Source of the DNA: Synechococcales cyanobacterium CNB
GTDB taxonomy: Bacteria > Planctomycetota > Phycisphaerae > Phycisphaerales > UBA1924
Assembly: GCA_030263455.1 (NCBI GenBank)
Contig: SZOZ01000005.1
Span: 186,001 to 250,000, forward strand
Length of the DNA stretch: 64,000 nt
Direction of reading: 5' to 3'
Shown: positions 1-64,000 of the stretch, piece by piece
Position numbering within the stretch: the stretch's first letter is position 1
Layout: every line of letters starts with the position of its first letter
Program-made: the position numbers and the translations under genes
Notes under the pieces: generated by a model
Told to the model about the DNA's origin: nothing
Database searches by the model: none
What the model saw: the letters and a program-made list of their open reading frames with translations, nothing else

Positions 1-1
1 G

Positions 2-1678
2 AAGGAACGGAGACTCGTAGATACGGCCCGCCGTGTCCAGAGCGCCTTGACGTTGATAACTGAGGCGGCGCGCATGGTAGACGCCGGCCTGCCCACTCGC
101 GCGGAGGAACTTCGCACGCTGCAGAACACCGTGACATCCAATGGCGGATTGCTAGCCGGCTGTGCCGACGCGTTTTTGACCGTACTCGCGAAGAGCCACC
201 CTGAGGCGTCAGTTGTCGCACTCACCGCGGCTTCCAAGGAAGCACGCGTGGCTGCACAGAAAGCAGTGAACGCCGCGAAGGAAGAACACGCAAACTTCAG
301 ACAGCTTCGCGATCACTCAGTCAACCTGGCGCAACAGCTTCGCGACATCGCAGCCCAGATCCTCAAGGACAGTCCTCTATCCGAAGAGTGTCCCCTGTGC
401 CATACTCAGTTCGCCCCGGGAGAATTGGCCAAGCACATGCAGCTTGGCGTGGATCAGCACGTCGAAGCTCGCGGACAGGCTTTGCTGTCGCAGTTGCGGC
501 AGCGCGAAGAGGCACTGCGCGAAGCCATGGTCGTTGAGAATGCGTCAGCGTGGCTCGGGAAGTTCTGCGAGCGGGCAGCGATCGATAGAGAGGTCACTGT
601 CGTGGCCGCACTGTCGAAGATCAATGGAGCACGGCAGGCGCTTGTCGAGGCACAGCAACGACTTGAGGCATTGAATAAGGAACTTGAAGCTCTGGAATCC
701 CAAGGCCTACCCGTTGCCAGGTTGGATCAACTCCTCGCCGGCTTGCGCGAGTCTGGCTACGCTCTGCCCGATTGGACGAAGCAAAATATCGACCAAGTGC
801 GCGCCACGATTGAGCGGGAACAAGCGAACACCGCCAAAGCGCTGGAGAAGGAACGGGCGAATGCCGACACACTTCGGCGAGCACTTGAGGCAAGCTTGGG
901 ATTGCGGGAATCCAATGCAGAGGGCCCGAAGGTAGCCATATCCCAACTCAAGGAGCGCCGCGCGGTTGCAGACAGCCTTCGGGAGAAACTCGGCACTCTG
1001 CTCAAGTCGTTTCCCTGGCCGGGAGACAGACCGCTTTCTGAGCTGGTAGTTGAGACCGATTCAATCCGCAAAGTCGCAGCGGAGTTCCAAGCCGCGGTTG
1101 GCAGGGAGCAGCAGGCGAAGACCATTGTCGCGGACTCCACAAAGCGGAGGGAGCAACTCGCTAAACAACTGGCGGAAGTGAGCCTCCGCATTGAGCGGTT
1201 TGTCAAAGCTGACAAGGCTCTGGAGGTCATCCAGCAGAAGCACTCTCTGACCGGCGCGATGGAAGCGGCGCTCAAGCGGAACCGTGCGCAGATCGAGGCG
1301 ATCTTTGGCCGTATCCACGCGCCCGCAGAGTTCTCAGGACTTGGGGGGCGTCTTTGCACGCTCGTCAGAAAGAATGGAGCAGCCGAGGCTACGCTGAGTG
1401 AGATCAGCACCGGTCAACGCGCCGCCTTTGCCCTGTCGATTTTCTTAGCTCAGAATGCACAGCTTCGAGTGGCCCCGCCTGTGGTTTTGATCGACGACCC
1501 GATCGCCCATGTCGATGATCTGAATGCGCTGTCGTTTCTGGACTACTTGCGCGAGCTTGCTTTAGTGGGCGGTAGACAGATCCTGTTTGCAACTGCAAGC
1601 GAGAAGCTCGCCGCGCTCTTCGAGCGCAAGTTCGATTTCTTAGGAGATGACTTCCGCCGCCATGAACTTCGCCGGTAA
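2..1678 (+). CDS. Rad50/SMC-like ATPase, C-terminal part (partial)
   Basis: The frame is open from base 2, so the gene starts outside the window and the ATP-binding Walker A half is not visible. About 115 codons in, a CPLC motif (from base 389) sits between long heptad-like, Glu/Arg/Gln-rich stretches, as in the zinc hook of Rad50-type coiled-coil ATPases. Near the end an ABC-type signature (STGQRAAFALS, about base 1410) is followed by a Walker B-like segment (VVLIDDP, about base 1485) and a D-loop-like HVDD. These order and spacing features match the C-terminal half of AAA_23/SMC-family DNA-end or structure-processing ATPases. In accessory regions such proteins are often nuclease or defence partners, but the partner would lie upstream and cannot be seen. 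The family assignment is fairly sure; the precise role is unknown. Confidence 0.75.
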   Translation, partial: KERRLVDTARRVQSALTLITEAARMVDAGLPTRAEELRTLQNTVTSNGGLLAGCADAFLTVLAKSHPEASVVALTAASKEARVAAQKAVNAAKEEHANFRQLRDHSVNLAQQLRDIAAQILKDSPLSEECPLCHTQFAPGELAKHMQLGVDQHVEARGQALLSQLRQREEALREAMVVENASAWLGKFCERAAIDREVTVVAALSKINGARQALVEAQQRLEALNKELEALESQGLPVARLDQLLAGLRESGYALPDWTKQNIDQVRATIEREQANTAKALEKERANADTLRRALEASLGLRESNAEGPKVAISQLKERRAVADSLREKLGTLLKSFPWPGDRPLSELVVETDSIRKVAAEFQAAVGREQQAKTIVADSTKRREQLAKQLAEVSLRIERFVKADKALEVIQQKHSLTGAMEAALKRNRAQIEAIFGRIHAPAEFSGLGGRLCTLVRKNGAAEATLSEISTGQRAAFALSIFLAQNAQLRVAPPVVLIDDPIAHVDDLNALSFLDYLRELALVGGRQILFATASEKLAALFERKFDFLGDDFRRHELRR

Positions 1679-2127
1679 GCTTCGCCGTTGTCTTGATGAC
1701 ACGACACTGTGCTCACCACTCGAAAGGCTGATGCCGCGCCAGCGGTGCAGTCATCACACCAGCTTCACCAGCAGCCGGTACATAACAACCAGTTCCATCC
1801 ATGGTATTGCGTCCACTTCCAGAGATGCGTCACAACTCGCGTCAGGCAGTGGGTGCAGACCCACATGACGCTCCTGACCATGAGCACGCCAGCACCGGCC
1901 GCGTGCAATCACTGTGACCTTTCATCGGCGTTGACGTAGCCCGCACGCGATTCTGCTTGTCCTGGCTTTCATCCGCGGCGCTCCCGGCCGTCACCGCTTC
2001 GCTTCCCGCCTCCGAGTCTTGCACGCCTCACGCCGTCGCCGCAGGGCGCCCTGCGGGTGCGCTCCGTCATTCGGCCTGCTCCGCTGACGCGGGACTCTCC
2101 GGCGTGCCGCCGGCCTTCGCGCCGCTT
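1679..2127. other. non-coding stretch after the ATPase gene
   Basis: About 450 bases lie between the ATPase stop and the hairpin before the ArdC-like gene. No reading frame here has a plausible protein sequence. I see no tRNA, insertion-sequence end or clear terminator. It changes from mixed composition to very GC-rich DNA from about base 1970, near where the ArdC leader begins. Confidence 0.5.
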
Positions 2128-2200
2128 GCTCCTTGTCACCCCCGACGTGGTCCCTCGTGCCTGGCGAAGGGACCGCACGTCGCGGGGCCCGACAAGGAGC
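2128..2200 (+). promoter_or_regulatory. long imperfect hairpin enclosing the ArdC ribosome-binding site
   Basis: GCTCCTTGTC at 2128-2137 is the exact reverse complement of GACAAGGAGC at 2191-2200. Further inward, CCCCGACGTG/GTCCCT pairs with AGGGAC/CGCACGTCGCGGGG with small mismatches, leaving a loop of about a dozen bases. The right arm contains AAGGAG (2194-2199), the Shine-Dalgarno sequence for the ATG at 2207. In RNA, this stem would bury the ribosome site. It could act as a translational switch or protein-binding site, or be an inverted repeat used at the DNA level. The pairing is seen directly; regulation is inferred. Confidence 0.7.
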
Positions 2201-2206
2201 AGAACC

Positions 2207-3028
2207 ATGAAAGCCGAACATGCAAAGAAGATCGCCGACCAGGCCCTCGAACAACTCGCCGACGCGCTCGCGCACGGCAAGAGCGAAGCGCTCACCCGCT
2301 ACCTCGCCATGCTGGCCAAGTTCCACAAGTACAGCTTCGGGAACGTGCTGATGATCCTCTCGCAGCGTCCCGATGCCACGCACGTCGCCGGCTTCCACAC
2401 CTGGCGGCAGATGGGCCGCTTCGTCAAGAAGGGCGAGAAGGGCATCGTCATCATCGCCCCGATGCTCATCCGCAAGCGCGACGAGCAGGCCGACGACGGC
2501 GCCGAAGAATCAAAGCCGGTGCTGCGTTTCCGCGGTGTCTACGTCTTCGACGTGTCGCAGACCGACGGCGAGCCGCTGCCCGAGCCGGCGCGCGTCAACG
2601 GCGACCCGCGCCACCACACCGACCGCCTCAAGGCGCTCGTCGGCGAGCGCGGCATCACGCTTGACCACATCGACGTGCCCCACGATGCCCTCGGCGTCTC
2701 TCGCGGCGGCCGCATCAGCATCCGCCCCGACCTGGAGCCGGCCGTCGAGTTCTCCGTCCTCGCGCATGAGCTGGCCCACGAGCTGCTCCACCGGGGCGAG
2801 GACCGCCCGGCCAGCAAAACCGTCCGCGAGACCGAGGCCGAGGCGGTCGCCTTCGTCGTCTGCCAGGCGATCGGCCTGGAGACCGGCACCGCCGCCAGCG
2901 ACTACATCCAGCTCTTCGACGGCAAGGCCGAAACGCTGGCCGCCTCCCTCGACCGCATCCAGAAGACCGCCGCCGAGATCATCGCGGCCGTCCACGGCGC
3001 CGCCGCTGAGCCGGCGGAAGCCGCCTGA
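2207..3028 (+). CDS. ArdC-like antirestriction protein (ssDNA-binding domain plus zincin)
   Basis: 273 aa from the ATG at 2207, chosen because AAGGAG lies 7 nt upstream and the family-like sequence begins there. The N-terminal half contains a YSFGNVLMIL segment and GFHTWRQMGRFVKKGEKG, typical of the ArdC N-terminal domain (DUF1738) that binds single-stranded DNA. The C-terminal half carries a zincin-type HELAH motif inside EFSVLAHELAHELLH and a downstream ETEAEAVAFVV helix that would supply the third metal ligand. ArdC proteins of conjugative plasmids protect incoming DNA from restriction. Finding it next to a type III restriction set and an ATPase remnant suggests a mobile or defence-related region. 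The catalytic residues look intact. Confidence 0.85.
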   Translation: MKAEHAKKIADQALEQLADALAHGKSEALTRYLAMLAKFHKYSFGNVLMILSQRPDATHVAGFHTWRQMGRFVKKGEKGIVIIAPMLIRKRDEQADDGAEESKPVLRFRGVYVFDVSQTDGEPLPEPARVNGDPRHHTDRLKALVGERGITLDHIDVPHDALGVSRGGRISIRPDLEPAVEFSVLAHELAHELLHRGEDRPASKTVRETEAEAVAFVVCQAIGLETGTAASDYIQLFDGKAETLAASLDRIQKTAAEIIAAVHGAAAEPAEAA

Positions 3029-3083
3029 CCCGGCGTCCGCACCCCGGCGGGTGGCCGCCGGGGTGCTCTGCGGGATTGGCTCA

Positions 3084-3114
3084 GGGAGTCGCGCAATAAC
3101 CCAAATCCTGACCC
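3084..3114 (+). repeat. imperfect 30-bp direct repeat, copy 1
   Basis: The segment begins GGGAGTCGCGC and continues with AACCCAA and TCC.GACCC; a near copy lies at 3183-3212, 99 bp further on. A weaker GGGAGAGTCGCGGG echo occurs near 3350. Two good copies are too few for a CRISPR array. They could be iteron-like or regulator-binding sites in the ArdC-helicase intergenic region. Confidence 0.55.
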
Positions 3115-3182
3115 GAATCCGACCGAGGCACGCACCGGAAATGCCGTCTTTTCAGGGAGTTACGGCACGGCCATTTGGGTCG

Positions 3183-3212
3183 GGGAGTCGCGCCAAAACC
3201 CAATTCCGACCC
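3183..3212 (+). repeat. imperfect 30-bp direct repeat, copy 2
   Basis: Matches 3084-3114 at about 25 of 30 positions, sharing GGGAGTCGCGC and AACCCAA.TCC.GACCC. It lies in the 447-bp non-coding stretch 3029-3475, whose only other recognisable content is the promoter/operator at its right end. Confidence 0.55.
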
Positions 3213-3419
3213 AAAACCTCACCTCGATCGACGGCTGCCGATTGCGGAACTGAGTCAGCCGACCCGCAATCCCTCCCGCAATCCGACCCGCGTCCGGCAC
3301 CGGCAAGTGCCCGGATTCGCAGTGTCTTCTCGATGTTCCGATTGCGTGGGAGAGTCGCGGGACGCATCCGGCCAGGCCGTCGCACCGGGTCGCCCGGCCA
3401 CGGCCAGCCAACTCCGGCG

Positions 3420-3448
3420 TTGACATGTCTATCATGCTCCGATAGACA
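3420..3448 (+). promoter_or_regulatory. promoter with overlapping palindromic operator before the helicase operon
   Basis: A perfect -35 box TTGACA (3420-3425) is followed after exactly 17 bp by TAGACA (3443-3448), a weak -10. A perfect inverted repeat, TGTCTATC (3426-3433), 7-bp spacer, GATAGACA (3441-3448), fills the spacer and the -10. A dimeric repressor bound here would block RNA polymerase. The next gene, starting 27 bp downstream at 3476, encodes a winged-helix protein, so autorepression is the simplest reading. Confidence 0.7.
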
Positions 3449-3475
3449 GGTAGCGGCGGTCAGGAGGCCCCGCGG

Positions 3476-3739
3476 ATGCTGTACGAACGATCCCTCGAAA
3501 TTGAACGCCGACTGGAAGCCGTGCTCGGCATGATCCGCAAGGGCAGCTATTCAACGCCGCGCATGGCCGAGGAACTCGGCGTGTCCATCCCGACCGTCTC
3601 GCGCGACGTGACCGCGCTTCGGCAACGTGGCCACGACATCCGGGCCGAGCGGGGACCCAACGGATGGCGGTACGTGCTTGGGCGTGCAAACCACAATCCC
3701 CGCGCCCACGGCGACTCGACGGAGGCGCGCGGCTCATGA
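3476..3739 (+). CDS. small winged-helix (HTH_11/DeoR-type) transcriptional regulator
   Basis: 87 aa from the ATG at 3476, with AGGAGG about 9 nt upstream. Residues about 8-60 form a compact helix-turn-helix unit (GSYSTPRMAEELGVSIPTV) followed by a wing-like RAERGPNGWRYV strand, as in the HTH_11 domain of DeoR- and WYL-type regulators. No WYL or ligand-binding domain follows, so it is a minimal DNA-binding protein. The last codons overlap the helicase start by ATGA (3736-3739), implying translational coupling. It probably binds the palindrome at 3426-3448 and controls the downstream cluster. Confidence 0.8.
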   Translation: MLYERSLEIERRLEAVLGMIRKGSYSTPRMAEELGVSIPTVSRDVTALRQRGHDIRAERGPNGWRYVLGRANHNPRAHGDSTEARGS

Positions 3740-6609
3740 CGGACTATCACGCGAAATACATCGCCCACGAGCTGACACGGCGCTGCGCGTCCGACAGCGT
3801 CGAGAAGCTCACGGCCGTGCTGTCCGACGCGCAGGTGGACCTGAACCCGCACCAGATCGAGGCGGCGCTCTTCGCGTTCCGCAACCCGCTCTCCCGTGGA
3901 GCGATCCTTGCCGACGAGGTCGGTCTCGGCAAGACCATCGAGGCCGGCCTGCTCATCGCGCAGAAGTGGGCCGAACAACGTCGGCGCTTGCTCGTCGTCG
4001 CACCGGCCAACCTCCGCAAGCAGTGGAGCCAGGAGCTTGCTGACAAGTTCTTCCTGCCGTCCGTGATTCTGGAGGCTCGAACGTTCAATGAGTGTGTCCG
4101 CGCCGGGAACCTCAATCCCTTTCGGCAGGATGCCGTCATCGTGTGCTCCTACCAGTTCGCACGAAAGATGGAGCCCTACGTTCGGCAGACGCCTTGGGAT
4201 CTGGTCGTGATCGACGAAGCCCATCGGCTCCGCAACGTGTACAAACCGACCAACAAGATTGCCAACGCCATCAAGCAGTCCGTCGCGCCGTTCCGAAAGG
4301 TGCTGCTCACCGCGACGCCGCTGCAAAACTCGCTGTTGGAACTGTACGGCCTGGTCAGCATCATCGACGAGTACTCCTTCGGAGATATCAAGACGTACCG
4401 ATCGCGCTTCACTCGGCTTGGAAACGACGAGGACTTCAGCGACCTGAAGGAGCGGCTCAAGCCGATTTGCAAGCGCACGCTCCGAAAGCAGGTTCTGGAG
4501 TACGTCAGGTACACCAACCGGCACGCCATCGTGCAGGAGTTCGTGCCCACGCCCGAGGAGCAACGGCTCTATGACCTCGTGACGGAGTACCTCCAGCAGC
4601 CGACGCTCTACGCGCTGCCGGCCAGTCAGCGCTCGCTCATGACGCTCATCTTGCGCAAACTGCTCGCCTCTTCGACCTACGCGATCTCCGACACGCTGAA
4701 CGGTCTCGCGGTCAAGCTGGAGACGGCAGCGCGCGAGGCGGAGGCGATTGATGCGCCGCCTGAGCAACTCATTGACGATTGGGAGGAAATCGACGAGCTC
4801 GCAGACGAGTGGGAGCCAGACGAAGACGAAGGTGAACCGTCGGCGAAACCGGAATACACCCCCGAGCAGCTCGCTGACATGCGCAAGGAGATGGCAAAGC
4901 TCCGAGAGTTTCATGCGCTGGCCAAGTCGATCGCGAAGAACTCCAAGGGGGAGGTGCTGCTCACGGCGCTTCGCCGTGGCTTCGCCGCCGCCGCCAAAGC
5001 CCGCGAAGGCGAATCGGCGATCCAGCAGAAGGCGCTGATCTTCACCGAATCCCGCCGCACCCAGGAATACCTCTTCCGCCTGCTTCAACAGACCGAGTTC
5101 GCCGGAAAGGTCATGGTGTTCAACGGCACCAACAGCGACCCGCAATCGAAGGACATCTACCACCGCTGGCTGGAGCGCCACAAGGGAACCGACCGCGTTT
5201 CCGGCTCGCCGGGGGCGGACATGCGCGCCGCCCTGGTCGAATACTTCCGCGACGAAGCGTCAATCATGATTGCCACCGAAGCGGCCGCCGAGGGCATCAA
5301 CCTCCAGTTCTGCAACCTCGTCGTCAACTACGACCTCCCCTGGAACCCCCAGCGCATCGAGCAGCGCATCGGCCGGTGCCACCGCTACGGCCAGAAGTTC
5401 GACGTGGTCGTCGTCAACTTCCTGAATAAAGCCAACGCCGCCGACCAGCGCGTCTACCAACTGCTCGACGAGAAGTTCCGCCTCTTCAACGGCGTGTTCG
5501 GGGCGAGCGACGAAGTGCTCGGCGCCGTCGAGTCCGGCGTGGACTTCGAGAAACGCATCGCCTCGATCTACCAGAAGTGCCGCACGCCGCAGCAAATCGA
5601 GTTCGAGTTCGACCAACTTCAACAGGAACTTGACGCGGAAATCGCCGCCGGGCAGCAGGATGCCCGCGAGAAACTGCTCGACAACTTTGACCAGGAGGTC
5701 GTCGAGAAGGTCCGCATCCAGTCCACCGGGCTCCTGGACCGTTTCAACGAACGGCTCTGGCTGCTCACTCGCCACCTGCTCAACGGCTTTGCGAAGTTCG
5801 ACGAGAACGAATACAGCTTCTACCTGACGCAGAACCCGTTCGCCGGTGAAGCGATCCACCCCGGCCCCTATCGGCTCGGCAAGCACGTCGAAGACGCCAA
5901 CACCTACCGCGTGGGGCATCCGCTCGCCCAACGAATCCTTGCGCAGGCGAAAGCCCTCTCTGTCGGGCCGGCGGAGGTGACCTTCAACTACACCGAGAGC
6001 GGAAAGAACATCGCCATCCTGGAGCCGCTGGTCGGCGCTGGCGGCTGGCTTTCGTGCTTTCGCCTGACGGTCCAGTCCCTGGATGTGGAAGAGCACGTCA
6101 TGCTCGCCGGAGTGACGGACGCCGGCGGGATCCTGGACGACGCCCAGTGCCGGCGGTTTTTCGATCTGCTCGGTGCCGCGAACGGCCCGATCACGGTCCC
6201 GACTGATGTTCACGCGACACTTTCAGAGGCGTTCAGGCGCCGCCAGAACGAGCTGCTTGCCACGCTGGCAACCAAGAGCGGTCAGTGGTTCGACACGGAG
6301 ATGGACAAGCTCGACCGGTGGGCTGAGGACCGGCGTACGGCGCTCAAGGCCGAACTTGACGAACTGGACGCCAACATCAAGGAGACCAAGAAAGCCGCCC
6401 GGCTCGCCCCCAACCTGCCGGAAAAGCTCGAACTTCAGCGCAAGCTGCGCACCCTCGAAACCAAGCGCGATGAGGCATGGCGCGCTTACGACGCCGCCAG
6501 CCGCGACGTGGATCGGCAGAAGGACGCTCTGCTCGATGAGATCGGCCGTCAATTGGAGCAGAAAACCGAATGCACCGAGTTGTTCACCCTTCGCTGGAGG
6601 GTCGCATGA
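3736..6609 (+). CDS. SNF2-family DEAD/DEAH-box helicase
   Basis: 957 aa from the ATG at 3736, which overlaps the regulator stop as ATGA. Motif I is GLGKT within ADEVGLGKTIEAGL, motif II is DEAH in VVIDEAHRL, motif III is LLTATPLQN, and the C-terminal RecA-like lobe has ATEAAAEGINLQ and QRIEQRIGRCHRYGQ (motif VI). An acidic insertion follows the first lobe (around base 4790-4850). A long charged, coiled C-terminal region (about base 6240-6590) follows the motor. This is the RapA/SNF2-like class found in bacterial defence loci, where it acts as an ATP-driven translocase on double-stranded DNA. It resembles DrmD in general type, but no DISARM partner genes are present. All motor motifs look intact. 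Confidence 0.9.
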   Translation: MTDYHAKYIAHELTRRCASDSVEKLTAVLSDAQVDLNPHQIEAALFAFRNPLSRGAILADEVGLGKTIEAGLLIAQKWAEQRRRLLVVAPANLRKQWSQELADKFFLPSVILEARTFNECVRAGNLNPFRQDAVIVCSYQFARKMEPYVRQTPWDLVVIDEAHRLRNVYKPTNKIANAIKQSVAPFRKVLLTATPLQNSLLELYGLVSIIDEYSFGDIKTYRSRFTRLGNDEDFSDLKERLKPICKRTLRKQVLEYVRYTNRHAIVQEFVPTPEEQRLYDLVTEYLQQPTLYALPASQRSLMTLILRKLLASSTYAISDTLNGLAVKLETAAREAEAIDAPPEQLIDDWEEIDELADEWEPDEDEGEPSAKPEYTPEQLADMRKEMAKLREFHALAKSIAKNSKGEVLLTALRRGFAAAAKAREGESAIQQKALIFTESRRTQEYLFRLLQQTEFAGKVMVFNGTNSDPQSKDIYHRWLERHKGTDRVSGSPGADMRAALVEYFRDEASIMIATEAAAEGINLQFCNLVVNYDLPWNPQRIEQRIGRCHRYGQKFDVVVVNFLNKANAADQRVYQLLDEKFRLFNGVFGASDEVLGAVESGVDFEKRIASIYQKCRTPQQIEFEFDQLQQELDAEIAAGQQDAREKLLDNFDQEVVEKVRIQSTGLLDRFNERLWLLTRHLLNGFAKFDENEYSFYLTQNPFAGEAIHPGPYRLGKHVEDANTYRVGHPLAQRILAQAKALSVGPAEVTFNYTESGKNIAILEPLVGAGGWLSCFRLTVQSLDVEEHVMLAGVTDAGGILDDAQCRRFFDLLGAANGPITVPTDVHATLSEAFRRRQNELLATLATKSGQWFDTEMDKLDRWAEDRRTALKAELDELDANIKETKKAARLAPNLPEKLELQRKLRTLETKRDEAWRAYDAASRDVDRQKDALLDEIGRQLEQKTECTELFTLRWRVA

Positions 6610-6839
6610 GCAAATTCGCAAGGCGAGTCCAGCAGACAAAGGACTTGGCGGACGTGCCACAGTACAAGGAGCTTGTCGCCGACATTCTGGCAATGGTAAA
6701 GAGGAAGCGTAGAGGACTCGCCGCCGGACGGTTGGAGGCATTTGACACACTCGCAGCCGAAAGCGGCCGGCATTCGCCGCCGGCTCGCAAGCGCCGCACA
6801 ACCGCGAAGACGCACTTGATGAAGGGACGCAGGAAATGA
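6606..6839 (+). CDS. small basic protein between helicase and ImmA protease
   Basis: 77 aa from the ATG at 6606, overlapping the helicase stop as ATGA; its own stop overlaps the next ATG the same way (6836-6839). I recognise no domain. The N-terminal part (MSKFARRVQQTKDLADVPQYKELV) could be helical, and the C-terminal third is very rich in Lys and Arg (RKRRTTAKTH and LMKGRRK). The coupling on both sides supports it as a real gene. Its basic tail fits a nucleic-acid-binding accessory or antitoxin-like protein, which is inference only. Confidence 0.65.
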   Translation: MSKFARRVQQTKDLADVPQYKELVADILAMVKRKRRGLAAGRLEAFDTLAAESGRHSPPARKRRTTAKTHLMKGRRK

Positions 6840-7981
6840 CGCGAGTACAGGTCAGACCTGAGCTGATCCAATGGGCCTGCGATCGCGCCGGCTACGGCGC
6901 AGCCGCGCTCTCCAAGCGATTCCCGAAGCTCGAAGCGTGGCAACGGGGTGAGGCCGAACCGACACTCAAGCAATTAGAGACGTTCGCCCTGGCCACGCAC
7001 ACCCCATTCGGATACTTCTTTCTAGCGGAGCCGCCAGTGGAGCAGGTTCCGATCCCGGACTTCCGCACGATCGGCAACGAACTCATTGAGCAGCCCACGC
7101 CGAATCTGCTGGACACGATCTATGTGTGCCAGCAGCGGCAGGAGTGGTATCGCGAATACTGCCGAATGACCGGCGAGCAGCCGCTGCCCTTCATCGGTTC
7201 CGTCAGCCGGACCGATGACGTTGTGGCTACCGCTGAGCGCATTCGCAGCGCCCTCGGATTCAGCATTGAAGAGCGTCGGCAGATTGGAACCTGGACCGAA
7301 GCCCTTCGCCGGTTCATCGAGCAGGCGGACGCGCTCGGCATCCTCGTCATGGTCAACGGCGTCGTCGGCAGCAACAACCGCCGCAAACTCGACCCTGCGG
7401 AGTTCCGGGGCTTTGCACTCTCCGACCCGCTCGCCCCCTTGGTTTTTATAAACGGCGCCGACACCAAGGCAGCGCAGATGTTCACGCTCGCCCACGAGCT
7501 GGTTCACCTGTGGCTTGCCGAAACGGGTCTTTCCGACGTTGGCCCCGTTACCACCCCGTCGCACGACGTGGAAATCTGGTGCAATCGCGTCGCGGCGGAA
7601 TTGCTGGTTCCGCTTACGGCGCTGCGCCGGGAGTATCAGCCTCACGCCAACCTCCAGGAGGAAGTCCCCCGGCTCGCTCGCGCGTTCAAAGTCAGCACGC
7701 TTGTCATCCTGCGGCGCATACACGATGCCGGTGGACTCACTCGCGAACAGCTTTGGGCCGAATACGAGGCCGAACTCTCGCGCTTGCGCCAAATCGCTCG
7801 ATCCAGTGGCGGCGACTTCTACCTCACGACCGCGGCACGCGTCGGCAAGCGATTCGCACGCGCCGTCGTCAGCGCGGCATTGGAAGGCCGCTCGTCCTTC
7901 ACTGAAGCCTTCCGCCTGCTCGGCTTCAAGAAGATGTCCACGTTTCATGAACTGGGCGTGAGCCTGGGGGTGGACGCCTGA
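6836..7981 (+). CDS. HTH plus ImmA/IrrE-type metallopeptidase
   Basis: 381 aa from an ATG overlapping the upstream stop. An N-terminal DNA-binding-like region is visible (AAALSKRFPKLEAWQRGEAEP, then LKQLETFALATHTPFGYFFL), matching the XRE-like domain often fused to COG2856 proteins. The peptidase part carries HELVHLW (HExxH type) and a downstream EIWCNRVAAELLVP helix that provides the third zinc ligand. Such proteins cleave or sense repressors. Paired directly upstream of a DUF4411 gene, this is a recognised toxin-antitoxin-like arrangement, with this protein as regulator or antitoxin. Its stop overlaps the next ATG as ATGATG-type TGATG (7979-7983). Confidence 0.9.
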   Translation: MTRVQVRPELIQWACDRAGYGAAALSKRFPKLEAWQRGEAEPTLKQLETFALATHTPFGYFFLAEPPVEQVPIPDFRTIGNELIEQPTPNLLDTIYVCQQRQEWYREYCRMTGEQPLPFIGSVSRTDDVVATAERIRSALGFSIEERRQIGTWTEALRRFIEQADALGILVMVNGVVGSNNRRKLDPAEFRGFALSDPLAPLVFINGADTKAAQMFTLAHELVHLWLAETGLSDVGPVTTPSHDVEIWCNRVAAELLVPLTALRREYQPHANLQEEVPRLARAFKVSTLVILRRIHDAGGLTREQLWAEYEAELSRLRQIARSSGGDFYLTTAARVGKRFARAVVSAALEGRSSFTEAFRLLGFKKMSTFHELGVSLGVDA

Positions 7982-8475
7982 TGGCCTATCTCCTCGACGC
8001 CAATGTGTTCATCAGCGCCAAGCGGCTGCATTACGGCTTCGACTTTTGCCCGGCCTTCTGGGACTGGATCGTTCGCGCTCATCGCGCCGGCACCCTGTTC
8101 AGCATTGAGAAAGTGGGCGATGAGTTGTCGATCGGCCAGGACGAACTGGCGCAGTGGGCCGACACGCTGGGCGACGGATTCTTCCTGAGGCCCGACGCGG
8201 CCACGTTGCCCGCGTTCAACACGGTCACGACATGGGTGAACGGGCAGGCAACCTACAGCCCCGCGGCTAAGAACACGTTCCTGCAAGTCGCGGATTACTA
8301 CCTCGTTGCTCAAGCTCTTGCCGGGCAGCATACCGTCGTCACTCACGAGCGACCGAACAACTCGATTCACGTCGTCAAGATTCCGAGCGTCTGTTTGGGC
8401 GTCGGCGTGACGTTCATGAATCCCTTTGAAATGCTCCGCCGTGAGCGCGCCCGATTCGTACTCGATGGAGCATGA
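7981..8475 (+). CDS. DUF4411 PIN-like protein, probable toxin
   Basis: 164 aa. The start MAYLLDANVFISAKR has the DxN pattern of PIN-fold nucleases. Acidic residues recur in KVGDELSIGQDEL and in QVADYYLVAQA, and THERPNN lies near the end, all as in DUF4411 proteins. The family is predicted to be an RNase toxin controlled by an HTH-ImmA/IrrE partner, which is exactly the upstream gene here. The start codon overlaps the partner's stop, so the two are co-translated. Acidic active-site positions appear present, so it is likely functional. Confidence 0.85.
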   Translation: MAYLLDANVFISAKRLHYGFDFCPAFWDWIVRAHRAGTLFSIEKVGDELSIGQDELAQWADTLGDGFFLRPDAATLPAFNTVTTWVNGQATYSPAAKNTFLQVADYYLVAQALAGQHTVVTHERPNNSIHVVKIPSVCLGVGVTFMNPFEMLRRERARFVLDGA

Positions 8476-8508
8476 GCAGACGACAACCGACAGATAGGCT
8501 GAAAACCG

Positions 8509-8610
8509 ATGACCGAACCCGAAAAACTTGACCTCCGCTCGCACGACATCGCCGCCGACAGGATGGCGGAGTTGCTGCGCCTGTTCCCGGAGATCCGCAC
8601 CGAGGGACGT
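8509..8610 (+). pseudogene. N-terminal remnant of type III Mod, out of frame with the rest
   Basis: An ATG at 8509, 33 nt after the DUF4411 stop, encodes MTEPEKLDLRSHDIAADR and then AELLRLFPEIRTEG, which closely resembles the usual N-terminus of type III Mod proteins. After about base 8607 this frame turns to non-family sequence, while family sequence (DVGKERYG) resumes in another frame. The usual stretch of roughly 20 residues between these two parts is missing. A small deletion that is not a multiple of three explains both observations. Confidence 0.7.
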
Positions 8611-8629
8611 GGGCAAGGAGCGCTACGGA

Positions 8630-10345
8630 ATGAACTGGCCGGGCAAGGCCGAGTGCTTCAGGACGATCCAAACGCCCAGCGTCGCCACGCTCCGCCCCTG
8701 CCCCGAGGAGAGCGTCAACTTCGACACAACGGAGAACCTCATCGTCGAGGGCGACAACCTGGAGGTGCTCAAGCTCTTGCAGAAGTCGTATCTCGGCAAG
8801 GTCAAGATGATCTACATCGACCCGCCGTACAACACCGGCAACGACTTCATCTACCCGGACGACTACGCCGAGTCGCTGCGGACCTACCTTGAGTACACCG
8901 GCCAGGTCGATGCGGAAGGTCGCAGGTTCGGCACGAACACCGACGCCGACGGACGCTTCCATTCCAAGTGGATGAACATGATGTACCCGCGGCTGTACTT
9001 GGCAAGGAACTTGCTGCGCGACGATGGCGTGATCTTCATCACGATCGACGATACAGAGGCTGACAATCTGAAGAAGATTGCCAACGAGGTCTTTGGGGAG
9101 GAGAACTTCGTTGCAAATGTCGTGTGGCAGAAAAAATACGCCGTGTCTAACGACGATCCCGGTATTGCACCTATGCACGACCATGTTCTCGTCTTCCGGC
9201 GCTCCGAGCACTTTGAGCGCAACCTGCTACCGAGAACAGAAAAACAAACGCAGCGATATACGAATCCCGACAACGATCCTCGCGGCCCCTGGAGTTCAGA
9301 CAACTACATCAGCAACAAGTCACGCCAAGAGCGTCCAACGCTGTGGTACGCAATTCGTCATCCGAAGACGGGTGAGGAAGTGTGGCCGGAAGAAAGCGCT
9401 GTATGGCGCTACTCGCGTGAGAGACATCAACAGATCGAGGCGGAGGGACGGCTTTACTGGGGGCCGGATCAAGGCTACAAACGCCCGCGATTGAAGCGGT
9501 TTCTTTCAGAGATACAGGATGGTGTGGTGCCATCCACTTGGTGGACCTTTCAAGAGGTTGGTCACAACGACGAAGGGCAAAAGGAAACGGCAGAGCTGAT
9601 CGGCCCCAAGATCTTCAGCACACCCAAGCCGGTGCGCCTCATCCGGCGGATGATCGAACTTGGCTCAGGCAAGAACGACATTGTCATGGATTTCTTTGCT
9701 GGCTCTGGCGCCACCGCCCATGCCGTTCTCAACGCCAATCAGGAGGACGGTGGCACAAGACGATTTATTCTCGTGCAATTGCCGGAAGCATGCGACCCAG
9801 ACAGTCCAGCAGCAAAGGCCGGTTTCAAGACCATCGCCGACATCTGCAAAGAGCGCGTCCGCCGCGTCATCAAGAAGTTGAACGACGAGGAGGCCGACAA
9901 GCTCGACATGAGCGGCGGCTCGACTCCGGATCGCGGCTTTCGCGTCTACAAGCTCGCCGAATCGAACTTCACCGAGTGGGATGCTCGCGTCGAGCACGAG
10001 GCCGGGGCGCTGGAGAAGCAGCTTGAGCTCCATGTCGATCACATCCGCGACGGCCGTTCCGCCGACGACATCCTCTACGAACTCCTGCTCAAGAGCGGCT
10101 TCCCGCTGACGACCCCCGTCGAGAAGAAGACATTGGCGGGTAAGACCGTCTACTCCGTCGCCGGCGGCGTGCTGATGATCTGCCTCGAGCGGGAACTGAC
10201 GCTGGAGCTGATCCGCGCCATCGCCGACGCCAAGCCGGAGCGTGTCGTCCTGCTCGATGCCGGGTTCGCCAAGAACGACCAGCTCAAGGCCAATGCCGTG
10301 CAGACGTTCCGCACCAAGGGCGTCACCAGCTTCAAGACCGTGTGA
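8630..10345 (+). CDS. mod: type III DNA methyltransferase (Mod), N-terminally truncated
   Basis: 571 aa if it starts at the ATG at 8630, which has AAGGAG (8614-8619) upstream; the frame itself is open further 5'. The catalytic motif DPPYNTG (residues about 64-70) precedes FAGSG (about residue 355), the order of beta-class N6-adenine methyltransferases. RPCPEESVNFDTTENL and EGDNLEVLKLLQKSY are typical type III Mod sequence. The protein should recognise and methylate an asymmetric site and guide Res. The normal first 40 or so residues lie in another frame at 8509-8610. Whether it still assembles with Res is therefore open. Its stop overlaps the next gene as GTGA. Confidence 0.85.
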   Translation: MNWPGKAECFRTIQTPSVATLRPCPEESVNFDTTENLIVEGDNLEVLKLLQKSYLGKVKMIYIDPPYNTGNDFIYPDDYAESLRTYLEYTGQVDAEGRRFGTNTDADGRFHSKWMNMMYPRLYLARNLLRDDGVIFITIDDTEADNLKKIANEVFGEENFVANVVWQKKYAVSNDDPGIAPMHDHVLVFRRSEHFERNLLPRTEKQTQRYTNPDNDPRGPWSSDNYISNKSRQERPTLWYAIRHPKTGEEVWPEESAVWRYSRERHQQIEAEGRLYWGPDQGYKRPRLKRFLSEIQDGVVPSTWWTFQEVGHNDEGQKETAELIGPKIFSTPKPVRLIRRMIELGSGKNDIVMDFFAGSGATAHAVLNANQEDGGTRRFILVQLPEACDPDSPAAKAGFKTIADICKERVRRVIKKLNDEEADKLDMSGGSTPDRGFRVYKLAESNFTEWDARVEHEAGALEKQLELHVDHIRDGRSADDILYELLLKSGFPLTTPVEKKTLAGKTVYSVAGGVLMICLERELTLELIRAIADAKPERVVLLDAGFAKNDQLKANAVQTFRTKGVTSFKTV

Positions 10346-11829
10346 GGGAGATGAGCAACGCCATGCCGAGAGCAGGAACAACCAGCCGCCCCTTCGGAAC
10401 CGCCGAGGGAATCTCATTGGAGTTCAAGCGAGCAACCGACAGGTTGCCGTCGAACCTCTTTGAGACGATCTGCGCGTTTCTCAACATGGACGGCGGCCTG
10501 ATCCTTCTCGGCGTCGAGGATGACGGCGAGGTGTCGGGGGTTGACCCGACGGCCGTCGAACGATTGAAGGCCGACATCGCCAATCTCTCCAACAACCCGC
10601 AGAAGCTCGACCCGCCCTATCTCCTGTTTCCCCAGGAAGAGCAGGTGGCCGGCAAATGGGTCATCAAGGTGCAGGTTCCGGCCAGTTCGCAGGTGCATGA
10701 GACGACGGGCGCCGTATTCCTCCGCAGCGAGGACGGCGATTACCGCGTCAAAGGCGTGAATCAGCTCGCTGGCCTTCTCAATCGCAAGCTCGGTATTTTC
10801 ACCGAGCAGAAGGTGTTTCCCCACCTGGGAATAGCGGACTTCGATCCCGCCCTGTTCGAGAAGGCCAGGCGGCTGATGCTGACCCGCCAGCCGAAGCACC
10901 CCTGGGCCGGTCTACCGCCGGAGGAGTTGCTGAAAGTCGCGGGCTTCGTCCGCAAAGACCCCGACACCGGCAAGCCCGCCTTCAACCTCGCAGCAGGCTT
11001 GATGTTCGGGTTGGACACGACGATTCAGGAGCTTGTGCCGGGCTACAAATTCGATGCGCTGCTGAGGCGCAAGGACACGGAGCGTTACGACGACCGGCTC
11101 ATCGTCCGCACGAACCTGATCGACGCCTTCGACCAGCTCATGGGGTTCGTCGAGAAGCACCTCAACGATCCCTTCTATCAGGAGGGCGTGACGAGCATCA
11201 GCCTCCGCACCGTCATCTTCCGCGAGTTGGTGGCCAACATCATCGCCCACCGCGAATACACCAGCGCCGCACCGGCCACGATGATCATCTACGCTGACCG
11301 CGTGGAGTTCAAAAACCCCAATGTGCCGCACTACTTCGGCCGCATCGACCCGAACCGCTTCACGCCGTATCCGAAGAATCCGACCATCTGCAAGTTCATG
11401 CTCCAGTTGGGGCGGTACGACGAGCTCGGCTCCGGCGTCCGGCGGGTCAATCACTACCTGCCGCTCTACGCGCCCGGCGCGGGCAAGCCGGTCTTCGAGG
11501 ACGGGGAGATGTTCACCGTCATCGTGCCGATTGCGACCGCGGCCCGAAAGACGACCCCCGATGTCGCCCCCGAAGTGACCCCCGAAGTGACCCCCGAAGT
11601 CAGGAAGATGCTGACGGTCCTCAAAGGGGACATGGGGCGTCGGGAGATTCAGGCGAAGCTGGGGCTGACGGACGAGAAGCACTTCCGGGAGTTCTACCAG
11701 CAGCCCGCCATCGCGCAGGGCTTGATCGAAATGACCATTCCAGACAAGCCCAAGAGCCGACTGCAGAAGTACCGCCTGACCGAGAAAGGCCGTGGATTCC
11801 TTGCGCAACATCGGGGGGCCACGCCGTGA
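10342..11829 (+). CDS. AlbA_2 (Schlafen-type) / RecG-like HATPase_c_4 protein inside the RM operon
   Basis: 495 aa if read from the GTG overlapping the Mod stop; ATGs at 10351 and 10369 are alternatives. The N-terminal region (EGISLEFKRA, MDGGLILLGVEDDGEVSGV) is an AlbA_2/divergent AAA-4 domain. The middle (RELVANIIAHREY, DRVEFKNPN and LGSGVRR) matches the HATPase_c_4 module. A DVAPEVTPEVTPEVRK linker of repeated PEV units leads to a C-terminal winged-helix-like region (GRREIQAKLGLTDEKHFRE). Such proteins are usually putative transcriptional regulators or DNA-binding ATPases. Its overlap with both mod and res (GTGA on each side) makes it an integral member of this restriction operon. Confidence 0.85.
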   Translation: MREMSNAMPRAGTTSRPFGTAEGISLEFKRATDRLPSNLFETICAFLNMDGGLILLGVEDDGEVSGVDPTAVERLKADIANLSNNPQKLDPPYLLFPQEEQVAGKWVIKVQVPASSQVHETTGAVFLRSEDGDYRVKGVNQLAGLLNRKLGIFTEQKVFPHLGIADFDPALFEKARRLMLTRQPKHPWAGLPPEELLKVAGFVRKDPDTGKPAFNLAAGLMFGLDTTIQELVPGYKFDALLRRKDTERYDDRLIVRTNLIDAFDQLMGFVEKHLNDPFYQEGVTSISLRTVIFRELVANIIAHREYTSAAPATMIIYADRVEFKNPNVPHYFGRIDPNRFTPYPKNPTICKFMLQLGRYDELGSGVRRVNHYLPLYAPGAGKPVFEDGEMFTVIVPIATAARKTTPDVAPEVTPEVTPEVRKMLTVLKGDMGRREIQAKLGLTDEKHFREFYQQPAIAQGLIEMTIPDKPKSRLQKYRLTEKGRGFLAQHRGATP

Positions 11830-14822
11830 AACTCCAGTTCGACGCCAACCAGCCGTACCAGCTCGACGCGATCGACGCTGTCACGTACTTGTTCGACGGT
11901 CAGCCGCAGGGCGCGCCGGAGTACTCGGTCATCCAAATGGGCGACTGGGGCGAGATGTTCGCCGGTCAGGAGCGGACCGAGCTTGGCGTCGGCAATCAGA
12001 TGCTCCTTTCGGCCGACACGCTGTTGGCCAACACCCGTGCCGTCCAGGCTCGCAATGACATCGAGATCGTTGACCCGGCTGCGCCGCTGGAGGCGTGGGA
12101 TCTGTTCGACGCCCCGGCCAACGCCGCCCGGACCTGTCCGCACTTTTCGGTCGAAATGGAGACCGGTACGGGCAAGACGTACGTCTACCTGCGCACGATC
12201 TTCGAGCTATCGCGCCGCTACGGCTTTCAGAAGTTCATCATCGTCGTGCCGAGCGTCGCCATCCGCGAGGGGGTGCTCAAGAACATCGAGATCACGGCAG
12301 AACACTTCCGGGCGCTCTACAACAACCTCCCCTTCGAGCACTTCGTCTACGACGCCAAGAAAGTCAATCGCCTGCGGCAGTTCGCCGTCAGCAACACGCT
12401 CCAGATTCTCGTCATCAACATCGACGCCTTCCGCAAGAACTTCACCGGCACCGAGGCTGAGCAGAAGAGCAACGTCATCTACAAGGAGAGCGACCGACTC
12501 TCCGGCCGGCAACCCATCGAGTTCGTGCAAGCGGCGCGACCGATCGTCATCATTGACGAACCGCAGAGCGTGGACTCCACCGAAAGGGCGCAGGAGGCCA
12601 TCCGGGCGCTGAATCCCCTCTGTACGCTGCGCTATTCAGCCACGCATCGCAACCCCTACAACCTCGTCTATCGCCTGGACCCCGTGCGGGCGTTCGAGCT
12701 TCGACTCGTAAAGCAGATCGTGGTGGGCAGCGCCGTCGCCGACGGCGGCGCCAATGACGCCTTCGTGCGCGTTGAAAAGATCGACTACAAGACCGGGATC
12801 AAGGCGAAACTTCGCATCCACGTTCAGACACCGGACGGCCCGAAGGAGAAATCAGTCACGGTGAAGAACGGAGCCGACCTGTTCACGCTTTCCAACGAGC
12901 GGGCCGCCTACCGGCAGGGCTTCGAGATTGCCGAGATCAATGCCGAGCCGGAAAACGAGTACATCCGCTTCACCAGCGGCCGCGTCATGCGGCTCGGTGA
13001 GGAAATCGGCGGCCTCCGCGACGACGTGTGGCAGGCGCAGATCAAGCACACGGTCAAGAAGCACCTGGAGAAGGAGCTTCAACTGCTCGGCCGCGGCGTA
13101 AAGGTGCTGAGCCTGTTCTTCATCGACCGCGTGGCCAACTACCGCGACTACAGCGGCGGTGGGCAGCCGGTGAAGGGTAAGTTCGCCGAAGCGTTCGAGG
13201 CTGCGCTTGCCGAGTTTGCCAAGGACGACCGGTACAAGGACCTTCCACTCTTCAAGCACCCGATCGAGAAGCTGCATGACGGTTACTTCGCCGCCGACAA
13301 GCCGAGGAAGGGGCAGACGCAGCCGGTCTGGAAAGATACACGCGGCGACACGCAGGCCGACGACGAGGTTTACAACCTTATCATGAAGGAGAAGGAGCGG
13401 CTGCTCGCCGAAGATGAGCCGCTGCGGTTCATCTTCAGCCACTCGGCCCTGCGCGAGGGTTGGGACAATCCGAACGTGTTTCAGATTTGCACGCTGAACG
13501 AGACGCGCTCCGCGCTCAAGAAGCGCCAGGAGATCGGCCGCGGGCTGCGCTTGCCCGTCAACCAGCACGGGCAGCGGGTCTTCGACGACTCGATCAACAA
13601 GCTCTTTGTCATGGCCAACGAGAGTTACGAGGAGTTCGCCCGGGCGCTCCAGACCGAATACGAGGAGGACTGCGGCGTGACATTTGGCAAGGTGCCGATC
13701 ACGGCCTTTGCCAAGCTGGTTCAGGTGGTTGACGACGAAGAGAGGCCCATCGGGCGCGAGGCGGCCGAGGCGATCAAGAAGGCGCTTGTGGACCAGAAGA
13801 TGATCGACGCCGAGGGGCGCTTGCAGCCGGCGTTCGACCCGAAGCGGCCGGACTTCAAGATCGAACTTCCCGAGCCGCATAAAGATCTCGCCCCGGCCGT
13901 CGTGGACCTGCTCGCCAGCTACCAGATCGAGCGTCACATCCGCAAGGAAAAACAGGAGGGGCCGAACCGGCTGCGCAAGGAGGTCCAACTCAGCCCCGAG
14001 TTCATGGCCCTGTGGGATCGGATCAAGCCCAAGACCGTCTACCGCGTCGAGTTCCAGACCGAGGAACTGGTCCGGGTATCGGTCGCCGGGATCAAGAAGA
14101 TGCCCAAGATCGAGGCCGCGAAGATTCGCGTGACGGCCGGCCAGGTGGGCGTCGTCCGCGGCGGGGTCACGGCCATCGCTATCAGCGCCGCCGAGGAGCA
14201 GGTCACGTTCACCCATCGGCCCGTGCCCGACGTACTCGCGTACCTCCAAAACGAGACGGAGCTGACCCGCTCGACACTTGTGCGGATTCTCAAGGAGTCA
14301 GGCAGGCTCGCCGAGTTCTTCGTGGACCCGCAGCGCTTCATGGACGCTGTGGCCGCGATCATCAAGCACGAGCTGCATCGCCTGCTCGTGGACGGCATCA
14401 AGTACGAGAAGATCGGGGGCCAAGCGCCGGACGCCGAGTGGGAGATGCTGCTCTTCAAGAACGAAGAGCTGATCAACTATCTGACCGCGCTCCAGGTCAA
14501 CCACTCCGTCTACGAGTACGTCGTCTATGACTCTGAAATCGAACGGGAATTCGCCCGCAAGCTGGACCAGCGCGACGACATTAAGCTGTTCGTCAAGCTG
14601 CCCAACTGGTTCGAGATCGACACGCCTGTCGGCAAGTACAACCCGGACTGGGCCATCGTGAAGCACGACGGGGAAGCGCTCTATCTGGTCCGCGAGACGA
14701 AGGGGACCAAGGATTTCCTGAAGCTGCGGACCAGCGAGGCGGACAAGGTGCGCTGCGGGCAAAAGCACTTCGAGACGCTCGGCGTGCCGTTCAACGTGGT
14801 CGTTTCGGCGGACGAGGTCTAG
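11826..14822 (+). CDS. res: type III restriction endonuclease subunit (Res)
   Basis: 998 aa from the GTG at 11826, overlapping the upstream stop as GTGA. The helicase half shows Walker A ETGTGKT, motif II DEPQ (IVIIDEPQSVD), motif III YSATHR and late motifs including FIFSHSALREGWDNPNV and RQEIGRGLRLP. The C-terminal end carries a PD-(D/E)XK nuclease core: NPDWAIV followed by VRETKG. Length and domain order are as expected for Res. It acts with Mod, using ATP to signal between two inverted unmethylated sites and cut the DNA. All catalytic motifs look intact. Confidence 0.93.
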   Translation: MKLQFDANQPYQLDAIDAVTYLFDGQPQGAPEYSVIQMGDWGEMFAGQERTELGVGNQMLLSADTLLANTRAVQARNDIEIVDPAAPLEAWDLFDAPANAARTCPHFSVEMETGTGKTYVYLRTIFELSRRYGFQKFIIVVPSVAIREGVLKNIEITAEHFRALYNNLPFEHFVYDAKKVNRLRQFAVSNTLQILVINIDAFRKNFTGTEAEQKSNVIYKESDRLSGRQPIEFVQAARPIVIIDEPQSVDSTERAQEAIRALNPLCTLRYSATHRNPYNLVYRLDPVRAFELRLVKQIVVGSAVADGGANDAFVRVEKIDYKTGIKAKLRIHVQTPDGPKEKSVTVKNGADLFTLSNERAAYRQGFEIAEINAEPENEYIRFTSGRVMRLGEEIGGLRDDVWQAQIKHTVKKHLEKELQLLGRGVKVLSLFFIDRVANYRDYSGGGQPVKGKFAEAFEAALAEFAKDDRYKDLPLFKHPIEKLHDGYFAADKPRKGQTQPVWKDTRGDTQADDEVYNLIMKEKERLLAEDEPLRFIFSHSALREGWDNPNVFQICTLNETRSALKKRQEIGRGLRLPVNQHGQRVFDDSINKLFVMANESYEEFARALQTEYEEDCGVTFGKVPITAFAKLVQVVDDEERPIGREAAEAIKKALVDQKMIDAEGRLQPAFDPKRPDFKIELPEPHKDLAPAVVDLLASYQIERHIRKEKQEGPNRLRKEVQLSPEFMALWDRIKPKTVYRVEFQTEELVRVSVAGIKKMPKIEAAKIRVTAGQVGVVRGGVTAIAISAAEEQVTFTHRPVPDVLAYLQNETELTRSTLVRILKESGRLAEFFVDPQRFMDAVAAIIKHELHRLLVDGIKYEKIGGQAPDAEWEMLLFKNEELINYLTALQVNHSVYEYVVYDSEIEREFARKLDQRDDIKLFVKLPNWFEIDTPVGKYNPDWAIVKHDGEALYLVRETKGTKDFLKLRTSEADKVRCGQKHFETLGVPFNVVVSADEV

Positions 14823-14991
14823 TCCCGCAATGGCGCACACTTTCTCGATGCACTCGCGGTTGCGTCCCTTTCATCAAGTGCCCGCCTATCTTCGAGCCGG
14901 AACGGGCGGCAGGCACAGTGGGCTCCCCCTGCTCCCATCCAAGGCACCAAGCGGCGGCAGAGCTATTTAGTAAGGTCGGCAAGGATGTACT

Positions 14992-15396
14992 ATGGAGATT
15001 CTTGGTCATGGTATCGACGTTGTGGATGTCGCTCGGATTGCGAGGTTGCTGCGCCGCGACGATGACTTCCTCTACGGGTGGTTTACGAGCCGGGAAATCG
15101 ACGCCCTCGGCACAAGGGCCGCAGACTCGCAAGTTGTTGCCGGTAGAGTGGCAGCGAAGGAGGCTGCCGCAAAGGCACTGGGCACTGGGTTTGCTGGCGA
15201 TGTCTCGTGGCAGGATGTCGAAGTTGTACCTTCGGACAACGGTGCGCCGACGATCATCCTCTCAAAAGGCGCCTTGGCGGTGGCAAGGAAAGCGGGGGTG
15301 ACGGCGCTGTTCGCCAGCATATCGCACGAGCGGACGTACGCTATTGCGAGTGTCATTGCAGCAGGAACTCGACCTACACCATCCCAAGGTACTTGA
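14992..15396 (+). CDS. acpS: holo-[acyl-carrier-protein] synthase (AcpS-type phosphopantetheinyl transferase)
   Basis: 134 aa. AcpS moves the 4'-phosphopantetheine arm of CoA to a serine of acyl carrier protein. The metal-binding GHGIDVVD (Asp9) and GRVAAKEAAAKALGTG (Glu57 with the conserved lysines) are present, as is SISHERTYA near the C-terminus, so it should be active. It starts 170 bp after res, with AAGG about 10 nt upstream, and no coupling to res. Its 3' end overlaps the convergent MazG-like gene by 23 bp. No acyl carrier protein or lipid gene is next to it. Confidence 0.88.
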   Translation: MEILGHGIDVVDVARIARLLRRDDDFLYGWFTSREIDALGTRAADSQVVAGRVAAKEAAAKALGTGFAGDVSWQDVEVVPSDNGAPTIILSKGALAVARKAGVTALFASISHERTYAIASVIAAGTRPTPSQGT

Positions 15397-16267
15397 TGCA
15401 GCGTTTGTCGAGATCCAATTCAACCTTGCCGCCCTGGTTGTGTTCCACCTGCTTCCACACCTCGTATCCCATGAGGATCGCCCGTTCCCACTCTCCGGTC
15501 GTGCATACTGCAACCTCGAAGCTCGATGTCATGATGCGGATAGCCTTCAAGAGGTCGTAGTCAACCGATTTTACGCCCTCAAGCGATTTGTGATCGCGAG
15601 CGTATGCGAAGACCAGTGCCGAGATACCTTCCTCGGTAACGATAGCCCGGCCACCGTCTTCTACTTCGTCGATCTTGGGATTACTGCGCCGCTTCCGCTC
15701 AAGGTGCTTCCGGATGACCGGGGACCAGCCAAGAACGGCCGCGCACGCCAGGTGAAACACGTCGTGGAATCGATAACCGTCTGGGGTATGGGCATTGTCA
15801 GTCAGGGGGTCGCCCATTTGCTTGCCGTCTACGAAGACGCGCGTCTTCTCGGCACCATTCTCAATCCACGGTCGGAAATCAGCAACAAACTGGCGCGGAA
15901 AGCGCTCATGTTCTGGGAAGCCAGCGTCGAACGGTCGTGCTCTCGGCTCAAAGAGGAACCCGTCTTGATCGGTTGCCCCCCAGCGTGCTTGAGTCTTTTG
16001 GAGGTTCTGCTCTGCGACCTGATTCAGGTCGAGCCCAAATTTCGTCGCCGTCTCAGCAACGTACCAGAGGATGTCACCGAGTTCCTCCGTCACACGATCA
16101 GGAAAGCGCTCATGCGCATCACCATCGCGGAGCTTCTTCTTGTACTCGTTCAGAAGTTCGCCGACCTCGCCCGCGAGGCCGAGGATTGGCACCATGATGT
16201 CGGAACCGGCAGCATGGACCTTCTTTTCGGTTCGGTGCGCCTTTCGCTGATACTCATGAAGATCCAT
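15374..16267 (-). CDS. MazG-like nucleoside triphosphate pyrophosphohydrolase with extra C-terminal domain
   Basis: 297 aa from the ATG at 16267, with AGGAG 7-8 nt upstream and only 3 nt between the kinase stop and this start. Residues 30-65 carry the MazG metal-binding pattern, GLAGEVGELLNE (Glu34, Glu37) then EELGD (Glu61, Glu62, Asp65), so the all-alpha NTP pyrophosphatase core looks intact. About 170 further residues follow, with GYRFHDVFHLAC and ITEEG-type segments, much longer than a minimal MazG. In phage hypermodification clusters, such enzymes clear unwanted dNTPs. As last gene of the operon it could remove dTTP, dUTP or a modified dNTP. Substrate is inference. Confidence 0.85.
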   Translation of the reverse strand: MDLHEYQRKAHRTEKKVHAAGSDIMVPILGLAGEVGELLNEYKKKLRDGDAHERFPDRVTEELGDILWYVAETATKFGLDLNQVAEQNLQKTQARWGATDQDGFLFEPRARPFDAGFPEHERFPRQFVADFRPWIENGAEKTRVFVDGKQMGDPLTDNAHTPDGYRFHDVFHLACAAVLGWSPVIRKHLERKRRSNPKIDEVEDGGRAIVTEEGISALVFAYARDHKSLEGVKSVDYDLLKAIRIMTSSFEVAVCTTGEWERAILMGYEVWKQVEHNQGGKVELDLDKRCIKYLGMV

Positions 16268-16270
16268 GGC

Positions 16271-17995
16271 TTACTCCTGTTGTGCGATGGGATAGAGGGT
16301 TTCGATCTGGGGAACCGCAGCCCGTTGCTGCTGCCAGTCTCCAATCAGCTCGTTGAGTCCCCATTTTGGTGGATACCACGGAGTCGGGAGGGTTGGCTTC
16401 GGATCAAGGCGCTGCTTGATGCGCGATCGACCAGACAGCCCCTCGATCTCCGGGTGATGGACGCGCGAGTACTTGTCAACCTCGCAGAACAGATTCTGGC
16501 AGTCGATGAGCTGCAAACGGCGCCCCCAAAGCGAGCGAAAGGTCAAGCCCAGCCGCTCAAACTCGCGCTCTTGCCGGTCAGCCATGAACTTGATGACCTC
16601 CGGCTCGTTCAACCCACCACAGTCAAGAAAGCACTTGCGGATTCCGTCAAGGGCTCCGGGACCTGGAACGACAAAGTCGGACTCAGGGAAGTCAGTGAGT
16701 TCGCTGTAGTTGATATCGGTGACGTACTGGTAGGCGAGGAAGTCACCAATCCCTGGGTACGACTTCAGGAGTTCAAACGCCTGCTGCATGCTCCGGCACT
16801 CACCGAGCCGACGCGGCACCGCGTCACCCAGCATGCGCTCCAGCAATACCAGGTGATTGCGGTGCTTTCGTTCGTGACCAAGCTCGCGTCCACCAGACGG
16901 CATGATGTACGCGGCAGAGTAGATCGAAATGCCCTTGGCCATAGCGCGGCTGAGTATCCTGTCGTACTCGTCAAAACTGTAATCCTCGAAGGTGAGTGGG
17001 CCCAAGGCTGCCTCAAGCGCCGTCCAAGTCTCGATCTTGTTGAACAGTTTGAACAGCATGATTCTAAAAAACACCTCATCTGGCTGCGATGGGAGATCCT
17101 TTCGGTAGATCACATTCCGGATAAGGTATTGGCTGACACGGTCAGACGCGCGATAGGCATTAGTGAACTTGTATTGTGTGATGATCGGATCGACCGTCCA
17201 GGGACGCCGCTTACCCTCGAGACGGCGGAAGAAGACCTCCTGCCTTTCAGCAGCGAATCGCCAATACGTGTCGTATGCGACGGACGGCTTCAGGGGCGAA
17301 ATGTGGCTGATTATGGTGGGCGATTTTCGAGACGCTTTCGCCCGCGAAGCGGTCGTGTGCGGCCGTCGAGCAAGGTCGGACTTGGCGACGACTTCCTTCC
17401 AAAGCACCGCCAGTGTGTCAGCAGGCGCGTTTGTGTTGTCGATGATTGCGACGGGGTAGAGTCGGCGTTCGCGCTCAGCAAGCCGAACGTACTCGTCCGC
17501 GAGTCGGTGCCAGTAGGGTAAGGGCTCGTTACGGTTCATGGGGACGGGCCGACGAACCAGCACAGCCAGAGCGGGGCGCACGTTGCCCCAAGCTGACCGC
17601 TCCGCTTCAATCAGTGCTTGGAGTCTGCGCCGATGGCAACCGCCTATCAACCCGTACACCCACGCTGACCACCAGAAGCGGTCAAGGAGAACCACCTTTC
17701 CTTGCTCCAAGGCTGGCATTATCTGGCGATCAATCGCATCGATATGCGCAGCCACATGAAGAGCCTGCTTTGCCAACTCGGAAATGTCTCCCACTCGCAC
17801 AGGCCCCTCATCGTGGTGGACCCGATACACCAACTCCCCAACTGTGCCTGGCTGCTTTCCGGGAAAGGACAGTTGTAGGACATTGTGCCCTTGGTTCAGA
17901 AGGTGCTCTGCCAGCGCTCGGCACAGGGTTGTTTTTCCAACGCCGTCCGGCCCTTCAAGCACGAGCAAGCGACCTGAAATCGGGCGGCGGGGCAT
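16271..17995 (-). CDS. thymidylate-kinase-like domain fused to 5-hmdU-DNA-kinase-type helical domain
   Basis: 574 aa from the ATG at 17995, whose ATGA overlaps the stop of the thymidylate-synthase-like gene. Residues 8-200 are a dNMP-kinase fold: LVLEGPDGVGKTTL (P-loop 15-23) and VVLLDRFWWS as the DRF/DRY-type motif. A basic linker (about 205-235) leads to a helical domain, residues 240-545, with WTVDPIITQYKFTNAYRASD and RVSQYLIR. That block I recall from the helical domain of phage 5-hydroxymethyl-dU DNA kinases and related thymine pyrophosphorylases. A PGIG hairpin (414-417) and Asp440 resemble the helix-hairpin-helix part of DNA glycosylase folds. It may phosphorylate a thymidine-type nucleotide or a hydroxymethylated base in DNA. 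Domain calls are from memory and need a profile search. Confidence 0.8.
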   Translation of the reverse strand: MPRRPISGRLLVLEGPDGVGKTTLCRALAEHLLNQGHNVLQLSFPGKQPGTVGELVYRVHHDEGPVRVGDISELAKQALHVAAHIDAIDRQIMPALEQGKVVLLDRFWWSAWVYGLIGGCHRRRLQALIEAERSAWGNVRPALAVLVRRPVPMNRNEPLPYWHRLADEYVRLAERERRLYPVAIIDNTNAPADTLAVLWKEVVAKSDLARRPHTTASRAKASRKSPTIISHISPLKPSVAYDTYWRFAAERQEVFFRRLEGKRRPWTVDPIITQYKFTNAYRASDRVSQYLIRNVIYRKDLPSQPDEVFFRIMLFKLFNKIETWTALEAALGPLTFEDYSFDEYDRILSRAMAKGISIYSAAYIMPSGGRELGHERKHRNHLVLLERMLGDAVPRRLGECRSMQQAFELLKSYPGIGDFLAYQYVTDINYSELTDFPESDFVVPGPGALDGIRKCFLDCGGLNEPEVIKFMADRQEREFERLGLTFRSLWGRRLQLIDCQNLFCEVDKYSRVHHPEIEGLSGRSRIKQRLDPKPTLPTPWYPPKWGLNELIGDWQQQRAAVPQIETLYPIAQQE

Positions 17996-18837
17996 CAGGC
18001 CAGTGCTCCGACTGCGGGCGTTGCGGGGCTCAGCGATGCCTCGCACGCTTTGACGACGGCATCGAGGAGCGGACCTTCATGCGGCTTGGCTTCCATTTTC
18101 TCGACGCCGACGAAACAGGTGACTCGCGTAAGCGTGAGGCCGACTTCGTTTGCCACGAAGAGACCAAGGCGAGCGAGGCCGAGATAGTTCCCGTAGCCCT
18201 TCTCGAACAGTTGCTGCGTCGCATAGAACGCATTGAGCATGAGCGTCCCATCACCAAAGCAAGGAACGAAGGTCACATGCTGAAGGCATGGGAAACCCAG
18301 TCGTGCGGCTTTCGTGTGATCTCTCGCAGGGTCGAACACGGACGCCTGAAACTCGGAGACCCGCACACCCTTCTTGCAGCGCTGGATGATGAACTCAAGT
18401 TGGTTCCCATCCTCCGGAATCGCGTCCTCCGGAACATGCGGTAGCCGCTCTCCCGTCTTGTGATCGAGGCCATATGCGATGAGTCGACCGAAGTAGAGCC
18501 CCCTCCGGTTCTTGTGCGGCTCCATGGCGACGTACTCAGGCAGATTCTCCCGGTACGCGGCGTAGAACGCCATGCGGTCGCCTTTGGCCTGTCGCCACAA
18601 CGCCTGGGGAAAGATCGTGTTGGCGACAGTCTGGACCCTTTGCATCGCCGCGTCCACCATAACGGCATCCAGTGCGGATCGGATCGCTGGCTCTTCGATG
18701 ACCCCTCCGTCATCAAACCCTTGGAAGCTCAACATGAGCGGGGCCAGACGATGGCCTGACGTTGATCGCACAGTGAGGAAGGCCTCGGCCCATGCGCGCG
18801 AGAGATTCGGCTGATCGATAAGAATGGGATCACTCAC
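17995..18837 (-). CDS. thymidylate-synthase-like protein with altered phosphate-site residues
   Basis: 280 aa. The GTG at 18837 is chosen because GAGGAG lies 8 nt upstream; a TTG at 18852 lacks any ribosome site. The C-terminal half follows the thymidylate synthase pattern: GFPCLQHVTF carries the nucleophile (Cys184) and YGNYLGLARL carries the substrate Asn (Asn217). Between them the usual YQRS/YRSQ stretch reads YATQ, so the phosphate-binding Arg is Ala206, and the following Asp is Gln by eye alignment. The family also includes dUMP and dCMP hydroxymethylases. A retained Asn favours a uracil substrate. The gene overlaps the ImmA gene upstream by 8 bp and the kinase fusion downstream. Activity on an atypical nucleotide is likely but unproven. 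Confidence 0.8.
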   Translation of the reverse strand: MSDPILIDQPNLSRAWAEAFLTVRSTSGHRLAPLMLSFQGFDDGGVIEEPAIRSALDAVMVDAAMQRVQTVANTIFPQALWRQAKGDRMAFYAAYRENLPEYVAMEPHKNRRGLYFGRLIAYGLDHKTGERLPHVPEDAIPEDGNQLEFIIQRCKKGVRVSEFQASVFDPARDHTKAARLGFPCLQHVTFVPCFGDGTLMLNAFYATQQLFEKGYGNYLGLARLGLFVANEVGLTLTRVTCFVGVEKMEAKPHEGPLLDAVVKACEASLSPATPAVGALA

Positions 18838-19699
18838 CGTCGGTCTCCTCAAGATGGCGGTATCTCGCTAGCCCGGCGTATTGAAAGCGAGACACCCGAA
18901 CAACTACGCCCCAATCCGCTCCAGGAACAGACGTACGTGCGAGCCCAGGACGGAGAGCGCGAAACACCCGGCCAGCTGCGACATCCGTATACGGCTCGAT
19001 GTGATCCGAATCGGTAGCTGCATCGCTGGGCAGCAGAATGAGCGCACCGACTTCGGCGTCCAGCGTGCCGATGACGTGATGGTGATCCGCAATCACGAGG
19101 TGATCGTTAGCCGGGAATCCCAGTATCCGCTCGCGAATCTTGGGCAGTTTGGACTTGCGCAAGACATCCGCTCTCGCAGGCGCAATGTACCGTAGCGAAT
19201 GCGCAAGGTGCCCAATGATGGTCTCGTAGCCCACGCCGAAGGACGACGCGATGGTGTAAATCTCTTCGGGCGTTGCCGAGGAGGGATCCAGGCTGCGGGA
19301 TGCAAAGGCCCGCTTGATAGCCTGAGCCGGCATGAGCAAAAACCCAGCGAAAGCGTCAACGAGAAACTCATTTGGTGAGAAATGACCCTTGTCGGCATCG
19401 TCCTTGAGTTTGTCGATGGTCGTACCATGCCCGAAAAAATGGTGCCCGAGTTCGTGGGCGCAAGTGAATGCACGGCGCGCTAGTGGACGCAGTGACGAGA
19501 TGAGGATCGTCGGCTTGGCCAGAGCCGCATAGATGCCTTCCATGCTAATATCGTCAACGAACTGGACTTTGATCCCGGCGCGGTCGGCGAGCTCGTAGAT
19601 GCAGAGAGGTGAGCGGAAGTCGTAACCGTACTCCTCACGCACCTCCAGCGAGCGTTCGAGCGCCTGCTTGGCCAAGTCATTTTGCGTGGCGGCAGTCAC
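18830..19699 (-). CDS. ImmA/IrrE-family metallopeptidase
   Basis: 289 aa from the GTG at 19699, preceded by AGGAGAG and overlapping the XRE stop as GTGA; longer upstream starts would run into the regulator gene. The zinc site is CAHELGHHFFGH (HExxH) with FLVDAFAGFLLMP downstream supplying the third ligand. A C-terminal region of about 100 residues has no domain I recognise. Paired with an XRE repressor, ImmA proteases typically cleave or inactivate the repressor on a stress signal, as in ICEBs1 and radiation response. Here it would release the nucleotide-enzyme operon when a signal is sensed. Confidence 0.9.
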   Translation of the reverse strand: MTAATQNDLAKQALERSLEVREEYGYDFRSPLCIYELADRAGIKVQFVDDISMEGIYAALAKPTILISSLRPLARRAFTCAHELGHHFFGHGTTIDKLKDDADKGHFSPNEFLVDAFAGFLLMPAQAIKRAFASRSLDPSSATPEEIYTIASSFGVGYETIIGHLAHSLRYIAPARADVLRKSKLPKIRERILGFPANDHLVIADHHHVIGTLDAEVGALILLPSDAATDSDHIEPYTDVAAGRVFRALRPGLARTSVPGADWGVVVRVSRFQYAGLARYRHLEETDGE

Positions 19700-20046
19700 G
19701 CCTTTCTCTCCTGATCCCGCATGGATGCCAGGATGCTGAGCAGCCGATCCAGATCCTTCGGCTTGAGCTTCTGGAGTTCGCGTGCCGCCAGTTGAAGGCG
19801 ATCGTCGTGCACATCGAGCCGCGTAGTCCCCTCGCCAAGTAGCCACGCAACGCTCACGTCAAATATCTCGGCGAGTTTGGAAAGCTCTTCGGCAGCCACG
19901 GCTCGATTACCCGCCTCCATCTCGGTAACCGAGGGACGCTGGAGACCAAGTAGCTTTGCGACTTGCCCCTGGGAAAGGCCGGCCAATCGCCGTGCTTCTC
20001 GAATGCGCGACGCGATGATCTGGCGCTTCTCCTGGTCCGTGGTCAT
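19696..20046 (-). CDS. XRE-family transcriptional regulator
   Basis: 116 aa from the ATG at 20046, overlapping the upstream 100-aa gene as ATGA. Residues about 12-65 are a standard Cro/CI helix-turn-helix: ARRLAGLSQGQVAKLLGL, then QRPSVTEMEAGNR, then FDVSVAWLLGEG. The C-terminal 45 residues are helical and charged, perhaps for dimerisation or as a cleavage target of the next gene's protease. It likely represses the promoter at 20375-20403. The order regulator, protease, effectors matches inducible phage and mobile-element switches. Confidence 0.92.
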   Translation of the reverse strand: MTTDQEKRQIIASRIREARRLAGLSQGQVAKLLGLQRPSVTEMEAGNRAVAAEELSKLAEIFDVSVAWLLGEGTTRLDVHDDRLQLAARELQKLKPKDLDRLLSILASMRDQERKA

Positions 20047-20345
20047 GCTGCCTTACCCTCCTTGCCGTACAGTTCACAGAACCTCTTGGCGACACCGCGA
20101 AGCGTGAGCTTGGTCTTCCCATCCGAGCCGACGTACGGATTCCGCAAGCGTTTCCCTTTCGCGAGCGTCACGCCCATTGACTTGGCCAGCCCGCGGATGA
20201 TGTTGGGGATAAGCGTGCTGTCGAAACCGCCGAGAGCATCGAGCGGGCAGATGTCATCCCCAACGTTGTCAGGGTTTTCACCGGCATCCGACTCGATTTC
20301 TCGGTGTAGCTCTTTCAGGCGCTCCAAAGCGGTGTTTTCGTCCAT
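20043..20345 (-). CDS. unknown 100-aa protein, first gene of the operon
   Basis: 100 aa from the ATG at 20345, with AGGAG about 9 nt upstream and about 23 nt after the predicted transcription start. I recognise no domain. The N-terminal third is acidic (LKELHREIESDAGENPDNVGDD), followed by CPLDALGGFDSTLIPNIIRG and a C-terminal stretch that looks helical (LTLRGVAKRFCELYGKEG). It could be a small antirepressor, antitoxin or targeting factor. Being first in a fully coupled six-gene operon supports it as a real gene. Confidence 0.7.
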   Translation of the reverse strand: MDENTALERLKELHREIESDAGENPDNVGDDICPLDALGGFDSTLIPNIIRGLAKSMGVTLAKGKRLRNPYVGSDGKTKLTLRGVAKRFCELYGKEGKAA

Positions 20346-20374
20346 GGTCAGGTTCTCCTACTCATGGTCGGATT

Positions 20375-20403
20375 ATCTTACCACTCGTTGGGGCGACTGT
20401 CAA
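20375..20403 (-). promoter_or_regulatory. sigma70-type promoter of the six-gene minus-strand operon
   Basis: Read on the minus strand: a perfect TTGACA (20403-20398), 17-bp spacer, then TAAGAT (20380-20375), four of six matches to the -10. The expected start site falls near 20368, giving a leader of about 23 nt that contains the AGGAG of the first gene. CATGGTC occurs twice on the plus strand (20343-20349 and 20363-20369), a possible regulator site. Confidence 0.75.
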
Positions 20404-20972
20404 GCGGATCGTGGAGCCCGCTTCCCGCCCGCCCCGGTGGCAGGTCAACACCTTCGAGCGGAGCGGGAGACGCGGCCCCTCTCCCGCTCCAAGCCTCACC
20501 CTCCACCCCCCACGAGACTTCTCTCGGTTCCGGGCAAGGTCGATAGACGGCCTCGCCGTGGCGCGGACTGAGCCCCCGTGACCTGTCGGTCCTTGCCCCT
20601 GACCAGCCCGGTTTCTCCGTTTCACGCTTTGTCGCCCTACGCCGCCTCGCTGAACCGGAGCCAGAATACCGCTCGCAGGGACTCCCGAATCAGTGTTCTT
20701 TCGCTCTCCGCGCGGTTGCGGTGGCGGGCATAGCGGGCCCCCGCTATTCGGTATCCACAAGGCACAACGTTTCGGATTGGTTGACCGAAGTGGTGAGGTG
20801 AGGTCGTATTCCGTCGAGTGCGGGCTTGAATGGCTCGGTCATGGAATGCCGAGGCTTGACAGCCGACGACAGTGCGGCTTGCATCCAGGTTGCCATCAAG
20901 GCATGATTCTTTCGCTACGCCGCAGGGCCAGTCCGGCCTTGTCTGCTGCGGCTATCCTCATTACCATCCACG
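20404..20972. other. non-coding stretch between the operon and the sialidase-like gene
   Basis: About 570 bases with no convincing coding frame. It contains only the palindrome at 20730-20747. It separates the accessory region on the left from mostly core genes on the right, so an island boundary could lie here. I saw no integrase, tRNA or att-like direct repeat. Confidence 0.5.
20730..20747. repeat. short perfect inverted repeat
   Basis: ATAGCGGG (20730-20737), 2-bp spacer CC, CCCGCTAT (20740-20747). The two 8-bp arms are exact reverse complements. It lies alone in non-coding DNA, 226 bp before the sialidase-like gene. It may be an operator or recombination site; nothing else supports a choice. 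Confidence 0.5.
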
Positions 20973-22232
20973 ATGACACCTTGTCGCGTCCTTGTCGTGA
21001 GCGCCACGCCCATCGCACTGGCGATGGCCGTAGGAGTTTTTGCAGGCCCTACCTCACGGCTGGGTGGTGCTGAGTCGGCGCCCAAATCCTGTTTGCCCAA
21101 CGCGGCAGTCGCACCGGTCCTGCGGCTTGACCTCGACCGTGACACCTCGCGGCAAACCGTGGTTGACAGGGAAGACGGCGTCTATCTCGGCCATGTTTCG
21201 ACAGTGCGGCTCGAGGACGAGACCATCCTCGCCGTGTATCCCAAGGGGCACGGCAGGGGACCGATTGTGCTCAAGCGCAGCGAGGATGGCGGCAAGTCAT
21301 GGTCGCCGCGTCTTCCCGTGCCCGACTCGTGGGTAACGAGCCTCGAAACTCCGACGCTTTTTCGGGTTGGCAAGTCGGAGCGAGGCGACTCGCTGATTCT
21401 GTTCTCGGGGCTTTACCCCATCCGGGCCGCTCGCTCGACCGATAGCGGCCGGACGTGGACGGAGCTCGAGGCCATAGGCGACTTCGGCGGGATTGTTGCG
21501 ATGGGTGGGCTGGCGGACCTCGGCGAGGGAAGGTTCGTCGCGTTCTTCCACGACGACGGCCGATTTATCGCCGCGACAGGTAATGCCGCAGGGACGTTCA
21601 CGCTCTACCAGACCTTCACAGAGGACGCGGGGGCAACATGGTCTGCGCCGCGTGCGATCTGGAGCGGATCGGACGTCCACTTGTGCGAACCAGGTGTGGT
21701 CGTGTCGCCCGACGGTTCTATGCTCGCGCTCTTGCTCCGCGAGAACCGACGGACGAAGAACTCGCACGTCATGTTCAGCACGGACAGGGCCTCGACGTGG
21801 TCCGCGCCGATCGAACTGCCCGCACATCTCACCGGCGACCGGCACATTGCGACATACGCGAAGGATGGGAGGCTGGTCGTGACCTACCGGTGCATGGCCG
21901 CCGACGACCCGTGGAAGGGCGACTGGGTTGCGTGGGTTGGGCCGTGGGAGGAGCTTTCGTGTTTGTCGCCAGATGCTGCTCCGCCGTTGATGCCCAGCGA
22001 CCTCGGCGCGAAGCGACCGAACGCGAGCGATCATCGCTCGTATCTCGTTCGCCTCAAGGACAACCTGACGCCGTGGGACTGTGCGTATGCGGGCCTCGAA
22101 ACGCTCGCCGACGGCACTCTTGTGGCGACGACGTACGGTACGTGGACCGCCGGCGAGAAGCCGTACATACTGAGCGTCTGCTTTTCTCTCGCGGAACTGG
22201 ACGCTATCGCTGACGCGATGCTCGGCCGGTAG
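20973..22232 (+). CDS. exported sialidase-like (BNR/Asp-box) beta-propeller protein
   Basis: 419 aa. The first 25 or so residues form a signal-peptide-like segment (VSATPIALAMAVGVFAG). Four Asp-box motifs of the SxDxGxTW type follow: RSEDGGKSWS, RSTDSGRTWT, FTEDAGATWS and the weaker STDRASTWS, as in six-bladed sialidase propellers. Exo-alpha-sialidase-like proteins act on sialylated or other acidic glycans, but many planctomycete members have no proven activity and I cannot confirm the full catalytic Arg/Tyr/Glu set. It stands alone, with a hairpin 16 bp after its stop. Confidence 0.8.
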   Translation: MTPCRVLVVSATPIALAMAVGVFAGPTSRLGGAESAPKSCLPNAAVAPVLRLDLDRDTSRQTVVDREDGVYLGHVSTVRLEDETILAVYPKGHGRGPIVLKRSEDGGKSWSPRLPVPDSWVTSLETPTLFRVGKSERGDSLILFSGLYPIRAARSTDSGRTWTELEAIGDFGGIVAMGGLADLGEGRFVAFFHDDGRFIAATGNAAGTFTLYQTFTEDAGATWSAPRAIWSGSDVHLCEPGVVVSPDGSMLALLLRENRRTKNSHVMFSTDRASTWSAPIELPAHLTGDRHIATYAKDGRLVVTYRCMAADDPWKGDWVAWVGPWEELSCLSPDAAPPLMPSDLGAKRPNASDHRSYLVRLKDNLTPWDCAYAGLETLADGTLVATTYGTWTAGEKPYILSVCFSLAELDAIADAMLGR

Positions 22233-22247
22233 TTCACACGCACACGC

Positions 22248-22268
22248 GAGCCGCCCGACTGGCGGCTC
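22248..22268 (+). terminator. hairpin after the sialidase-like gene
   Basis: GAGCCGCC (22248-22255), 5-nt loop, GGCGGCTC (22261-22268): a perfect 8-bp GC-rich stem 16 bp after the stop. No T-run follows, so it is a weak or non-canonical terminator, or a processing hairpin. Confidence 0.45.
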
Positions 22269-22367
22269 GATGGCACGACCGGGACGCGGCACCGAGCGGA
22301 GGGCTGACCGGTCTCCGGGAGGCGCGAAGTCTCCGGCTCATCGGCTTTTTGGGGCGGTGTCCGGGGT

Positions 22368-25319
22368 ATGCCCGATATGCGGAGCATGGCAAAGGCCGGA
22401 CGGGGATCGGTGCGCCCGCGTGGACGCAAGGAAAAACACGAGGCGGATCGGCTACCGGTCTGGCCTCGGTTGTTGTGGGTTGCCGGGGCGGCGGCGTGGG
22501 TGTTCCTGGCTGCGAGCCTGGTGAGTTTCAGCCCGGCGGACCCGCCGTCGAACGCGGTCTATCCGCCGAACGACCCGATCCGGAACTGGTGCGGCCCGGT
22601 GGGTGCATGGGTGGCGTACCACGTCCTGCGATTCATTGGGTGGGCCGTCTGGTTGCCGCTCGCGGCGACCGGGGCCGGGCTGGTGTTGCCGCTGTTCGGG
22701 CGGCGGGTGAGCTGGTTCGGCTTCCGCGTCGGCGGGGTCGCGGTGGTGACGGCCGCGCTCGCCGGGCTGCTCTCGCTCGCGCTGCCGAAGACGGGACCTG
22801 TGGCGGGGATGTCCGGCGGCGCGGTCGGCCTGTGGTTGTCGGCGTGGTTCTCGCAGCGCTTCGGCACGCTCGGCACCGTGCTCTGGCTCGTGCCGCTGGG
22901 GATAGTCGGCCTCATCCTCGCGTTCGATCGGATGGTTTTCGCCGTGCCAGGATGGCTCTGGCGGCGGTTCGTACCCGCGGCGCGCACCGCGGGCGAGGCG
23001 GCTGGGAGCGCAGCGACGGCGACGGCACGCGCGAGCGGTGGACTGCTCGGGGGGCTGCGCTCGATGCTCCGCGACCGAAGGCCGGTTCGCGTGAAACTCG
23101 ACGACCTTGGGACCGAGGGGGTGGTGGTGAACGAGGAGGAAGAGGCAGAAGTCGAGGTCGGCAGGGAGGAGAGTGCGAAGCGGAGGCGAGCGAAGCCAGA
23201 GCGGGTCGAAACCGAGGACGAGGTTGAGGAAGAAGCCGACGAGGAAGAGGTGGAGGACGAACTGCCCGGTCCGGCGCAGGTCTACAGCGAGGATGCTCTG
23301 CGGGAGAAGATCGCCAAGCTGCCGGTCCGGTTCGCGGGCAGCCAGCGCAAGATGGCAACCGACGACGACCTGCGCGACCTCCAGAACATGGGCGAACTGA
23401 AGGGGTACCGCTTCCCGGGGCTGGATCTGCTCGAATCGCCGGAGGAGAACTTCTCGGAGCGGCTCGAGAGCCTCGTGCGAGGTCAGGCGCGCGCGCTGGA
23501 GCATGCGCTCCAGCAGTACCGCATCGACGGCGAGGTCGTCGGCATCGAGTCCGGTCCTGTCATCACGCAGTACGACGTACGCCTCGCGCCGGGGACGAAG
23601 GTGGCGGCGTTGCAGGCGGTGTCGAGCGACGTGGCGCGCGCGCTGAAGGCCGTGAACATACGCATCGTGCCGAACCAGGCGGGGCGCGACACGGTGGGCG
23701 TGGAGGTGCCGAACCCGACGAAGGAAAAGGTGCGGCTCAAGGAACTGATGAGCAACACGATGGCGTTCGCGGGGATGAAACTCCCGATGTTCCTGGGCAA
23801 GGACGCGTCGGGCGAGCCGCTGATCGCGGACCTGACGCAGATGCCGCACATGCTGATCGCGGGCACGACGGGGTCCGGCAAGAGCGTGTGCATCAACACC
23901 ATCATCATGGGGTTCCTCTACACGAAGAAGCCGAACGAGCTGAAACTGGTGCTGGTGGACCCGAAGATGGTCGAGCTGAGCCAGTTCAAGGAGATTCCGC
24001 ACCTGATGTGCCCGGTCATCACCGAGATGTCCAAGGCCGCGGCGATCCTGGAGTGGGCGTGCCGGAAGATGGACGAGCGGTACGAACTGCTCGCGGAGGC
24101 GGGCGTGCGCGATATCGCCGGGTACAACGACCTGCCCTGGGAGGAGTTGCGGGACCGGTTCAACCCGCAGAGTCCCGAGGAGGAGGCCCGCATCCCCCGG
24201 CGGCTTCCCTACATGGTGTTCGTCATCGACGAGCTGGCCGACCTGATGATGACGAACAAGGAGGTCGAGGGTTCGATCATCCGCATCGCGCAGAAGGCGC
24301 GGGCGGTGGGGATCCACCTGATCCTGGCGACGCAGCGGCCGCAGGCGAACGTGGTGACGGGCCTCATCAAGAGCAACATGCCGTGCCGGATCACCTTCAA
24401 GGTGGCGAGCGGCATGGATTCGCGGATCGTTCTGGACCAGAAGGGCGGCGAGCTGCTGCTCGGGCAGGGCGACATGCTCTTCCTCTCACCGCGCTCGCAC
24501 AAGCTGGCTCGCGCCCAGGGCACCTTGGTGGACGACAACGAGATCAGGCGTGTCGTGCGGTTCATGCGGGACGTCGCACGCCCCACCTTCGAGCGTCAGT
24601 TGCTGCAGATCCGTTCGGGCGGCGGGCCCGATAGCGACGAGGAGCGAATCCTCCAGAGCCAGAACAACTCGTCGGCGAGCCTTAAGGCCGCCCAGGAAGA
24701 CCCGATGTTCGACCGCGCGGTCGAGATCGTGCTCGAAACGCAGCGGGGGAGCGTCTCTCTGCTCCAGCGCAGGCTTGCGATCGGGTACACACGCGCCAGC
24801 CGGCTCATTGACCTCATGGGCATCGCGGGGATCATCGGCGAGCACAAGGGATCGGTGGCGCGCGAGGTGATGATCACGCCCGAGGACTGGGAGCGGATGA
24901 AGCAACTGGCGAACGAGGAGGCTCGCGCCACGGGCCAGACACCCGTGTTCACAGGTGAACGACCGCTCTTCCCTGAGGCGGCAAGCGAGGCGGAGAAGGA
25001 ATGGGAAGCGGCGAACCCGCCGCCAATCGAAGGGCAAGACGCCGACTCGGACGACGACGACGAGGACCGGGAGGACGAAGAAGACGACGACAGCGAGGAT
25101 GGGGACTGGGATGACGATGACGAAGATGGTGAGGACGACGAGGATGGTGAAGACTGGGACGAGACGGACGAGGGAGCACAAGAGGAGTCCGAGGGAGAAG
25201 ACCGGGACGATCAGCCCAGGTCACCGGAGGCATCCGCGGACGAGGAGGAGGACGGCGGTGGCGTCGATTCCGACCGACCGTCCGGGCGGGCTGCCGGGAG
25301 TCTGTTCCCCACCTCGTAG
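22368..25319 (+). CDS. ftsK: DNA translocase FtsK/SpoIIIE
   Basis: 983 aa from the ATG at 22368 (ATG 22386 is possible). About four membrane segments occupy residues 30-190. A charged, Glu-rich linker (about 240-300) leads to the motor, with Walker A GTTGSGKS (near residue 499), Walker B VFVIDELADLMM and the following ATQRPQANVVTG. The gamma winged helix that reads KOPS sites is present (SVSLLQRRLAIGYTRASRL and MGIAGIIG). FtsK pumps chromosome DNA at the septum and helps dimer resolution. Unusually, the protein continues beyond the gamma domain into a tail of more than 90 residues made almost entirely of Asp and Glu. Confidence 0.95.
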   Translation: MPDMRSMAKAGRGSVRPRGRKEKHEADRLPVWPRLLWVAGAAAWVFLAASLVSFSPADPPSNAVYPPNDPIRNWCGPVGAWVAYHVLRFIGWAVWLPLAATGAGLVLPLFGRRVSWFGFRVGGVAVVTAALAGLLSLALPKTGPVAGMSGGAVGLWLSAWFSQRFGTLGTVLWLVPLGIVGLILAFDRMVFAVPGWLWRRFVPAARTAGEAAGSAATATARASGGLLGGLRSMLRDRRPVRVKLDDLGTEGVVVNEEEEAEVEVGREESAKRRRAKPERVETEDEVEEEADEEEVEDELPGPAQVYSEDALREKIAKLPVRFAGSQRKMATDDDLRDLQNMGELKGYRFPGLDLLESPEENFSERLESLVRGQARALEHALQQYRIDGEVVGIESGPVITQYDVRLAPGTKVAALQAVSSDVARALKAVNIRIVPNQAGRDTVGVEVPNPTKEKVRLKELMSNTMAFAGMKLPMFLGKDASGEPLIADLTQMPHMLIAGTTGSGKSVCINTIIMGFLYTKKPNELKLVLVDPKMVELSQFKEIPHLMCPVITEMSKAAAILEWACRKMDERYELLAEAGVRDIAGYNDLPWEELRDRFNPQSPEEEARIPRRLPYMVFVIDELADLMMTNKEVEGSIIRIAQKARAVGIHLILATQRPQANVVTGLIKSNMPCRITFKVASGMDSRIVLDQKGGELLLGQGDMLFLSPRSHKLARAQGTLVDDNEIRRVVRFMRDVARPTFERQLLQIRSGGGPDSDEERILQSQNNSSASLKAAQEDPMFDRAVEIVLETQRGSVSLLQRRLAIGYTRASRLIDLMGIAGIIGEHKGSVAREVMITPEDWERMKQLANEEARATGQTPVFTGERPLFPEAASEAEKEWEAANPPPIEGQDADSDDDDEDREDEEDDDSEDGDWDDDDEDGEDDEDGEDWDETDEGAQEESEGEDRDDQPRSPEASADEEEDGGGVDSDRPSGRAAGSLFPTS

Positions 25320-25525
25320 TCGGGCAGAGGGCGGGAGTGTGCGATCTACGCAGCCGCGCCGGCGGGCTTCGGTATGACTGACGGCCGCTGAACGGGCATT
25401 GCGGTGAAGCCGGACGACCGCCCTTCCGAACCTATACTGCGGCCCTCCGGGATTCGGTCGCCCGTCGTGAGTGCCCACGCGGCCGTGCCCTCCACCGACA
25501 CATGACCCCTGAGAAAGGAACCGTG

Positions 25526-27253
25526 ATGACCCGAACGCTGCTGACGGCCTGCCTAACCGGCTCCACGCTGTGGTGCCTGCCCGCGTTGGCGGACCTGCCG
25601 CCCGTGCTCGACCGTGTCCCGACGGAAGCGTCGATCATCGTCGCCATCGCCAACGTCTCCGAGACGCACGGCGGCATCAAGGGCTACGTTGATCGGTTCG
25701 GTGTCGAGGATGCGGCGGCCCAACTCGCCCTTCTCGAAGCCATGCTGACCAGCGACGGCATGAACGCGGCCGGCTCCGCGGCGTTCGTCATGCTCGATCC
25801 GGGGACGACCTACATGCTGCTCCCCGTCAGCAACTTCAACGCGCTCATCGCCGGCCTCGGCGGCGAAGTCGCGGACGGCTTCGGCCAAGCCGACGTGATG
25901 GGCGAGACGGCGTTCTTCCGCGATCTCGGCGGCGGGTTCGCGGCCGCCGGCCCGGACGAGGGCACGCTGCGCGGCCTGTCCTCCACTTCGGGCAGGATGG
26001 ACGCGCACACCACGCGGCTCGGCAAGACCGGCATGGCCGTTGCCGAGCAAAGCGACATGGTCGTGATCGCCGACGTGCAAGCACTCCGCCCCCAGATCGA
26101 AGAGGGAATGGAGGGCATACGCCAGCAGATGCAGTTCATGGCGATGATGGGCGGCCAGGCCGAGCAGATGGGCGCGGCCATAGGCGTCATTGACGCCCTG
26201 TCGGGGGCGATCACGCGCGACGGCCGCGTCGCCCTCATGGGCGTGGACTTCGCTGACGACGGCGTGCGTCTGGACTTCGCCGCCCAGTTCGTCGAGGACT
26301 CGCCGACCGCCGCCTTCTTCACCGCGCCGGGCAACGCCGGTTCGATCCTCGGCCGCCTGCCGAATATCCCCTACCTCTTCGCGTACGCGGTGGACTTTTC
26401 CAGCCCCGGCCTTCGCAAGGGGCTTTCCGAGATGATGGACCTCGCCGCGCAGGCCGATCCCGAGGCGGTCGGGCTGGTCGGTGTCAACCCCTTCCAGTTC
26501 ATGGAGAGCATGGACGGTTCCGGCATGGTGCTCGGGCACACGCCCGCGCTGCTGACGGGCGGATTGATGGCAAACACCGTGGCCTACACCAAGACGAAGG
26601 ATCCGGTCGCGATGCTCGGGTTGATGAAGCAGACCTTCGGCAACATGGACGGGAAGTCCGCCGACGGCGTGATGTACAAGACGGCCTACACGGACGGCGC
26701 GGGCGACATCGGCGGCACGAAGTACGACGCCTGGTCCATGACCATGAGCATCGACTTCAACGCTCCGAACGCCATGGAAGCCCAGCAGATGCAACAGGCC
26801 ATGATGATGATGTTCGGGCCGACCGGCGGGCCGAGCGGCTTCCTCGCCGCAACCGAGGGCGGGTTGGTCCAGACGATGTCCCGCAATACGCAACTCCTTA
26901 CCAAGGCGATCGAGTCGGCGAAGGGCGGGAACGGGCTTGGCGTGGACAAGAGCGTCGCGTCCGTCGCTGAGCACCTGCCCGCCGGTCGCTCGTTCGAGGC
27001 CTACGTCGGCGTGCAGAAGGTCGTGGAATCCGTCGGCTCGGTGATGGCGATGATGGGAGGCTTCCCCATGCCGCGGGTGGACGGCGAACTGCCGCCGATC
27101 GGCATCGCCGCGACGACCCACGATGCCGGCCTCCGCGCCACCGTCTACATGCCCAACAAGGTCATGGACGTCTTCAGGCAACTCGGCGAGGCGTTCGGCG
27201 GCGAGGAGGACTTCGACGCGCCTCCCGCTGGCGGCCAACGACCACGGTTCTGA
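25526..27253 (+). CDS. exported protein of unknown function
   Basis: 575 aa from the ATG at 25526, which has AAGGA 6 nt upstream and begins a clear signal peptide (MTRTLLTACLTGSTLWC, cleavage after ALA). An ATG at 25502 has poorer spacing. The mature protein is rich in Met and Gly, with runs such as MQFMAMMGGQAEQM and MQQAMMMMF, and has repeated alternating strand-helix segments. It looks like the large DUF3352-type exported proteins common in planctomycetes, but I cannot assign it firmly. A strong terminator follows its stop, so it is probably transcribed alone. Confidence 0.7.
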   Translation: MTRTLLTACLTGSTLWCLPALADLPPVLDRVPTEASIIVAIANVSETHGGIKGYVDRFGVEDAAAQLALLEAMLTSDGMNAAGSAAFVMLDPGTTYMLLPVSNFNALIAGLGGEVADGFGQADVMGETAFFRDLGGGFAAAGPDEGTLRGLSSTSGRMDAHTTRLGKTGMAVAEQSDMVVIADVQALRPQIEEGMEGIRQQMQFMAMMGGQAEQMGAAIGVIDALSGAITRDGRVALMGVDFADDGVRLDFAAQFVEDSPTAAFFTAPGNAGSILGRLPNIPYLFAYAVDFSSPGLRKGLSEMMDLAAQADPEAVGLVGVNPFQFMESMDGSGMVLGHTPALLTGGLMANTVAYTKTKDPVAMLGLMKQTFGNMDGKSADGVMYKTAYTDGAGDIGGTKYDAWSMTMSIDFNAPNAMEAQQMQQAMMMMFGPTGGPSGFLAATEGGLVQTMSRNTQLLTKAIESAKGGNGLGVDKSVASVAEHLPAGRSFEAYVGVQKVVESVGSVMAMMGGFPMPRVDGELPPIGIAATTHDAGLRATVYMPNKVMDVFRQLGEAFGGEEDFDAPPAGGQRPRF

Positions 27254-27274
27254 ACCATCGTCAACCAACCCACG

Positions 27275-27305
27275 CGGCCCGCGTCCATCAGCGCGGGCCG
27301 TTTTT
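27275..27305 (+). terminator. Rho-independent terminator
   Basis: CGGCCCGCG (27275-27283), 8-nt loop, CGCGGGCCG (27292-27300), then TTTTT. The stem is perfect over 9 bp and lies 22 bp after the stop of the exported protein gene, just before folP. Confidence 0.9.
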
Positions 27306-27338
27306 CCTGCGCCGGGCAGTGAGCGTACCCTGCGACCG

Positions 27339-28226
27339 ATGACGCACCAGGTCTGGCGAATGGCGAACGGCCGGTCGATCGTGCTGGATCGGCCGCGCAT
27401 CATCGCCGTCCTGAATCTCACGCCGGACAGTTTCCATGAGGCGAGCCGCGTGCCTTCGCCGAGTGCGGCGGTCGATGTTGCCCGGCGCGCGTTGGATGAG
27501 GGGGCGGATGCGCTCGACCTGGGCGGAGAATCCACTCGGCCGGGCGCCGCGCGCGTGCCCGCGGACGTGCAGATCGAGCGCGTCGTCCCGGCGTTGCGGG
27601 CGATTCGTGCGGGGGGGGGGGCGCTCGCTGACGCGCCCGTGAGCGTCGATACGACGCTCGGCGCGGTCGCGCGAGCCGCGCTGGACGCGGGCGCGGACGT
27701 GATCAACGACGTAGCCGCGGGGACCGAGGACCCCACCGTGCTCCCGCTCGTGGCTGAGCGCGGGGCAGGCATCATCGTGATGCATCGCCTTGCTCCACCG
27801 GACAGGGATTCGTACTCTGATCGCTACTCGACCCCCCCGGTCTATGCCGATGTCGCGGGCGAAGTCGCGGCATTTCTCGGGGAGCGGCTGCGTGCCGCCA
27901 CGGCCGCGGGCATTCATCCCGATGCCATCGTCCTCGACCCCGGCCTGGGGTTCGGCAAGACGGTGGAGCAGAACGCCGAGTTGATGCGGAAGGTCGGGCA
28001 TCTGCTTGCCTTCGGGCGACCGGTTCTATGCGCGGTCAGCCGGAAGAGTTTCGTGGGTCGGCTCGCCTCACCCGGCGTCGAGACCGCGCCTGCGGATCGC
28101 CTTGCCGGATCGGTCTCGCTCGCGGTCCAGCAGTGCCTTTCGGGCGTTCGTCTGTTCCGCGTCCACGACGTTCGTGCGCACGCGGAGGCCTTGCGGGCGG
28201 TGTGGGGGGTGATGCCCCGGGGGTGA
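27339..28226 (+). CDS. folP: dihydropteroate synthase
   Basis: 295 aa from the ATG at 27339. The enzyme joins p-aminobenzoate to dihydropterin pyrophosphate in folate synthesis. The family motifs are present: LNLTPDSFHE near the start, DLGGESTRPGA, VSVDTT, VINDVAAG, DPGLGFGKT and VSRKSFVG. Length is normal. The coding sequence contains an 11-G run (27611-27621) encoding part of RAGGGALAD, where the frame is currently intact. Thioredoxin and an oxidoreductase gene follow on the same strand, but with separate ribosome sites. Confidence 0.95.
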   Translation: MTHQVWRMANGRSIVLDRPRIIAVLNLTPDSFHEASRVPSPSAAVDVARRALDEGADALDLGGESTRPGAARVPADVQIERVVPALRAIRAGGGALADAPVSVDTTLGAVARAALDAGADVINDVAAGTEDPTVLPLVAERGAGIIVMHRLAPPDRDSYSDRYSTPPVYADVAGEVAAFLGERLRAATAAGIHPDAIVLDPGLGFGKTVEQNAELMRKVGHLLAFGRPVLCAVSRKSFVGRLASPGVETAPADRLAGSVSLAVQQCLSGVRLFRVHDVRAHAEALRAVWGVMPRG

Positions 28227-28300
28227 CGCCCCGCCCTGGGTGCGTCTAGCATGGGAGCAGTCGGGGCTTGGCCTCGGCGGGCAGCCTGAAAGGAGTCTCG

Positions 28301-28636
28301 ATGGCCAGTGCAAACGTTCACGAGTTCACGGATGCCAACTTCGACAAGGCCGTTCTCGGGGCATCGGAGCCGGTGCTCGTGGACTTTTGGGCGGAGTGGT
28401 GCATGCCGTGTCGGATGCTGGCTCCGACCATCGATCAGGTCGCGGAGGAGTTCGCGGGCAAGGCGAAGGTGGGGAAGGTAGACACGGACTCGAACCGGGA
28501 GATTTCGGTGAAGTACAGCATCTCCGCGATTCCCACCGTGATCCTCTTCAAAGGGGGGGAGCCTGTACGTCGGTTCGTTGGTCTGACGAGCCACGAGGAG
28601 CTCGCGGCCGCGATCAACGAGGCTGTCGGGGGTTGA
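28301..28636 (+). CDS. trxA: thioredoxin with WCMPC active site
   Basis: 111 aa from the ATG at 28301, with AAAGGAG 6 nt upstream. The thioredoxin fold pattern is complete: VLVDFWAEWC at the active site, KVDTDSNREIS, the cis-Pro segment ISAIPTVILFKGGE and the C-terminal helix. The redox motif reads WCMPC instead of the usual WCGPC. Both cysteines are present, so it should be a working disulfide reductase with changed redox potential. It could also be a thioredoxin-like family member with a special partner. Confidence 0.92.
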   Translation: MASANVHEFTDANFDKAVLGASEPVLVDFWAEWCMPCRMLAPTIDQVAEEFAGKAKVGKVDTDSNREISVKYSISAIPTVILFKGGEPVRRFVGLTSHEELAAAINEAVGG

Positions 28637-28655
28637 CCGCTCAGTCGCGGACGAG

Positions 28656-29747
28656 ATGGCTGCCATGAGCACCGCGTTTCAACAGGGGCGCAGACGGGGC
28701 CGGGGGGAGGGCACGCTGCGTTGCGGCGTTGTGGGCGTGGGGCGCATGGGGCAGCACCATGCCCGCATCTACGCGAACGAGCAGGGGTGCGTGCTGGCGG
28801 GTGTGGTCGATGTTGACAAGGCGAGGGCCGCGACAATCGCGGAACGGCTCGGGTGCCGTGTCTATCCGACGCCGGAGGCGCTGCTGGAAGCGGGCGTCGA
28901 TGCGGTGTCGATCGCGGTGCCGACGACGGCGCACGAGGATGCTGCCCGGCCGTTCCTGGAAGCGGGTGTCGCCTGCCTGATCGAGAAGCCGCTCGCCCAG
29001 GACGCGGAGACCGCACGGGCGATGAAGGAGGCGGCCGAGCATGGCGGCGCGGTGCTGATGGTGGGGCACATCGAGCGGTTCAACCCCGTGATGCGCGCGA
29101 TGGCGAAGGCAACCGACAACGGTCGGGGCGTGTCGCCGCGGTTTATCGAAGTTCACCGGGTGAGTCCGATGACGTTCCGTTCGGTGGATGTGAGTGTCGT
29201 CATGGACATGATGATCCACGACCTGGACGTGGTTCTGATGCTGATGGGCGGGCACGAGCCGGACGAGATTCAGGCCGCGGGGGTTTCGCTCATCACCGAG
29301 CATGAGGACATCTGCAACGCCCGGCTGACGTGGCGGCGTCCCGAGGGCGTGTGCGTGGCGAATGTGACGGCGAGTCGCCTCGCGCTCAAGACAGAGCGTG
29401 TTACCCGCATCACGGGCGAGAACGCGTACATCAAGATCGACTACGCGGCCAAGAAGGGGACGATCATCCGCCGAATCGCGAACGAGATTCAGATGCGTGA
29501 GGTCCACGAGCAGTTGCGCCAGGGCATGGACCTGACCAGCCTCAACTGGATGGAACTGGTGAATATCGAGCCGCTGGAGATCGACGACGCCGAGCCGCTC
29601 GCCCTGGAGATTCGCTCGTTCTTGGAGGCGGTGCGGACGGGCACCCAGCCCCCGATCGACGCCAACGCCGGGTTCGTGAACGTCCGCACGGCGGAGCGGA
29701 TCATCGAGGCCGTCCGGGAGACCATGGGCACGCCTGCCGCCCGATAG
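28656..29747 (+). CDS. Gfo/Idh/MocA-family NAD(P)-dependent oxidoreductase
   Basis: 363 aa; ATG at 28665 is also possible. The Rossmann fold starts with GVVGVGRMGQHHAR, followed by VVDVD for the nucleotide ribose. EKPLAQD is the family's conserved EKP motif, and HIERFNPV and MDMMIHDLDVVLML match the C-terminal alpha/beta domain with its catalytic-region His. These enzymes oxidise sugars, inositols or nucleotide sugars; the substrate cannot be told from sequence. It lies 19 bp after thioredoxin. UDP-GlcNAc 3-dehydrogenase-type enzymes in lipid A pathways belong to this family and are one option. Confidence 0.88.
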   Translation: MAAMSTAFQQGRRRGRGEGTLRCGVVGVGRMGQHHARIYANEQGCVLAGVVDVDKARAATIAERLGCRVYPTPEALLEAGVDAVSIAVPTTAHEDAARPFLEAGVACLIEKPLAQDAETARAMKEAAEHGGAVLMVGHIERFNPVMRAMAKATDNGRGVSPRFIEVHRVSPMTFRSVDVSVVMDMMIHDLDVVLMLMGGHEPDEIQAAGVSLITEHEDICNARLTWRRPEGVCVANVTASRLALKTERVTRITGENAYIKIDYAAKKGTIIRRIANEIQMREVHEQLRQGMDLTSLNWMELVNIEPLEIDDAEPLALEIRSFLEAVRTGTQPPIDANAGFVNVRTAERIIEAVRETMGTPAAR

Positions 29748-29908
29748 CCATCTGGGCGCACCGGAAATGTGGTGCGCAAGGCAGGGCGCGGTAGACTAGC
29801 GAACCGGCCGGAGACCGGTACCCTCCCGGAACCGCCGAAGGAACATCGACGCCAGGCGATCCGCGGTGGCTCGCCCGACCCCTTCAGAGAACCAGTTGCA
29901 AAACGACC

Positions 29909-31393
29909 ATGCACCCAGCATCCGAGAACCCGTCCGTGACCGGCCGTTCCGAGCAGCCTGCCGGTGCGCCGATCGAATCGTCCGGCACGCTCAGTCCCGA
30001 GTTGAACGCGGAGATCGACGCCGCGATGCGCAACCTGGGGCTGAGCGGCGACAAGCCCTCGCGCCACTCGCGTGAGCGGCACCATGCGGCCGAGCAACCG
30101 CTGGAGGGCGCTGCCCCGGCGCCGATCCGGGGGCCTCGCGTGGTGCGAGCGGGGCGTGAGCACCGCACGGGCACGGTCGTCTCCGTCGGGCCGACGGACG
30201 TCTTCATCGAGTTCGGGCCGAAGGAACTGGGCGTCGTGGAGCGGTCGCAGTACGCCGAGCACGAACTGCCCAAGGTCGGCGAGCAGACCGAGGTCGTGGT
30301 GAACCGCTACGAGGCGGGCGAGTCCATCTATCTCTGCTCGCGCCCGGGCGCGGTGCAGAAGGCCGACTGGGAGATGCTCGAAGCCGGGCAGACCGTCGAG
30401 GCCCGCGTCACCGGCGTGAACAAGGGCGGGCTTGAACTCGAAGTCGCGGGACACCGGGCCTTCATGCCGGCGAGCCAGGTCTCGCTCGAACGCATCGAAG
30501 ACCTCTCCGTGTACGTCGGTGAGAAACTGACCTGTCAGGTCTCGCGTGTAGATCGCGCCGGAAAGGGCAACATCGTTCTCTCCCGGCGGGACATGCTGAA
30601 GCATGAACGGGCGGAGCAGGCGAAGCGCCTCCGCGAGACGCTCAAGGAAGGCGACGTGGTCGAGGGCGTGGTGCGTCGCATCGCCGCCTTCGGCGCGTTC
30701 GTGGACATCGGAGGCGTGGACGGGCTGGTCCACGTCGAGAACCTCACGCACGAGCGAGTCACGCCGAGCGAAAAGGTCGTCCAGCGCCACGTCAAGGAGG
30801 GCGACCGCATCCGCGCCCAGGTGCTGAAACTGGACTGGGAGGCCAAGCGCATCTCGCTCGGCATCAAGCAACTCACGGACGACCCGTTCGCGCTCGCGGC
30901 CAACGACATCAGCGAGGGCTCGGACGTTACGGGTCGGGTGACGAAGATCATGGAGTTCGGGGCGTTCGTCGAGGTTGCGCCGGGCGTCGAGGGTCTCGTC
31001 CACATCTCTGAGATCGACTGGCGGCGCATCGCCCGCGTTGAGGACGCGGTAAAGCAGGATGAGATCGTGACGGCACGGGTGCTGAAGGTCGATCCTGAGT
31101 CGCGCCGCATCTCGCTGAGCATCAAGCAGACCAAGCCGCGCCCCCAACCGGAGCAGCGCGAGGCGGCCGCTCGTGCCGACGAAAAGCCCGCACGGAAGCC
31201 CAAGGGCATCATGCCGCGCGAGGGCTTCGGACGTCGCGGCGGGATGGAGCGCGACACCCGCTCGCCCGACGAGATCCTCAAGGAAACGCCCGCCCTGCGC
31301 CGCATGCGCGAGAAGGCGAAGATGCACCAGAAGAGCGGCGGACTCGGCGGCCTCGAACACCTCGGCGGCGGGCTGGGCGACCTCAAGCTGTGA
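29909..31393 (+). CDS. rpsA: ribosomal protein S1-like RNA-binding protein, four S1 domains
   Basis: 494 aa. After an unstructured N-terminal 80 residues come four S1 (OB-fold) domains, roughly 84-150, 163-228, 246-316 and 332-402. The third and fourth are textbook: GVVRRIAAFGAFVDIGGVDG, then RVTKIMEFGAFVEVAPGVEG with VHISEIDW. A basic/Gly-rich tail of about 80 residues ends the protein. S1 brings mRNA to the 30S subunit. It is shorter than the six-domain E. coli form but comparable to many bacterial homologues. The gene symbol is assigned by best resemblance. Confidence 0.85.
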   Translation: MHPASENPSVTGRSEQPAGAPIESSGTLSPELNAEIDAAMRNLGLSGDKPSRHSRERHHAAEQPLEGAAPAPIRGPRVVRAGREHRTGTVVSVGPTDVFIEFGPKELGVVERSQYAEHELPKVGEQTEVVVNRYEAGESIYLCSRPGAVQKADWEMLEAGQTVEARVTGVNKGGLELEVAGHRAFMPASQVSLERIEDLSVYVGEKLTCQVSRVDRAGKGNIVLSRRDMLKHERAEQAKRLRETLKEGDVVEGVVRRIAAFGAFVDIGGVDGLVHVENLTHERVTPSEKVVQRHVKEGDRIRAQVLKLDWEAKRISLGIKQLTDDPFALAANDISEGSDVTGRVTKIMEFGAFVEVAPGVEGLVHISEIDWRRIARVEDAVKQDEIVTARVLKVDPESRRISLSIKQTKPRPQPEQREAAARADEKPARKPKGIMPREGFGRRGGMERDTRSPDEILKETPALRRMREKAKMHQKSGGLGGLEHLGGGLGDLKL

Positions 31394-31397
31394 GCGG

Positions 31398-34181
31398 TCA
31401 CTGCCGCGCCCGGAGCGCTTCCAGCCGCCGCCGGTGAATCTCGCGGTCAGGTTCGAGCACGATCAGCGCTTCGATCTGCGTCCGGGCGGCGGCAAGGTCA
31501 TTGCGCAGGAGCGCGATGCGTGCCGCCTGCTCGCGCACGGTGGCATCGAACGGAGCAATCCTCGAAGCCCGAACAGCCTTCTCCCACGCTTTGTCGAGGC
31601 GATCAGTCTTCGCGTAGCGCTCCGCAAGTTCGAGCGCGTACGCAGGCGATCGCAGTTCACGGGCGTCGAGGTATTCCAGGTGTTCGATCGCACGCTCCGG
31701 GGCGCCGGGCAGCGAGCCGTCGATCGCCAGCCTGGCGAGATGGCGGCGGGGGAGCGGGTCCTCCGGCCGCGCCGCGGCGAGGCGTTCGAGCAGCGGCGCC
31801 ATGTCCGGAGTCGGCCGACCGCGCGAGGAGGCAAGGGCGAGATGCACCGCCGCCGCAAGCGCGTCGGGGTGCTCGGGATGCCGTTCGAGCCACCGTGCCG
31901 TCATCGCCGCGTCCGGGGTCGGAAGGATGGTTCTGCCGAAGTCGGGAAGCCCCGGCGGTTCTCCCGCACGTGCCTCGCCGCCTCCGGAGCGTTCCGCCCA
32001 GAGTGCATCACGTTCGAGCCGGCGCGCGACCTCGGTCATCAGCAGATCCCGCAGTGTCGGCGTGCCCTCCGGCAGCGCCAGCCCGAGCCGTTCGAGTTCC
32101 GCGCGCGCCCACGGCAGAAAGGCCTCGAAGAACTGCTCGGGAGTGATGTCGAGGACGGCCCGCATGGCCGCGCTCTGGCGATCGCCCGCTGCGTAACGGT
32201 CCATGAGCGCGAGCGGCGCCTCGTTCCCCCATCGCTCGACCATGAAGCGATACATCCACCACCCCTGCGCGTACGCCTGCGAGCGATCGGTCGGTCGCAG
32301 CGGTCGCACGAACCGGAGACTGATCGTGTCCAGGTCGAAGAGTTCATTGCGCTCGTAGGCGCGAACGAGGAGACTCCACCAGCGCGGATCGACCGGCGCG
32401 TGTTCGACCCATACCGCCGCGGCCTCGGTGAACCAGTGCGGGATGCGGTTGTTCGTGCGAGAGAGCGTGACCGTGTGGGCGTACTCGTGCTGGAGCGTGC
32501 GAGGCCAGTCGTAGGGGCCGATGGTGCTTCGCGGGCCTTCGCGCGGCGCTTCCATCGCGATCACGGGGCCGGTCGAGGCGGCCATGGTGTGGACGCGCGG
32601 CATGCCCGTGATGCGCACGCTGAACCACGAATGGTCCGGCATGAGTTCGATCTGCGTGCGCTGGCTCGGCTCGTGATTGAATCCCTCCGGGCCGGCGACG
32701 ACGGAGTGGATGTGTTCCAGCACCGGAAGCATCTCGCGCGCGAGCATGGCATCCGGGCCGGGGCGGAACCGCACGATGAAGTGATCGCTCTCGAGCGTCT
32801 CGTAGGTGAGCAGTTCCTCGATCAGTCGGAGGCTGTTCTCGGCGCGGAGGTTGAAGGGGTCGAGCGAGGCCGCACGGCGGAGGGCGTCTCTGGCGCGCAG
32901 GTCGCGCCCTGCCTGCAACTCGAGGAGCCCGAGTTCGATCCAGGGTTCGGGGAGCGTTGGTCGTCGGGCGGCAGCGCGTTCGAGCGCGTCGGCGGCCTGC
33001 TGGTACTGGCGGGCCTCGCTGAGTGCACGCCCGACCTCGTAGAGCGCCTCGGCCGACCGCTCGGTGCCGTTCAGCGCATCGAAAGCGGCAAGCGCTCGCT
33101 CCAAACCGGCATCATCAAAGCGTGCAGCGGTTGCCGCGGCTTCGAGCGCGAGGAGCGTCCGGTCGCGTGGGAACCGTTCCAGCGCTGGTGCGAGCGCGAG
33201 CGACGCCCCTTCAGGGTCGCTCTGGCGCAGGCGTGCCCGCGCGGAGATCGCAGCCCCGTCGGCCGAGAGGCCCGGCCCGGCGAGCGAGTGCAGCCTTTGT
33301 GCAATGGACTCCGCTCTATCGAAATCGAAAGAATCGACCGCCATCCGGCCCGCAAGCGACCACGCCGCGGCGCACGATGGATTCAGCCTGAGCGTTTCTT
33401 CGACGGCCTTGCCCGCCTCGGGCAGGTTGTCGCGCGAGTAGAGCAGTTCCGCCTCGGCCAGGTGCGCAGTCCACGACAGCCGATCCATCTCGTCGCGTGC
33501 CACGGCGAGCATCGACATCAGCGACCGGTATCCGCCCGCGGCATCTGCGGCCCGGGCACTCCCATGAAGGCGAAGCCGGATTGCTAGCCCCCGTACGCCC
33601 TCCACCAGTTCGTCCGCATCCGCGACGCGTCGCCCGGCGAGTCGGGCAACGAGCGGCTCAAGCGCGGCATCGGCTTCTTCCAGCCGCCCGAGCGCTTCCA
33701 GGGCTTCGGCTCTCAGGCGGATCGCGCGGATGGAGTCGAGGCCGTCGAGGGAGGTCAGGGCATCGTGGAGGTCGCCTCGACGAAGCAACGCCTCGGCACG
33801 GTCGAGCGGGTGGCAGTCGGGATCGTTGAACGCAGTGTCGTCCCATGCCCCTCGGACCAGCGCTGCCCGTGCGCGCAAGGCGGGCGAAGCAAGATCCTCG
33901 TCGGTCCAGACCCCGTGGCGCAGGCGGAGCAAGCGCCGCTCGTCATCGCTCAGATACTCCGCGCCGAGGAGCCTCGTCACCGCGGCGGCGAGCGGCGGGC
34001 CCTGCATCGGCTCGGGTGATGGCGATTGTGCAGGCGAGTCCGCGACTTGCGCCACTCCCGGCAGGGCAAGGAAGTTCACCAGGGCGGCACAGACCGCAAA
34101 GAGCAGGGTAAGGCAGCGCGACCCTGATGTCCCGTGCGACGGGTGCAGGGGCTTCACCCCGCAAGAATGAGCGGGCGTCAT
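31398..34181 (-). CDS. exported TPR protein with peptidase-MA-like zinc protease domain
   Basis: 927 aa from the ATG at 34181, which overlaps the upstream LolA-like stop as ATGA; an ATG at 34193 is also possible. A signal segment (CLTLLFAVCAALVNFLALPG) is followed by many TPR-like helix pairs (about 90-440 and again near the C-terminus). The middle carries LQHEYAHTVTLS, a HExxH zinc site, and HWFTEAAAVWVE, which supplies the second Glu ligand: a gluzincin of the MA-like type. It probably acts in the periplasm as a protease or scaffold. It meets the S1 gene tail to tail with 4 bp between. Confidence 0.82.
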   Translation of the reverse strand: MTPAHSCGVKPLHPSHGTSGSRCLTLLFAVCAALVNFLALPGVAQVADSPAQSPSPEPMQGPPLAAAVTRLLGAEYLSDDERRLLRLRHGVWTDEDLASPALRARAALVRGAWDDTAFNDPDCHPLDRAEALLRRGDLHDALTSLDGLDSIRAIRLRAEALEALGRLEEADAALEPLVARLAGRRVADADELVEGVRGLAIRLRLHGSARAADAAGGYRSLMSMLAVARDEMDRLSWTAHLAEAELLYSRDNLPEAGKAVEETLRLNPSCAAAWSLAGRMAVDSFDFDRAESIAQRLHSLAGPGLSADGAAISARARLRQSDPEGASLALAPALERFPRDRTLLALEAAATAARFDDAGLERALAAFDALNGTERSAEALYEVGRALSEARQYQQAADALERAAARRPTLPEPWIELGLLELQAGRDLRARDALRRAASLDPFNLRAENSLRLIEELLTYETLESDHFIVRFRPGPDAMLAREMLPVLEHIHSVVAGPEGFNHEPSQRTQIELMPDHSWFSVRITGMPRVHTMAASTGPVIAMEAPREGPRSTIGPYDWPRTLQHEYAHTVTLSRTNNRIPHWFTEAAAVWVEHAPVDPRWWSLLVRAYERNELFDLDTISLRFVRPLRPTDRSQAYAQGWWMYRFMVERWGNEAPLALMDRYAAGDRQSAAMRAVLDITPEQFFEAFLPWARAELERLGLALPEGTPTLRDLLMTEVARRLERDALWAERSGGGEARAGEPPGLPDFGRTILPTPDAAMTARWLERHPEHPDALAAAVHLALASSRGRPTPDMAPLLERLAAARPEDPLPRRHLARLAIDGSLPGAPERAIEHLEYLDARELRSPAYALELAERYAKTDRLDKAWEKAVRASRIAPFDATVREQAARIALLRNDLAAARTQIEALIVLEPDREIHRRRLEALRARQ

Positions 34182-35044
34182 TTCGCCTGCCATGGCTCGA
34201 CCTTGATCGCCCAGCCGTCGCGCTTCGCGGGCAGGTCCGTGGACATCGCCCGCTCGTCCACGCGCACGGCGTCATTCGTCCGAACTTCGCGCAGCTGCAC
34301 GAGCGATTCATCGCCCGAGGGGCTGACCGTCCGTACCACGCGCGGCAGCAGGTCCGTCCTGTCGTACCACACGCGCACCTCTTCGAAGTCGGCGTTGTCC
34401 GCCAGTTCGGCGTGAGGCGTCAGGCGCAACTGCCAGCAGTCGGCCGCGTACGCTCGAAGGGCCTCGCTCTCCAGCCCGTCCCCGGCGGGCAGCAGCTCGG
34501 CAGAGAACTCGCGCAGCACGTCCTCGCGCCGTTGGCCGACGGGCACTGGGAACGGCCCCTCACCGAGCCGGAGCGGATCCCACCGCTCGCCCGGGGGGAC
34601 GACCTCGCGCTTCACGATCTGCTTCTCGGAGGGGAGGCGTTCGAGGAGCCAGCGACCATCGAAGACATAGGTCTGCGGCTTTTGCTCGACACGGCGGCCG
34701 ACCGTGAGCCGATCAAACTCGATGAGGAACCGTCGGCGGGGCGTCGCGCCATCGTCGGCCGGATCGGTCACGAACACCAGCGAGCCGTCGCGTGTCTCCG
34801 TATCGCCCGCGATGGCAAAGGTCTTGACGTAGCGCACGGTGGCGGAGAACCGCGTGACGGATTCGCCCGTTCGTTCCAGCTCGCGCAGCAGGTCGTCGGC
34901 GGTGCGGATTTCGCCATCCGTCCGCTCAGGCTGCGCCGGCTCAACGGTCGCGAGCGCGGGGTCCGCGCACAGCGCCAATCCCAGCCCCATCGGCAGCACG
35001 ACCGCACGCATGGCCAGCACGAGCAGGGTCATCAGCGTCATCAT
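34178..35044 (-). CDS. LolA-like exported protein
   Basis: 288 aa from the ATG at 35044 (a GGGGAAGGG ribosome site lies upstream). The signal peptide runs MMTLMTLLVLAMRAVVLPMG to about ALA. The mature part looks like the LolA/LolB half-barrel: FSATVRYVKTFAIAGDTETR near the start, VFDGRWLLERLPSEKQIVKR in the middle. LolA-type proteins ferry lipoproteins or other lipids across the periplasm. The sequence is diverged and lacks a clear LolA signature, so the role is uncertain. It is co-transcribed with the TPR protease gene. Confidence 0.65.
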   Translation of the reverse strand: MMTLMTLLVLAMRAVVLPMGLGLALCADPALATVEPAQPERTDGEIRTADDLLRELERTGESVTRFSATVRYVKTFAIAGDTETRDGSLVFVTDPADDGATPRRRFLIEFDRLTVGRRVEQKPQTYVFDGRWLLERLPSEKQIVKREVVPPGERWDPLRLGEGPFPVPVGQRREDVLREFSAELLPAGDGLESEALRAYAADCWQLRLTPHAELADNADFEEVRVWYDRTDLLPRVVRTVSPSGDESLVQLREVRTNDAVRVDERAMSTDLPAKRDGWAIKVEPWQAK

Positions 35045-35102
35045 CGGTCTGCCCTTCCCCTCGTCCCCATAGTTCAACCCCTGGCGGCGTGTCACGGTTG
35101 CG

Positions 35103-35564
35103 TTACGATCCCCCTGTGGCGTGTCCCGCGCTCCCCGCGGCCCCGGCGGCGAGAAACTCCTTCAGGATCGCTGCGGCCGCCAGAGCATCCCGCCGCTCTT
35201 TCTTCTGCTTGTGCGTCATCCCGCTCTGGGCCATCGACCAGTCCGCCGAGGCGGTGGAGAGCCGCTCGTCATGGAGGCGAACGGTTCGGCCGGTTCGCGA
35301 CGCAATCCGGTCGGCGAAGGCACGCACAAGTGCGGCACGCGGCCCGTCCGTGCCGTCCATGTTCAGCGGCAGGCCGACGACGATCTCGTCGTGTGCGTCC
35401 AGGTGTTCTTCCGCCGCGTGAGCGATTTGGTCGAGGAGCGCATCCCCGCCCGACGTGTCGATCGCCGTTTCGAGCACGCCGATGGGCGAGGCAATCCGCG
35501 TGGCGTCGTCGCCGACGGCCAGGCCGGTGCGCCGATCGCCGAGATCGATGCAGAGGTAGCGCAC
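35103..35564 (-). CDS. ruvX: RuvX/YqgF-family putative pre-16S rRNA nuclease
   Basis: 153 aa from the GTG at 35564. The RNase H-like fold begins YLCIDLGDRRTGLAVGD with the first catalytic Asp, then VVGLPLNMDGT with the YqgF-typical GLP motif, and ends HDERLSTASAD with acidic residues. YqgF matures the 5' end of 16S rRNA and was once called a Holliday junction resolvase. It lies 41 bp after the L,D-transpeptidase gene. Homologous to single-copy core genes in most bacteria. Confidence 0.9.
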   Translation of the reverse strand: MRYLCIDLGDRRTGLAVGDDATRIASPIGVLETAIDTSGGDALLDQIAHAAEEHLDAHDEIVVGLPLNMDGTDGPRAALVRAFADRIASRTGRTVRLHDERLSTASADWSMAQSGMTHKQKKERRDALAAAAILKEFLAAGAAGSAGHATGGS

Positions 35565-35605
35565 GCCGTCATTCTTCGCACGTCGAGGCCGGCACGCTGC
35601 CCGTG

Positions 35606-36883
35606 TCACTCGCGGATGGTGACGCGGCTGACCCCCTCGGCGAGCATCTCGTAGACGAGTTCGACATCGTCGGCGAGCAGGCGGACGCAGCCCATCGACA
35701 TCTGCCGCCCGATGCTGTGCGGCTCGATGGTGCCGTGCAGGCCGTAGCCCGTCTTCACGGAGTCGTCGCCGAGGCCCTCGATCCCTATCCAGCGCTCGCC
35801 GATCGGGTTCATCGGGTCGTCGGCGTCGAACTTCTGGCCGGTGCGCGGGTTTACCCAGTGCGGGTTGATGAGTTTGCTGCCGCGCTTGACGACGAAGCGG
35901 CCCACGGGCGTGCTGTCGCCCTCGCCCAGGCCGACCGGGAACGAGCGGATGTAGACCCACGCCGACTCGTCGGCGGGCGGGCCGGCGTAGAGGTCCAGGC
36001 GGTACGCGCTCTTCGAGACGACCGCGTGGAACGGCCCGCGCACGAGCTTGAGCGACTGGCCCACCTGGATGCGGTTCGGGTTGCTCAGCCGGTTGACGCG
36101 CTGGAGCAGTCGCCAGTCCACGGCCAGATCGTTGCGCCGCGCGATGCGTTCGAGGCTGTCGCCGCTCTGTACGACGTACGACCCGCTCAGCGCGTCGTCC
36201 GCGTGGACCTTCGGCGAGAAGACGAGGTCGTCGTTGATCCGCGCGAGCCGGTCGCGGACCGCCGCCCGGTCGGCCGCGCTCAGCGTCGGATCCCGCAGTG
36301 CCCGGTTCAGCAGCTCGCGCGCGACGACGGGCTTGTTCTCGGTCAGGCTCCGCTCCGCCGCGCCGAGCAGGTTCCGCGCGGTGTCGGTGACGGACGGCGT
36401 GCTCCCCCCTCCCGGCAGCGGCTCGGCCTCGCGCAGCGCGTCGCCCAGACCGGTCGGCGGAGCGGCGGTGTGCGCCTCAGACGGCCGCACGACCGGGGGC
36501 GATGCTTCTCGCGCCGGCGCCTGCACGTCCTCGTTCGTGTCCGTCCGCGTCGCGTTCGGACGGCCCTGCCGGATTTCGAGCGGTGCAGGGTTGTTCGTCG
36601 CCTGCCGCTCCGGCTCCGGCCGCGCCGGCTGCGCCGCCGGGCGAGCGGTCTCGCGCGTGGGCGTCTGCTCGGGCACGAAGGGGTCGCTGAGCATCGTCTC
36701 GGCCGCGCTCGCCCCCGACGGCTCACCGCGGCCGATGCCCATCGCCCAAGCCGATACCACGCCGCCGACGACCACCACGATGACCAGCGCGGCGAGCGGT
36801 CGCCGCCCGACCTTCCGCCGGTGGTTGCGGACGTAGGTGCGGCCCATCTTGCCCGGGCGGGGAGATTGCGAGGGGAGCGACAT
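35606..36883 (-). CDS. LysM and YkuD-domain L,D-transpeptidase, single-pass membrane protein
   Basis: 425 aa from the ATG at 36883, with GGAGGAG about 8 nt upstream. A transmembrane segment at about residues 30-50 follows a basic N-terminus. A proline/arginine-rich linker (about 55-210) leads to a LysM domain (SYVVQSGDSLERIARR), then a YkuD domain with HGT and SMGCVRL carrying the catalytic Cys. The enzyme cross-links or anchors peptidoglycan outside the membrane. All catalytic residues are present. Its presence implies a peptidoglycan wall in this organism. Confidence 0.92.
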   Translation of the reverse strand: MSLPSQSPRPGKMGRTYVRNHRRKVGRRPLAALVIVVVVGGVVSAWAMGIGRGEPSGASAAETMLSDPFVPEQTPTRETARPAAQPARPEPERQATNNPAPLEIRQGRPNATRTDTNEDVQAPAREASPPVVRPSEAHTAAPPTGLGDALREAEPLPGGGSTPSVTDTARNLLGAAERSLTENKPVVARELLNRALRDPTLSAADRAAVRDRLARINDDLVFSPKVHADDALSGSYVVQSGDSLERIARRNDLAVDWRLLQRVNRLSNPNRIQVGQSLKLVRGPFHAVVSKSAYRLDLYAGPPADESAWVYIRSFPVGLGEGDSTPVGRFVVKRGSKLINPHWVNPRTGQKFDADDPMNPIGERWIGIEGLGDDSVKTGYGLHGTIEPHSIGRQMSMGCVRLLADDVELVYEMLAEGVSRVTIRE

Positions 36884-36928
36884 GCAGGACTCCTCCTTCT
36901 TGGCGGACTTCGGTACCGGCGTGGTCCG

Positions 36929-37528
36929 TCACGCCCCGGCCGCCGGACTGGCGATCCGACGTTCGGTCGCGACCGCGTCCAGCGGCACGTCCTGTGCATC
37001 GGTCGGGACGCGGGCGACGACCTGCAAATCGAATCCCGCGCCGACCGTGCGTGCCGCCAGACCCGGACGCGAGAGGAACCGATCATAGAAGCCCGCTCCA
37101 CGCCCGAGGCGGTTGCCCTCGCCATCGAACGCAAGCCCCGGGACGACGACGGCGTTCAGTTCGCCCAAAGGGATCGCGGGTGCATCGGGCGGCGGCTCGC
37201 GCAGGCCGTGCCGCGTCTGCGCCAGGCCGTCCCAGGGCCATCCGGCCGCGACAGGTTCGAGGCTGCCCTCGTCCCATCCGACGCGTGGCAGGCAGACCGT
37301 TCGCCCGGCACGGTGCAGAGCGGCGGCCACCGCGGACAGATCGACCTCGCCGGGAAGGGCGGCGAAGAGCATCACCGGCCCGTGCTCGCCGAGCAGCCCG
37401 GATGCCAGCAGCCTTGCGCAGAGGGCATCGGACCAGGCGGCGGTATCGCTCGCCGCAAGGCCGGCCAGCCGATCCCGCATCTCCCGACGCAGGGCAGCCT
37501 TGGCGGCGGCGGTGTCGGGGCCGCTCAC
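36929..37528 (-). CDS. 5-formyltetrahydrofolate cyclo-ligase
   Basis: 199 aa from the GTG at 37528, which overlaps the rarA stop as GTGA. The enzyme converts 5-formyl-THF to 5,10-methenyl-THF using ATP. The sequence shows an N-terminal helical Arg-rich region (ALRREMRDRLAGL), CLPRVGWDEGSLE, and the conserved VVVPGLAFDGEGNRLGRGAG followed by FYDR, the signature of the family. Length is normal. Linked to folP and purM by pathway, not by position. Confidence 0.9.
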   Translation of the reverse strand: MSGPDTAAAKAALRREMRDRLAGLAASDTAAWSDALCARLLASGLLGEHGPVMLFAALPGEVDLSAVAAALHRAGRTVCLPRVGWDEGSLEPVAAGWPWDGLAQTRHGLREPPPDAPAIPLGELNAVVVPGLAFDGEGNRLGRGAGFYDRFLSRPGLAARTVGAGFDLQVVARVPTDAQDVPLDAVATERRIASPAAGA

Positions 37529-38910
37529 GGCGCGCTCCCGGGGTCCGATCCTCGAATCCGCTCACGCAGGCGGCGAAGTTCCGCGAGCCGCTCGCCGAGG
37601 CGCCGCTCGTCGCCTCGGTCGGTGGGGCGGTAGTAGCGTTTCTCGACGCCGAGATAGTCCTGCCCCGTGAACGCGCCGGGCGCGCCGTGGCTGTACTGGT
37701 ACTTTTCGCCTTCGCGGTCGCGCAGCCTGACGCCCTCGCCGATCGGGGACGAGTTCGGGTCGCGCAGGTAGAGCGGCACGGGCACGGTTCGCCCCTCGCG
37801 CACGTCGGCGATCGCCTCGTCGATCGCCGCACACGAAGCGTTGCTCTTCGGGGCGAGGGCGAGGTAGATCGCGCACTGGCTCAGGGTCAGGCGGCACTCG
37901 GGCATGCCGACGCGCTCGACGAGGTGCCAGCACGCCGCGGCAAGCGGCATGGCGTGGGGATCGGCGTTGCCGACGTCCTCGCTGGCGAGGATGCCGAGAC
38001 GCCGGGCGATAAAGCGGGGGTCTTCGCCGGCGTCGAGCATCCGGGCGACCCAGTAGACGGCCGCGTCCGGGTCGCTGCCGCGGATGCTCTTGATCATCGC
38101 GCTGATCGCGTCGTAGTGCTCGTCGCCGGTGCCGTCGTAGACCGCGGCCTTCTGCTGGATGGAGTCCTCGGCGACGGCGCGGTCGATGAGGACCGAGGGC
38201 GGGCGGTCGCTTGCACCTCGTGCTCTGTTCTGTTGCGACAGGACGGCGACTTCGAGGGCGTTCAAGGCCCGCCGCGCGTCGCCGTCGGACTTGACGGCCC
38301 AGACGCGGATCGCGTCATCCGTGACGCGCAGGTCGAGCCGGCCGTAGCCCCGCTCCGGGTCGGCGATGGCCCGGCGTACGACGTCCGCGACCTCCTCCTC
38401 GCTCAGCGGTTCGAGGCGGAAGAGCGTGCTGCGGCTCACGAGCGCCGAGTTGCAGGCGAAGAGCGGGTTTTCGGTGGTCGCGCCGATGAGCGTGACCAGC
38501 CCTCGCTCCACGTCGTTGAGCAGCACGTCCTGCTGACTGCGCGTGAAGCGGTGGATCTCGTCGAGGAAGAGGATTGTTCGCCGTCCTTCGAGTTCGACCG
38601 CCCGGGTCGCCTCGTCGATCACCTCGCGGATCCGCTTCACCCCGACGCCGGCCGCGTTCTCCGCCACGAACCGCCTGCGCGTCTGGGCCGCGATCACGCG
38701 GGCGAGCGTGGTCTTGCCCGTCCCCGGCGGCCCGTGCAGGATGATGCTCGTGATCGCGTCCGCCTCGATCATCCGGCGCAGCAGACGACCGGGTCCGAGG
38801 ATGTGCTGCTGGCCGACGAACTCGTCCAGCGTGCGCGGGCGCATCCGCACCGCGAGCGGCTCGACGCGCTGCCTGGCCGCTTCGCGCTTGGGTGCCCACA
38901 GGTCGGTCAT
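37525..38910 (-). CDS. rarA: replication-associated recombination protein A (AAA+ ATPase)
   Basis: 461 aa from the ATG at 38910 (a GTG at 38913 directly precedes it). The protein opens with PLAVRMRPRTLDEFVGQQHI, then has Walker A HGPPGTGKTTLA, Walker B LFLDEIHRF and sensor 1 GATTENP, followed by the MgsA/RarA C-terminal domain (YDAISAMIKSIRGSDPDAA, EDVGNADP). RarA helps stalled forks and recombination. It is divergent from the acyltransferase gene across about 84 bp. Confidence 0.95.
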   Translation of the reverse strand: MTDLWAPKREAARQRVEPLAVRMRPRTLDEFVGQQHILGPGRLLRRMIEADAITSIILHGPPGTGKTTLARVIAAQTRRRFVAENAAGVGVKRIREVIDEATRAVELEGRRTILFLDEIHRFTRSQQDVLLNDVERGLVTLIGATTENPLFACNSALVSRSTLFRLEPLSEEEVADVVRRAIADPERGYGRLDLRVTDDAIRVWAVKSDGDARRALNALEVAVLSQQNRARGASDRPPSVLIDRAVAEDSIQQKAAVYDGTGDEHYDAISAMIKSIRGSDPDAAVYWVARMLDAGEDPRFIARRLGILASEDVGNADPHAMPLAAACWHLVERVGMPECRLTLSQCAIYLALAPKSNASCAAIDEAIADVREGRTVPVPLYLRDPNSSPIGEGVRLRDREGEKYQYSHGAPGAFTGQDYLGVEKRYYRPTDRGDERRLGERLAELRRLRERIRGSDPGSAP

Positions 38911-38994
38911 CACCCCGATTGTACACCCCGGATGTTGGGGATCCGAACGGGTTTCGCGGCCCGATGAAGCCTCGAATCGTTGTAGATTGCATCT

Positions 38995-39753
38995 TTGCGG
39001 ACGCTAACATATGCCGTGCCGACCTCACTCTGGCTCATCGCCGTGGCTGTCTGGCTGCTCTGGGCTGCCGCGGCGCGGCGTCTGAACACGGGGCCGCGGG
39101 GGGATGTCGAAAGCGGGCTGGTCTGGCGATTCCTTCGCCTGTACGGGCGGCTGATGCACCGCGTCCGGTATGAGGGGCTGGAGAACCTGCCCGACTCGAC
39201 CGCGCCCGGCCCACTGCTCGTCGTGTCCAACCACACCGCAGGCGTCGATCCGGTCTTGGTGCAGGCTGCCTGCCCGTTCTTCATCCGATGGATGATGGCC
39301 AAGGACATGAAGCTCGACGCCCTGGGGTGGCTCTGGGCGTGGACGGAGATCATCACGGTTGATCGGGACGGGCGCGAAGTCGTCGCCGCGCGCGAGGCGC
39401 TGCGACATCTTCAGAACGGCGGAGTCATCGGCATCTTTCCCGAGGGTACGCTCGAACGGCCTCCCCGGAGCGTGATGCCTTTCCTGCCCGGTGTGGGGTT
39501 GATTGTCAAGCGGGCGGGCGTCCGCGTTCTGCCGGTCATCATCGAGGGAACGCCGCAGGTGGACCCGGCGTGGGGGAGCCTCTGGCGACGAAGCCGATCG
39601 GTCGTCGCGTTCAAGCCAGTGATTGACTACACCGGCAGCGGCCTCAAGCCGCACGAGATCGCGGACGACCTGCGTCGTCGCTATGTCGAGTGGACAGGGT
39701 GGCCCGCCCGCGACCCGCCGAAGGAACTCTTCCCTGGCGGCAAGGGCAAGTGA
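38995..39753 (+). CDS. plsC: 1-acyl-glycerol-3-phosphate acyltransferase family protein
   Basis: 252 aa from a TTG at 38995; a GTG at 39016 is an alternative start and neither has a clear ribosome site. A membrane segment (SLWLIAVAVWLLWAAAA) is followed by the PlsC catalytic NHTAGVDP (HxxxxD) and IFPEGTLERPPRSVMPF motifs. Such enzymes acylate lysophosphatidate in phospholipid synthesis; related families acylate other glycerol lipids. The symbol is by family resemblance. Confidence 0.82.
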   Translation: MRTLTYAVPTSLWLIAVAVWLLWAAAARRLNTGPRGDVESGLVWRFLRLYGRLMHRVRYEGLENLPDSTAPGPLLVVSNHTAGVDPVLVQAACPFFIRWMMAKDMKLDALGWLWAWTEIITVDRDGREVVAAREALRHLQNGGVIGIFPEGTLERPPRSVMPFLPGVGLIVKRAGVRVLPVIIEGTPQVDPAWGSLWRRSRSVVAFKPVIDYTGSGLKPHEIADDLRRRYVEWTGWPARDPPKELFPGGKGK

Positions 39754-39756
39754 GCG

Positions 39757-40224
39757 TCAATGCCCCCCGGTCGAGCCGAACCCGCCCGCGCCGCGAGCGG
39801 TTCCTTCGAGCGAATCGGCTTCGACGACCGTGGCACGAGCGACAGGGGCGATCACCAGCTGCGCGATGCGGGCGCCGTGCTTCACGACATAAGGCTCCGG
39901 TCCCAGGTTGATGAGCACGACGAACATCTCGCCCCGGTAGTCCGAATCGACCGTGCCGGGAGCGTTCGGGATTGTCACGCCGTGCTTCGTCGCCAGGCCG
40001 GAGCGAGGGCGTACCTGTCCCTCGAACCCCGCAGGAATGGCCACAGCGATGCCGCACGGGATGCGGAGAATCCCGCGCGGCGTGAGCGTGACCGCTTCGT
40101 GCTCGAACTCTCCGCGTGGAAGGCAGGCCGCGAGGTCCAAGCCGGCTGCAGCGTCCGATTGGTACGCCGGCAGAACGGCCCGAGAGTCAAGGCGGAGTAC
40201 TCGGAGGGTGAGGTCGTGTTGCAC
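39757..40224 (-). CDS. dut: deoxyuridine 5'-triphosphate nucleotidohydrolase (dUTPase)
   Basis: 155 aa from the GTG at 40224. The five trimeric dUTPase motifs are visible: AAGLDLAA (1), RPRSGLA (2), GTVDSDYRGE (3), RIAQLVI (4) and the C-terminal GGFGSTG (5). The enzyme removes dUTP to keep uracil out of DNA and supplies dUMP. It is complete. It is 25 kb from the thymidylate-synthase-like operon and looks like the housekeeping copy. It meets the acyltransferase gene tail to tail, 3 bp apart. Confidence 0.95.
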   Translation of the reverse strand: MQHDLTLRVLRLDSRAVLPAYQSDAAAGLDLAACLPRGEFEHEAVTLTPRGILRIPCGIAVAIPAGFEGQVRPRSGLATKHGVTIPNAPGTVDSDYRGEMFVVLINLGPEPYVVKHGARIAQLVIAPVARATVVEADSLEGTARGAGGFGSTGGH

Positions 40225-40269
40225 GACGAAACGATACCGCAGGTCAGCTGTCGCGTGCGCTCGCGCTGT

Positions 40270-40563
40270 TCAGAACTCGCCAGAGCTTTCGATGAGGACA
40301 AGGTCCTCGTCGGTCAACTCCTTCTTGAGCTGGACGAGGCTGCGGTTCAGCGTGTCGATCATCCGCTGGGTGCTGGCGATCGCGTTCTCGATGGAACTCT
40401 TGCCGGTCACGGCCTTCATGGCATCGGTCTGGCCGATCTCGCGGAGGTGTCGCTCAGAGCGAGCGCGGGCCTCCTGCAAGCCGCGCAGAAGCGCCTCGGC
40501 CTTGTCTCGGGCCGCGGCGGTTTCGATCAGCACCTGGTGACGGTCCGTCATGGTCGCTGGCAT
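40270..40563 (-). CDS. small coiled-coil protein of unknown function
   Basis: 97 aa from the ATG at 40563, with GGAG about 8 nt upstream. It is almost entirely helical and charged: AAARDKAEALLRGLQEARAR, then IENAIASTQRMIDTLNRSLV, suggesting two coiled-coil helices. No enzyme motif is seen. It lies 45 bp upstream of dut and may be co-transcribed with it. I recognise no family; similar small coiled-coil proteins are found in many planctomycetes. Confidence 0.65.
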   Translation of the reverse strand: MPATMTDRHQVLIETAAARDKAEALLRGLQEARARSERHLREIGQTDAMKAVTGKSSIENAIASTQRMIDTLNRSLVQLKKELTDEDLVLIESSGEF

Positions 40564-40695
40564 GGTTCGGCTCCATCCATCCTTCATCCTTCGGATCACC
40601 GACCCGCCCGTCTCACGCTTCGCCCCTCCTAGGGCGTGGGTGCATTGTCGCATCTTCCTGGCGATGGTCAACCGTCCCCTTCTAAATACCGAACA

Positions 40696-42288
40696 TCAGA
40701 CCGCCTGTCGGAATCGTGTCGTCGGAGCGCTCAGCGTTGGAATGTACCGACGGAGTGCGTCGAGAACGGCACGCCTGTCGGCACTCGACCGGATCCGGGT
40801 GAGCCGATCGACGGCTTCGCGAATGTCGATGGGCGCGTCCGCCATGCCGCGCCAGGCCCGGATGCCGGGGTGATCGGTGGGGGCGAGTTCCTCGTTGGAG
40901 TATGCGAGTTCCTCGTGGAGTTTCTCTCCGGGGCGGATGCCCGTGCAGAGGATGCCAACCGTTGGGAGTGTGTCGGGAATCGTCGGCGCGTCGGATTGAT
41001 CCGGCCGGAGGAGGCGAGGTTCGACGCCATGGGCGCGGAGGAACCGCTCGGCGAGGTCGAGGATGCGGACGGGCTTGCCCATGTCGAGGACGAAGACTCC
41101 GGGGCGGTCGCACGCGGGGTCGCTCATGGCGGCGGCCTGTGCCACCAGCGACGCGGCCTCCGCGATGGTCATGAAGTAGCGAGTCATTCGCTGGTCGGTG
41201 ACGGTGAGCGGCCCGCCCTCGGCGAGTTGGGCGGTCCAGATCGTGAGCACGCTGCACGCAGAGCCGAGCACGTTGCCGAAGCGGACCATCGAGAAGCATG
41301 TCGGCTCTTCGCTCGCTCGCGCGTCCCGCCGCAGCCGCGCGTGCAGGTCGGTAACGTACAACTCCGCAAGCCGCTTCGTTGCGCCCATGACGCTCGTCGG
41401 GTTTACCGCCTTGTCTGTGGAGACCATGACAAACCGCTGCACACCGGCCTCGACCGCGGCGTCCGCGATCGCCCGCGTGCCGAGCAGGTTGTTCGTGATC
41501 GCGTGCGCCGGGTGGTCCTCCATCAGGGGCACGTGCTTGTGCGCCGCGGCGTGGAACACGATGTCCGGCGCGAGGTCGGTGACCAGCCGCTGCGTGCTCT
41601 CGGCCTCGACGACGTCGTGGAGCACGGCCCGCCTTGGCACGCCCGGGAACCGCTCGCCCAGGCGGCGGTCGATCTCGAAAAGGGCGTTCTCCGAACGCTC
41701 CATGAGCACGAGCATCGAGGGCGAGTACGAAGCCACCACGCGGGCGAGTTCCGACCCGATCGACCCGCCTGCGCCCGTGATGAGCACGCGCCGATCCTCG
41801 AAGAGCGAGGCGACTCGTTCATGGTCGATCGCGTGGGGCTCGCGCCCGATCAAGGCCGCATAGTCCAGCACCGGCGCGGCGGATGGTCCCCTGTGCGGGG
41901 GGACGGGCGGCCGGGTCAGCAGTTCCGTCAGGGGGGGGACGACGCGCTCCGCTATCCCCGCCCGAGCCAACTCCGCCCGCACTCGGCAGGCATGGGACCA
42001 CATCGCCGCCGGTAGGCAGACCACGGCGACGCGAGCACCCAGCCCATCCCGGGCCTGAACCAGGGCATCCAGCCCCGTGACCGGGGACAGCCCGGGCACG
42101 CCGTCGTCTTCGGTGCCATCCTCACTCAGCAGGAGGCACCCGACCGGCAGAACAACACCCGGCGCGGCCTCTAACTGACGGCGCAGGACGGGGACCGTTT
42201 CGGGGGTACCGATGAGAATGGCTCGCTCCGCGCCCGGCTTGGGGGTGACCTCAACAACCGGGCGTCCGGCAATGGCGGCTCTGGGCAT
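40696..42288 (-). CDS. nucleotide-sugar 4,6-dehydratase, CapD/WbpM-type without membrane segments
   Basis: 530 aa from the ATG at 42288, with GGAGG 5 nt upstream. The catalytic half (about residue 185 on) has the extended SDR pattern: VLITGAGGSIGSELARVVAS for NAD binding, HAAAHKHVPLMED, VSTDKAVNPTSVMGATKR with the TDK and MGATK motifs. This is the polysaccharide biosynthesis protein family that makes UDP-4-keto-6-deoxy sugars. The N-terminal 180 residues form a Rossmann-like cofactor-binding region, but the usual four membrane helices of WbpM are absent. It is divergent from ruvA. Confidence 0.88.
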   Translation of the reverse strand: MPRAAIAGRPVVEVTPKPGAERAILIGTPETVPVLRRQLEAAPGVVLPVGCLLLSEDGTEDDGVPGLSPVTGLDALVQARDGLGARVAVVCLPAAMWSHACRVRAELARAGIAERVVPPLTELLTRPPVPPHRGPSAAPVLDYAALIGREPHAIDHERVASLFEDRRVLITGAGGSIGSELARVVASYSPSMLVLMERSENALFEIDRRLGERFPGVPRRAVLHDVVEAESTQRLVTDLAPDIVFHAAAHKHVPLMEDHPAHAITNNLLGTRAIADAAVEAGVQRFVMVSTDKAVNPTSVMGATKRLAELYVTDLHARLRRDARASEEPTCFSMVRFGNVLGSACSVLTIWTAQLAEGGPLTVTDQRMTRYFMTIAEAASLVAQAAAMSDPACDRPGVFVLDMGKPVRILDLAERFLRAHGVEPRLLRPDQSDAPTIPDTLPTVGILCTGIRPGEKLHEELAYSNEELAPTDHPGIRAWRGMADAPIDIREAVDRLTRIRSSADRRAVLDALRRYIPTLSAPTTRFRQAV

Positions 42289-42383
42289 GGCATCCTCCGG
42301 CCCGAGGCGGGCCAGAGGGTTATCGGCTCGACCGGGTCGCATCGTTCGCGCTTCAGCCGCCGGATTGTGCTTCAATGGGGGTG

Positions 42384-43028
42384 ATGATCACCCGCATCGC
42401 CGGCACGCTGGTCTCGGTGGACGCTCGTGGCGCGGTGATCCAGCCCGAGGGGACCGGACTCGCCTACGAGGTGATGCTTCCGGCGTATCTCGCGGATCGG
42501 CTCGCCGCGGAGGTTGGTCGGCGCGTGGTTCTCCACACGCTCGCGTACCTCGAGGCACAGGGGCAGGGGACGAGTTTCGTGCCGAGGCTGATCGGGTTTG
42601 AATCGCGCGACGACCGCCGGTTCTTCGAGGTCTTCACCACGGTGAAGGGGATGGGGAACAAACGTGCGCTGCGCGCCCTCGCCGTGCCGCCGGGCGAGGT
42701 TGCGGCGATGGTGGTCTCGAAGGACGCGAAGGGATTGCAGCAACTGCCCGAGATCGGCAAGCGCGTGGCCGATACGGTGATCGTCGAACTGAGCGGGAAA
42801 CTCGACGCCTTCGTGAACGCCGACGTGCTGGAGCGAAGGGCTGGTTCGCTCGCAGAGCCTTCGATCGGCGTCTCGCCGGCCGCGGCCGAGGCGGTGCAGG
42901 CGCTCATCGCGCTCGGCGAGACGCGCGACAGCGCGGAGCGTCTGGTGGAGCGTGCGGTGCGCAGGTCAAACGGCACGCTGACCACGTCGGACCAGATTCT
43001 CGCCGCGGCCTTCGGCGGGCAACCCTGA
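42384..43028 (+). CDS. ruvA: Holliday junction branch migration protein RuvA
   Basis: 214 aa from the ATG at 42384 (MITRIAGTL, the normal RuvA start; a GGGGGT ribosome site precedes it). The OB domain, the helix-hairpin-helix pair (MGNKRALRALAVPPGEVAAM and LPEIGKRVADTVIVEL) and the C-terminal three-helix RuvB-binding domain (AAAEAVQALIALG) are all present. RuvA tetramers hold the four-way junction for the RuvB motor. ruvB and ruvC are not in the window. Confidence 0.93.
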   Translation: MITRIAGTLVSVDARGAVIQPEGTGLAYEVMLPAYLADRLAAEVGRRVVLHTLAYLEAQGQGTSFVPRLIGFESRDDRRFFEVFTTVKGMGNKRALRALAVPPGEVAAMVVSKDAKGLQQLPEIGKRVADTVIVELSGKLDAFVNADVLERRAGSLAEPSIGVSPAAAEAVQALIALGETRDSAERLVERAVRRSNGTLTTSDQILAAAFGGQP

Positions 43029-43072
43029 CCCCGGCTCGCTGCCGTTCGACTATGCTCGGCCCGGAGGTGCGG

Positions 43073-44179
43073 ATGCGGTACGCGATGATCATGGCGGGCG
43101 GGGCGGGCACCCGGCTCTGGCCGATGAGCCGGCGCGAGATGCCGAAGCAGTTGATCCCGTTCATCACGCGTGCGGGGCGCGCCCCGTGCTCGCTGCTCGA
43201 ACTGGCGGCGGAGCGGCTCGACGGCGTGGTCCCGGCCGATCGCCGCTACATCTGCACCGCCGAGCGCTACCGAGCCATCGTCCGTGAACGGCTTCCCGCC
43301 TTTGACGACGAGCACATTCTCGGCGAGCCGGAGGGACGCGACACCGTGAACGCGGTCGGCCTGACGGCGGCCGTGCTCGAACGGCTCGACCCTGACGCCG
43401 TCTTCGCGGTCCTCACGGCGGACCACGTCATTGAGCCCCAGGACGACTTCCGCGCGGCGATGGACACCGGCTTCCGGCTCGTCGAGCAGGACGATTCGCG
43501 GCTCGTCACGTTCGCGATCACGCCGACGCGCCCGGAGACGGGGTACGGCTATGTGCGCCGCGGGCGAGCGATCGAGGGCTTCGGCGGCCGGGCGTTCGCG
43601 GTGCGCGAGTTCAAGGAGAAGCCAGACGCCGAGACCGCTCGCCGCTACGTCGAGAGCATGGAGTACGGGTGGAACTCGGGCATGTTCGTGTTTCACGCGG
43701 CGCACTTCATGCGGCTGCTTGACCGTCACCGCCCCGAGAGCGCGGCGGGTCTGCGCGAGATTCAGGCGGCATGGCAGACGCCGCACCGTGCGCGCACGCT
43801 GGCGGAAGTTTACCCGACGCTGCCGAAGGTGAGCGTGGACTACGCGATCATGGAGCCGGCCTCGCGCGATCCGGCGGCGACGGTGTGCACCGTGGACATG
43901 CCGGTGCGGTGGCTGGATGTCGGCAGTTGGCCGAGTTTCGCGGAGACGCTCGCCCCTGACGCCGACGGCAACCGCGCCGCAGGCACGGGGCAGGCAGTCT
44001 TCCACGAGTGCCGCGGCTCGCTCGCCGTGACCGGCGGAAGGCCGGGCCACACGATCGCGATGCTGGGTTGCGAAGGGTTGATCGTCGTCCAGACCGACGA
44101 GGCGACCCTCGTCATGCCCGCTGCCCGCGCGCAGGAACTGAAGGACCTGCACGGGCAAGTGGGGGAGGGGCTTCGGTAG
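43073..44179 (+). CDS. mannose-1-phosphate guanylyltransferase
   Basis: 368 aa from the ATG at 43073, with GGAGGTG 5 nt upstream; a longer frame from 43052 lacks this support. The nucleotidyltransferase fold starts MIMAGGAGTRLWPMSRREMP, with VLTADHVIE for the metal-binding Asp, FKEKPD, WNSGMFVF and VDYAIMEPA. The enzyme makes GDP-mannose for glycans. It has no phosphomannose isomerase domain fused. A hairpin lies after its stop. Confidence 0.92.
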   Translation: MRYAMIMAGGAGTRLWPMSRREMPKQLIPFITRAGRAPCSLLELAAERLDGVVPADRRYICTAERYRAIVRERLPAFDDEHILGEPEGRDTVNAVGLTAAVLERLDPDAVFAVLTADHVIEPQDDFRAAMDTGFRLVEQDDSRLVTFAITPTRPETGYGYVRRGRAIEGFGGRAFAVREFKEKPDAETARRYVESMEYGWNSGMFVFHAAHFMRLLDRHRPESAAGLREIQAAWQTPHRARTLAEVYPTLPKVSVDYAIMEPASRDPAATVCTVDMPVRWLDVGSWPSFAETLAPDADGNRAAGTGQAVFHECRGSLAVTGGRPGHTIAMLGCEGLIVVQTDEATLVMPAARAQELKDLHGQVGEGLR

Positions 44180-44208
44180 CGATTGCACGAAAGGGATGTC
44201 GGAACGGT

Positions 44209-44245
44209 GCCTGCACGGCCCCATCCCGAACCGTGCGAAGCAGGC
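44209..44245. terminator. imperfect hairpin between convergent genes
   Basis: GCCTGCACGG (44209-44218) can pair with CCGTG (44231-44235) plus CAGGC (44241-44245), with an internal bulge, followed by TTTC. It sits between the guanylyltransferase stop (44179) and the comM stop (44248), so it may end transcription from the left. Short T-run and bulge make this moderate evidence only. Confidence 0.45.
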
Positions 44246-44247
44246 TT

Positions 44248-45801
44248 TCAGACGCTCCTGTCCAGCAGCCTGTAACTCACGGCTTCGATAACGTGCGGCG
44301 TGGTGAGCGTCTCCTCGCCCGCCAGGTCGGCGATGGTGCGGGCGATGCGACGGACCTTGTCGTAGGCCCGCGCGCTGAGTTTGAGTTCCGTCATCGCTCG
44401 GCCGAGGGCATTGCGGGCGTCGTCCGTCATCGGGGCGAGGGTGTCGAGCTGCCGGCCGCTGAGGCGAGCGTTGGGCGTGGTAGGGCCTTGGCGAGCCGCC
44501 TGGCGTTCGCGCGCGGCGAGCGCCTGCTCGCGCATCTGGGCGGAACTGGTGCCGCGGGGTCGGCCATCGGCGGCGGAGAGCTCCTTCCACGGCACGGCGG
44601 GCGCTTCGCAGTGGATATCGATGCGGTCGAGCAGCGGGCCGCTGAGGCGCGAGAGGTAGCGGTCCATCGCGCGCTTGCCGACCTCGCCCGCGGGCACGTC
44701 GCCGCGGGGTGTGGGGTTCATCGCGGCAACAAGCATGAACGAGGCGGGGAAGCGCAGCGTACCGTGCGCGCGGGCGATGGTGACGACGTGGTCTTCGAGC
44801 GGTTGGCGGAGCGTCTCCAGCACGTAGCGGGGGAACTCGGCGAGTTCGTCGAGGAAGAGGACGCCGCGGTGGGCGAGGGAAATCTCGCCGGGGCGCGGCA
44901 CGATCCCGCCGCCGACGACGGCCGGCGCGGACGCGGTGTGGTGCGGTGAGCGGACGGGTCGCGATGTCACAAGGCCCTCGCCGGGCGGGAGCGCGCCGGC
45001 AGCGGAGTAGATGCGGGTGATCTCAACGGCCTCCTCCGGCGTCAGCGGAGGCAGCACGCCGGGCAGAGCCTTGGCCATCATGGTCTTGCCCGTGCCGGCG
45101 GGGCCGAGCATGAGGATGTTGTGCCCGCCCGCGGCGGCGATGACGATGGCACGCTTGACGGCTTCCTGACCGCGGACGTCGGCGAAATCGATGGGGGCGT
45201 CGGCGGTCTTCAGGATGCCCGCGACGTCGGGCGCGGGGTGGGGTTCGAGGTCGAGCGCGCCGGTCAGCAGGCCGACGACCTCGGCGAGCGTGCGCACGCC
45301 GTAGACGGCCACGCCTTCGACGATAGCGGCCTCGGCGGCGTTGTCGGCGGGGCAGATGAGTGCGTGCGCGCCGGTGGCGCGGGCCATCGAGGCGGCCGCG
45401 AGCGCGCCGCGGACCGGGCGCACGCGCCCGTCGAGGGCGAGTTCGCCGATGACGACCGCGGAGCGGAAGTCCAGGGGCGCGCCGGCGTCGGGCCGGAGGA
45501 CGCCGGTAGCAGCGAGCATGCCGACGGCGATGGGAAGGTCGTAGACGGGACCTTCCTTCTTGACGTCGGCTGGCGCGAGGTTGATGAGCAGCCGTCCGGC
45601 GGGGTGGAGATAGCCCGAGTTGTTAAGGGCGGAGCGGACGCGCTCCATGGACTCCTTCACCCCCGCGTCGGGAAGGCCGACGATCGTGGCGCGGTCGCTG
45701 ATGCCGGGGCCGCCGAAGGAGCGGTCGTCGAGGTCAACCTCGACCTCGCAAGGGAGGGCGTCGATGCCTTGGAGCAGGGATGATCGGACACGGGCGAGCA
45801 T
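44248..45801 (-). CDS. comM: ComM/YifB-family Mg-chelatase-like AAA+ ATPase
   Basis: 517 aa from the ATG at 45801. The N-terminal ChlI/Lon-like domain has EVEVDLDDRSFGGPGISDRA and AGRLLINLAPADVKKEGPVY. The AAA+ core follows with Walker A LGPAGTGKTMMAKALPG, SPHHTASAPAVVGGG, Walker B GVLFLDELAEFPR and sensor NPTPRG, and the C-terminal ChlI domain ends the protein. ComM is a hexameric helicase that promotes branch migration of incoming DNA during natural transformation. The gene is complete. Confidence 0.93.
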   Translation of the reverse strand: MLARVRSSLLQGIDALPCEVEVDLDDRSFGGPGISDRATIVGLPDAGVKESMERVRSALNNSGYLHPAGRLLINLAPADVKKEGPVYDLPIAVGMLAATGVLRPDAGAPLDFRSAVVIGELALDGRVRPVRGALAAASMARATGAHALICPADNAAEAAIVEGVAVYGVRTLAEVVGLLTGALDLEPHPAPDVAGILKTADAPIDFADVRGQEAVKRAIVIAAAGGHNILMLGPAGTGKTMMAKALPGVLPPLTPEEAVEITRIYSAAGALPPGEGLVTSRPVRSPHHTASAPAVVGGGIVPRPGEISLAHRGVLFLDELAEFPRYVLETLRQPLEDHVVTIARAHGTLRFPASFMLVAAMNPTPRGDVPAGEVGKRAMDRYLSRLSGPLLDRIDIHCEAPAVPWKELSAADGRPRGTSSAQMREQALAARERQAARQGPTTPNARLSGRQLDTLAPMTDDARNALGRAMTELKLSARAYDKVRRIARTIADLAGEETLTTPHVIEAVSYRLLDRSV

Positions 45802-45975
45802 GGCCGACAGAGCATACCGAACAGGAGGCAAGTGTGAAGGGGTTGCTCCGGCCGGCGGCACATCCGATCGGTGTCCCGTGGGCAGAATCCGGGTTCAGGT
45901 TCTCCGGCTGCGAACATGGAAGCGGATCACAGCGTCGTCGCACACTCAATCGCCCATGTCCGGGGCATGGGAGAG

Positions 45976-47178
45976 TCAGCGGCGTTCTTCGCGTGTGATG
46001 AGGGCTGCGAGAAGTTCCTGGTCCAGCACGCGTTTCGCCGGTTCACCCGTTGCCAGAGCGAATCCTCCGACGTAGTCCCACAACGACCAGCCGATGCGAT
46101 GTTCGCGGAGGGCGTCGGTCACGGCGCGGTGCCAGGCGAGTCGGCTCTCGCGAGGGGAGGCTTTGGTGTAGACACCGAACTCGCCGCAGTAGACTGGGCG
46201 GCCGTGGCGTCGCGACCACTCGACGGCGCGCCGGATGCTCGCACGCAGCGCTTCGGCGGACCACGGGTCTTCTGTTCCGACGCGGGCGGACCAGCGGAGG
46301 GCGTTGCGGGACTCTTGAGGGAAGGTCTCTGCGAGACGCTCAAGTTCAGCGCGATCCGCTGGCCAGGGCACGCCGCGCATGTCCTTCCACGGCGGGAAGC
46401 CCCACTCGGCAGCCTGATGCGTGAAGTTGTGCGGGCTGTAGAAGTGGAACGAGTAAACGACGTTCGGGTCGTCGAGCGGTTCGAGGCGCAGCATGCCATC
46501 GATGCCGCCCCAGTCCGCGCCGGTGGCGATGATGGTGTGCCGCGGCGCGACCGCGCGGACGGTTGCCGCGATTCGGCGCTGGGCGTCGTGCCAGTGCTCG
46601 GGGTCGCGCAGGTCGTGCGGCTCGTTCACGAGCTCGAGGAACACGAGGTCGGGTTCGGTGTCTGCGAGCCGATCCGCGAGCGATGCCCACATCCGGTCCA
46701 GCTCGCCGAAGCGTTCGTCGAAGTCCGCGCCGCGTGGCCTGATCCACGGCGTGCGGCTCCAGTGAGCATCGACGATGACGGCCAACCCGGCCGCGAGACA
46801 CAGCCGCAGTGCGTCATGATACTCGGTGAACTCCGCGGCTTTGAACGTCCGTTTGCTCTCGTCCCACAACCACGAAGGCTCAAAGGGGAGTCGCACGTGT
46901 GTGAAACCTGCTGACCGGAGTTGGTCCAGGTCAGCGGCGGTGACGAACAGGCGGCGGGCACGCTCTCCCTGCGCTTGCGGGAACCACATCCAGTGCGAGA
47001 GGTTGACCCCGCGAGCGAGAAGGGCGATGCCATCCTCGGCGCGGACAGCGGGACGAGCAGCGAGCGCGCGTGCCCGCTGGGCGGTCGCGGGCCTGGAGAC
47101 GCCGGCGGCAAGGAGCGCGGCCGCCGTCGCCAGAAACTCTCTGCGATGCAAGCTCGATATCTCGTGTCTTCCGTTCAT
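45976..47178 (-). CDS. exported glycoside hydrolase family 5 (cellulase-like)
   Basis: 400 aa from the ATG at 47178, which overlaps the FG-GAP gene stop as ATGA and has GGAG 6 nt upstream. A Tat-type signal (HRREFLATAAALLAAGVS) leads to a TIM-barrel with LARGVNLSHWMWFP, the acid/base Glu in LELVNEPHD and the nucleophile Glu in VYCGEFGVY. GH5 enzymes cut beta-1,4 glucans, mannans and related polymers; exact substrate unknown. The gene is third of a three-gene exported operon. Confidence 0.88.
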   Translation of the reverse strand: MNGRHEISSLHRREFLATAAALLAAGVSRPATAQRARALAARPAVRAEDGIALLARGVNLSHWMWFPQAQGERARRLFVTAADLDQLRSAGFTHVRLPFEPSWLWDESKRTFKAAEFTEYHDALRLCLAAGLAVIVDAHWSRTPWIRPRGADFDERFGELDRMWASLADRLADTEPDLVFLELVNEPHDLRDPEHWHDAQRRIAATVRAVAPRHTIIATGADWGGIDGMLRLEPLDDPNVVYSFHFYSPHNFTHQAAEWGFPPWKDMRGVPWPADRAELERLAETFPQESRNALRWSARVGTEDPWSAEALRASIRRAVEWSRRHGRPVYCGEFGVYTKASPRESRLAWHRAVTDALREHRIGWSLWDYVGGFALATGEPAKRVLDQELLAALITREERR

Positions 47179-48581
47179 GGCTGCTCCGCGGCCCGCCGGG
47201 GGGGCCATGGAAGCGCAGTCGAGACATTGCCGGTGTTGGAGGGATCGTGGCGGAGCATGAACCAGCCAAGGTCGCGGCCGTCGTCGGCAACGGCGGGGCC
47301 GGCGAAGCCCGTAAGACAGATGACCATGCCGCGTTTGGCGCGGGCGTTTCCCGCGACGAAGAGGAGGTCAAGGCGACCGTCACCCGTCAGGTCGGCGATC
47401 GAGACGCCGCTGCTCGAGTGCGCGGGCGTGAAGTCGGTGATCGATGCGGCGTCGAACTCAAAGATCGGCGAGCCGTCGTGCCCCCGCATGACGCGGAGGA
47501 GGCCGCGGCTGTTGACGAGGGCGATGTCGAGGCTTCCGTCGCCGTCGATGTCGGTGACGCTGACGCCGCGCGTGACGGAGTTCATGACCCCTGTTGCAGG
47601 ATCAACCGGGACCGACCAGAGGATGGACCCGTCGGCCCGCAGAGCGGTGACGTTGACGCTCGCGACGATCACCTCCGGCGATCCGTCCGCGTCCAGGTCG
47701 GCGATGACGGTCGGCGACATGAAGTAGTGGTCGCCCGGTCGCGCGGTCCAGACGGGCGTCCCGTCGCTGGACCTCATGGCGTGGACTGTGCCGGAGTAGT
47801 CGGCGATGACGAGCTCGGGAATCCCGTCTCCATCGAAGTCGCCGACCGAAGGGCCGTGGTACATGCTGTCACGAGCCTGGTGCGTCCACAGGTGTTCGCC
47901 CGTCGCCCCGCAGACCGCGTAAAGGCGGTTTCTGCCCTTGAAATCCGCGACGATGAAATCGGGCACGCCGTCGGCGTTGACGTCCCGGACGACTGGGCAG
48001 GACTGAACAAAGCTCGGCGCGGCCTTGATGGAGCGGCGGGTTGACCCGTCCGCACCAAGCACGCGCGCGTTGCCGTGAAACGTGCCGATGACGATCGAGA
48101 GTGAGCCGTCGAGGTCACCTATCCACGGCGGGGTGTCGGTGCATTCGATCGGATCGGTCGTGTTCCGCCAGATCACGTCACCCGACGTGCCGCTGAGGGC
48201 GAGGACTTCGCCGCGGTTTGAGACCGGCACGATGAGTTCGAGCGAGCCGTCCCCGTCGAGGTCCGCGAATCGAGACGACGCGTCGAGGCAGGCATCTCCG
48301 GCGCCCGGCGTCGTGCCTGCGTCGTGCTGCCACAGGAGAGAGCCGTCCTTCCCTCTCAGCACAACGACTCGGGAGTCGCCGAAGTAGGTGGCGATCGCGG
48401 CGTCAAGATGCCCGTCGCCATCCGCGTCCGCGACGGACGGACCGCCGAAGGCATCGGAGTTGAGCGGGTATGTCCAGGCGACACGGGGCCGGGGAGGCTC
48501 CACCCTCCGGCCGGTGTCCTCGTGCTGTGCGACGGCGACTGGGGCCGCGATGAGGTACGCGACAGGGAGGATGCAGCGCAC
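47175..48581 (-). CDS. exported FG-GAP/VCBS repeat beta-propeller protein
   Basis: 468 aa from the GTG at 48581, with AAGGAG 8 nt upstream and a signal peptide (CILPVAYLIAAPVAVAQ) directly after; longer frames upstream lack both. The mature part has at least six repeats of the D.DGDG.D type: VADADGDGHLD, FADLDGDGSLE, VGDFDGDGIPE, IADLDADGSPE, VTDIDGDGSLD, IADLTGDGRLD. This is an integrin-like propeller with calcium-binding loops, fitting a surface glycan- or protein-binding role. It lies between GH43 and GH5 genes with 13 nt and ATGA spacing. Confidence 0.88.
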   Translation of the reverse strand: MRCILPVAYLIAAPVAVAQHEDTGRRVEPPRPRVAWTYPLNSDAFGGPSVADADGDGHLDAAIATYFGDSRVVVLRGKDGSLLWQHDAGTTPGAGDACLDASSRFADLDGDGSLELIVPVSNRGEVLALSGTSGDVIWRNTTDPIECTDTPPWIGDLDGSLSIVIGTFHGNARVLGADGSTRRSIKAAPSFVQSCPVVRDVNADGVPDFIVADFKGRNRLYAVCGATGEHLWTHQARDSMYHGPSVGDFDGDGIPELVIADYSGTVHAMRSSDGTPVWTARPGDHYFMSPTVIADLDADGSPEVIVASVNVTALRADGSILWSVPVDPATGVMNSVTRGVSVTDIDGDGSLDIALVNSRGLLRVMRGHDGSPIFEFDAASITDFTPAHSSSGVSIADLTGDGRLDLLFVAGNARAKRGMVICLTGFAGPAVADDGRDLGWFMLRHDPSNTGNVSTALPWPPRRAAEQP

Positions 48582-48594
48582 AGCAACGCTCCTT

Positions 48595-50241
48595 CTATCG
48601 GGGCTGAGGGCCGACCGGCGGTCCGGCGGGACGATCGGGCGTTCCGAGGAGTCGCGGCGGCTCGGGCCGCTGCACGCGGAAGAAGTCAAAGGCGACATCC
48701 GTGCGCCGTCCAGAACCCGGCGTTGACGCGCCGAAGCCGACGCGGACCTCGGAAAAATCGGCCAGGTACGAGCCGCCCACGGCGTACCAACGCTGGCCGT
48801 CGAGGCTCGCGTAGCAGGAGATGGACCGGCCCCGGCGGACCATCTTCATCCAGCAGACGTCGCCGAGCGTGTTAGGGGTGATGAAGTCGCGGAACTCGCC
48901 GTCGACCTGGTGCGCGACCTGCCAGCGACGGGTGTCGATCCAGCCGTTGCTGAAGCGGACGTAGTTGTTGTGGTCCTGGTAGATGATCAGAAAGGCCTGA
49001 TCGAAGTTGCGCTGGGGGCGGAACTCGGGGCGGAGGACGATCTCGAAATCCTCGTTCGGCGCCCATTGGAGGAACATGTTGCGGACGTCGCCGCGCGTCT
49101 TCCAGAGGTCGCCGTCCTGCGTGGAGATGACGAGCTTGCCGCTGGCGAGACGCCAGCGCGAGGGGTCTTCGTTCACGATCTGCCAGCGGGTTCGGTCGAG
49201 TTGATTGGCATTGAACTCGTCTGAAACCGCGGCTGGGAAAGGCCGTACGCCGGATGGAAGGGGCTGGGAGGTCGTCGTCGGTCCGTCTGCCTCGATGCGG
49301 AGCGCGCCGTCGGGGCCGGTGGTGAGGCGGAGGCGGTCGATGGCGAGTTGCCGCTCTCCGCCGCCGGCGAGTTGCATGTGCGTGTGGTAGACGATGAAGA
49401 GTTCGCGATCATCGGGCGATGCGATGATGCTCGGGTGGCCGGGTCCCGAGACGCGCGGCGTGCGCGTCATCAGGGGGTTGAAGGGGTCCTTCGTCCACGG
49501 CCCGAGTGGAGAGTTGGCCGTCGCCACGCCGACCGAGTAGGTCGGGTAGGCGTAGCCCGGGCCGGAGTAGAACATGACGTAGCGGTTGCCCCAGCGGAAG
49601 ACGTAGGGCGCCTCGTTCCACTTGCCTTCCCACTCCTTGTCGGGGGTGACGCAGAGCGTCGGTTGCCCGGCGACGGAGAGGAGGTCTCGCGAAAGGGGCA
49701 CGACCCACGTCTCGCTGACAGGGAACTGCGAGATGTCGCGCGAGTAGTAGAGGTAGGCCGAGCCGTCGCGGTCGATGAAGCAGTGCGCGTCGATCATGGC
49801 GAAGCCGGGATCCCAGAGGGGGGCGCGGTGCTCGCGGAAGGGTCCGAGCGGCGTGTCTGCGATCGCAAGGCAGATACGGTGTCCCACGGCGGGGTTGTTG
49901 CGCGCGTTGAAGAACATGTAGAAGCGGCCGGCGTGCTCGACGACGCACGGCGCCCAGATCTCGTCCTGTGCCCAGGTGCTCGCGGTCTTTTCGAACGACC
50001 ACCCGCGCCACTGCCAGTTGACGAGGTCAGGGGATGACCAGACGCCGAAACCCCGCGATCCGTCCGTTGTGGCATAGACGTAATACGTCCCCTGGTGGCG
50101 GATGACGTGGGGGTCCGCGAGTTGGGGGTCGAGAGGGTTGCTGAAGGTCGTGACGCTCTGGCCGTGCGAGATGCCGGGGAGCGTGAGAGCGAGGTACACG
50201 GCGCAAAGAACGAAGGTGTGGAGCAGGCACAGTCTCATCAT
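48595..50241 (-). CDS. exported glycoside hydrolase family 43 with C-terminal lectin-like domain
   Basis: 548 aa from the ATG at 50241, where a signal peptide begins (MMRLCLLHTFVLCAVYLALT). The five-bladed propeller carries the catalytic base in QLADPHVIRH, the pKa-tuning Asp in MIDAHCFIDRDGS and the acid Glu in GKWNEAPYVF, all present. From about residue 330 a concanavalin-like DUF1349/GH43_C2-type sandwich follows (DEFNANQLDRTRWQI, WKTRGDVRNMFLQ). GH43 enzymes attack arabinans and xylans. First gene of the exported operon. Confidence 0.9.
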   Translation of the reverse strand: MMRLCLLHTFVLCAVYLALTLPGISHGQSVTTFSNPLDPQLADPHVIRHQGTYYVYATTDGSRGFGVWSSPDLVNWQWRGWSFEKTASTWAQDEIWAPCVVEHAGRFYMFFNARNNPAVGHRICLAIADTPLGPFREHRAPLWDPGFAMIDAHCFIDRDGSAYLYYSRDISQFPVSETWVVPLSRDLLSVAGQPTLCVTPDKEWEGKWNEAPYVFRWGNRYVMFYSGPGYAYPTYSVGVATANSPLGPWTKDPFNPLMTRTPRVSGPGHPSIIASPDDRELFIVYHTHMQLAGGGERQLAIDRLRLTTGPDGALRIEADGPTTTSQPLPSGVRPFPAAVSDEFNANQLDRTRWQIVNEDPSRWRLASGKLVISTQDGDLWKTRGDVRNMFLQWAPNEDFEIVLRPEFRPQRNFDQAFLIIYQDHNNYVRFSNGWIDTRRWQVAHQVDGEFRDFITPNTLGDVCWMKMVRRGRSISCYASLDGQRWYAVGGSYLADFSEVRVGFGASTPGSGRRTDVAFDFFRVQRPEPPRLLGTPDRPAGPPVGPQPR

Positions 50242-50418
50242 GTCGGGAGTGTACCGAGAGGGTGGGAGTTGGTGCCGGACGCGCAGAATCTGCCGGGAAC
50301 GGGCGGTCGGGTTGCGGGAATTCGGCTGGTGAGACCCTCGCAAACTGGCGGGCTTGTGGGCCGCGAGCCGAAGGGACTGGCAGTCCCGCCATGCCGGCGG
50401 GCAGCGGAGATCATCGCG

Positions 50419-50913
50419 ATGAACACGAATCGAACCGGTGGCATGACGGCCGTCGCCGTGCTCAACTTCATCCTCGGTGGGTGGGGCGTGCTCGGCAGCC
50501 TGTTCCTGGTGCTCGGGGGGGGGCTGCTGGCGGCCTTCGGCGGTGCGGTGTCGGCGTCCGGAGAGTCCGGCGGCGGGGCTGTCGCGGGCGCGGGCATCGG
50601 CATCACGCTCGTCGGGCTGCTGAGCCTCTGCGCCGGGCTGTTGCTCGTGGTCGGGGGCATCGGCATCCTCAAGATGAAGCCGTGGGCGCGGCAGGCCTGC
50701 CTGGCCTACGCCGGCATCGCCGTGATCGTGAACCTCGCCGGCATCACGTTGCTGAGCACGGGCTTCGGCGTGACGCAGATTCTCGGATTCGCGTACCCGG
50801 CCATCCTTGCGTACCTGTTCCTCGCCAACCCGCAGTGGAAGCAGGCGTTCACGCCCGCGACCGGCGCGTCGCAGTCGCAGAACGACCAGAACAACTACCG
50901 CGCAGCGGCCTGA
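50419..50913 (+). CDS. small integral membrane protein, unknown function
   Basis: 164 aa from the ATG at 50419. Four hydrophobic segments are visible: AVLNFILGGWGVLGSLFLVL, IGITLVGLLSLCAGLLLVVG, LAYAGIAVIVNLAGITLL and ILGFAYPAILAYLFLA, with short Gly-rich loops and a polar NDQNNY tail. It looks like a compact four-helix membrane protein. I recognise no family function. A strong terminator follows 29 bp after its stop. Confidence 0.75.
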   Translation: MNTNRTGGMTAVAVLNFILGGWGVLGSLFLVLGGGLLAAFGGAVSASGESGGGAVAGAGIGITLVGLLSLCAGLLLVVGGIGILKMKPWARQACLAYAGIAVIVNLAGITLLSTGFGVTQILGFAYPAILAYLFLANPQWKQAFTPATGASQSQNDQNNYRAAA

Positions 50914-50941
50914 ACGCACCGCCATCCCGAACTTGATGCAG

Positions 50942-50975
50942 CCCCTCCGGTCGAACCCTCGGCCGGAGGGGTTTT
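50942..50975 (+). terminator. Rho-independent terminator
   Basis: CCCCTCCGG (50942-50950), 12-nt loop, CCGGAGGGG (50963-50971), then TTTT and C. Perfect 9-bp GC-rich stem just after the small membrane protein gene. Confidence 0.9.
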
Positions 50976-51046
50976 CGTTTGCGCCTCCGAGTCAGCTCGC
51001 CCGGGGATATGCTTGCCGTTTGCTGCCGACCTACCGGAGACAACGC

Positions 51047-51871
51047 ATGACTACGCCGGACTCTCGGGCGATCGCCCGCTTGAATGAGCTGCGGCACGCA
51101 CATATCGGGAGCATCTACGGCGACGAGTCCGAGACGATCGGCGGCGGGCGGGTGTCGTTCTCCGCAGGCTCGCCCTGGTTCTGCCGCGCGGCCGGGCTGG
51201 GGTATGAAGGTCCGGTCACGGGCGAAGACCTCGACCGGATCGTCGAGTACTTCCGCTCGCGCGGCGTCGAGCCGAAGGTGGAGATTCCCGTCTTCGCGCC
51301 GAAGGAACTCCTCGACGGGCTTGCGGATCGCGGCTTCGGCGTTCGCCAGTTCGAGAACGTCTACGCCCGAGCGATCTTGCCGGGTGAGGACGTGCGGCTT
51401 GCGCTGCCGTACGGATGGCCGGAGGGACTTGTCGTCAACACGCTGGACCCGAGCGACGATTCGGCCGTACGAGAATACGTCCTGACGGTCCTGCGCGGCT
51501 TCATGCCCGCTGAGGCTGTGAAGGACGAGATGATCGAGTCGACGCTTCGCACGATGACGCGCGAGAGCATCGTCGGGTTCGTGGGTCGGATCGGCGGGCA
51601 CATCGCGGGCCTCGGCGCGTTGGAATGGTTCGAGATCGAGGGCAGGCGACTGTGCGCGCTCGCGGGGGCGGTCACGGTGGAGGCGTTCCGCGGTCGGGGT
51701 GTGCAACTCTCGCTCATCGCGCACAGGCTGAACGCCGCGCGTGATCTCGGCTGCTCGCTCGCCCTGATCGAGAGTTTTCCGGGCATCCCGACGGAGCGCA
51801 ACGCGGCGAGAGTCGGGTTCTCCCTCGCGTACGCCAGGGCGGTGCTTACCGCCGACGCCAAGCCGAGTTAG
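51047..51871 (+). CDS. GNAT-family N-acetyltransferase
   Basis: 274 aa from the ATG at 51047 (GGAG about 7 nt upstream). The C-terminal half has the GNAT acetyl-CoA site: LCALAGAVTVEAFRGRGVQL (the RGRGVQ loop fits Q/RxxGxG/A), then SLALIESFPGIPTERNAARV with the family's late Asn and GFSLAYAR. The N-terminal half (about 1-110) looks like a second, degenerate GNAT unit. Substrate is unknown. It stands alone between a terminator and the CoA-transferase gene. Confidence 0.85.
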   Translation: MTTPDSRAIARLNELRHAHIGSIYGDESETIGGGRVSFSAGSPWFCRAAGLGYEGPVTGEDLDRIVEYFRSRGVEPKVEIPVFAPKELLDGLADRGFGVRQFENVYARAILPGEDVRLALPYGWPEGLVVNTLDPSDDSAVREYVLTVLRGFMPAEAVKDEMIESTLRTMTRESIVGFVGRIGGHIAGLGALEWFEIEGRRLCALAGAVTVEAFRGRGVQLSLIAHRLNAARDLGCSLALIESFPGIPTERNAARVGFSLAYARAVLTADAKPS

Positions 51872-51890
51872 GGCGTGCGTCCGCGCTCGC

Positions 51891-52649
51891 CTACCCCCGC
51901 ACCGTCCGCTGCTCGATCCGCTTCTCGCTCGTCGTCTTTACGATTCGGTCCACATAGGAGCCGGGCGTGTGGACACGGTCCGGCTCGATGGCGCCGAGTG
52001 GGACGAGTTCCTCGACTTCGGCGACGACAAAGGCCGCGGCGGTGGCCATCATGGGGTTGAAGTTGCGGGCGGTGAGCCTGTAGACGAGGTTGCCGAATGG
52101 ATCGGCGGTGTGCGCCTTGACGAGGGCGAGATCGGCGAAGAGGCCGGTTTCGAGGACAAACTCGCGTTCACCGGCCGAGGGATCGTCGGCGTTGACTCGG
52201 GCCTTGTGGCGCGGAGGGCGCATGCGGCGTGTCTCCTTGCCTTCTGCGATGAGGGTGCCCGCGCCGGTGGCGGTGTAGAAGGCGGGGATGCCGGCCCCCC
52301 CCGCGCGGATGCGTTCGGCGAGCGTGCCCTGCGGGTTGAACTCGACCTCGAGTTCGCCCGAGAGGTACTGCTTCTCGAAGGTGTCGTTCTCGCCGACGTA
52401 ACTGGAGACCATTCTGGCGATCTGGCGTGTCTGGAGGAGGAGGCCGAGTCCCCAGTCGTCGACTCCGGCATTGTTGGAGATGCAGGTGATCCCCTTCACA
52501 CCGGTGTCGCGCAGGGCGATGATGAGTTGCTCGGGAATGCCGCAGAGTCCGAAGCCGCCGACCATGACGGTGCAGCCGTCGTAGAGGATGCCTCGGTCCT
52601 TGAGGTCGGCGAGGGCTTGGCGTGCCGTGCTGACGATCTTTTCCGCCAT
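51891..52649 (-). CDS. 3-oxoacid (succinyl-CoA:acetoacetate-type) CoA-transferase subunit A
   Basis: 252 aa from the ATG at 52649, with GGAG 8 nt upstream. CoA_trans family signatures are clear: [36 protein letters not shown] and [19 protein letters not shown]. The A subunit binds part of the CoA; the catalytic Glu is on subunit B, whose gene is not next to this one. A B subunit must be encoded elsewhere, or this A subunit is orphaned. It lies 40 bp after purM. Confidence 0.9.
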
Positions 52650-52689
52650 CGCGTTCGCTCCGTGGTGGCTTCGATCGGATGATACGTGG

Positions 52690-53793
52690 CTACTTTGTGC
52701 GCACGCGCCCCTTGCCGCGCACGATGCGGCCGATCTCGTAGACCGACTCGCCGCTGCGTTCGAGTTTCTCCCGCACGGCCGCCGCGAAGGCGGGGCGGAC
52801 GATCACGCAGTAGCCGATGCCCATGTTGAAGACGCGGCGCATCTCCTCGTCGTCCACGCGGCCTTGCTGCGAGAGAAATGCAAAGATCGGCGGCACCGGC
52901 CAGGCGTCGAGGTCGATGACCGCGTCCACGCCGGGGTGCAGGGCGCGTTCGAGGTTGCCCGCCAGCCCGCCGCCGGTGACGTGAGCCATGCCGGTAACGA
53001 CCTTCTTCACGCGGTACGAGCGTTCGAGGCGGACGATGGACTGGGCGTAGATGCGTGTCGGTTCGAGCAGCGTGCGGCCGAGGGGCGCTTCGAGGCCCGG
53101 GTAGGTTCGGGCGAGGTCGAGTCTGCGGTCGTCGATGATCTTGCGGACGAGGGTGTAGCCGTTGGAGTGGACGCCGCTGGAGGCGAGGCCGAGGACGACG
53201 TCGCCCGGTTCGGGGCTTCGCCGGCTGATGGCGCGTGAGAGTTCGACGACGCCGACGGCGAATCCGACGAGGTCGAAATCGCCCGGCCTGTAGAGGTCGC
53301 CCATCTCGGCCGTCTCGCCGCCGAGCAGGGCGCAGCCGGCGACGCGGCAACCCTCGGCGACGCCGTGCATGACGCGATTCATGGCGTCCTTGTCGACGTG
53401 GGGGACGGAGAGGCAGTCCAGGAAGAAGAGCGGCTCTGCCCCTTCGACGATCAAGTCGTTGACGTTCATCGCGACGAGGTCGATGCCGATGGTGTCCAGC
53501 ACACCGAGCCGCTGGGCGAGTTTGATCTTGGTGCCCACGCCGTCGCAGCACGCCACGAGCACGGGGTCGCGGTAGTTGCGTTTGAAGAGGCGCTCGTTGT
53601 AGTCGAGGCGGAAGAGGCCGGCGAACCCTCCGGGGTTGGCGATGACGCGAGGCCCGTGCGTTCGGCGCATGAGCGCGTCCAGCCCGCCGACGAACTCGTC
53701 GTAGCGTTCGAGGTCGATCCCGGCGGAGGCGTAGGTCGCGCCCCCGGCGCGGGGCACGGCGGAGCCTCGGCGTTGCTGGCGTGGTTTCGGCAT
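52690..53793 (-). CDS. purM: phosphoribosylformylglycinamidine cyclo-ligase
   Basis: 367 aa from the ATG at 53793. PurM motifs follow: [18 protein letters not shown] at the start, [43 protein letters not shown] and [15 protein letters not shown]. The enzyme closes the imidazole ring in purine synthesis (AIR formation) with ATP. Length is standard. It is divergent from metK, with about 140 bp between them. Confidence 0.95.
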
Positions 53794-53934
53794 CGGGCAA
53801 GAGGATACCGGCCCCGACGCACGCCCGGCGGTTGCCGTCCGCGCGCCGGTCGCCGTAGACTCGCCGCGTCCGGGCCGAGGCGGAATCGCGCCCGGCATCC
53901 CGGTCCAACGACGCACCCTCAGGCGGCACCACGC

Positions 53935-55089
53935 ATGACAAACCCGTACCTCTTCACGTCGGAGTCCGTCTCGATGGGTCACCCCGACAAGGTCGCCGAC
54001 CAGGTGTCGGACGCGATCCTCGACGCGCTGCTCGAGCAGGATCCGCACTCGCGCGTCGCCGTGGAGACGATGGTCTCCACGGGCATGGTCATCATCGCCG
54101 GCGAGATCACGACCAAGGCGTACGTCGAGATGCCGGATGTCGTGCGTGAGACGATCCGCGAGATCGGGTACATCGACGCGCGCCTCGCGTTCGACTACGA
54201 ATCCTGCGCCGTGCTCGTCTCGATCAAGAAGCAGGCGACGGAAATCGCTCAGGGCGTCGATCGCGGCGGCGCTGGCGACCAGGGCATGATGTTCGGCTTC
54301 GCCTGCCGCGAGACGCCGACGCTGATGCCGCTGCCGATCCATCTCGCCCACCGCATGGTCGAGCAGCAGGCGCACGTCCGGCGCGAGGGGATCATCCCCG
54401 GCCTGCGACCGGACGCCAAGAGCCAGGTGACGATCGAATACGAGGGCGCGACGCCCGTCCGAGTGGACACCATCGTCCTCTCGACGCAGCACGACCGGAC
54501 CTGGACCGAGCGGCAGGACGCCCTGAAGCGCGAGATCGTCGAGCACGTTCTCAAGCCCGTTCTCGGCGAGTGGTGGAACCCGGGCATCACCGTTCACGTC
54601 AACCCCACCGGCAGTTTCGAAATCGGCGGCCCGCACGGGGACTGCGGGCTGACCGGGCGCAAGATCATCGTCGATACCTACGGCGGACGCGGGCGGCACG
54701 GCGGCGGAGCGTTCAGTGGCAAGGATCCCACCAAGGTCGATCGTTCCGCGGCGTACATGGCCCGCTACATCGCCAAGAACCTCGTCGCCGCGGAACTGGC
54801 TGACATCTGCGAAGTGCAGTTCGCCTACGCGATCGGCGTCGCCGAGCCGGTCAGCGTCCACGTCGACTGCTTCGGAACCGAGCGGGCGGACACGGCGAGA
54901 CTCGCCAAGGCCGTACGCGAGGTCTTCCAACTCACGCCCAGGGGCATCATCGAATCGCTGGGCCTGCGCAAGCCCATCTACCGGCCGACCGCACGGCACG
55001 GGCACTTCGGCCGCCAGCCGCGGGGCGATCTCTTCACTTGGGAGCGCACGGACAAGGTCGATGCGCTGAAGAAGGCCGTGAAGGGCTGA
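53935..55089 (+). CDS. metK: S-adenosylmethionine synthetase
   Basis: 384 aa from the ATG at 53935. MetK signatures: [19 protein letters not shown] near the N-terminus, [13 protein letters not shown] (methionine and ATP site) and the phosphate-binding [19 protein letters not shown]. All are intact. The enzyme makes S-adenosylmethionine, which also feeds the type III methyltransferase in this window. I saw no SAM riboswitch in the 140-bp leader. It meets gltX tail to tail, 8 bp apart. Confidence 0.97.
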
Positions 55090-55097
55090 TCGAGCTG

Positions 55098-56819
55098 TCA
55101 AACGGTCTCGAGGCAGCGACAGATGCGGCGCACCGTGCCTTCGCGCCCGACGAGCGAGAGCGTCTCGCCCAGGCCCGGGCTGACGGTCGAGCCCGTGACG
55201 GCGATGCGCAGCGGCTGAGCGAGCCTGCCCATGCCGAGCGATCGGCTCTCGCAGAAGGCTTTGGCCGCGGCGTCGATGGCGTCGGGCGTGAAGCGTGGGA
55301 GAGATTCGAGCGCGGGCAGGAAGTCGCGGAGCACGTCGAGACCGCGCGGATTGCCCTTGCGGAGGTTCTTCTCGACGGCTTTCTCGTCGTACCGGACGCC
55401 GTCGTCGGGGATGAGGGCGAAGGCGATCGGCTCGCGGCACTGTCCAAACGTTCGGATGCGCGGTTGCACGGCCCGCGACGCGAGGGCGAAGCGGTCGCCC
55501 AGCAGCGAGGGTAGAGCGGGGTCGTAGCGCTCGCACCACTCGCGCCAGCGGCGGTCGAACTCCACAGGCTCCAGCGAGGCGATCATGGTCTGGTTGAAGG
55601 CGAGCAACTTGTCGCGGTCGAACTTCGCGTTGGACTTGCCGATGCGATCGAGCGAGAAATGCTCGGCCAGAAATGCCATGTCGAAGCGTTCGAGGTCGGT
55701 GCCGTCGGGATTCTTCAGGCCGGGGTTCCAGCCCAGCAGGGCGAGGTAGTTGCAGAGCGTCTCGGGGAGGTAGCCGGAGCGGCGGAAGTCCTCGACGTCG
55801 ATCTCCGGCAGGGAGAGGTCGAGTTCGCGTGCAAGGGCGAGGAGGGCGTCGGTCGGGAGCTGACGGGTCTTGTCGGAGAGCCACTGCGCGAGGTCGGCGG
55901 GAGAAAGAAGAGAAGTAGCAGAGGCGGGCGAGACGCCCGCACCACCAGAGCCCGAAGGCGCACGGTCGAGCATCGCCTTGCGGACGGTCTTGTCCTTGTC
56001 GCGTTTGGACATCTTCGACCCGTCCGGGTTGAAGATGAGCGGCATGTGCGCGTAGACCGGCGTTCGGAAGCCGAGCGCGTGCTGGAGCGAGACGTGGCGC
56101 GGCGTGTTGTTCAGGTGCTCCTGGCCGCGCAGTACGTGGGTCACGCCCATCAGCTCGTCGTCCACGACCACGGCGAAGTGGTATGTGGGGAAGCCGTCCG
56201 CTTTGCGGAGGACGAAGTCGTCGAGGTGCTCCTCGGTGAAGTCGATCTCGCCGAGTACGGCATCGGTGACGCGCACCGACTCTTCCGGCATCCGGAACCG
56301 CACGACGCAGGGCTCGCCGGCGCGGTAGCGGCGCAGGGCAGCGGCGTGGTCGTAGCCGGGTCGGCGGCGGTAGCGGAAGGTCTCCTTGCGGGCGGCGGCC
56401 TCGCGCCGGAGGGCGTCGAGTTCTTCCGCGGTGTCGAAGGACGGGTAGGCGAGATCACGCTCGATGAGCGCGTCGAGGTGGCGGTTGTAGATGTCCAGCC
56501 GCTGGGCCTGGAAGAACGGCCCGACGTGCCGCGGGTCGCCGCCGAACGTCGATAGTCCTGAATCCGCCACGGAGCGGGGGGGTGCCCAGATCGGCCCCTC
56601 ATCCCAGTGGATGCCCAGCCAGGCGAGGTCTTCGAGGATGCCCCGGGCGGCATCCTCTGAGGACCGCTTCTGGTCCGTGTCCTCGATGCGGAGGATGAAC
56701 CGGCCACCGTGTCGTCGGGCGTAGGCCCAGCAGAACAGGGCCGTGCGGGCACCACCGACATGGAGGTGGCCGGTGGGGGAGGGAGCGAAGCGGGTGATGA
56801 CTGGGTTTTCCGCGGGCAT
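55098..56819 (-). CDS. gltX: glutamate--tRNA ligase
   Basis: 573 aa from the ATG at 56819. Class I signatures are present: TRFAPSPTGHLHVGGARTAL (HxGH-type site), RIEDTDQKRSSEDAARGIL, the DDELMGVTHVLRGQEHL region and DGSKMSKRDKDKTV (KMSKS loop). The C-terminal anticodon domain is complete. A segment reading GSGGAGVSPASATSL, encoded by a GCGGGCG/CGCCCGC palindrome, sits between the KMSKS loop and the anticodon domain and looks inserted. The frame is intact. Confidence 0.95.
   Translation of the reverse strand: MPAENPVITRFAPSPTGHLHVGGARTALFCWAYARRHGGRFILRIEDTDQKRSSEDAARGILEDLAWLGIHWDEGPIWAPPRSVADSGLSTFGGDPRHVGPFFQAQRLDIYNRHLDALIERDLAYPSFDTAEELDALRREAAARKETFRYRRRPGYDHAAALRRYRAGEPCVVRFRMPEESVRVTDAVLGEIDFTEEHLDDFVLRKADGFPTYHFAVVVDDELMGVTHVLRGQEHLNNTPRHVSLQHALGFRTPVYAHMPLIFNPDGSKMSKRDKDKTVRKAMLDRAPSGSGGAGVSPASATSLLSPADLAQWLSDKTRQLPTDALLALARELDLSLPEIDVEDFRRSGYLPETLCNYLALLGWNPGLKNPDGTDLERFDMAFLAEHFSLDRIGKSNAKFDRDKLLAFNQTMIASLEPVEFDRRWREWCERYDPALPSLLGDRFALASRAVQPRIRTFGQCREPIAFALIPDDGVRYDEKAVEKNLRKGNPRGLDVLRDFLPALESLPRFTPDAIDAAAKAFCESRSLGMGRLAQPLRIAVTGSTVSPGLGETLSLVGREGTVRRICRCLETV
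55924..55940. repeat. palindromic insert inside gltX
   Basis: GCGGGCG (55924-55930), AGA, CGCCCGC (55934-55940), inside the gltX coding sequence in frame. On the minus strand it encodes part of GGAGVSPAS. Short palindromes that encode such GxxAGVSPA segments are, to my memory, scattered through some bacterial genomes as REP-like repeats. Confidence 0.5.
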
Positions 56820-57026
56820 GGACTGCAAGGGTAGGGGGGAGTTTGCGCGACCCCATCCGTCCGGCACGAATCCGTTGCAGTTCGCTAGACTGCTCGGCTG
56901 GGAGGCGGTCCTCCGGCCACGTCCGCGAGGGGCGCCCAGGTGGAGCCGGCTTTGCGGCACCGCTCGTACACGCGGGCGTTGTCGTGTCTGTGATCCCCGA
57001 GTGACGGGGCAGGAGGTGTGAATCCG

Positions 57027-59081
57027 ATGGCTGTACGCAACGCTGCCGACATCCGGAACGTGTGTCTTGTTGGTCACGGCGGGAGCGGGAAGACGCTGCT
57101 CACGGAGCGGCTTCTCTTCGCCGCGGGCGCCCTGACCCGGATGGGCAGCGTTGAGGACGGCAGCACAGCGAGTGATTGGACGGACGATGAAAAGAAGCAC
57201 AGGCACTCACTGCGGCCGACCGTGCTTCATTTCGATCACGAGGGCCACACCGTCAACCTGATCGACACCCCTGGGACGCTGGACTTTCTCGGGCACGCCA
57301 TCGCATCGCTGCCCGCAGCCGAGACGGTCGTGGTCGTGATCGACGCCCATAAGGGGATCGAAACGGCGACGCGCCGGCTGATGACGATCGCCCGCGAGCG
57401 GAACCTGCCGCGCATGATCGTCGTGAACAAGATCGACGAATCGCAGGCGGACCTCGAAGGGCTGACCGACCGCATCCGCGAGGTCTTCGGCGGCGAGTGC
57501 GTGCCGATCAACCTGCCGGCCGAGGGGCGTGGGTCGGTCATCAACGTCTTCGAGGACGATCATCCCGATGGCAAGCCCGAGTTTTCCAGTCTGGACGAGG
57601 CACACACGCAGATCGTCGAGCAGGTCGTCGAGGTCGATGAAGACCTGATGGTGGAGTATCTGGAGAAGGGCGCGGGAGGACTCGACAAGGCGAGAATCTC
57701 TGCGGCGTTCAGGCAGGCGCTGCGCGAGGGGCATCTCGTGCCGATCTGCTACGCGAGCGCGAAGAGCGGCGCGGGTGCGAAGGAGCTGCTGCACGTTTTC
57801 GCGTCTCTGCTGCCCAGCCCGCTTGAGGGGAATCCGCGTCCGTTCTCGACGCCCGATGGCACGGAGGTCCGCCCCGAGCCGGACCCGGAGAAGCCGCTGA
57901 TTGCACACGTGTTCTCTGTTGCGAGCGACCCCTTCGTCGGGCGTCTTGGGTACTTCAAGGTCCACCAGGGGACGATCAAGCCGAAAGCGGAGTTGTTCAT
58001 CGACGACGGCCGCCGGGCGGTGCGCATCGGACACCTGCTGCGGCCGCAGGGCAAGGACAACCAGGAAGTGGATGCGCTCGGTCCGGGTGAGATCGGCGTC
58101 GTGGCGAAGGTGGACGAGGTGCAGTTCAACTCGGTGCTGCACGCCGGCCAGTACGCGGACGGCCTGAGGCTGCGTCCGTTGCCGCTGCCCAAGCCCATGT
58201 ACGGCCTGGCGGTGACGCTGAAGAACCACAAGGACGAGACGAAGTTCGGCCCCGCGGTCGCCAAGCTCGAGGCCGAAGACCCGTGCTTCAAGGTCGAGCG
58301 CGTGGCCGCGACGAAGCAGACCGTGATGCGCGGCCTGGGCGAACTGCACCTGCGCGTCGTGCTCGAGAAGCTCAAGAGCCAGTACAACATCGAACTGGAG
58401 ACAGCCACGCCCAAGGTCGCCTACAAGGAGACGATCAGCGCAAAGGCGGAGGGCCACCACCGGCACAAGAAGCAGACCGGCGGCGCGGGGCAGTTCGGCG
58501 AAGTCTACCTCCGCGTCGAGCCGCTCCCGCAGGACCATGCCGACGGCTTCGAGTTCGTCAATGCAACGGTCGGCGGCAGCATCCCACGCCAGTTCATGCC
58601 CGCGATCGAGAAGGGCGTGCGCCAGGTGCTCGGCGACGGGGCGATCGCCGGCTACCCCATGACCGGCATCAAGGTCGAGATCTACGACGGCAAGTACCAC
58701 GCCGTGGACTCGAAGGAAGTCGCCTTCATCACAGCCGGCAAACGGGCGTTCATCGACGCCGTTCAGAAGGCGAAGCCGGCCCTGCTCGAACCGTTCGTCG
58801 AACTGGAAGTGACCGCGCCGAGCCAGTACATGGGCGACCTGACGGGCGATCTCTCGACGAAGCGAGGGCGTGTCGTGGACACGGGCATGATCGGGGCGGA
58901 CATCTGCGTGATCCGCGCCATCGTGCCGCTGAGCGAACTCCAGAACTACTCCAACGAGCTCAAGAGCATCACCGGTGGGGCCGGGTCGTACACCATGGAC
59001 TACTCGCACGACGAGCAGACCCCGCCGCACGTCATGCAGGAAGTCGTCGCGGCCTACAAGCCGCACGCGGAAGAGGACTGA
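57027..59081 (+). CDS. EF-G2-like translational GTPase
   Basis: 684 aa from the ATG at 57027, with AGGAGG 10 nt upstream; the GTG at 57018 is too close to the ribosome site. GTPase motifs: GHGGSGKTLL (G1), DTPG (G3) and NKID (G4). The usual EF-G switch I block with RGITI is replaced by a DDEKKHRHSLRPTVLHF stretch, as in EF-G2-type paralogues. Domains II to V follow, with GLGELHLRV and the EF-G C-terminal fold. EF-G2 proteins are thought to act in translation or ribosome recycling; the main fusA is not in the window. Confidence 0.9.
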   Translation: MAVRNAADIRNVCLVGHGGSGKTLLTERLLFAAGALTRMGSVEDGSTASDWTDDEKKHRHSLRPTVLHFDHEGHTVNLIDTPGTLDFLGHAIASLPAAETVVVVIDAHKGIETATRRLMTIARERNLPRMIVVNKIDESQADLEGLTDRIREVFGGECVPINLPAEGRGSVINVFEDDHPDGKPEFSSLDEAHTQIVEQVVEVDEDLMVEYLEKGAGGLDKARISAAFRQALREGHLVPICYASAKSGAGAKELLHVFASLLPSPLEGNPRPFSTPDGTEVRPEPDPEKPLIAHVFSVASDPFVGRLGYFKVHQGTIKPKAELFIDDGRRAVRIGHLLRPQGKDNQEVDALGPGEIGVVAKVDEVQFNSVLHAGQYADGLRLRPLPLPKPMYGLAVTLKNHKDETKFGPAVAKLEAEDPCFKVERVAATKQTVMRGLGELHLRVVLEKLKSQYNIELETATPKVAYKETISAKAEGHHRHKKQTGGAGQFGEVYLRVEPLPQDHADGFEFVNATVGGSIPRQFMPAIEKGVRQVLGDGAIAGYPMTGIKVEIYDGKYHAVDSKEVAFITAGKRAFIDAVQKAKPALLEPFVELEVTAPSQYMGDLTGDLSTKRGRVVDTGMIGADICVIRAIVPLSELQNYSNELKSITGGAGSYTMDYSHDEQTPPHVMQEVVAAYKPHAEED

Positions 59082-59161
59082 ACGACGACGGGGTCTGCAA
59101 GGCCCCGCCCCGAAGAGCACGGGGACCGCAAGCCCCCGAACAGCGAACTGGAGGTGGCGGC

Positions 59162-59740
59162 ATGAACGCTCGTGGCCTGAATCCTGCGGTGGTGGTGGTG
59201 GCCCTGCTGCTCGCGGCGGGACTCATCACCGTCTTCATCATCAAAGGCGGGGGCGGACCGAAGCAGGCGACAGGCGAATCGACCGCACTCCCCTCGATCG
59301 AGCGACCGGGCATCCAGCCCGCGCCATCGCGGGAGCCGATCGCGTACCAGACGCCCCAGGAACCCGCCTCCGAGGGCGAGCCGGGGGACAAGGATGTTCC
59401 GGTGGAGGTCTCAGTGGCGACGGTCCTTCCCGCGCTCGTCTCCGCCGCGGCGGACGGTGATACCGGCCGAGTGCGTTCGCTGCTCGAGGGCGGCGAGGCG
59501 GTCGATCAACGAGATGACAACGGCCGGACGGCACTGATTGCCGCCGCCGCGGGCGGGCATATGGAGACCGTCTTTGCCCTCCTGGACGCGGGGGCGGATC
59601 CGCTGGCCAAGGACGACCGCGGCCTCTCCGCCCGCGACCATGCCATCGCCAGGGCCGACGAAGCCGGACTGCGGCTGGCCAAGGTGCTGGAGGGGGCGAT
59701 CGCCGCGGTTGTCGGGTCCGTGACGGACCAGACCAAGTAG
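59162..59740 (+). CDS. membrane-anchored ankyrin-repeat protein
   Basis: 192 aa from the ATG at 59162, with GGAGGTGG 7 nt upstream. One transmembrane segment (VVVVALLLAAGLITVFII) is followed by a Pro/Glu-rich linker, then about two and a half ankyrin repeats (LVSAAADGDTGRVRSLLEGG, GRTALIAAAAGGHMETVFAL, GLSARDHAIARADE). Ankyrin repeats bind other proteins; the partner is unknown. It lies 80 bp after the EF-G2-like gene. Confidence 0.85.
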   Translation: MNARGLNPAVVVVALLLAAGLITVFIIKGGGGPKQATGESTALPSIERPGIQPAPSREPIAYQTPQEPASEGEPGDKDVPVEVSVATVLPALVSAAADGDTGRVRSLLEGGEAVDQRDDNGRTALIAAAAGGHMETVFALLDAGADPLAKDDRGLSARDHAIARADEAGLRLAKVLEGAIAAVVGSVTDQTK

Positions 59741-59799
59741 CCGACCACGATAGCCAAAAGCGGACGTGGACAAGGCTGCGAGCCGAGGTAGAGTCTCAC

Positions 59800-60108
59800 A
59801 TGGACCGGATCGGCCCCATCAGCGTACCAGCGGAGGTCTTCCGGGCCTACGTCTCGGGTGCGAGGCCGGCTGCGGTTGACGGGTCACTCGATGTGCGAGC
59901 GGTTCGGGCGGTCGATTCCTTCGAACCGACGGCCCGCACTCGGGGCGCCTCACGACTCATCGCGGCGGCGGTGCGTGGCGGGGTTGAGTTCACGGTCCAA
60001 CCGAGCAAACCCGCGTCCGCCGCGCTTCCGATGTACCGCCACCCGGCCGATCGGAACACGGCAGCGACGGGCATCACGCTCGGCCGCATCCTCGACGCGC
60101 AGGGTTGA
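59800..60108 (+). CDS. small protein of unknown function
   Basis: 102 aa from the ATG at 59800; the upstream 59 bp show no strong ribosome site. No domain is recognised. Notable parts are AYVSGARPAAVDGSLDVRAV, TARTRGASRLIAAAVRGG and a C-terminal MYRHPADRNTAATGITLG that looks conserved. Coding rather than chance is supported by third-position GC bias, judged by eye. It could be a short regulator or structural protein. Confidence 0.5.
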   Translation: MDRIGPISVPAEVFRAYVSGARPAAVDGSLDVRAVRAVDSFEPTARTRGASRLIAAAVRGGVEFTVQPSKPASAALPMYRHPADRNTAATGITLGRILDAQG

Positions 60109-60166
60109 TCGATAGGGCGACAGGCTACGGTCTGACGGCGTGCCCTGCTATCGTGCGCCCGTGACC

Positions 60167-61408
60167 ATGACTCCATCCGCCCCGCGCCGTTCTGGTTCGC
60201 TGCCCGTACCCTCCGCGCACGCGAAGCACTGGATGCTCGATCCCGACGTCGTCTTCCTGAACCACGGCTCATACGGCGCGTGCCCGGTCCCCGTGCTCGA
60301 GACTCAGCGCCGCTACCGCGACATGATGGAGCGCGAGCCGGTGCGGTTCTTCATGCTCCAGCAAGAGGGGCTGATGGACCTGGCACGCGAGGCCGTGGCG
60401 TCGCTCGTCAACTGCGACATGGAAGGGATCGGCTTCGCGCCGAACGTCACGCAGGCCGTCGCTTCGGTGATCGAACTTTCGGGGCTTGGCGAGGGCGACG
60501 AGGCGCTCGCCAACGACCACGAGTACTCCGCGTGCCTGAGCACGTTCCAGCGCTACGCACGGCGAACGGGTGCGCGGCTCGTGAAGGCGACCGTCCCGTT
60601 CCCGACCGCGGGCGAGGACGAGGTCTTCGACGCCATCATGTCGCGCGTGACGGACCGCACCCGTCTCGCGCTCATCAGCCACATCACCAGCCCGACGGCG
60701 ATGGTCTTTCCCGTTGCCCGGCTGACGGCCGCGCTGAAGGCCCGCGGCGTTGAGGTGCTTATCGACGGGGCGCATGCGCCCGGTCAGGTGCCGGTTGATG
60801 TTGCCGCGATCGCCCCGACGTACTACACCGCGAATCTCCACAAGTGGCCCTCGTGCCCGAAGGGGACGGCCTTTCTGTGGGTCGCGCCGGTGCGGCGCGA
60901 GGGTTTCGAGCCGCTCGCCCTTTCGTCGCGCGCGCACCTGAATCGTCCCGACCGTGACCGCTTCCGGTGCCTCTTCGACTACGTCGGCACGGACGACTAC
61001 ACCGGCTTCGCGGCTGTCCCCGACTCCATGCGCTTCATGGCCTCGCTCGAAGGGAGTTGGGACGCGCTGATGGCCCGCAACCACGCCCTCGCGCTGGCGG
61101 GTCGGCGTGTGCTGTGCGAGTCGCTCGGCACGGAACCGGCCGTGCCCGAGCACATGCTCGGCGCCATGGCGACCGTTGTCGTTCCGGGCGTCGGCCTGCC
61201 CTCGGGCGGCACAGCGCCGGGCCGCTACGAAGACCCGCTGCAGGAGCGGCTGGTCGAGCGGCACGGCATCCAGGTTCCGGTCTGGAGCCTGCCATCGGCC
61301 GGGCTTCGCCTGCTGCGCATCAGTGCGCAGGCGTACAACTCGATCGAGCAGTACGAATACCTCGCCGACGCACTGAGGCAGGAAGTCGTGCTGGAGCGGA
61401 GGGCTTGA
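60167..61408 (+). CDS. aminotransferase class V / isopenicillin-N-epimerase-like PLP enzyme
   Basis: 413 aa from the ATG at 60167; a GTG at 60140 is possible and neither has a clear ribosome site. PLP fold type I pattern: LNHGSYGACPVPV, GFAPNVTQAVASVI, HITSPTAMVFPV, DGAHAPGQV (PLP Asp and His), and the Schiff-base Lys in ANLHKWPSCPKGTAFLW. The family includes cysteine desulfurases and isopenicillin N epimerases, but without a second catalytic Cys loop the epimerase-like branch is more likely. Substrate unknown. Confidence 0.88.
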   Translation: MTPSAPRRSGSLPVPSAHAKHWMLDPDVVFLNHGSYGACPVPVLETQRRYRDMMEREPVRFFMLQQEGLMDLAREAVASLVNCDMEGIGFAPNVTQAVASVIELSGLGEGDEALANDHEYSACLSTFQRYARRTGARLVKATVPFPTAGEDEVFDAIMSRVTDRTRLALISHITSPTAMVFPVARLTAALKARGVEVLIDGAHAPGQVPVDVAAIAPTYYTANLHKWPSCPKGTAFLWVAPVRREGFEPLALSSRAHLNRPDRDRFRCLFDYVGTDDYTGFAAVPDSMRFMASLEGSWDALMARNHALALAGRRVLCESLGTEPAVPEHMLGAMATVVVPGVGLPSGGTAPGRYEDPLQERLVERHGIQVPVWSLPSAGLRLLRISAQAYNSIEQYEYLADALRQEVVLERRA

Positions 61409-61412
61409 CGGA

Positions 61413-63763
61413 TCAGGAGCGGTCACGCCGGGTGTCAGACCACCGGGCCAGTCTCGCCGCGACCAGACGGGTCGGCGTTCGCCAGGCGAGCGCCATGATC
61501 CCTCCCCCAAGCACGAGCATGAAGAACGTCAGCGCAACCTGCGCGAGGCGGGGATCATCGAGATGGTCGTTGGCACGGCCGAAGGCACGCGCGTAGCACA
61601 GCGCGAGGTAGATCAGCCCCGTGGCGAGGAACGGCTTCCACTGACGCGGCACGCTGGCCAGGATGAAGGCGACCGAGGCCGCGGCCAGACCGATCAGCCA
61701 CGGCAGCCAGACCCCGAATCCGTCGTAGTACTCGAGGGCGAGCAGTCCGCCGAGGAAGTGCGTCGGGATCGCCCATCGCAGCAAGTTGCCCAGGCGCACC
61801 CGCAGCGGCGAGCGGACCCGGTCGAGCAAGAGGGCGACCACAGACAGGACCGCACCATTGACGATGAACGCCAGCGCACTCCATTGCTCGGGAACGGACC
61901 ACTCTTCAGGATCGATCGGCACGAAGAAGTAGCGCTCCGGCGCATTCCACGCGGCAACACCCAACCCGACGCCAACGAGCAGGATGGCCGCCGTGAGGAT
62001 CGGCCACGCATCGCGACGTCGCTGGTTCGAGATGCCCAGGGTGCGGCCGAGGAGCTCCTCACGCCGGTTCAACACAAGCCCGACCGGCAGCAACGGGACT
62101 GCCAGCAACGCCATCCACGCTCCGATCTCGGCGTCCACGACGCGTTCGTACGCTTCGTAGCGGCCCAGGCAGAGCCACACCGACGCCCACGCTGACGAAG
62201 CGGCGAGCACGCCCAGCAGCACGAACGCCGACGAAGCCGTGACGAAACGCAGCATAAGCACCGCCGCGAGCCACGCCGACGAGATGGCGAGCAACTGCCT
62301 GTTCAGCAGTCCCGGCTCACCGAATGGCTCGGCATCGTCCATGCCCAGCCCTTCCGGCCCTCCCAGCCAGCCCGTTTCGCGGAACATCACCGAGAGCGCG
62401 GCCGGAAGCACCAGCGCGGCCGTGATGAGGTATCCGAGCGAGACCCGTCGCTGCTCCGTGCGATGGAGGAACGCCCCGGCGGCCGCGACCACGGCGAGCG
62501 TCAGCCAGGGTACGCCGATCCGAACAGGCGATGAGAGATGGTCCCACGATTCGTACAGCCCGACCGTCATCGCCAGCACCACGAACCAGCCGCCGAGATA
62601 GAGCGCGACCTGCGAGAAGGTCAGCCTGCGGCTGTCGAAGATCCACGGCGACTCCGGGCGGGCCGCCGCGTGCAGACGGAAGATCAGGTCGTCCGCCTCC
62701 GCGCCGGAGATCATCCCGATCCGGCGCCACTCCTCGGCGCGTTCCGTCGCCTGCCGAACCTGCTCAGCGAACCGCGACTCGAGGAAACTCGGCCGGGCCG
62801 CCACGCTTTCGCCCGCGAGGAAACGCCGTAGCTCGGCGTGCAACTCCCCCGCATCGGCGTAGCGGCGTGCAGGCTCGCGCTCCAACGCAACCAGGCAGAT
62901 ACGCTGGATAGCCTCCGGCGTCTGCGGGGCAATCTCCTGCGGCAGCGGGGGATGCTCCGTCTCCGCCATCCGGCGGACCTCCTCGGCCGTCGCGCCGCGG
63001 AAGGGCGGCCTGCCCGTGAGCAGTTCGAAGAGCATCACGCCAAGCGAGTAGACGTCGGAGTTCGGAACGGGGCGTGAGGGGCTCCAGCGTTCCGGGGCCG
63101 CGTAGCCGGGCGTGCCGCCGCCGGGCGAGGTTCGATCATGTCCCTCCTCGTGCACGCCGCCAACCCGAAGTCCACGATCACCGGCTCGCCCCGCTCATCG
63201 ACCAGCACGTTCGTCGGCTTGAGGTCGCCGTGCACAAGTCGGGCCGCGTGGAGGGAGGACACGGCATCGACGATTTTCGTGAACACCACGAGTCTGGCTC
63301 GAAGGTCGAGTTCGCGCGTGTGCGCGCGAAGATCGCTGCCGGTGATCCAGTCCATCACGATGAAGGGGGTCCGGGTGTCGAGTACGACCTCGTGTACGCG
63401 GCAGACGTTCGGGTGCCGCAGCCCCGCCATGGCGCGTGCCTCGGTGATGACGAGCCGGCGCGAGGTCTCGTCTCGCCCCGCCGTGTGGAGCAGTTTGATC
63501 GCGACCCGCCGACCGAGTACGGTGTCGGCCGCGGCGAAGACCCGCCCCATGCCGCCGGCCCCGGCCAGCCGCTCGAGGCGGTACCGTTGGCCGACGAGGG
63601 CTTGCGCTCCCTCCATGGAGTCGATGGTCGCGGGCGATGCGCCGATATCACCTGCCGCTGTCTGCGCGGTTGGGGCATCGGGGTCGTGCTCGCGATGGCG
63701 GGACGGATCGCTCATCGTCGGTAGCGTACCCCAGCCGGTCGTTCGGGAGTTGGAGTGAGTCAT
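61413..63763 (-). pseudogene. Ser/Thr protein kinase with multi-pass membrane domain, frameshifted
   Basis: The kinase starts at the ATG at 63763, overlapping the upstream gene as ATGA. It has a Gly-rich loop (LAGAGGMGRVF), VAIKLL, catalytic HGDLKPTNVLV and the DFG Asp in VIVDFGLAA. Right after this the frame is lost. The activation segment and APE motif (GTPGYAAPE) continue in another frame from 63155, followed by the C-lobe, a helical region and about ten membrane helices. Reading one extra G at 63155/63156 would restore LAAVHEEG and one protein of about 783 aa. This may be a real one-base deletion, a programmed shift or a sequencing error. Confidence 0.85.
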
Positions 63764-64000
63764 CCGGGTCCGGGCGCGGTGTGCTTCGCCTCCGACGCAC
63801 GCCCACGCCAGATCTCGGCGTGCTCCCCGTACCCCGCATCAGGCTCGGCCGCGTGCCACGCGTTGTAGAGGTCCGCCAGTCGCAGGCCCGCTCGCTCGCG
63901 TTGCTCGGGCGTCGCGTTCGGGAGCCGCATGACACGCTCGAACGCGTCGAGCAAGACGGCCTCGGCCTCGGCGAAGCGGGCGAGCCTCTGCAGCTCCGTG
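63760..64000 (-). CDS. C-terminal part of a helical, TPR-like protein (partial)
   Basis: The frame is open to the window edge and ends at 63760, overlapping the kinase ATG as ATGA. The visible 79 residues are helical, with LLDAFERVMRLP, ERAGLRLADLYNAWHAAEPD and EHAEIWRGRASEAKH, resembling the end of a TPR array. Co-translation with a Ser/Thr kinase suggests a shared signalling operon. Nothing more can be said from the fragment. Confidence 0.6.
   Translation of the reverse strand, partial: TELQRLARFAEAEAVLLDAFERVMRLPNATPEQRERAGLRLADLYNAWHAAEPDAGYGEHAEIWRGRASEAKHTAPGPG

Follow-up and report, generated by a model that had tools for sequence, protein, structure and literature searches.

Mobile elements need anti-restriction proteins when they enter a cell and have to shut them off afterwards, and the known solutions for timing such proteins to entry are single-stranded DNA (ssDNA) promoters and escape from a repressor. 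Other forms of control are exerted by the cis-antisense RNAs of plasmids, such as FinP/traJ, CopA/repA and IS10 RNA-OUT, and by hairpins in the 5' UTR that sequester the Shine-Dalgarno sequence (SD), as in RNA thermometers and autoregulated leaders. The YUNR U-turn has been reported as ubiquitous in antisense systems that recognise their target loop to loop (PMC4485353), leading regions that encode anti-defence functions show a prevalence of Frpo promoters (PMC11541004), and the ardC gene of R388 is required in the recipient and not in the donor (PMC7213743). Here we report a conserved structured leader in front of an ardC gene, the antisense signature of which points to a possible third route.

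The ardC gene and the hairpin over its ribosome-binding site

The window, i.e., the whole stretch of 64,000 nt that was analysed, contains ardC at 2207..3028 on the (+) strand. Its product of 273 aa (2207-3025) combines an ArdC N-terminal domain with a metallopeptidase domain of the M78-like type, and the translation contains HELAHE. An earlier note on this DNA had named the gene ArdC, which is borne out by a match to the N-terminal domain PF08401 (E 5.2e-12); the match to Peptidase_M78 lies slightly below its cut-off. Upstream of the gene is a long hairpin, P2 (2126..2202), with stem boundaries at 2126/2127 and 2201/2202. The stem-loop that the same note had placed at 2128-2206 is real, and the placement misses just the outermost pair(s) of the stem. 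RNA folding of 2120-2215 yields the stable stem expected there (-55.0 kcal/mol, z -5.78), with none of 200 dinucleotide shuffles as good; the P2 fold of 2126-2202 has about -54 kcal/mol, and the complementary strand of 2126-2202, folded as RNA, -53.3 kcal/mol (z -6.60). Folded as DNA, 2120-2215 gives -29.3 (z -4.45) for the ardC mRNA-sense strand and -31.2 (z -4.67) for the complementary strand. Both strands of P2 pair, and its assignment to the (-) strand follows the wobble pattern, which favours the strand complementary to the ardC mRNA. The SD (AAGGAG, 2194..2199, (+) strand, located by sequence reading) lies within the 3' arm of P2, 7 nt ahead of the ArdC ATG (2207-2209), a spacing that had been given correctly. 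The loop motif of P2 (2165..2168, assigned to (-)) reads CGAA on the top strand and UUCG on the bottom strand. Only one copy of the P2/ardC DNA was detected in the genome of the window.

ArdC protein searches returned 29 loci in named genomes. Matches were obtained in 20 of 101 genomes (the window's own and its relatives), in 24/294 genomes of the window's phylum and 38/248 of its class, in 32/297 genomes in the phylum of an Acidobacteria record (L018), and in 129/249 genomes in the order of G387, where several matches per genome were common (7 in G594, 10 in G967); no ArdC relative was found in a protein search of viral contigs. The upstream set comprised 116 unique ardC upstreams with an assignable start after duplicates had been merged, and 45 loci were left out that had no N-terminal match, no ATG, or a start too far away. 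One locus counted under Planctomycetota (L003) has the upstream DNA of L034, which belongs to a genome of the window's own family.

The hairpin score used for these upstreams is strand-symmetric, with a cut of at least 50, and the highest score among shuffles was 57.5. Where the ArdC was at least 60% identical to that of the window, 36 of 38 upstreams reached the cut and carried the loop motif, the remaining two scoring 47 and 49, and 22 of the 38 reached the highest shuffle score. At 50-60% identity the cut was reached by 18 of 43 upstreams (15 with the loop motif), at 40-50% by 6 of 21 (2 with the loop motif) and below 40% by none of 14; among control ORF upstreams of the same loci, 1/40 reached a score of 50 and 10/40 a score of 43. 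Because the score drops with falling ArdC identity and only one control reached the cut, the P2-type hairpin is a property of one ardC clade, not of every ardC.

Scores of the 41 non-redundant copies, which come from both Planctomycetota and Acidobacteriota, ranged from 47 to 81.5 (median 64), compared with a mean of 37.8 and a maximum of 57.5 for 410 shuffles. The SD lies wholly in P2 in 37 of these copies and partly in 4; for several copies of Acidobacteriota it had at first been placed beyond the stem, which longer windows did not confirm. Of 49 main-clade copies, 47 have a predicted SD pairing probability of 0.69 or more, at energies of about -35 to -57 kcal/mol, and pairing is weak in L102 (0.16) and L115 (0.59); SD pairing is frequent in control upstreams too (mean 0.60).

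The arms of P2 have been rewritten among the copies (GGTCCC, GGCCCC, GGTTCC, GTTTCC, TTTTCT and others), each version being matched by its partner arm. Over the eight positions of the inner helix, 279 of 328 cells in the 41 copies are Watson-Crick pairs, compared with a mean of 154 and a maximum of 188 in 500 trials with shuffled partners; the row of L153 was counted in this test although mis-registered, and was placed by hand for the loop-motif count. In 40 of 41 homologues, as found with a locator that required the GA, the 3' edge of the loop reads [CT]GA[AG] on the top strand, which corresponds to YUCR (of the YUNR U-turn form) on the bottom strand; in a plain alignment, the loop GA is invariant in 32/32 copies. 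MAFFT and RNAalifold recovered only 5 pairs from 32 diverse copies because the arms are too divergent for sequence alignment, and the copies were therefore compared hairpin by hairpin. P2 is a conserved, covarying hairpin and not a chance structure.

The leader block and its genomic surroundings

In an alignment of 300 nt from 28 upstreams, ranging from Planctomycetota to Acidobacteriota, the region between about -250 and the ATG is conserved. In the window, the whole conserved leader occupies about 250 nt (1955..2206) and is assigned to (-), the strand with the apparently selected fold. The earlier note described the hairpin before ardC, but not a second, upstream domain. This domain, P1 (2021..2079, assigned to (-)), is a hairpin arm with outer GCA/TGC pairs and was placed by alignment and subclade consensus fold. 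P2 and P1 together make up a structured and evolutionarily conserved element of about 250 nt, tied to one ardC clade in Planctomycetota and Acidobacteriota; several copies reside on elements that encode a TrwC (MOBF) relaxase.

On the bottom strand, P1 reads GCA..CGGGCGUGACAG..CUGGCGCG..UGC in two subclades, and relatives contain the motif GUGAC..GGCGYG inside P1 on this strand, where a U.G pair is conserved in 8/9. The consensus fold of the upstream domain is better on the bottom strand in 6/6 subclades, both by energy and by z, and the single-sequence energies of the upstream part favour the same strand. A covariance model of P1 (R1), built from two subclades with 9 training sequences, was run at E<0.01 on 99 sources including the window; it matched the 9 training sequences and the leaders of L153, L018 and L152, and in addition an unrelated position in L054, some 700 nt farther upstream. 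The model does not recover the window's own P1. Its scan for copies without ardC gave one marginal match in 121 genomes, a result obtained with a narrow model that is blind to the window's own copy.

The top strand of the leader (-260..-85, 34 main-clade loci) contains on average A 0.11, C 0.39 and T 0.21, and its AT skew is reversed relative to ardC (A 0.22, T 0.16). Its richness in C would make Rho-dependent attenuation conceivable. A protein-coding leader was rejected on inspection by eye, the indels of the alignment not being multiples of three. Rfam release 15 gave no match above the gathering threshold in the window or in 10 homologous loci, and below the threshold only two matches at chance level in 1700-2700. 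Among the matches listed, whose titles and abstract starts cover little of the subscription literature, neither an ArdC hairpin or leader RNA nor a leading-region antisense RNA was described, nor was the structure among the RNA motifs of Planctomycetes/Acidobacteria.

Other ardC genes are preceded by other leaders. A different Acidobacteriota subclade (L118, L119, L127, L167-L175, L257, L263, L265, L277-L281, L283-L285, L288-L294) has a conserved leader with CGCCTTCGCCAGGTGGCG or a near form, followed by hairpins like CGGCATGTACATGCCG and CGCGTTTCAACGCGG, with the SD downstream of the hairpins (by eye), and further leader types occur in L224/L225/L227/L228 and in L226/L230/L232. In family f105, which belongs to the class of the window, L161-L165 and L188-L191 (ArdC identity about 40%) share a hairpin of the type GTGCTCCCGCGATGC..AACATCCGGGAGCGTGGC, seen by eye upstream of the SD; in L163 and L190 this hairpin directly follows a sigma70-like TTGAC..CATA site.

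Just past the ardC stop of the window, a GC-rich inverted repeat (CACCCCGGCGG / CCGCCGGGGTG, 3040-3065, by eye) without a T-run after it is possibly the transcription end of a single-gene ardC unit. Defence cargo near ardC (3736-6609 and 8528-14822) comprises a DrmD-like SNF2 helicase (E 4.9e-203) and a type III methyltransferase with a restriction enzyme, with a Schlafen/Fic-C protein between, and an LmuB-like protein is encoded at the left edge of the window (47-1678).

Genes around the ardC of L306/L307 and L308/L309 encode a TrwC relaxase, a ParB-type protein, ParA, RepA_C and DNA methylases; L306 also has a TraG/TrwB-like coupling protein, and L308 has its homologue and a serine recombinase. 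On the window's own element (L310), TrwC and RepA lie upstream, beyond the window. Of 22 loci searched besides the window, 6 had TrwC (L014, L306, L308, L310, L312, L313), and the relaxase family PF03432 was found in 0/12 genomes. The distance between trwC and ardC varies widely, and the leader block stays adjacent to ardC in the aligned copies. In L014 (1248-4284), trwC lies on the minus strand (1248-3773) and ardC starts at 4284 on the plus strand. The two neighbours diverge from a gap of about 510 bp, which would have to accommodate both the leader block and any oriT.

The strand selected to fold

If the fold of the ardC mRNA were selected, changes from G-C to A-U should pass through G.U on the mRNA strand, and the opposite was observed. 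The P2 interior of the 41 non-redundant sequences contains, on the mRNA strand, 41 A.C and 4 G.T mismatches (358:252 in shuffles); by sequence, A.C exceeds G.T in 25, the reverse holds for none, and 16 are ties. The mismatch cells are not independent and were therefore also counted by kind (12 vs 2). A control with the RNA strand of 9 tRNAs had the expected opposite trend (A.C 3, G.T 8). Pairs 1-7 of the inner helix have C.A in 21 cells, 7 of them at the loop-closing pair, and G.T in none, while its edge pair 8 has T.G in 5 and C.A in 1. Columns paired in the consensus of both strands (10 groups) contain 22 A.C and 9 G.T in P2, and 27 A.C and 11 G.T upstream. The ratio is weaker (97:38; shuffles 258:188) with untrimmed helix ends in 77 copies, a set that was picked by eye, so that its pairing percentages are biased upward; the strand ratio should be free of this bias, and the count of 36 of 38 hairpins given above is independent of this picking. 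For the upstream hairpins alone the mismatch test is near neutral (52:33 vs 151:111 in shuffles). Since an A.C mismatch on the mRNA strand is a G.U wobble on the opposite one, these substitutions suggest that the selected fold is quite probably that of the bottom strand, complementary to the ardC mRNA.

Part of the folding measures favour neither strand, or the top strand. The folding z-scores of P2 are equal between strands (p 0.61), with energies slightly in favour of the bottom strand (p 0.03), and the consensus z of P2 is lower on the top strand in 5/6 subclades. The apical CGC/GTG pair is a G.U on top (16 cells in the 77 copies), and CTTCGG, which on the top strand reads as a stable RNA tetraloop, occurs upstream 18 times on top vs once on the bottom strand. 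The consensus z, the apical G.U and the CTTCGG loops would fit a cis translational switch, in which the leader of the ardC mRNA folds into P2, hides the SD and is opened by a ligand, a protein (possibly ArdC), temperature or coupled transcription, and so would the high pairing probability of the SD and its full enclosure in the stem of most copies. The earlier note had envisaged such a switch, and the covarying, SD-covering hairpin that it requires exists. The SD is paired as in SD-occluding mRNA hairpins, but the compensatory changes do not favour G.U on the mRNA strand, as they should there; they pass mostly via A.C. Because the wobble polarity points to the bottom strand, a plain mRNA switch is disfavoured, and with an upstream domain that folds better on the bottom strand and the weak SD pairing of L102 and L115 also against it, we consider this explanation unlikely.

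An ssDNA promoter or signal, likewise suggested earlier, would require that the bottom strand folds while single-stranded in transfer and drives ardC. The bottom strand is indeed both the ardC template and the apparently folded strand, the elements encode TrwC, and the prevalence of Frpo promoters in leading regions with anti-defence genes lends the idea some plausibility. In R388, the nic sequence is found on the + strand, which leads away from the relaxase gene. The gene taken here as the ardC of R388, annotated as a zincin-like metallopeptidase, is on the - strand and points toward nic, the orientation that fits such a promoter. In the present elements, however, ardC and the trwC gene point away from each other in 6/6 loci with TrwC, so that under an R388-like polarity the entering strand would be the ardC coding strand and a Frpo-type promoter unworkable. 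The relaxase gene is typically last to enter (PMC11541004), and coding-strand genes have to await second-strand synthesis, as described for the leading gene ygfA of F (PMC9849209). A scan for Frpo-type -35/-10 boxes, limited to the sigma70 type, found no sigma70-like site in 1679-2500 and no enrichment on the + strand at -160..-50 of the homologues (mean z -0.26). The folding strand agrees with an ssDNA promoter, but gene orientation, if the polarity is that of R388, and promoter content do not, and we regard it as improbable.

Improbable as well is an independent noncoding RNA on the bottom strand (e.g., trans-acting or protein-binding) that merely abuts ardC. Such an RNA would explain why P1, with its own GUGAC/GGCGYG motif, and the multi-helix consensus exceed the needs of simple antisense pairing; however, the block keeps its place beside ardC at very different trwC distances, and copies without ardC were not seen, in a weak test with a narrow model that gave the one marginal match. 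A double-stranded DNA operator or a cruciform bound by a regulator, suggested by the inverted symmetry and by HTH genes near some copies, is very improbable, since the arms diverge while pairing persists, unlike a fixed recognition sequence, and since a cruciform predicts no strand bias. Integron attC sites have a folded bottom strand and RYYYAAC / GTTRRRY end boxes; this candidate was rejected after inspection by eye of 32 printed hairpins, in which the boxes were not seen.

A candidate antisense RNA and its known counterparts

The reading that we tentatively prefer, and hold to be quite possible, is a cis-antisense RNA from the bottom strand that spans the ribosome-binding site of ardC, is missing when the element arrives in a new host and represses the gene later. 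Several traits of antisense RNAs are found at the locus. The fold appears to be selected opposite the target mRNA, for which the excess of A.C over G.T is supportive and not decisive; the hairpin overlaps the ribosome-binding site of its target, wholly or partly, in every one of the 41 copies; and the bottom-strand YUCR loop, counted with the GA-requiring locator, has the YUNR form of loop-loop systems. The region 1679-2500 contains no sigma70-like promoter and no intrinsic terminator on either strand, bottom-strand promoters are not enriched inside the ardC start of the 41 homologues (mean z -0.38), and the ardC start has no consistent synonymous conservation beyond codons 1-10.

In the proposed mechanism, the bottom strand would be transcribed as a cis-antisense RNA, the U-turn loop of P2 would recognise the ardC leader, and the RNA would pair through the ribosome-binding site and block translation. 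A newly entered element would come without the antisense RNA, and ArdC would be made at once and could counter restriction; in the established host, the antisense RNA would build up and shut off ardC. The lack of antisense RNA in a naive recipient should result in an early burst of ArdC, which fits the need for R388 ardC in the recipient (PMC7213743).

More doubtful is the wider proposal of a previously undescribed family of structured antisense RNAs of about 250 nt that would time anti-restriction on MOBF elements of Planctomycetota and Acidobacteriota. If the proposal is true, these elements would achieve zygotic induction through an RNA instead of an ssDNA promoter. The leader can also serve as a marker by which elements with ardC are recognised in these two phyla, which have received little study.

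Compared with known systems, the locus shares a paired SD within a stem with SD-sequestering 5' UTR hairpins, but its compensatory evolution runs mostly through wobbles of the complementary strand. As with Frpo/ssi of F and ColIb-P9, an anti-restriction gene of a mobile element is directly preceded by a stable hairpin; in contrast to them, no -35/-10 signature of the sigma70 type was found, and the orientation of the gene to the relaxase would, under an R388-like polarity, be opposite to that required for Frpo. The ardC of R388 belongs to the same ArdC family (named as such in PMC7213743) and is likewise on a MOBF element, but points toward oriT. With FinP/traJ, CopA/repA, IS10 RNA-OUT and pMV158 RNAII (for the last, PMC4485353), the locus has in common a hairpin opposite a leader, an overlap with the ribosome-binding site and a YUNR loop. 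Known here from sequence alone, the candidate RNA differs from these plasmid antisense RNAs in its putative anti-restriction target, its stem of about 30 pairs and its second conserved domain.
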